Origin: Candidatus Iainarchaeum sp.
Lineage (GTDB): Archaea > B1Sed10-29 > WALL01 > JAGHAM01
Assembly (NCBI GenBank): GCA_021161465.1
Contig: JAGHAM010000034.1
Coordinates: 1-6,844 of the forward strand
Direction: 5' to 3'
Length of the DNA stretch: 6,844 nt
Shown: positions 1-6,844 of the stretch, piece by piece
Numbering within the stretch: position 1 is the stretch's first letter
How the letters are laid out: every line of letters starts with the position of its first letter
The notes under the pieces: generated by a model
The model's input: only the letters and a program-made list of their open reading frames with translations
What the model was told of the DNA's origin: nothing
Database searches by the model: none
Position numbers and translations under genes: made by a program

Positions 1-821
1 ATTACACACCCACCGAGCCCAGCCCCGCTTATCTTAGAACCTATCGCTCCTGATTTTAGTGCAGCTTCTATCAAACGCTCGTTTGCAGGATGGCTCATTT
101 TTATGTTCCTGTAAAACTCCTGGAACTCATTCATTAACTGGCCTACTCTTTTTATGTTGCCACCCTCGATAGCCGTTCTAGCGTCTTTTGCTATCTTCCC
201 TGCTTCTTCAAAATATCCCTCGTACTCGTCGTGGTTCTTTTCCCATGCAGCGTGAACTGCAGTCAAGGCATCTCTCGTGCTTGAACGAATGCCAGTATTT
301 GCTATTAGTATGTCCAGCGGTTTTCCAGCATGTATCTGCTCTATTTTGCCTTTTAGGAAGTAGATTGGCTTCTCATGCGAAATTACAGTATTGTCAATCC
401 CGCTTGGGTGCGCGTGGAGCAGCTGCTCTGTCTTGTAGTCTATTTGGCTTATCTCATCCTGCGTGAGTTTCTTGTTAAAATAACTGGTGACAGCTTTTAT
501 TGTTGCCACCCCGACAGCAGCTCCGCTTCCCATACCAGATGCAACCGGAACCTGTGAATCAATAGTAAGTTCAAAAGCCTTGTTTTCCTTAGTCTTCTCT
601 ATACCGAGATATTCAAGAGTGTTGTCCACAGTAAGCTCAATGGCTTCCTTAGCTTTCTTTCGGTCAACCTTGTTTTTCAGGACTATGTTGAATGCATGTG
701 ATGGACCCGCAGTCACTCTGGCTTTGACTCCAAACACAGGTGCAGCTATGGCTGGCTGGCCATAAACCACAGAGTGTTCGCCAAATAAGACTATCTTCCC
801 CGGGGCTTCTCCTACTACCAT
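1..821 (-). CDS. mvk: Mevalonate kinase, 3' end cut by window edge
   Basis: GHMP-superfamily kinase that phosphorylates mevalonate to 5-phosphomevalonate with ATP in the archaeal isoprenoid (membrane lipid) pathway; soluble. I translated it by hand from ATG at 821-819: it opens MVVGEAPGKIVLFGEHSVVYG, the family's N-terminal motif. The ATP-binding glycine loop PVASGMGSGAAV is at about residues 92-103, HPSGIDNT with the likely catalytic Asp at about 143, and the C-terminal GHMP motif SGAGLGGCVI just before the edge. About 273 codons are present and the frame is open throughout; most family members run a few dozen residues longer, so only the tail is missing. The glycine loop has GSG where GSS is commoner. 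No ribosome binding site precedes the ATG, but a TATA-like element lies about 28 nt upstream, so a leaderless transcript is plausible. It follows MEMO and rpsB, a neighbourhood I recall from other archaea. Confidence 0.95.
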   Translation of the reverse strand, partial: MVVGEAPGKIVLFGEHSVVYGQPAIAAPVFGVKARVTAGPSHAFNIVLKNKVDRKKAKEAIELTVDNTLEYLGIEKTKENKAFELTIDSQVPVASGMGSGAAVGVATIKAVTSYFNKKLTQDEISQIDYKTEQLLHAHPSGIDNTVISHEKPIYFLKGKIEQIHAGKPLDILIANTGIRSSTRDALTAVHAAWEKNHDEYEGYFEEAGKIAKDARTAIEGGNIKRVGQLMNEFQEFYRNIKMSHPANERLIEAALKSGAIGSKISGAGLGGCV

Positions 822-843
822 GAGTTTGAGTTTATGAGGTTTA

Positions 844-855
844 GTATAAAAAAAG
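844..855 (-). promoter_or_regulatory. Candidate TATA element for leaderless mvk
   Basis: On the minus strand this reads CTTTTTTTATAC. Its centre lies about 28 nt before the mvk ATG, the spacing expected from an archaeal TATA box to a start site at or next to the ATG. That would explain why mvk has no visible ribosome binding site. The BRE position is not clearly purine-rich. The same T run could instead be a terminator (separate entry). This is inference from position and composition only. Confidence 0.4.
848..854 (-). terminator. Oligo-T run after the MEMO gene
   Basis: Seven consecutive T residues on the minus strand begin about 18 nt after the MEMO stop codon. Archaeal RNA polymerase terminates at oligo-T tracts without needing a hairpin, so this is a plausible end for the ribosomal operon. 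There is no strong hairpin in front of it. It overlaps the TATA-like element proposed for mvk, so the two functions may be combined or only one may be real. Confidence 0.4.
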
Positions 856-872
856 TTAGCATTAGATTGCCA

Positions 873-1655
873 TCAGACAAAAACTATTGAGGAGTAGCCA
901 ACAACTAGGTCGTCCCCAGTAACATCTCCGGATGTGGAGTAATTTAGTAGGACGCCCTCTATGCACTGCTTGTGTTTGGCGAATATCATTGATGCAGCAA
1001 TAGGTCCTGGACCGCACACACTCACATTCCTCTTCAATACTCTTTCGTAGAATTCTTCTTCGTCTAGTTCCAGTATTGATTTTATTACATAATGGTCGTT
1101 TTCCTCGGCAACTGCTCTTGGCACATAATGGGAAAAATCACTGGAGGCGATTACCGCACAATTCAGACTGGACAAGGCTTCCCCAAGCATCTGCGCCGCC
1201 TCAAGACTCTGGTCGCCCATTATTATAGGAACTATCTTAAAGTCTTTGTTTGGGTGAGCATACTGGAGGAATGGCACCTGGACTTCAATTGAATGCTCGA
1301 AGGTATGGACCCTTTCGCTTATACCAACTACATCCCCAAGCGCTGCAACTGCTTCCTCGTCTATATCTACACTCCCAAGAGGAGTCTCCCAGCTACCACG
1401 TGGGTATGCTATGTTCCCTCCCATAGCTGCTCCAGTGTGGTCAGGACCCAAGATAACATAAGTGTCTGCATCCTCAATCGCTGAGTGGGTAAAAGCAGCA
1501 GTTTTACCAGAGTAAATATAGCCTGCATGTGGAGAGACACCAGATATACCTCTGACTTTCGGCTTTAATCCACTGAAAAAAGCAGACAACATGTTGTTTA
1601 ATTCTGTCCTTTCCTTTGGGTAAAATTGTCCAGCAACTGCAGGCTCTCTTACCAT
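873..1655 (-). CDS. MEMO1-family protein (AmmeMemoRadiSam system protein B)
   Basis: A 260-residue cytosolic protein of the MEMO family, related to LigB-type extradiol dioxygenases. Human MEMO1 binds metal through two His and one Cys; the archaeal role is not settled, and bacterial or archaeal members are often named AmmeMemoRadiSam system protein B. The start MVREPAVAGQFYP is the family's typical N terminus. Motifs in order: SPHAGYIYSG (His43), ILGPDHTG (His73), FEHSIEVQVPFLQY (Glu120, His121), IIMGDQ, SSDFSHY (Asp173, His176) and SVCGPGPI (Cys214). His43, His73 and Cys214 match the metal ligands of human MEMO1, so the site looks intact. Length is normal. The ATG directly follows the rpsB stop codon with no gap, so translation is probably coupled. 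AMMECR1 and radical-SAM partners are not in this window. Confidence 0.93.
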   Translation of the reverse strand: MVREPAVAGQFYPKERTELNNMLSAFFSGLKPKVRGISGVSPHAGYIYSGKTAAFTHSAIEDADTYVILGPDHTGAAMGGNIAYPRGSWETPLGSVDIDEEAVAALGDVVGISERVHTFEHSIEVQVPFLQYAHPNKDFKIVPIIMGDQSLEAAQMLGEALSSLNCAVIASSDFSHYVPRAVAEENDHYVIKSILELDEEEFYERVLKRNVSVCGPGPIAASMIFAKHKQCIEGVLLNYSTSGDVTGDDLVVGYSSIVFV

Positions 1656-2279
1656 TTAACTTGCCTCAAAGTCTTCAATCTTTTCCTTAAAATCGCTCCT
1701 CTTTTTAATAATCCCATTTAACAGCTGGAGCTCTCTCGTGAGCAGCCAGTAAGCAAGAGCTAAAGCCTTTTTGCCCTTGTTGTTTAGCGGAACGCAAACG
1801 TCCACATCAGTTAGCAGGTTGTTAGTGTCACAAAGTGCGATAACAGGAATCCTGACTTTTCCGGCCTCGTTTATGGCTTGTTTGTCTACACCAGGGTCTG
1901 AAACTAACAAGACATCAGGTTCTACAAAATTTGGGCTTCTGGGGTTAGTCAGAGTGCCCGGTACGAACCTTTTGACAGAAACCATCGCACCAATGCTTGC
2001 AGCGAATTTCTTTGCAGGTTTTCTTGCGTAGACCCTACCAGCCACAACGAGTATTTTGCCAGGTTCATAGTTTGACAGGAAGTTGGCAGCTAGCTGGATA
2101 CGCTTGTCTATTGTTTGTATGTCCAGCACATGAAGGCCGTCCTGCCTTGTCTTGTATATGTATGGTTTCATGTCCCCAGTTTTGTACTGGGAACCTATGT
2201 GTATCCCTGCCTTTAGATATGTTTCTATAGGAACTAGCAAATTCTCCTCGTCTTCCTTCGTTTCCTTTGCTTTTACCAT
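1656..2279 (-). CDS. rpsB: 30S ribosomal protein uS2
   Basis: Archaeal S2, a small-subunit protein on the back of the 30S particle. The 207 residues include the family's YLKAGIHIGSQYKTGDMKPYIYKTR near residue 22, a QTIDKRI segment, and the RFVPGTLTNP, EPDVLLVSDP and IPVIALCDTNN stretches. The frame is open up to 2417, but the extra codons would be read through the tRNA-Pro gene and have no S2 similarity. I chose ATG at 2279 because AGGTGA lies 5 nt upstream (2290-2285) and the length then fits archaeal S2. Only about 20 nt separate the CCA end of tRNA-Pro from this start, so the ribosome binding site would sit near the 5' end of the message left after tRNase Z cleavage. rpoK and eno, which in many archaea lie between rpoN and rpsB, are absent here. 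Confidence 0.97.
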   Translation of the reverse strand: MVKAKETKEDEENLLVPIETYLKAGIHIGSQYKTGDMKPYIYKTRQDGLHVLDIQTIDKRIQLAANFLSNYEPGKILVVAGRVYARKPAKKFAASIGAMVSVKRFVPGTLTNPRSPNFVEPDVLLVSDPGVDKQAINEAGKVRIPVIALCDTNNLLTDVDVCVPLNNKGKKALALAYWLLTRELQLLNGIIKKRSDFKEKIEDFEAS

Positions 2280-2317
2280 CTTGGTCACCTGAATCATAAG
2301 TGGTGGGGCCGTCGAGA

Positions 2318-2373
2318 TTCTCATGCCGTGGCGGATTGCGTAACAATCCCCTACGGGGGTGTTGAAACCCCTA
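2318..2373 (-). other. tRNA-Pro intron 4, T loop 59/60, 56 nt
   Basis: The T stem TCGAG/CTCGA is the outer helix. TTCA of the T loop pairs with intron TGAG (2323-2320) as the 4-bp central helix, and both bulges read AAT, cut AA|T. Excision leaves the standard 7-nt loop TTCAAAT. Inside are two hairpins: GGGG/CCCC, and GGATTG-CAATCC (plus-strand 2333-2349). The latter resembles a hairpin at the same end of the tRNA-Ser intron. Confidence 0.85.
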
Positions 2374-2386
2374 TTTGAACTCGAGT

Positions 2387-2416
2387 TCCTGGGGGCTCTC
2401 TCTGTCGAAGAGACCA
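2387..2416 (-). other. tRNA-Pro intron 3, variable loop (~45/46), 30 nt
   Basis: A CTGG/CCAG central helix is flanked by 3-nt bulges TGT and GAA, with an inner hairpin GGTCTCT pairing to AGAGA(G)CC. Excision leaves a 4-nt variable loop, TGAC, between the anticodon stem and the T stem. Without excision the variable region would be 34 nt, far too long for a tRNA-Pro. The boundary could shift by one base to give a 5-nt loop. Confidence 0.75.
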
Positions 2417-2429
2417 CACCAGCACCCCA

Positions 2430-2456
2430 CTCCAGTTTTTGGGTTCTCCCAAAAAA
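2430..2456 (-). other. tRNA-Pro intron 2, anticodon loop 32/33, 27 nt
   Basis: The BHB is textbook: outer helix CCTC/GGGG, 4-bp central helix CCAG/CTGG, 3-nt bulges CTT and AGT, and an 8-bp inner hairpin TTTTTGGG/CCCAAAAA closed by an AGAA loop. Cutting each bulge after its second base leaves T32 joined to T33 and yields the loop TTGGGGT with anticodon GGG. The site is 32/33, not the canonical 37/38. The intron begins inside a T7 run (2457-2451). Confidence 0.85.
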
Positions 2457-2468
2457 AGCTGGGAGGAT

Positions 2469-2500
2469 TTTTTGTGATCCCGGCGTAGTGCGGGAACCAG
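2469..2500 (-). other. tRNA-Pro intron 1, D loop (~20/21), 32 nt
   Basis: Removing this segment restores GGGTAGCTTGGGATCCT, the length and sequence pattern of an archaeal Pro D arm. Inside is a hairpin, CCCG/CGGG extended by TGGT pairing with ATCA. A GGC bulge (2502-2500) and an A-rich bulge flank a short TTG/CAA helix, giving a relaxed rather than perfect BHB. Of the four Pro introns this has the weakest fold, but the exon consensus supports it. Confidence 0.7.
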
Positions 2501-2523
2501 CCCAAGCTACCCTACGGCCCCTT

Positions 2524-2712
2524 TTAGTATCCTTTTATGTCATCCACCACATTTACATGGCTTATGAGCATCCTTCTGCAACAGTACCTCTTCAATCCCA
2601 AATCATCTAATATTTTCTCTGGGTCTTCTCCTGCTTTGACTCTCTTATCAAAGTCTTCCCACAGGTTTCCTATCAACCTTCCACAGGTAAAACATCTTAC
2701 AGGTACTTCCAT
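2524..2712 (-). CDS. rpoN: RNA polymerase subunit N (Rpb10 homologue)
   Basis: Small zinc-binding subunit of archaeal RNA polymerase that bridges subunits D and B in the assembly platform. The 62 residues begin [11 protein letters not shown] and end in [19 protein letters not shown]; Cys7, Cys10, Cys44 and Cys45 form the family's CxxC...CC zinc site. The frame is open 13 codons further, to 2751, but I chose 2712: AGGTGA (2722-2717) lies 4 nt upstream, and homologues begin at this point. The rpsI stop codon TGA is itself part of that ribosome binding site, so the two genes are tightly coupled. The stop codon lies 2 nt before the tRNA-Pro 5' end, so RNase P cleavage would leave this message with almost no 3' untranslated region. 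Confidence 0.97.
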
Positions 2713-2716
2713 AATC

Positions 2717-3139
2717 TCACCTATAACTTTTCTGGTATTTGGCCCTGGCACCTTTTCTTAGATACTTTTTAGGTTCTTTCTTTCTCACATCGTCGACAAG
2801 CAAGTTCCTGTCATAACTGAGGAATGCTTGTTTCAGCTTGTCACTTTCTGTTATGCCAACTAATGCTTTTGCAACAGCAGTCTGTGCTGCTCCAGCCTGC
2901 CCGGCTATGCCGCCACCAGATATGTTAACATCAATGTCAAATTTAGATCTCCCGCCAAGAACATCATCTGCAATCCTAATTGGTATTAATGCGGTCTCCC
3001 TCACCAACTCATTTTCATAGAGCTCAGCAGGTTTTCCGTTTATTTTGTATGAGAAGCTTTCTGCTGGTCTTATCCTAGCTCTTGCTACTGCCTTTTTTTT
3101 CTTAGCCTTTGTCACAACTACTTTACCTTTAGCTTTCAT
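2717..3139 (-). CDS. rpsI: 30S ribosomal protein uS9
   Basis: Archaeal S9 (140 residues), whose basic C-terminal tail reaches into the 30S P site near the anticodon stem of the bound tRNA. Visible hallmarks are the basic start [15 protein letters not shown], the glycine-rich [21 protein letters not shown] segment near residues 73-93, [35 protein letters not shown] at the C terminus, and the final Arg known to be conserved in the family. Length is normal. It starts 3 nt after rplM stops and its TGA falls inside the rpoN ribosome binding site. The rplM-rpsI pairing is conserved across bacteria and archaea. Confidence 0.97.
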
Positions 3140-3142
3140 ACT

Positions 3143-3556
3143 TTATCCCTTCCACCCTAAGTAAGCACATAGTTCATCCAACGTAGTGTAAGAGCATCTT
3201 GGAGGTTTGATCTGATGCCTTTCAGCCTTTCCATCAAATTCTGAAGGCGTTCCAATGAATACTTTTAAGTTTGTAAGTGCATTCTTGCCTCTTTTCGTTG
3301 TGTACCCGACCATCCCCCTAACAGCTCGTTTGAAAAGCTTGTCCGGTGTCTTTGGGAATTTTGGGCCTTTTTTCGGGTTTGCCCTATCACTCCTGTCAAT
3401 GCGCTGCTTGTATTTTGAATAAATATCCTCTTTTCGACCAGTTATAACTGCCTTCTCTGCGTTGACTACGATGACTTTCTCACCCTTAACAAGTTGTTTT
3501 GCTATCTGTGAGGCAAGCCTGCCAAGCACCGCTCCGTCTGCATCTATTACTTTCAT
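3143..3556 (-). CDS. rplM: 50S ribosomal protein uL13
   Basis: Archaeal L13 (137 residues), a large-subunit assembly protein. The N-terminal MKVIDADGAVLGRLASQIAKQLVKGEKVIVVNAEKAVITG is typical, followed by KGPKFPKTPDKLFKRAVRGMVGYTTKRGKNAL around residues 63-95, the segment that contacts 23S rRNA. The ATG overlaps the rpl18e stop codon by 4 nt (ATGA), so the two are translationally coupled. Nothing unusual. Confidence 0.97.
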   Translation of the reverse strand: MKVIDADGAVLGRLASQIAKQLVKGEKVIVVNAEKAVITGRKEDIYSKYKQRIDRSDRANPKKGPKFPKTPDKLFKRAVRGMVGYTTKRGKNALTNLKVFIGTPSEFDGKAERHQIKPPRCSYTTLDELCAYLGWKG

Positions 3557-3777
3557 TTCATCAACCTTGCTTTTGATTTTTTTGCTTCTTCAAGGGTTAT
3601 TATCTTGCCACCAGCTTTAACTATCTTTTCTTTAGCGCTCTCTGAGAATGCTTTCGCAGCGATTTTAATGGGGTGCTCAAGAACACCATCCCCTAAAACT
3701 TTTCCAGGTACAACTATGACCTCACCTTTTTTGGTGTGCTTGTTTATCTCCCAGATGTTTACTTCAACTTTTCCCAT
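3553..3777 (-). CDS. rpl18e: 50S ribosomal protein eL18, short form without the N-terminal segment
   Basis: Archaeal L18e, of the eL18/uL15 family, a large-subunit protein. The 74 residues contain the family core: VEVNIWEINKHTKKGEVIVVPGKVLGDG, then HPIKIAAKAFSESAKEKIVKAGGKIITLEEA. Archaeal homologues are usually about 115-120 residues, with an N-terminal part of about 45 residues (the RTNP...L..LRKAS region) before this core; that part is absent. The start is well defined: AGGTGA (3787-3782) lies 4 nt before ATG at 3777, and the tRNA-Leu 3' end is only 23 nt upstream, so the missing part cannot be just in front. The rest is intact and in frame, so this looks like a shortened functional gene rather than debris. 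A tRNA-Leu next to rpl18e-rplM-rpsI is an arrangement known from haloarchaea. Confidence 0.9.
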   Translation of the reverse strand: MGKVEVNIWEINKHTKKGEVIVVPGKVLGDGVLEHPIKIAAKAFSESAKEKIVKAGGKIITLEEAKKSKARLMK

Positions 3778-3814
3778 TTCTTCACCTGTTACTATAATAA
3801 TGCGGGGGACGAGA

Positions 3815-3863
3815 TTCTCAACCCACAGCCATCTGCAGGTTTAGAAAGGGTGCAACCCTTCTT
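3815..3863 (-). other. tRNA-Leu intron 2, T loop 59/60, 49 nt
   Basis: Outer helix is the T stem GCGAG/CTCGT. The central helix is TTCA with TGAG (3820-3817), the bulges AAA and AAT. Excision leaves TTCAAAT. It contains a hairpin around AAGGG-TTGCA-CCCTT and a second one closed by AACC/GGTT. Positions 3833-3862 are identical over 30 bp to two segments of the tRNA-Ser intron. Confidence 0.85.
3833..3862. repeat. 30-bp copy of the T-loop intron repeat (in tRNA-Leu)
   Basis: Identical to plus-strand 6701-6730 and 6779-6808 in the tRNA-Ser intron. The core is an inverted repeat, AAGGGTGCAACCCTT. Relative to the Ser copies, about 14 bp (GGTGCAACCAATCT) is missing between this segment and the exon junction; the loss is bounded by TCT on both sides, which fits deletion between short direct repeats. 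Confidence 0.95.
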
Positions 3864-3911
3864 TTTGAACTCGCGCAGGCACTAAGCCACAAGGCCCTCA
3901 ACCTTGCTCGT

Positions 3912-3940
3912 TTGGCCACACTATACGATAGGTATAGCTT
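3912..3940 (-). other. tRNA-Leu intron 1, D loop, 29 nt
   Basis: Excision joins GGTCAA to ACGAG, giving the usual Leu D-loop ending GGTCAAA followed by the D stem. The proposed fold has central helix GGTC/GGCC, AAA bulges on each side cut AA|A, and an inner hairpin CTATAC-CTATC-GTATAG. The outer D stem is separated by an internal loop, so this is a relaxed BHB. The hairpin's own loop is not a usable anticodon loop, because no T precedes a plausible triplet. Confidence 0.75.
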
Positions 3941-3979
3941 TTGACCGCTCCGACACCCCCGCACGTTTACATTCTGTTT

Positions 3980-4780
3980 TCATTTGTTTTTAATTTTTGC
4001 TGCACCAAGCTCCTCCTTCATGATTTTATTCCTGTTCCTGATGATTTCAAGCGCTTTCTCTAGGGTCTCCATCGCGCTGAGGGAACCATTTGTTTCAAGT
4101 TTGAACACAAATGAAGTCCTGTCTTGACTTATCTTTAGATGTTTTGATTCGTCAACACAGTGCATGCACATGGTGCACTCCCATGGCTTTTCTAGGACAA
4201 GTGTGCCTTTTTTCAACCCTAGTGCCTTCTTTGGGCAAATCTTGACTAGTTCTTTGGCATTCTCTATCTTGCCATCGACTTCGAGCACGGGGAGCATTTT
4301 ATATGATGCATTCCCTGCTTGCCATTTAACGTGATTTTCACCTTTTCCTAGTATGGCCTTTGCTTCCAATCTTAGTCTCTGGCCATCCAGTAACTCCACT
4401 ATTGGTATCTTCCCGCTAACTGGCTTTACCTTTGGGTCGTTTGTGTGTAATGCAGAGGAATAAACCATCTTAGGTCCAATTTCATCTATGGTTAGGGTAA
4501 CACTGCTAGTGTGACTCTCTTCTTTTCCGTCTTTTGGTATCCTATACATCTTTAAGTCAGTTGTTAGGGGTATTAATGCCAACCTGTGTGCTAAGTACTC
4601 ATCAAATAAAGGAGATGTGTTTTCATAGAATATCACTTCATCTATTGCCATGACTGGAACTTCAGCAAGAACGGTCCTCCTTAAAGCATTAACAAAAGCA
4701 GGTTCTGTCCCAGTTAACAAAAGCTCTAAGTAGTTTTTCTCCTGCTTTAACAGCTTAATCTTTAACTTATTGGACTTCAC
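3980..4780 (-). CDS. rpoD: RNA polymerase subunit D (Rpb3 homologue) with Fe-S motif
   Basis: Archaeal RNA polymerase subunit D, the alpha/Rpb3 equivalent that dimerises with subunit L and nucleates assembly together with N and P. This is not the bacterial sigma factor of the same symbol. The 266 residues show the alpha-type motif [21 protein letters not shown] near residues 29-49 and [11 protein letters not shown] near 65-75. An inserted ferredoxin-like domain carries Cys182 (ICPKKAL) and CTMCMHC (Cys202, 205, 208), enough for one [4Fe-4S] cluster, as in several archaeal D subunits. A dimerisation helix, [18 protein letters not shown], lies near the C terminus. The start is GTG at 4780, overlapping the rpsK stop codon as GTGA, with GGAGG just upstream. 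The stop codon is followed after 17 nt by tRNA-Leu. Confidence 0.97.
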
Positions 4781-5166
4781 ACTCTCCTCCCCCTTTTGCC
4801 TCCTTTGGGTCTTGTACCATCATGTGGTATTGGTGTGACATCCTCTATTCTTCCTATTTCTAATCCAGCTCTGGTCAGTGCCCGTATGGATGCCTGTGCA
4901 CCAGCACCAGGTTGTTTTGATTTGATTCCTCCTGGAGCCCTTATTTTAACATGTACACCCGTTATCCCTTTAGATATTGCCTCTTCTGCAGCCCTTTGGG
5001 CTGCAGCCATTGCAGCGTAGGGGGAACTTTGCTTACTATCTGTTTCTGTAACCATGCCACCCGAGCATTTAGAGATGGTTTCAGCACCAGTTAAATCTGT
5101 TATCGTTATTATGGTGTTATTTGAGGAGGCATAAATATGGGCAACGCCCCACTTCCTATCTTTCAT
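4777..5166 (-). CDS. rpsK: 30S ribosomal protein uS11
   Basis: Archaeal S11 (129 residues), on the 30S platform near the E-site mRNA exit. Typical segments are [22 protein letters not shown] near residue 7, [30 protein letters not shown] near 34-63, [10 protein letters not shown] and [43 protein letters not shown]. It overlaps rpsD upstream (ATGA) and rpoD downstream (GTGA) by 4 nt each. The S13-S4-S11-RNAP-alpha/D order is conserved from bacteria to archaea. Confidence 0.98.
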
Positions 5167-5723
5167 TGTGTCTCCCCTCCTGCCTTAGGGATTTTTGGTT
5201 TAGTTTCCACTTCAGTAACAGGGACTGCAACTTTTTTCTCTTCTATAGAAGGTGCTTTGCCGTAATAACCTATCTGGCCCTCCTCTTCCACCTTTACGAT
5301 GTAGCCAGGAACTGTTACTTTTCTTCCGTTTATCGCTATATGTCCGTGCGTTATAAATTGCCTTGCTTGCTTTATACTTCTGGCGAGGCCTTTTCTATAT
5401 GCAATTGTCTGTAAGCGCCTCTCAAGTAGGTCTTTAACATCAAGGGCTAAGACTTCATCAAGTCCTCCCTCTTTTACTAACCCAATCCTTTTTAGGTTGT
5501 CCATGAGTATTTGCTCTCGTCTGACCCTGTTTTCAGTCCTATCTGCCTGTATGGCTCTAGCCTGGGCTCTAAAGTTCCTGACTTTACTCTTGACCTTCCA
5601 AACTTCCTTTTTGTTCTTTAATCCATATTCATTGAGAAGCTTGTTCTCTTCCTCAATCCTGCCTTTTTCAAAAGGATGTCCAGGGGTTGAGTATTTTTTC
5701 TTTAATTTCCTTGGATGCCCCAT
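5163..5723 (-). CDS. rpsD: 30S ribosomal protein uS4
   Basis: Archaeal S4 (186 residues), a primary 16S rRNA binder in 30S assembly. The start [26 protein letters not shown] is typical of the archaeal/eukaryotic S9e-type S4 and lacks the zinc Cys cluster of some bacterial forms. The S4 RNA-binding domain spans roughly residues 104-165 ([38 protein letters not shown]). The C-terminal 25 residues, rich in Val, Pro and Lys, look disordered. A GAGGT ribosome binding site overlaps the rpsM stop codon region, and only 4 nt separate the two genes. Confidence 0.98.
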
Positions 5724-5727
5724 CTAA

Positions 5728-6228
5728 TTACCTCTTTTGAGCTTTCTTCATCCTGGCAGTCTTCTTAACTCCGACAGTTGCTCCTTTCCTGCCTGATGTC
5801 CGTGTTCTTTGCCCTCTGACAGATAACCCTACCTGGTGCCTTATGCCCTTGTAACTTCTGGTTTTCTTCTCTATTGTAATGTCCTCTTTAACCTTGAAGT
5901 CGAGTTCGTGGCCAGTTAAATGGATATCTTTTCCTGTTTCTCTAGATTTTCTCCTGTTTAACATGAAGCTGGGTATGCCATATTTTGATGGGTCTGCTAT
6001 TATGTCCGAAAGCACTTTGATTTGTTCTTCGGTTAGTTCCCCTAACTTGGTTTGCTCAGCTACTTTGAACTTCTCACCAAATTTCCTTGCAATGGCGTTT
6101 GCAAATGAAAAGCTTATTCCCTTAACGCCAGTTAATGCTCTTGCTATAGGATAGCTACCATTAAGGTCTTTATCTGCTATCCTAACTATGTGTTCCATAT
6201 ACTCTGGTTTCTTTTTCTCTCCAGACAT
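5728..6228 (-). CDS. rpsM: 30S ribosomal protein uS13
   Basis: Archaeal S13 (166 residues), in the 30S head, contacting the P-site tRNA and the inter-subunit bridge. MEHIVRIADKDLNGSYPIARALTGVKGISFSFANAIARKFG near residues 11-50 is the helix-two-turn-helix region, and GIRHQVGLSVRGQRTRTSGRKGATVGVKK near the end is the tRNA/rRNA-binding tail. I use ATG at 6228 (MSGEKKKPEYM), preceded by a GTGAT ribosome binding site 6 nt away; the internal Met11 has no such site. It is the first gene of the operon, downstream of a TATA box and an 82-nt leader. Confidence 0.97.
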   Translation of the reverse strand: MSGEKKKPEYMEHIVRIADKDLNGSYPIARALTGVKGISFSFANAIARKFGEKFKVAEQTKLGELTEEQIKVLSDIIADPSKYGIPSFMLNRRKSRETGKDIHLTGHELDFKVKEDITIEKKTRSYKGIRHQVGLSVRGQRTRTSGRKGATVGVKKTARMKKAQKR

Positions 6229-6310
6229 GTAATCATCACGCTACTTTTTGGGCATATACTCTCAGAAGCAGACGTTCCGAGGTCAGTGCCACTAGGGCTC
6301 GCCCGTGCGT
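6229..6310 (-). promoter_or_regulatory. Structured 5' leader of the rpsM operon
   Basis: The stretch between the expected transcription start (about 6307-6310, judged from the TATA box) and the rpsM ATG can fold as a closed structure. ACGC at the 5' end (6310-6307) pairs with GCGT (6241-6238), and GGGC (6304-6301) with GCCC (6253-6250). Inside is a 7-bp hairpin CTCGGAA/TTCTGAG with the 7-nt loop CGTCTGC (plus-strand 6261-6281). The closing helix includes two bases of the GTGAT ribosome binding site, so the fold could limit access to it. Autoregulation by a ribosomal protein is known for such operons, but here it is only inferred. Confidence 0.5.
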
Positions 6311-6329
6311 ATTATTTTGCATTAACTCC

Positions 6330-6337
6330 TTTATAAA
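6330..6337 (-). promoter_or_regulatory. TATA box for the rpsM ribosomal operon
   Basis: The palindromic box TTTATAAA overlaps the stop codon of the zinc-ribbon gene and is preceded on the minus strand by CCAAAAGCA, a plausible purine-rich BRE. An archaeal start site 24-27 nt downstream falls at about 6307-6310, where the structured leader begins. It is the best promoter candidate in the window for the 12-gene run down to MEMO. Confidence 0.7.
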
Positions 6338-6519
6338 TGCTTTTGGTTTTTCTTCTCATACCTGTCTTTTAGCTTCTCAGCTAGTCTCCCGTCCTGTATT
6401 ATTATTGGCCCCCTGTAGCCGCAGTTCTTGCACTCATAGTAATTAGCGGTTGTCCCAAGTATTCCATAAATCAACTCAGTAGAGCCACAAACTGGACAAA
6501 ACTTTTTTTCTTTTTCCAT
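6331..6519 (-). CDS. Small zinc-ribbon protein, function unknown
   Basis: A 62-residue basic protein with two knuckles, FCPVCGS (Cys8, Cys11) and YECKNCGYRG (Cys30, Cys33), spaced as in a single zinc ribbon, then a short strand PIIIQDG and a charged tail LAEKLKDRYEKKNQKHL. No signal or membrane segment. Zinc ribbons of this size are common among archaeal transcription and translation accessory proteins, and the position ahead of the ribosomal operon would fit, but I cannot name the family. The start ATG at 6519 has a weak AGGT about 7 nt upstream and lies 26 nt after the tRNA-Ser 3' end, so it may share the tRNA-Ser transcript. Confidence 0.85.
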   Translation of the reverse strand: MEKEKKFCPVCGSTELIYGILGTTANYYECKNCGYRGPIIIQDGRLAEKLKDRYEKKNQKHL

Positions 6520-6592
6520 TTTTCAGACCTGCTTTAAACAAAGAGCGCGGAGGGTGGGATTTTCCAACCCAAGCGGATTGCATAGCAATCCT

Positions 6593-6668
6593 TGCAGGTT
6601 TAGAGGTTCGTTCTCGACCATAGGTCCAGAACGTGTGCAACCCTTCTGGTGCATTTTGTGCACCCATT
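6593..6668. repeat. Degenerate third repeat copy interrupted by hairpins
   Basis: Two blocks of the 48-bp repeat are recognisable: TGCAGGTTTAGA (6593-6604) and GTGCAACCCTTCTGGTGCA (6635-6653). Between them lies an extra hairpin segment (6605-6634), and after them TTTTGTGCACC forms a second extra hairpin with the preceding GGTGCA. The repeat has been invaded or has expanded at its hairpin loops. Confidence 0.8.
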
Positions 6669-6697
6669 CTCCCTGCGTATCGGGTGGCCTTGTGCCA

Positions 6698-6745
6698 CCC
6701 CTGCAGGTTTAGAAAGGGTGCAACCCTTCTGGTGCAACCAATCTT
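6698..6745. repeat. 48-bp direct repeat, copy 2 (tRNA-Ser intron)
   Basis: Perfect copy of 6776-6823, separated from it by a 30-bp unrelated spacer (6746-6775) that itself holds a GGATG/CATCC hairpin. It is not preceded by TTCA, so it does not look like an independently spliced intron. Confidence 0.97.
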
Positions 6746-6775
6746 CCTACAATCGGGATACGGATGATATTCCAT

Positions 6776-6823
6776 CCCCTGCAGGTTTAGAAAGGGTGCA
6801 ACCCTTCTGGTGCAACCAATCTT
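6776..6823. repeat. 48-bp direct repeat, copy 1 (tRNA-Ser intron)
   Basis: Identical to 6698-6745 with a 78-bp period. On the minus strand it starts at the 5' splice junction. It holds two small hairpins with TTGCA loops, GGTTGCACC and AAGGGTTGCACCCTT, and ends in AAACCTGCAGGGG. Confidence 0.97.
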
Positions 6824-6844
6824 TTTGAACCCACGCGGGCTTGC

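Follow-up and report, generated by a model that had tools for sequence, protein, structure and literature searches.

A probable tRNA-Pro(GGG) gene with four BHB introns in a DPANN archaeon

The DNA analyzed here (the window, i.e. contig C34, 6844 bases of a draft genome of 976 kb in 40 contigs, estimated to be 93% complete) comes from an uncultured archaeon and carries on its minus strand, at 2521-2301, what is very likely a functional gene for tRNA-Pro(GGG), split by four archaeal introns with BHB splice motifs. This reading of the sequence draws support from orthologs that lack introns, from splice sites in common with relatives, and from covariation in the stems. BHB introns and multi-intron tRNA genes are already known, and four introns in one gene are a new extreme. 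The published archaeal maximum is three introns per tRNA gene (PMC4033280, PMC8450103, PMC4390854); with four separate introns, this gene exceeds that figure by one, in an archaeon that lies outside the groups noted for high counts. We found no literature report of an archaeal tRNA with four introns, although the intron-rich Asgard genomes, for which the accessible part of the report (PMC11291895) allows no comparison gene by gene, may hold more than three introns per gene. By S2 protein comparison, the closest named genomes are Diapherotrites and other DPANN MAGs.

The gene consists of five exons of 21, 12, 13, 13, and 17 nt, all on the minus strand: exon 1 (tRNA positions 1-20) at 2501-2521, exon 2 (positions 21-32) at 2457-2468, exon 3 (positions 33-45, with the anticodon GGG) at 2417-2429, exon 4 (positions 46-59) at 2374-2386, and exon 5 (positions 60-73 plus the encoded CCA) at 2301-2317. 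They are separated by introns of 32 nt at 20/21 (intron 1, 2469-2500), 27 nt at 32/33 (intron 2, 2430-2456), 30 nt at 45/46 (intron 3, 2387-2416), and 56 nt at 59/60 (intron 4, 2318-2373), matching the positions proposed by an earlier sequence-only reading and its total of 145 nt of intron sequence. In the raw unspliced window, ARAGORN called no tRNA and Rfam gave no tRNA match. The joined exons (76 nt, i.e. 73 plus the encoded CCA) were called as tRNA-Pro(GGG) by ARAGORN, in agreement with the clean 73-nt tRNA that the same reading had assembled. A purpose-written spliced aligner, which mapped about 60 tRNAs of relatives onto the genome as templates and made no use of the earlier coordinates, recovered all five exons, each to within two bases, and, as had been claimed, found no intron at the 37/38 site. 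Each exon is thus backed by the spliced ARAGORN call and the spliced alignment, and exon 1 also by orthologs.

The standard BHB has a 4-bp central helix and two 3-nt bulges, and on both sides the cut falls after the second bulged nucleotide. We tested its register by pairing exon positions -6 to -3 with intron positions -6 to -3 at seven shifts (-3 to +3), and the proposed cut sites gave the best BHB of the seven in all four introns. The three introns for which this motif had been proposed earlier have complete central helices (4/4 pairs): intron 2 (CCAG:CTGG), intron 3 (CTGG:CCAG), and intron 4 (TTCA:TGAG). Beyond these, intron 1 also fits a BHB of relaxed form, with 3/4 central pairs (CTTG:CAAA) and an inner hairpin (TGGT/ATCA). 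Introns 2 and 3 are near-perfect, the former having a 4-bp outer helix and an 8-bp inner hairpin. Introns 1 and 4 are relaxed: the outer helix of intron 1 is one pair, and intron 4 uses the T stem as its outer helix and has no adjacent inner helix. With shuffled introns, the central helices had p values of 0.09, 0.002, 0.007, and 0.013 for introns 1 to 4, respectively, and the joint test gave 0 of 20,000 shuffles, or 5e-5 if a freedom of +/-1 nt was permitted. Thermodynamic folding of the full precursor was only partly informative, as it formed the BHBs of introns 2 (central helix probability about 0.5) and 3 (0.80-0.83) and not those of introns 1 and 4, whose central helices were absent from the predicted minimum-energy folds; so was the mature tRNA cloverleaf.

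The weakest of the four BHBs is that of intron 1, whose central helix does not reach significance by itself. One might thus suppose that only three introns are true and that the 32-nt D-loop segment is retained or otherwise removed. We consider this very unlikely: the D loop is normal at this point in all orthologs, the inner hairpin lies in the right register (composite p of 0.003), and D-loop introns with 4/4 central helices are present in the Gln, Lys(UUU), and Ala tRNA genes of the same genome.

The tRNA-Pro(GGG) gene is uninterrupted in six relatives (G002, G005, G007, G009, G010, and G013); in seven others it contains a single intron, at 32/33 in G001 (the only other same-family genome among those compared), at 59/60 in G003, G006, G008, and G014, and, for G011 and G016, in the anticodon loop; none of these 13 has more than one. 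The tRNA-Pro genes of G012, G017, and G004 were set apart as isoacceptors because other anticodons were read, and they contain one intron (59/60), none, and one, respectively. The uninterrupted orthologs are up to 92% identical, and together with the single-intron orthologs they fix the exon boundaries independently of the sequence-only reading. Intron 2 and the G001 intron have the 32/33 splice site and the CCAG:CTGG helix in common, and the 59/60 site is common to the tRNA-Pro genes of G003, G006, G008, G012, and G014, each with 4/4 central pairs; at both sites the cut positions are identical and the intron interiors differ. The introns at 20/21 and 45/46 were found only here, in no ortholog. 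In an alignment of 16 tRNA-Pro sequences, intact or spliced, 99.4% of the cloverleaf cells are paired (40-56% for control slides), and 10 of the 20 cloverleaf pairs show changes on both sides; not one of 500 shuffles came as high. With spliced exons that form a cloverleaf, carry a proline anticodon, and match the orthologs, this is a real and probably functional gene.

Archaeal ribosomal and RNA polymerase genes flank the tRNA gene (rps2, rpoN, rps9, and rpoD were assigned by Pfam, the remaining neighbors named from sequence), with rpoN (2524-2712, minus strand) ending 2 nt before it and rps2 (1656-2282, minus strand) lying downstream. The order rpoN-tRNA-rps2 was observed directly in G001, G002, G005, and G007, and the tRNA gene adjoins rps2 in several further relatives. 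Because it starts 2 nt past the rpoN stop codon, co-transcription is likely.

The Rfam tRNA model detected 8 tRNAs in this genome versus 13-44 in ten relatives; interruption is therefore the rule here, which shows how standard tRNA finders come to list very few tRNAs in genomes of this type. Spliced assemblies, not each refined by hand, yielded about 23 tRNA genes with roughly 45 introns and no intron-free gene. This inventory comes from targeted searches and is incomplete; the loci are not a random sample because they were picked up by way of tRNA-model matches and intron repeats, and the genome-wide intron count is approximate because the assemblies of L015, L161, L008, L020, and L137 failed or gave a doubtful anticodon. 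Several of the tRNA genes carry three introns, and a tRNA-Lys(CTT) gene on C30, at about 89.0 kb, has four (D loop, 30/31, 37/38, and 59/60), with a spliced product that passes ARAGORN. The earlier view that four introns would be exceptional thus stands against the published maximum of three, but the proline gene is not unique within its own genome.

Two other proline tRNA genes were found, UGG on C35 and CGG on C20, both interrupted, which leaves the gene described here as the only one detected that reads CCC and CCU (36 of the 79 proline codons in the genes of the window). With four insertions adding 145 nt, it might instead be a decaying pseudogene in which the tRNA has been destroyed and another gene supplies the function, and in a genome that is 93% complete such a second copy could be missing. 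No second tRNA-Pro(GGG) was found in this genome; an intact one, with the present locus silent, is what the sequence-only reading had named as counting against it. The exons show no disabling change and the cloverleaf is fully paired, including a T-stem U-A pair where most relatives have C-G; every insertion sits in a BHB context, and other tRNA genes of the genome are interrupted likewise. We regard a pseudogene as highly improbable and a working, four-intron gene as the better reading.

Intron 4 differs from the others in its relation to the rest of the genome. Its module GGATTGNNNNNCAATCC (GGATTG-NNNNN-CAATCC; 2333-2349, minus strand) has 15 perfect copies genome-wide, itself included, versus 0-1 copies in each of 18 relatives and none in the control. 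Most copies reside at site 59/60 of other tRNA genes, within introns that in some cases are multi-unit arrays longer than 300 nt. Intron 4 is a copy of a lineage-specific intron family that has spread across the tRNA genes of this genome at their 59/60 sites, so that, as in Thermoproteales, similar intron sequences occur in different tRNA genes. By-eye inspection of the long 59/60 arrays revealed no clear internal splice register that would indicate separate splicing of units. A CRISPR repeat match at 2340-2369 was rejected, being weak (Rfam, E 0.36, below the cut-off) and corresponding to the hairpin region of intron 4. Introns 1-3 have no further match anywhere in the genome, and although repeat-rich introns break the assembly elsewhere, with contig ends lying in the same repeat array, an assembly artefact or chimera is scarcely credible given these unmatched introns, the BHB form at all junctions, and a gene order like that of relatives.

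From these observations we infer a route from transcription to splicing, its order, and the enzymes acting in it. The tRNA would be transcribed with the rps9-rpoN-rps2 operon and released from the transcript by the enzymes that normally process tRNA 5' and 3' ends; EndA would cleave both ends of each intron and RtcB would join the exons. Introns 2 and 3 could form their BHBs in the full precursor, and the relaxed introns 1 and 4 would probably need a partly folded tRNA. An RtcB ligase gene is present, as is one EndA gene (C16:15155-15415 and flanks, minus strand). This EndA has an N- and a C-terminal domain and a length of about 170 aa; it aligns to the M. jannaschii alpha4 EndA (1a79) from residue 3 to residue 169, interrupted by only one gap of one residue, and has neither a CSL/ASL loop insertion by the active site nor the two-subunit or three-unit architecture associated with broad specificity. 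Loop insertions have been tied to the cleavage of relaxed motifs, which the EndA type found here reportedly cuts inefficiently (review, PMC6379350). Either this EndA accepts more than others of its class do, or a second subunit that partners it is encoded in the missing 7%; exactly one such EndA gene was found in eight of ten same-order relatives and none in the other two, which argues against a missing partner. We tentatively suggest that an alpha4-like, one-gene EndA with no specificity loop may process a nearly fully interrupted tRNA set, including relaxed motifs and tandem 59/60 arrays of more than 300 nt built from a spreading unit. If true, this would break the accepted link of endonuclease architecture to intron diversity. 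The combination of an extreme intron load with a plain alpha4-like endonuclease offers a direct test of whether diverse tRNA introns require special endonuclease loops.

Similar systems are known from three groups. Thermoproteales also have several non-canonical BHB introns per tRNA gene, e.g. Pyrobaculum calidifontis tRNA-Glu(UUC) and P. islandicum tRNA-Pro(UGG), with related introns dispersed over different tRNA genes (PMC4390854); they have three introns and a two-subunit EndA, whereas here there are four introns in a DPANN archaeon with a single short EndA gene. ARMAN-1 and ARMAN-2 (Micrarchaeota) resemble the present case as small-genome archaea with multiple non-canonical introns, but the epsilon2 EndA of ARMAN-2 is a three-unit protein of about 395 aa with a specific loop (PMC4033280, PMC12397907), in contrast to the short, alpha4-like enzyme found here, which has no loop insertion. 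In the Asgard lineages Atabeyarchaeia and Freyarchaeia, described in 2024, 92-95% of tRNA genes are interrupted and more than half have multiple, often non-canonical introns, according to the accessible part of the report (PMC11291895); the likeness lies in the mostly interrupted tRNA genes with multiple non-canonical introns. They belong to a different phylum, and repeat-array introns are not mentioned in that part of the report.

Several further tRNA genes contain repeats of this kind. The 59/60 intron of a tRNA-Gly gene in the locus C40:1247-4260 measures 318 nt and comprises about four tandem units; in each, a hairpin precedes a stem that has CCTGC and GTAGG/GCAGG at its borders. In a relative of another family, the 141-nt 59/60 intron of the G012 tRNA-Pro gene holds GAGGCTGCGCCCCCTCTACCCCTGCAG, which resembles the repeat unit of the window's genome. 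The window itself contains a second interrupted tRNA gene at 3801-3963 (minus strand), located between rpl18e and rpoD; going by the anticodon loop, it is a tRNA-Leu(GAG). One of its introns lies in the D loop and another, bearing the repeat unit AGAAGGGTTGCACCCTTTCTAAACCTGC, at 59/60. The 3' part of another tRNA, probably tRNA-Ser, lies at 6544-6844 (minus strand), and its 59/60 intron is a multi-unit repeat array in which contig C34 ends; contigs C20 and C25 begin in near-identical arrays.

Follow-up and report, generated by a model that had tools for sequence, protein, structure and literature searches.

The closest described counterparts of the introns reported here are the transposed tRNA introns of Thermoproteales (Fujishima et al. 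2010, doi 10.1093/molbev/msq111). As portrayed in reviews (PMC4033280, PMC4090602), these are similar introns that occupy different tRNAs at noncanonical sites, including 59/60, and have BHB ends; several may interrupt one gene, and some were gained after species divergence. Lineages with multiple introns have been described with an (alpha-beta)2 or epsilon2 splicing endonuclease (PMC4033280). Pyrobaculum calidifontis, with 71 introns in 46 tRNA genes, has been called the richest among the complete genomes assessed (PMC8450103). Outside these lineages, ARMAN archaea have noncanonical introns that are cut by an epsilon2 endonuclease (PMC12397907, PMC4033280), and for a single locus in Caldiarchaeum, an attP-borne tRNA-Thr intron, an integrase-based model has been proposed (PMC3293823).

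The window analyzed here is a stretch of 6,844 nucleotides, one contig of a 976-kb DPANN MAG (G000; 93% completeness) from a tiny, uncultured archaeon whose nearest named relative in an S4 comparison is a Diapherotrites archaeon. ARAGORN reported no tRNA in the window because all tRNA genes there are interrupted, and an Rfam tRNA search of the whole genome gave just seven tRNAs above the cut-off. In place of ARAGORN, a custom T-arm/acceptor finder was used, and isotypes were matched by anticodon and acceptor sequence, with two serine genes (Ser-a and Ser-b) left without a named anticodon. Because the survey covered stretches around candidate T-arms, from which genes with unusual T-arms could escape, the result is best given as at least 37 of the 43 tRNA genes found carrying a T-loop (59/60) intron. 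The genome-wide search advised in the original prediction thus uncovered many more such introns than the three that it had described.

The host is an ultra-small archaeon with introns at unusual tRNA positions, as in ARMAN, and it shares with the reviewed Thermoproteales cases the features listed above, with BHB ends predicted from computed pairing. It differs from the latter, as they are described, in being a DPANN archaeon and in the dominance of T-loop sites. The intron load is high in both: an approximate count by alignment gives about 87 insertions in 40 tRNA genes here. With apparent four-intron genes, the genome seems to surpass the highest published figures, which are three introns per gene, as far as the reviews describe them, and 71 per genome.

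All features of the window lie on the minus strand. The tRNA-Leu(GAG) gene (3802 to 3962), located between L18e and RpoD, has a 49-nt T-loop intron (3815 to 3863) with a TTCA/TGAG central helix. Alignment to intronless tRNA-Leu references places a second insertion of 29 nt on the D-loop side (3911 to 3939, boundaries approximate). The tRNA-Pro(GGG) gene (2305 to 2521) has four apparent introns: a 56-nt T-loop intron (2318 to 2373) and, with approximate boundaries, a 30-nt intron near the 43/44 variable region (2390 to 2419), a 27-nt anticodon-loop intron (2430 to 2456), and a 32-nt D-loop intron (2470 to 2501). The spliced tRNA deduced from this gene shares 93% identity with an intronless ortholog in a further genome (L030). 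The third tRNA, tRNA-Ser, is likewise interrupted in the T-loop as predicted, but only the 3' part of the gene is present (6547 to 6844), the contig ending inside the variable arm, and its intron (6560 to 6823) is an array of 264 nt with three units head to tail. A compatible tRNA-Ser(TGA) 5' part lies on contig C20.

The 30 bases that the Leu and Ser introns were said to share are exact at 3833 to 3862, 6701 to 6730, and 6779 to 6808, as is the GGATTG...CAATCC hairpin of the Pro intron (2333 to 2349) and of the Ser intron (6575 to 6591), where it is the terminal hairpin. That all three tRNAs carry one intron family holds for Leu and Ser, which both belong to family A; the Pro intron is a variant (C) tied to family A mainly via the common hairpin. 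A match to the Rfam model CRISPR-DR31 at 2340 to 2369 was sub-threshold and overlaps this Pro hairpin; we regard it as chance. It was the only match when Rfam models were run on the window, where no group I or group II catalytic core was found; the T-loop introns there are 49 to 264 nt long.

Several observations suggest that the T-loop insertions are spliced BHB introns. Removing them restores TTCAAAT, TTCGAAT, or TTCAAGT T-loops in the 37 genes. By computed pairing, a 4-bp BHB central helix is possible in 31 of the 37. Sixteen of these have a 3' bulge of 3 nt and 15 a relaxed one of 4 nt (the canonical motif has two 3-nt bulges); by our own arithmetic, such a fit is expected by chance in about 1 in 32 random tetranucleotides tried in two registers. 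The remaining six T-loop introns fit the helix at neither bulge size: those of Trp, Gln-TTG, Ala-TGC, His, Val-TAC, and, having a 2-nt bulge, Val-GAC. It is hardly credible that the repeats are instead nonintronic palindromic elements (REP/MITE-like) that inactivate tRNA genes. They are indeed short, hairpin-rich, and multicopy, but every copy of the 30-mer lies at one exact tRNA position with BHB-compatible ends, and the hosts look like the sole genes for almost every isoacceptor, a loss that would not be survivable.

A splicing endonuclease (PF01974) was found in the host genome (E value, 9.7e-32) and in G001, a same-family genome of a related genus (E value, 2.2e-32). Judged by its sequence, the host enzyme is alpha4-like: a single-domain EndA of 170 amino acids that aligns over its full length with the Methanocaldococcus jannaschii enzyme (1a79), in contrast to the three-unit epsilon2 enzyme of ARMAN. 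No (alpha-beta)2 or epsilon2 type was found beside it, although at 93% completeness a subunit may have been missed; G001 likewise has a single-domain EndA alone. The described multi-intron lineages differ in this respect, an accompanying rather than a strictly defining feature, and the combination seen here challenges the view that an abundance of noncanonical introns is accompanied by a relaxed enzyme.

Across the genome, the introns fall into two large groups, family A with its variant C (17 tRNAs) and family B (14 tRNAs). The 30-mer has 14 copies at up to 3 mismatches, and the longest string common to introns is 109 nt; a reversed control pattern has 0 copies and shuffled introns share at most 11 nt, so the sharing is beyond chance. 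All 14 copies lie in T-loops; a wide occurrence outside tRNA genes, which would have spoken against the original prediction, is not seen. Likewise, the family B core has 19 exact copies, all within tRNA T-loop introns; mismatched candidates outside tRNAs (contigs C3, C18, C40 near 41860, and C5) were set aside as chance-like. Exchanging family B hairpin arms in a search for compensatory change gave -17.4 versus -15.4 kcal/mol, a weak signal in which the own arm was not always best.

Within this genome, nearly identical introns occur in tRNAs that differ phylogenetically. At least 25 exact nucleotides are common to 73 intron pairs involving 25 tRNAs; introns are 82 to 89% identical where the mature tRNAs are 61 to 64% identical, and the introns of Gly-TCC and Gly-GCC agree at 64 of 64 nt. 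One conceivable route is delivery by viruses or plasmids that integrate at tRNA genes and bring the intron along on an interrupted 3' end that they carry; a model of this kind has been published for the Caldiarchaeum tRNA-Thr locus, and tRNA genes are often integration sites. As there, intron gain is visible by comparing close relatives; here, in contrast, many loci are affected and no link to a mobile element was found. Viral contigs lack exact matches to a family A 21-mer and a family B 23-mer, no integrase-like ORF was noted in the window, a single sequence family is spread over many unrelated tRNAs, and tandem units would go unexplained, which makes this route very unlikely. A 21-mer scan of GTDB r220 contigs, a set from which the host genome and very near ones were possibly left out, gave no match.

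Comparison with G001 bears on a further alternative, namely, that T-loop introns are ancestral in many tRNAs, were homogenized by ongoing gene conversion, and were lost in relatives. Among 25 matched tRNAs, the intron is present only in the host in 12 and only in G001 in none, in both genomes in 10 (in three with the same family), and in neither in 3; relatives therefore do not simply carry the same introns at ordinary divergence. The Pro and Ser T-loop introns are absent in G001 (Ser matched by isotype), but the Leu intron has a counterpart there at the same site, with the same architecture and 75% identity, and may be older than the split and hence inherited. In Leu-GAG, Ile-GAT, and Gly-CCC, both genomes have family A-type introns at matching sites, which indicates that the family predates the split, and identity is higher within a genome (0.79) than between genomes (0.59), both as homogenization would have it. 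Yet that scenario requires 12 losses in G001 and none in the host; most of the class has no interruption in the T-loop of either tRNA-Leu or tRNA-Pro, the Pro intron being absent in most members compared; and where both genomes are interrupted, families usually differ (Ala-CGC, Leu-CAG, Arg-CCT, and Arg-TCT). We consider it improbable as a whole, while homogenization of older introns could partly account for the likeness within the genome. With a single related genus as the reference, gain and loss at individual sites are not distinguishable, although the opposite pattern never occurs and the Leu and Pro introns are missing from most other members of the class. In another relative (G008), a lone match with 3 mismatches lies outside any T-loop, in a structured stretch beside a tRNA-Leu.

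The movement between tRNAs that was originally proposed is supported by repeat families, insertion site, and presence/absence differences, its direction and mechanism being inferred from this pattern. Very probably, BHB introns specialized for position 59/60 have spread copy by copy through nearly the whole tRNA set of one DPANN genome. The best reading is large-scale tRNA-intron transposition of the kind known from Thermoproteales, with the same pattern in a new lineage and with T-loop arrays. A TGGA, TGAG, or TGAA strand at the intron 3' end would pair with TTCR to form the central helix, which could be built in any tRNA because TTCR (54 to 57) and the following purines are nearly universal. 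EndA would then cut both bulges and a ligase rejoin the exons. A new copy would arise when an existing intron is copied into the T-loop of another tRNA, apparently anchored on the 5' side by GGGTTCRAA and the 5' hairpin of the intron. Our leading guess for this step, with about an even chance of being right, is a process at the DNA level, either gene conversion or template switching from the common T-arm. Second and somewhat less probable is an RNA route, in which the excised intron is reverse spliced or trans-ligated and cDNA recombination follows. Because the copies are many, young, and nearly identical, a same-family genome allows filled sites to be set against empty ones, and the arrays are layered, such copying models can be tested, and the genome is a natural system in which the movement of tRNA introns can be studied.

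Many T-loop introns are composed of whole units head to tail, up to 321 nt; the reviews' descriptions of Thermoproteales set the arrays apart, although arrays are possible there too. Units start and finish at intron-like ends. The 5'-most units are nearly identical across tRNAs and the 3'-most are diverged: between tRNAs, first and last units are 98% and 78% identical in arrays of the B2 type and 82% and 55% in family A arrays. This gradient could be due partly to 3' ends adapting to their own T-stem. Array order may record successive insertions, in which a whole unit would be added at the 5' junction of an already interrupted T-loop, leaving the youngest unit 5'-most. More speculatively, and on balance doubtfully, the introns may be self-propagating RNA parasites without a protein of their own, which re-enter T-loops, including interrupted ones, after excision, through the host ligase and a strict alpha4-type endonuclease, and hence stack. 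That the arrays, as distinct from the spread between tRNAs, originated within a single intron through unequal crossing-over or slippage during replication has some chance but is not favored: adjacent units in an array are of different sub-types, the same sub-type order recurs in Ser, Gly-CCC, and Ile-TAT, and units have intron-like boundaries. In favor of such an origin, the difference between Ser-a and Ser-b is a single whole unit, and Leu-CAG contains a nearly exact duplicate of a 54-nt unit; these processes probably act on arrays once formed.

The contig belongs to a genome of 976,286 bases in 40 contigs (93% complete). On its minus strand, translated open reading frames outline what we take to be a ribosomal-protein/RNA-polymerase cluster (S13, S4, S11, RpoD, L18e, L13, S9, RpoN, and S2) together with presumed MEMO1-like and mevalonate-kinase-like proteins; the best named relative of S4 is from a Diapherotrites archaeon (63%). 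The tRNA genes are on this strand too and occupy the spaces between the protein-coding genes. ARAGORN found no tRNAs in the window because all three genes are interrupted. A custom pattern (T-stem 5′ strand, TTC, matching T-stem 3′ strand, and acceptor halves) located tRNA-Leu(GAG) at 3802-3962 and tRNA-Pro(GGG) at 2305-2521, while the 3′ part of tRNA-Ser (6547-6844), a gene within which the contig ends, was read off the sequence and contig C20. The original prediction, which held that these tRNAs share mobile-looking T-loop introns, was correct in its coordinates and sequences: the 30-base element common to the Leu and Ser introns is exact at all three places, and the GGATTG...CAATCC hairpin common to Pro and Ser is exact at both.

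These introns are widespread in the genome. The 30-base element (up to 3 mismatches) has 14 copies, all immediately 3′ of TTC in tRNA T-loops. Reading 82 T-arm-like sites and their surroundings yielded 43 tRNA genes or parts, 37 of them with a T-loop intron of 13 to 321 nt. Clustering of the introns by local alignment (linking threshold, 17; shuffled maximum, 13) placed 17 tRNAs in family A plus variant C and 14 in family B, including its two-unit forms (B2), leaving 6 singletons; in each of 73 intron pairs, the two members have at least 25 exact nucleotides in common (shuffled maximum, 11). All 19 exact matches to a 15-base family B core fall within tRNA T-loop introns, as do 12 of the 13 exact matches to the GGATTG-CAATCC hairpin, the other being in an anticodon-side intron of tRNA-His. 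Two one-mismatch hairpin copies lie in the T-loop intron of tRNA-Gln(TTG) and immediately downstream of tRNA-Ala(GGC). Hairpin modules resembling the A/C introns also occur directly 3′ of, and beyond, the mature tRNA-Ala(GGC) (L272, C21 about 8140-8200), tRNA-Ala(CGC) (L140, C28 about 180-250), and tRNA-Ile(GAT) (L010, C16 about 28255-28290). A tRNA with the anticodon TAT (Ile-UAU, uncommon among archaea; L018, C40 52793-53222) holds a 321-nt T-loop intron array.

The T-loop introns would be spliced at 59/60: in 31 of 37 introns, TTCR (positions 54 to 57) is computed to pair with the four intron bases (TGGA, TGAG, TGAA, TGGG, or CGAA) preceding a 3′ bulge of three (n = 16) or four (n = 15) bases. 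The single-domain EndA (about 170 residues; one copy here and one in the same-family genome G001) aligns over its full length with the Methanocaldococcus jannaschii enzyme. Alignment of 40 genes to mature tRNAs of relatives gave about 87 insertions of at least 9 bases, a total that is approximate because some references are of another isotype; 9 genes have one insertion, 18 have two, 10 have three, and 3 have four. The firmest candidate for four introns is the window tRNA-Pro, which without its insertions becomes a 72-nt tRNA that is 93% identical to its alignment reference, an intronless ortholog (L030). The highest published counts are three introns in a single gene and 71 introns across 46 genes (PMC8450103).

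Twenty-five tRNAs could be matched with G001. Twelve have a T-loop intron here and none in G001 (Gly-GCC, Gly-TCC, Phe, Lys-TTT, Ser-TGA [matched by isotype], Asp, Pro-CGG, Pro-GGG, His, Arg-TCG, Val-CAC, and Glu-CTC), and the reverse was found in none of the 25. Ten have one in both genomes, of which three (Leu-GAG, Ile-GAT, and Gly-CCC) agree in family and site and the others differ; three (Tyr, Pro-TGG, and Leu-TAA) have one in neither. In most other class members the syntenic tRNA-Leu and tRNA-Pro are uninterrupted, and some have short, unrelated T-loop introns. From this presence and absence, the intron in the window's tRNA-Leu may predate the split from G001, and that in its tRNA-Pro looks more recent. 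Several class members seem, from pattern searches, to possess repeat families of their own. T-loop insertions that differ by genome recur inside G011 (where a 56-nt stretch is identical at two places), G012, G013, G015, G017, and G018, suggesting independent expansions. In a related genome, G008, the first 250 bases of C17 (L111) hold a structured stretch next to a tRNA-Leu, outside any T-loop, in which CTCTCAACGTCCGCGAGCCGACGTGACGGCTCT pieces recur and an A-like core is present. Apparent T-loop introns are scattered among other archaea (uncultured archaeon S5B5_HD70, a Methanomicrobia MAG, Micrarchaeota, Woesearchaeota, and Nanoarchaeota; L095, L109, L102, L054, and L063).

The introns are 82 to 89% alike where their host tRNAs are only 61 to 64% identical, which argues that they moved independently of the genes. 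Recipient tRNAs differ in the T-stem, so little exon sequence was carried along. Long introns consist of head-to-tail units, each resembling a complete intron body (hairpin, linker, and second hairpin). Among the B2 arrays of five tRNAs, first units are 98% identical and last units 78%; between-tRNA identity in family A arrays is 82% for first units versus 55% for last units. Our reading of this gradient is successive insertion at the 5′ junction; alternatively, each 3′ end may have adapted to its own T-stem. The same order of subtypes is repeated in the Ser, Gly-CCC, and Ile-TAT arrays. The two tRNA-Ser arrays differ by one unit; thus, unequal recombination also acts on the arrays. As to how insertion might proceed, near-identical 5′ parts and variable 3′ parts would be expected if copying were anchored on GGGTTCRAA and the 5′ hairpin of the intron itself. 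Such copying could come from gene conversion or template switching and might also come from reverse splicing; we slightly favor the route through DNA. A search of viral contigs gave no support to a viral source, with no exact copy of a family A 21-mer or a family B 23-mer found.

That similar introns can move from one tRNA to another is established in Thermoproteales (reviewed in PMC4033280 and PMC4090602), and the process here is of the same kind in another branch of the archaeal tree. Three features are unusual: the near saturation of one site, the concatenated introns, and the α4-like endonuclease. Our literature search found no published account of this variant; the result indicates novelty only weakly, as most subscription journals lay outside the search.

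Mobile introns may also occupy other tRNA sites, since a repeated intron (GCAAAATCGGTTRRCGCTTT...) recurs at D-loop or anticodon positions of Ser-TGA, Gly-GCC, Ala-CGC, Ala-TGC, Glu-CTC, and Ser-GCT (L011, L014, L140, L144, L147, and L157), with two tandem copies in Ala-TGC. Arg-TCG and Gln-CTG (L145 and L146) have a 27-nt piece, AGAACCTACGGTTCCGATACMTCCCTT, in common within their introns on the anticodon side.
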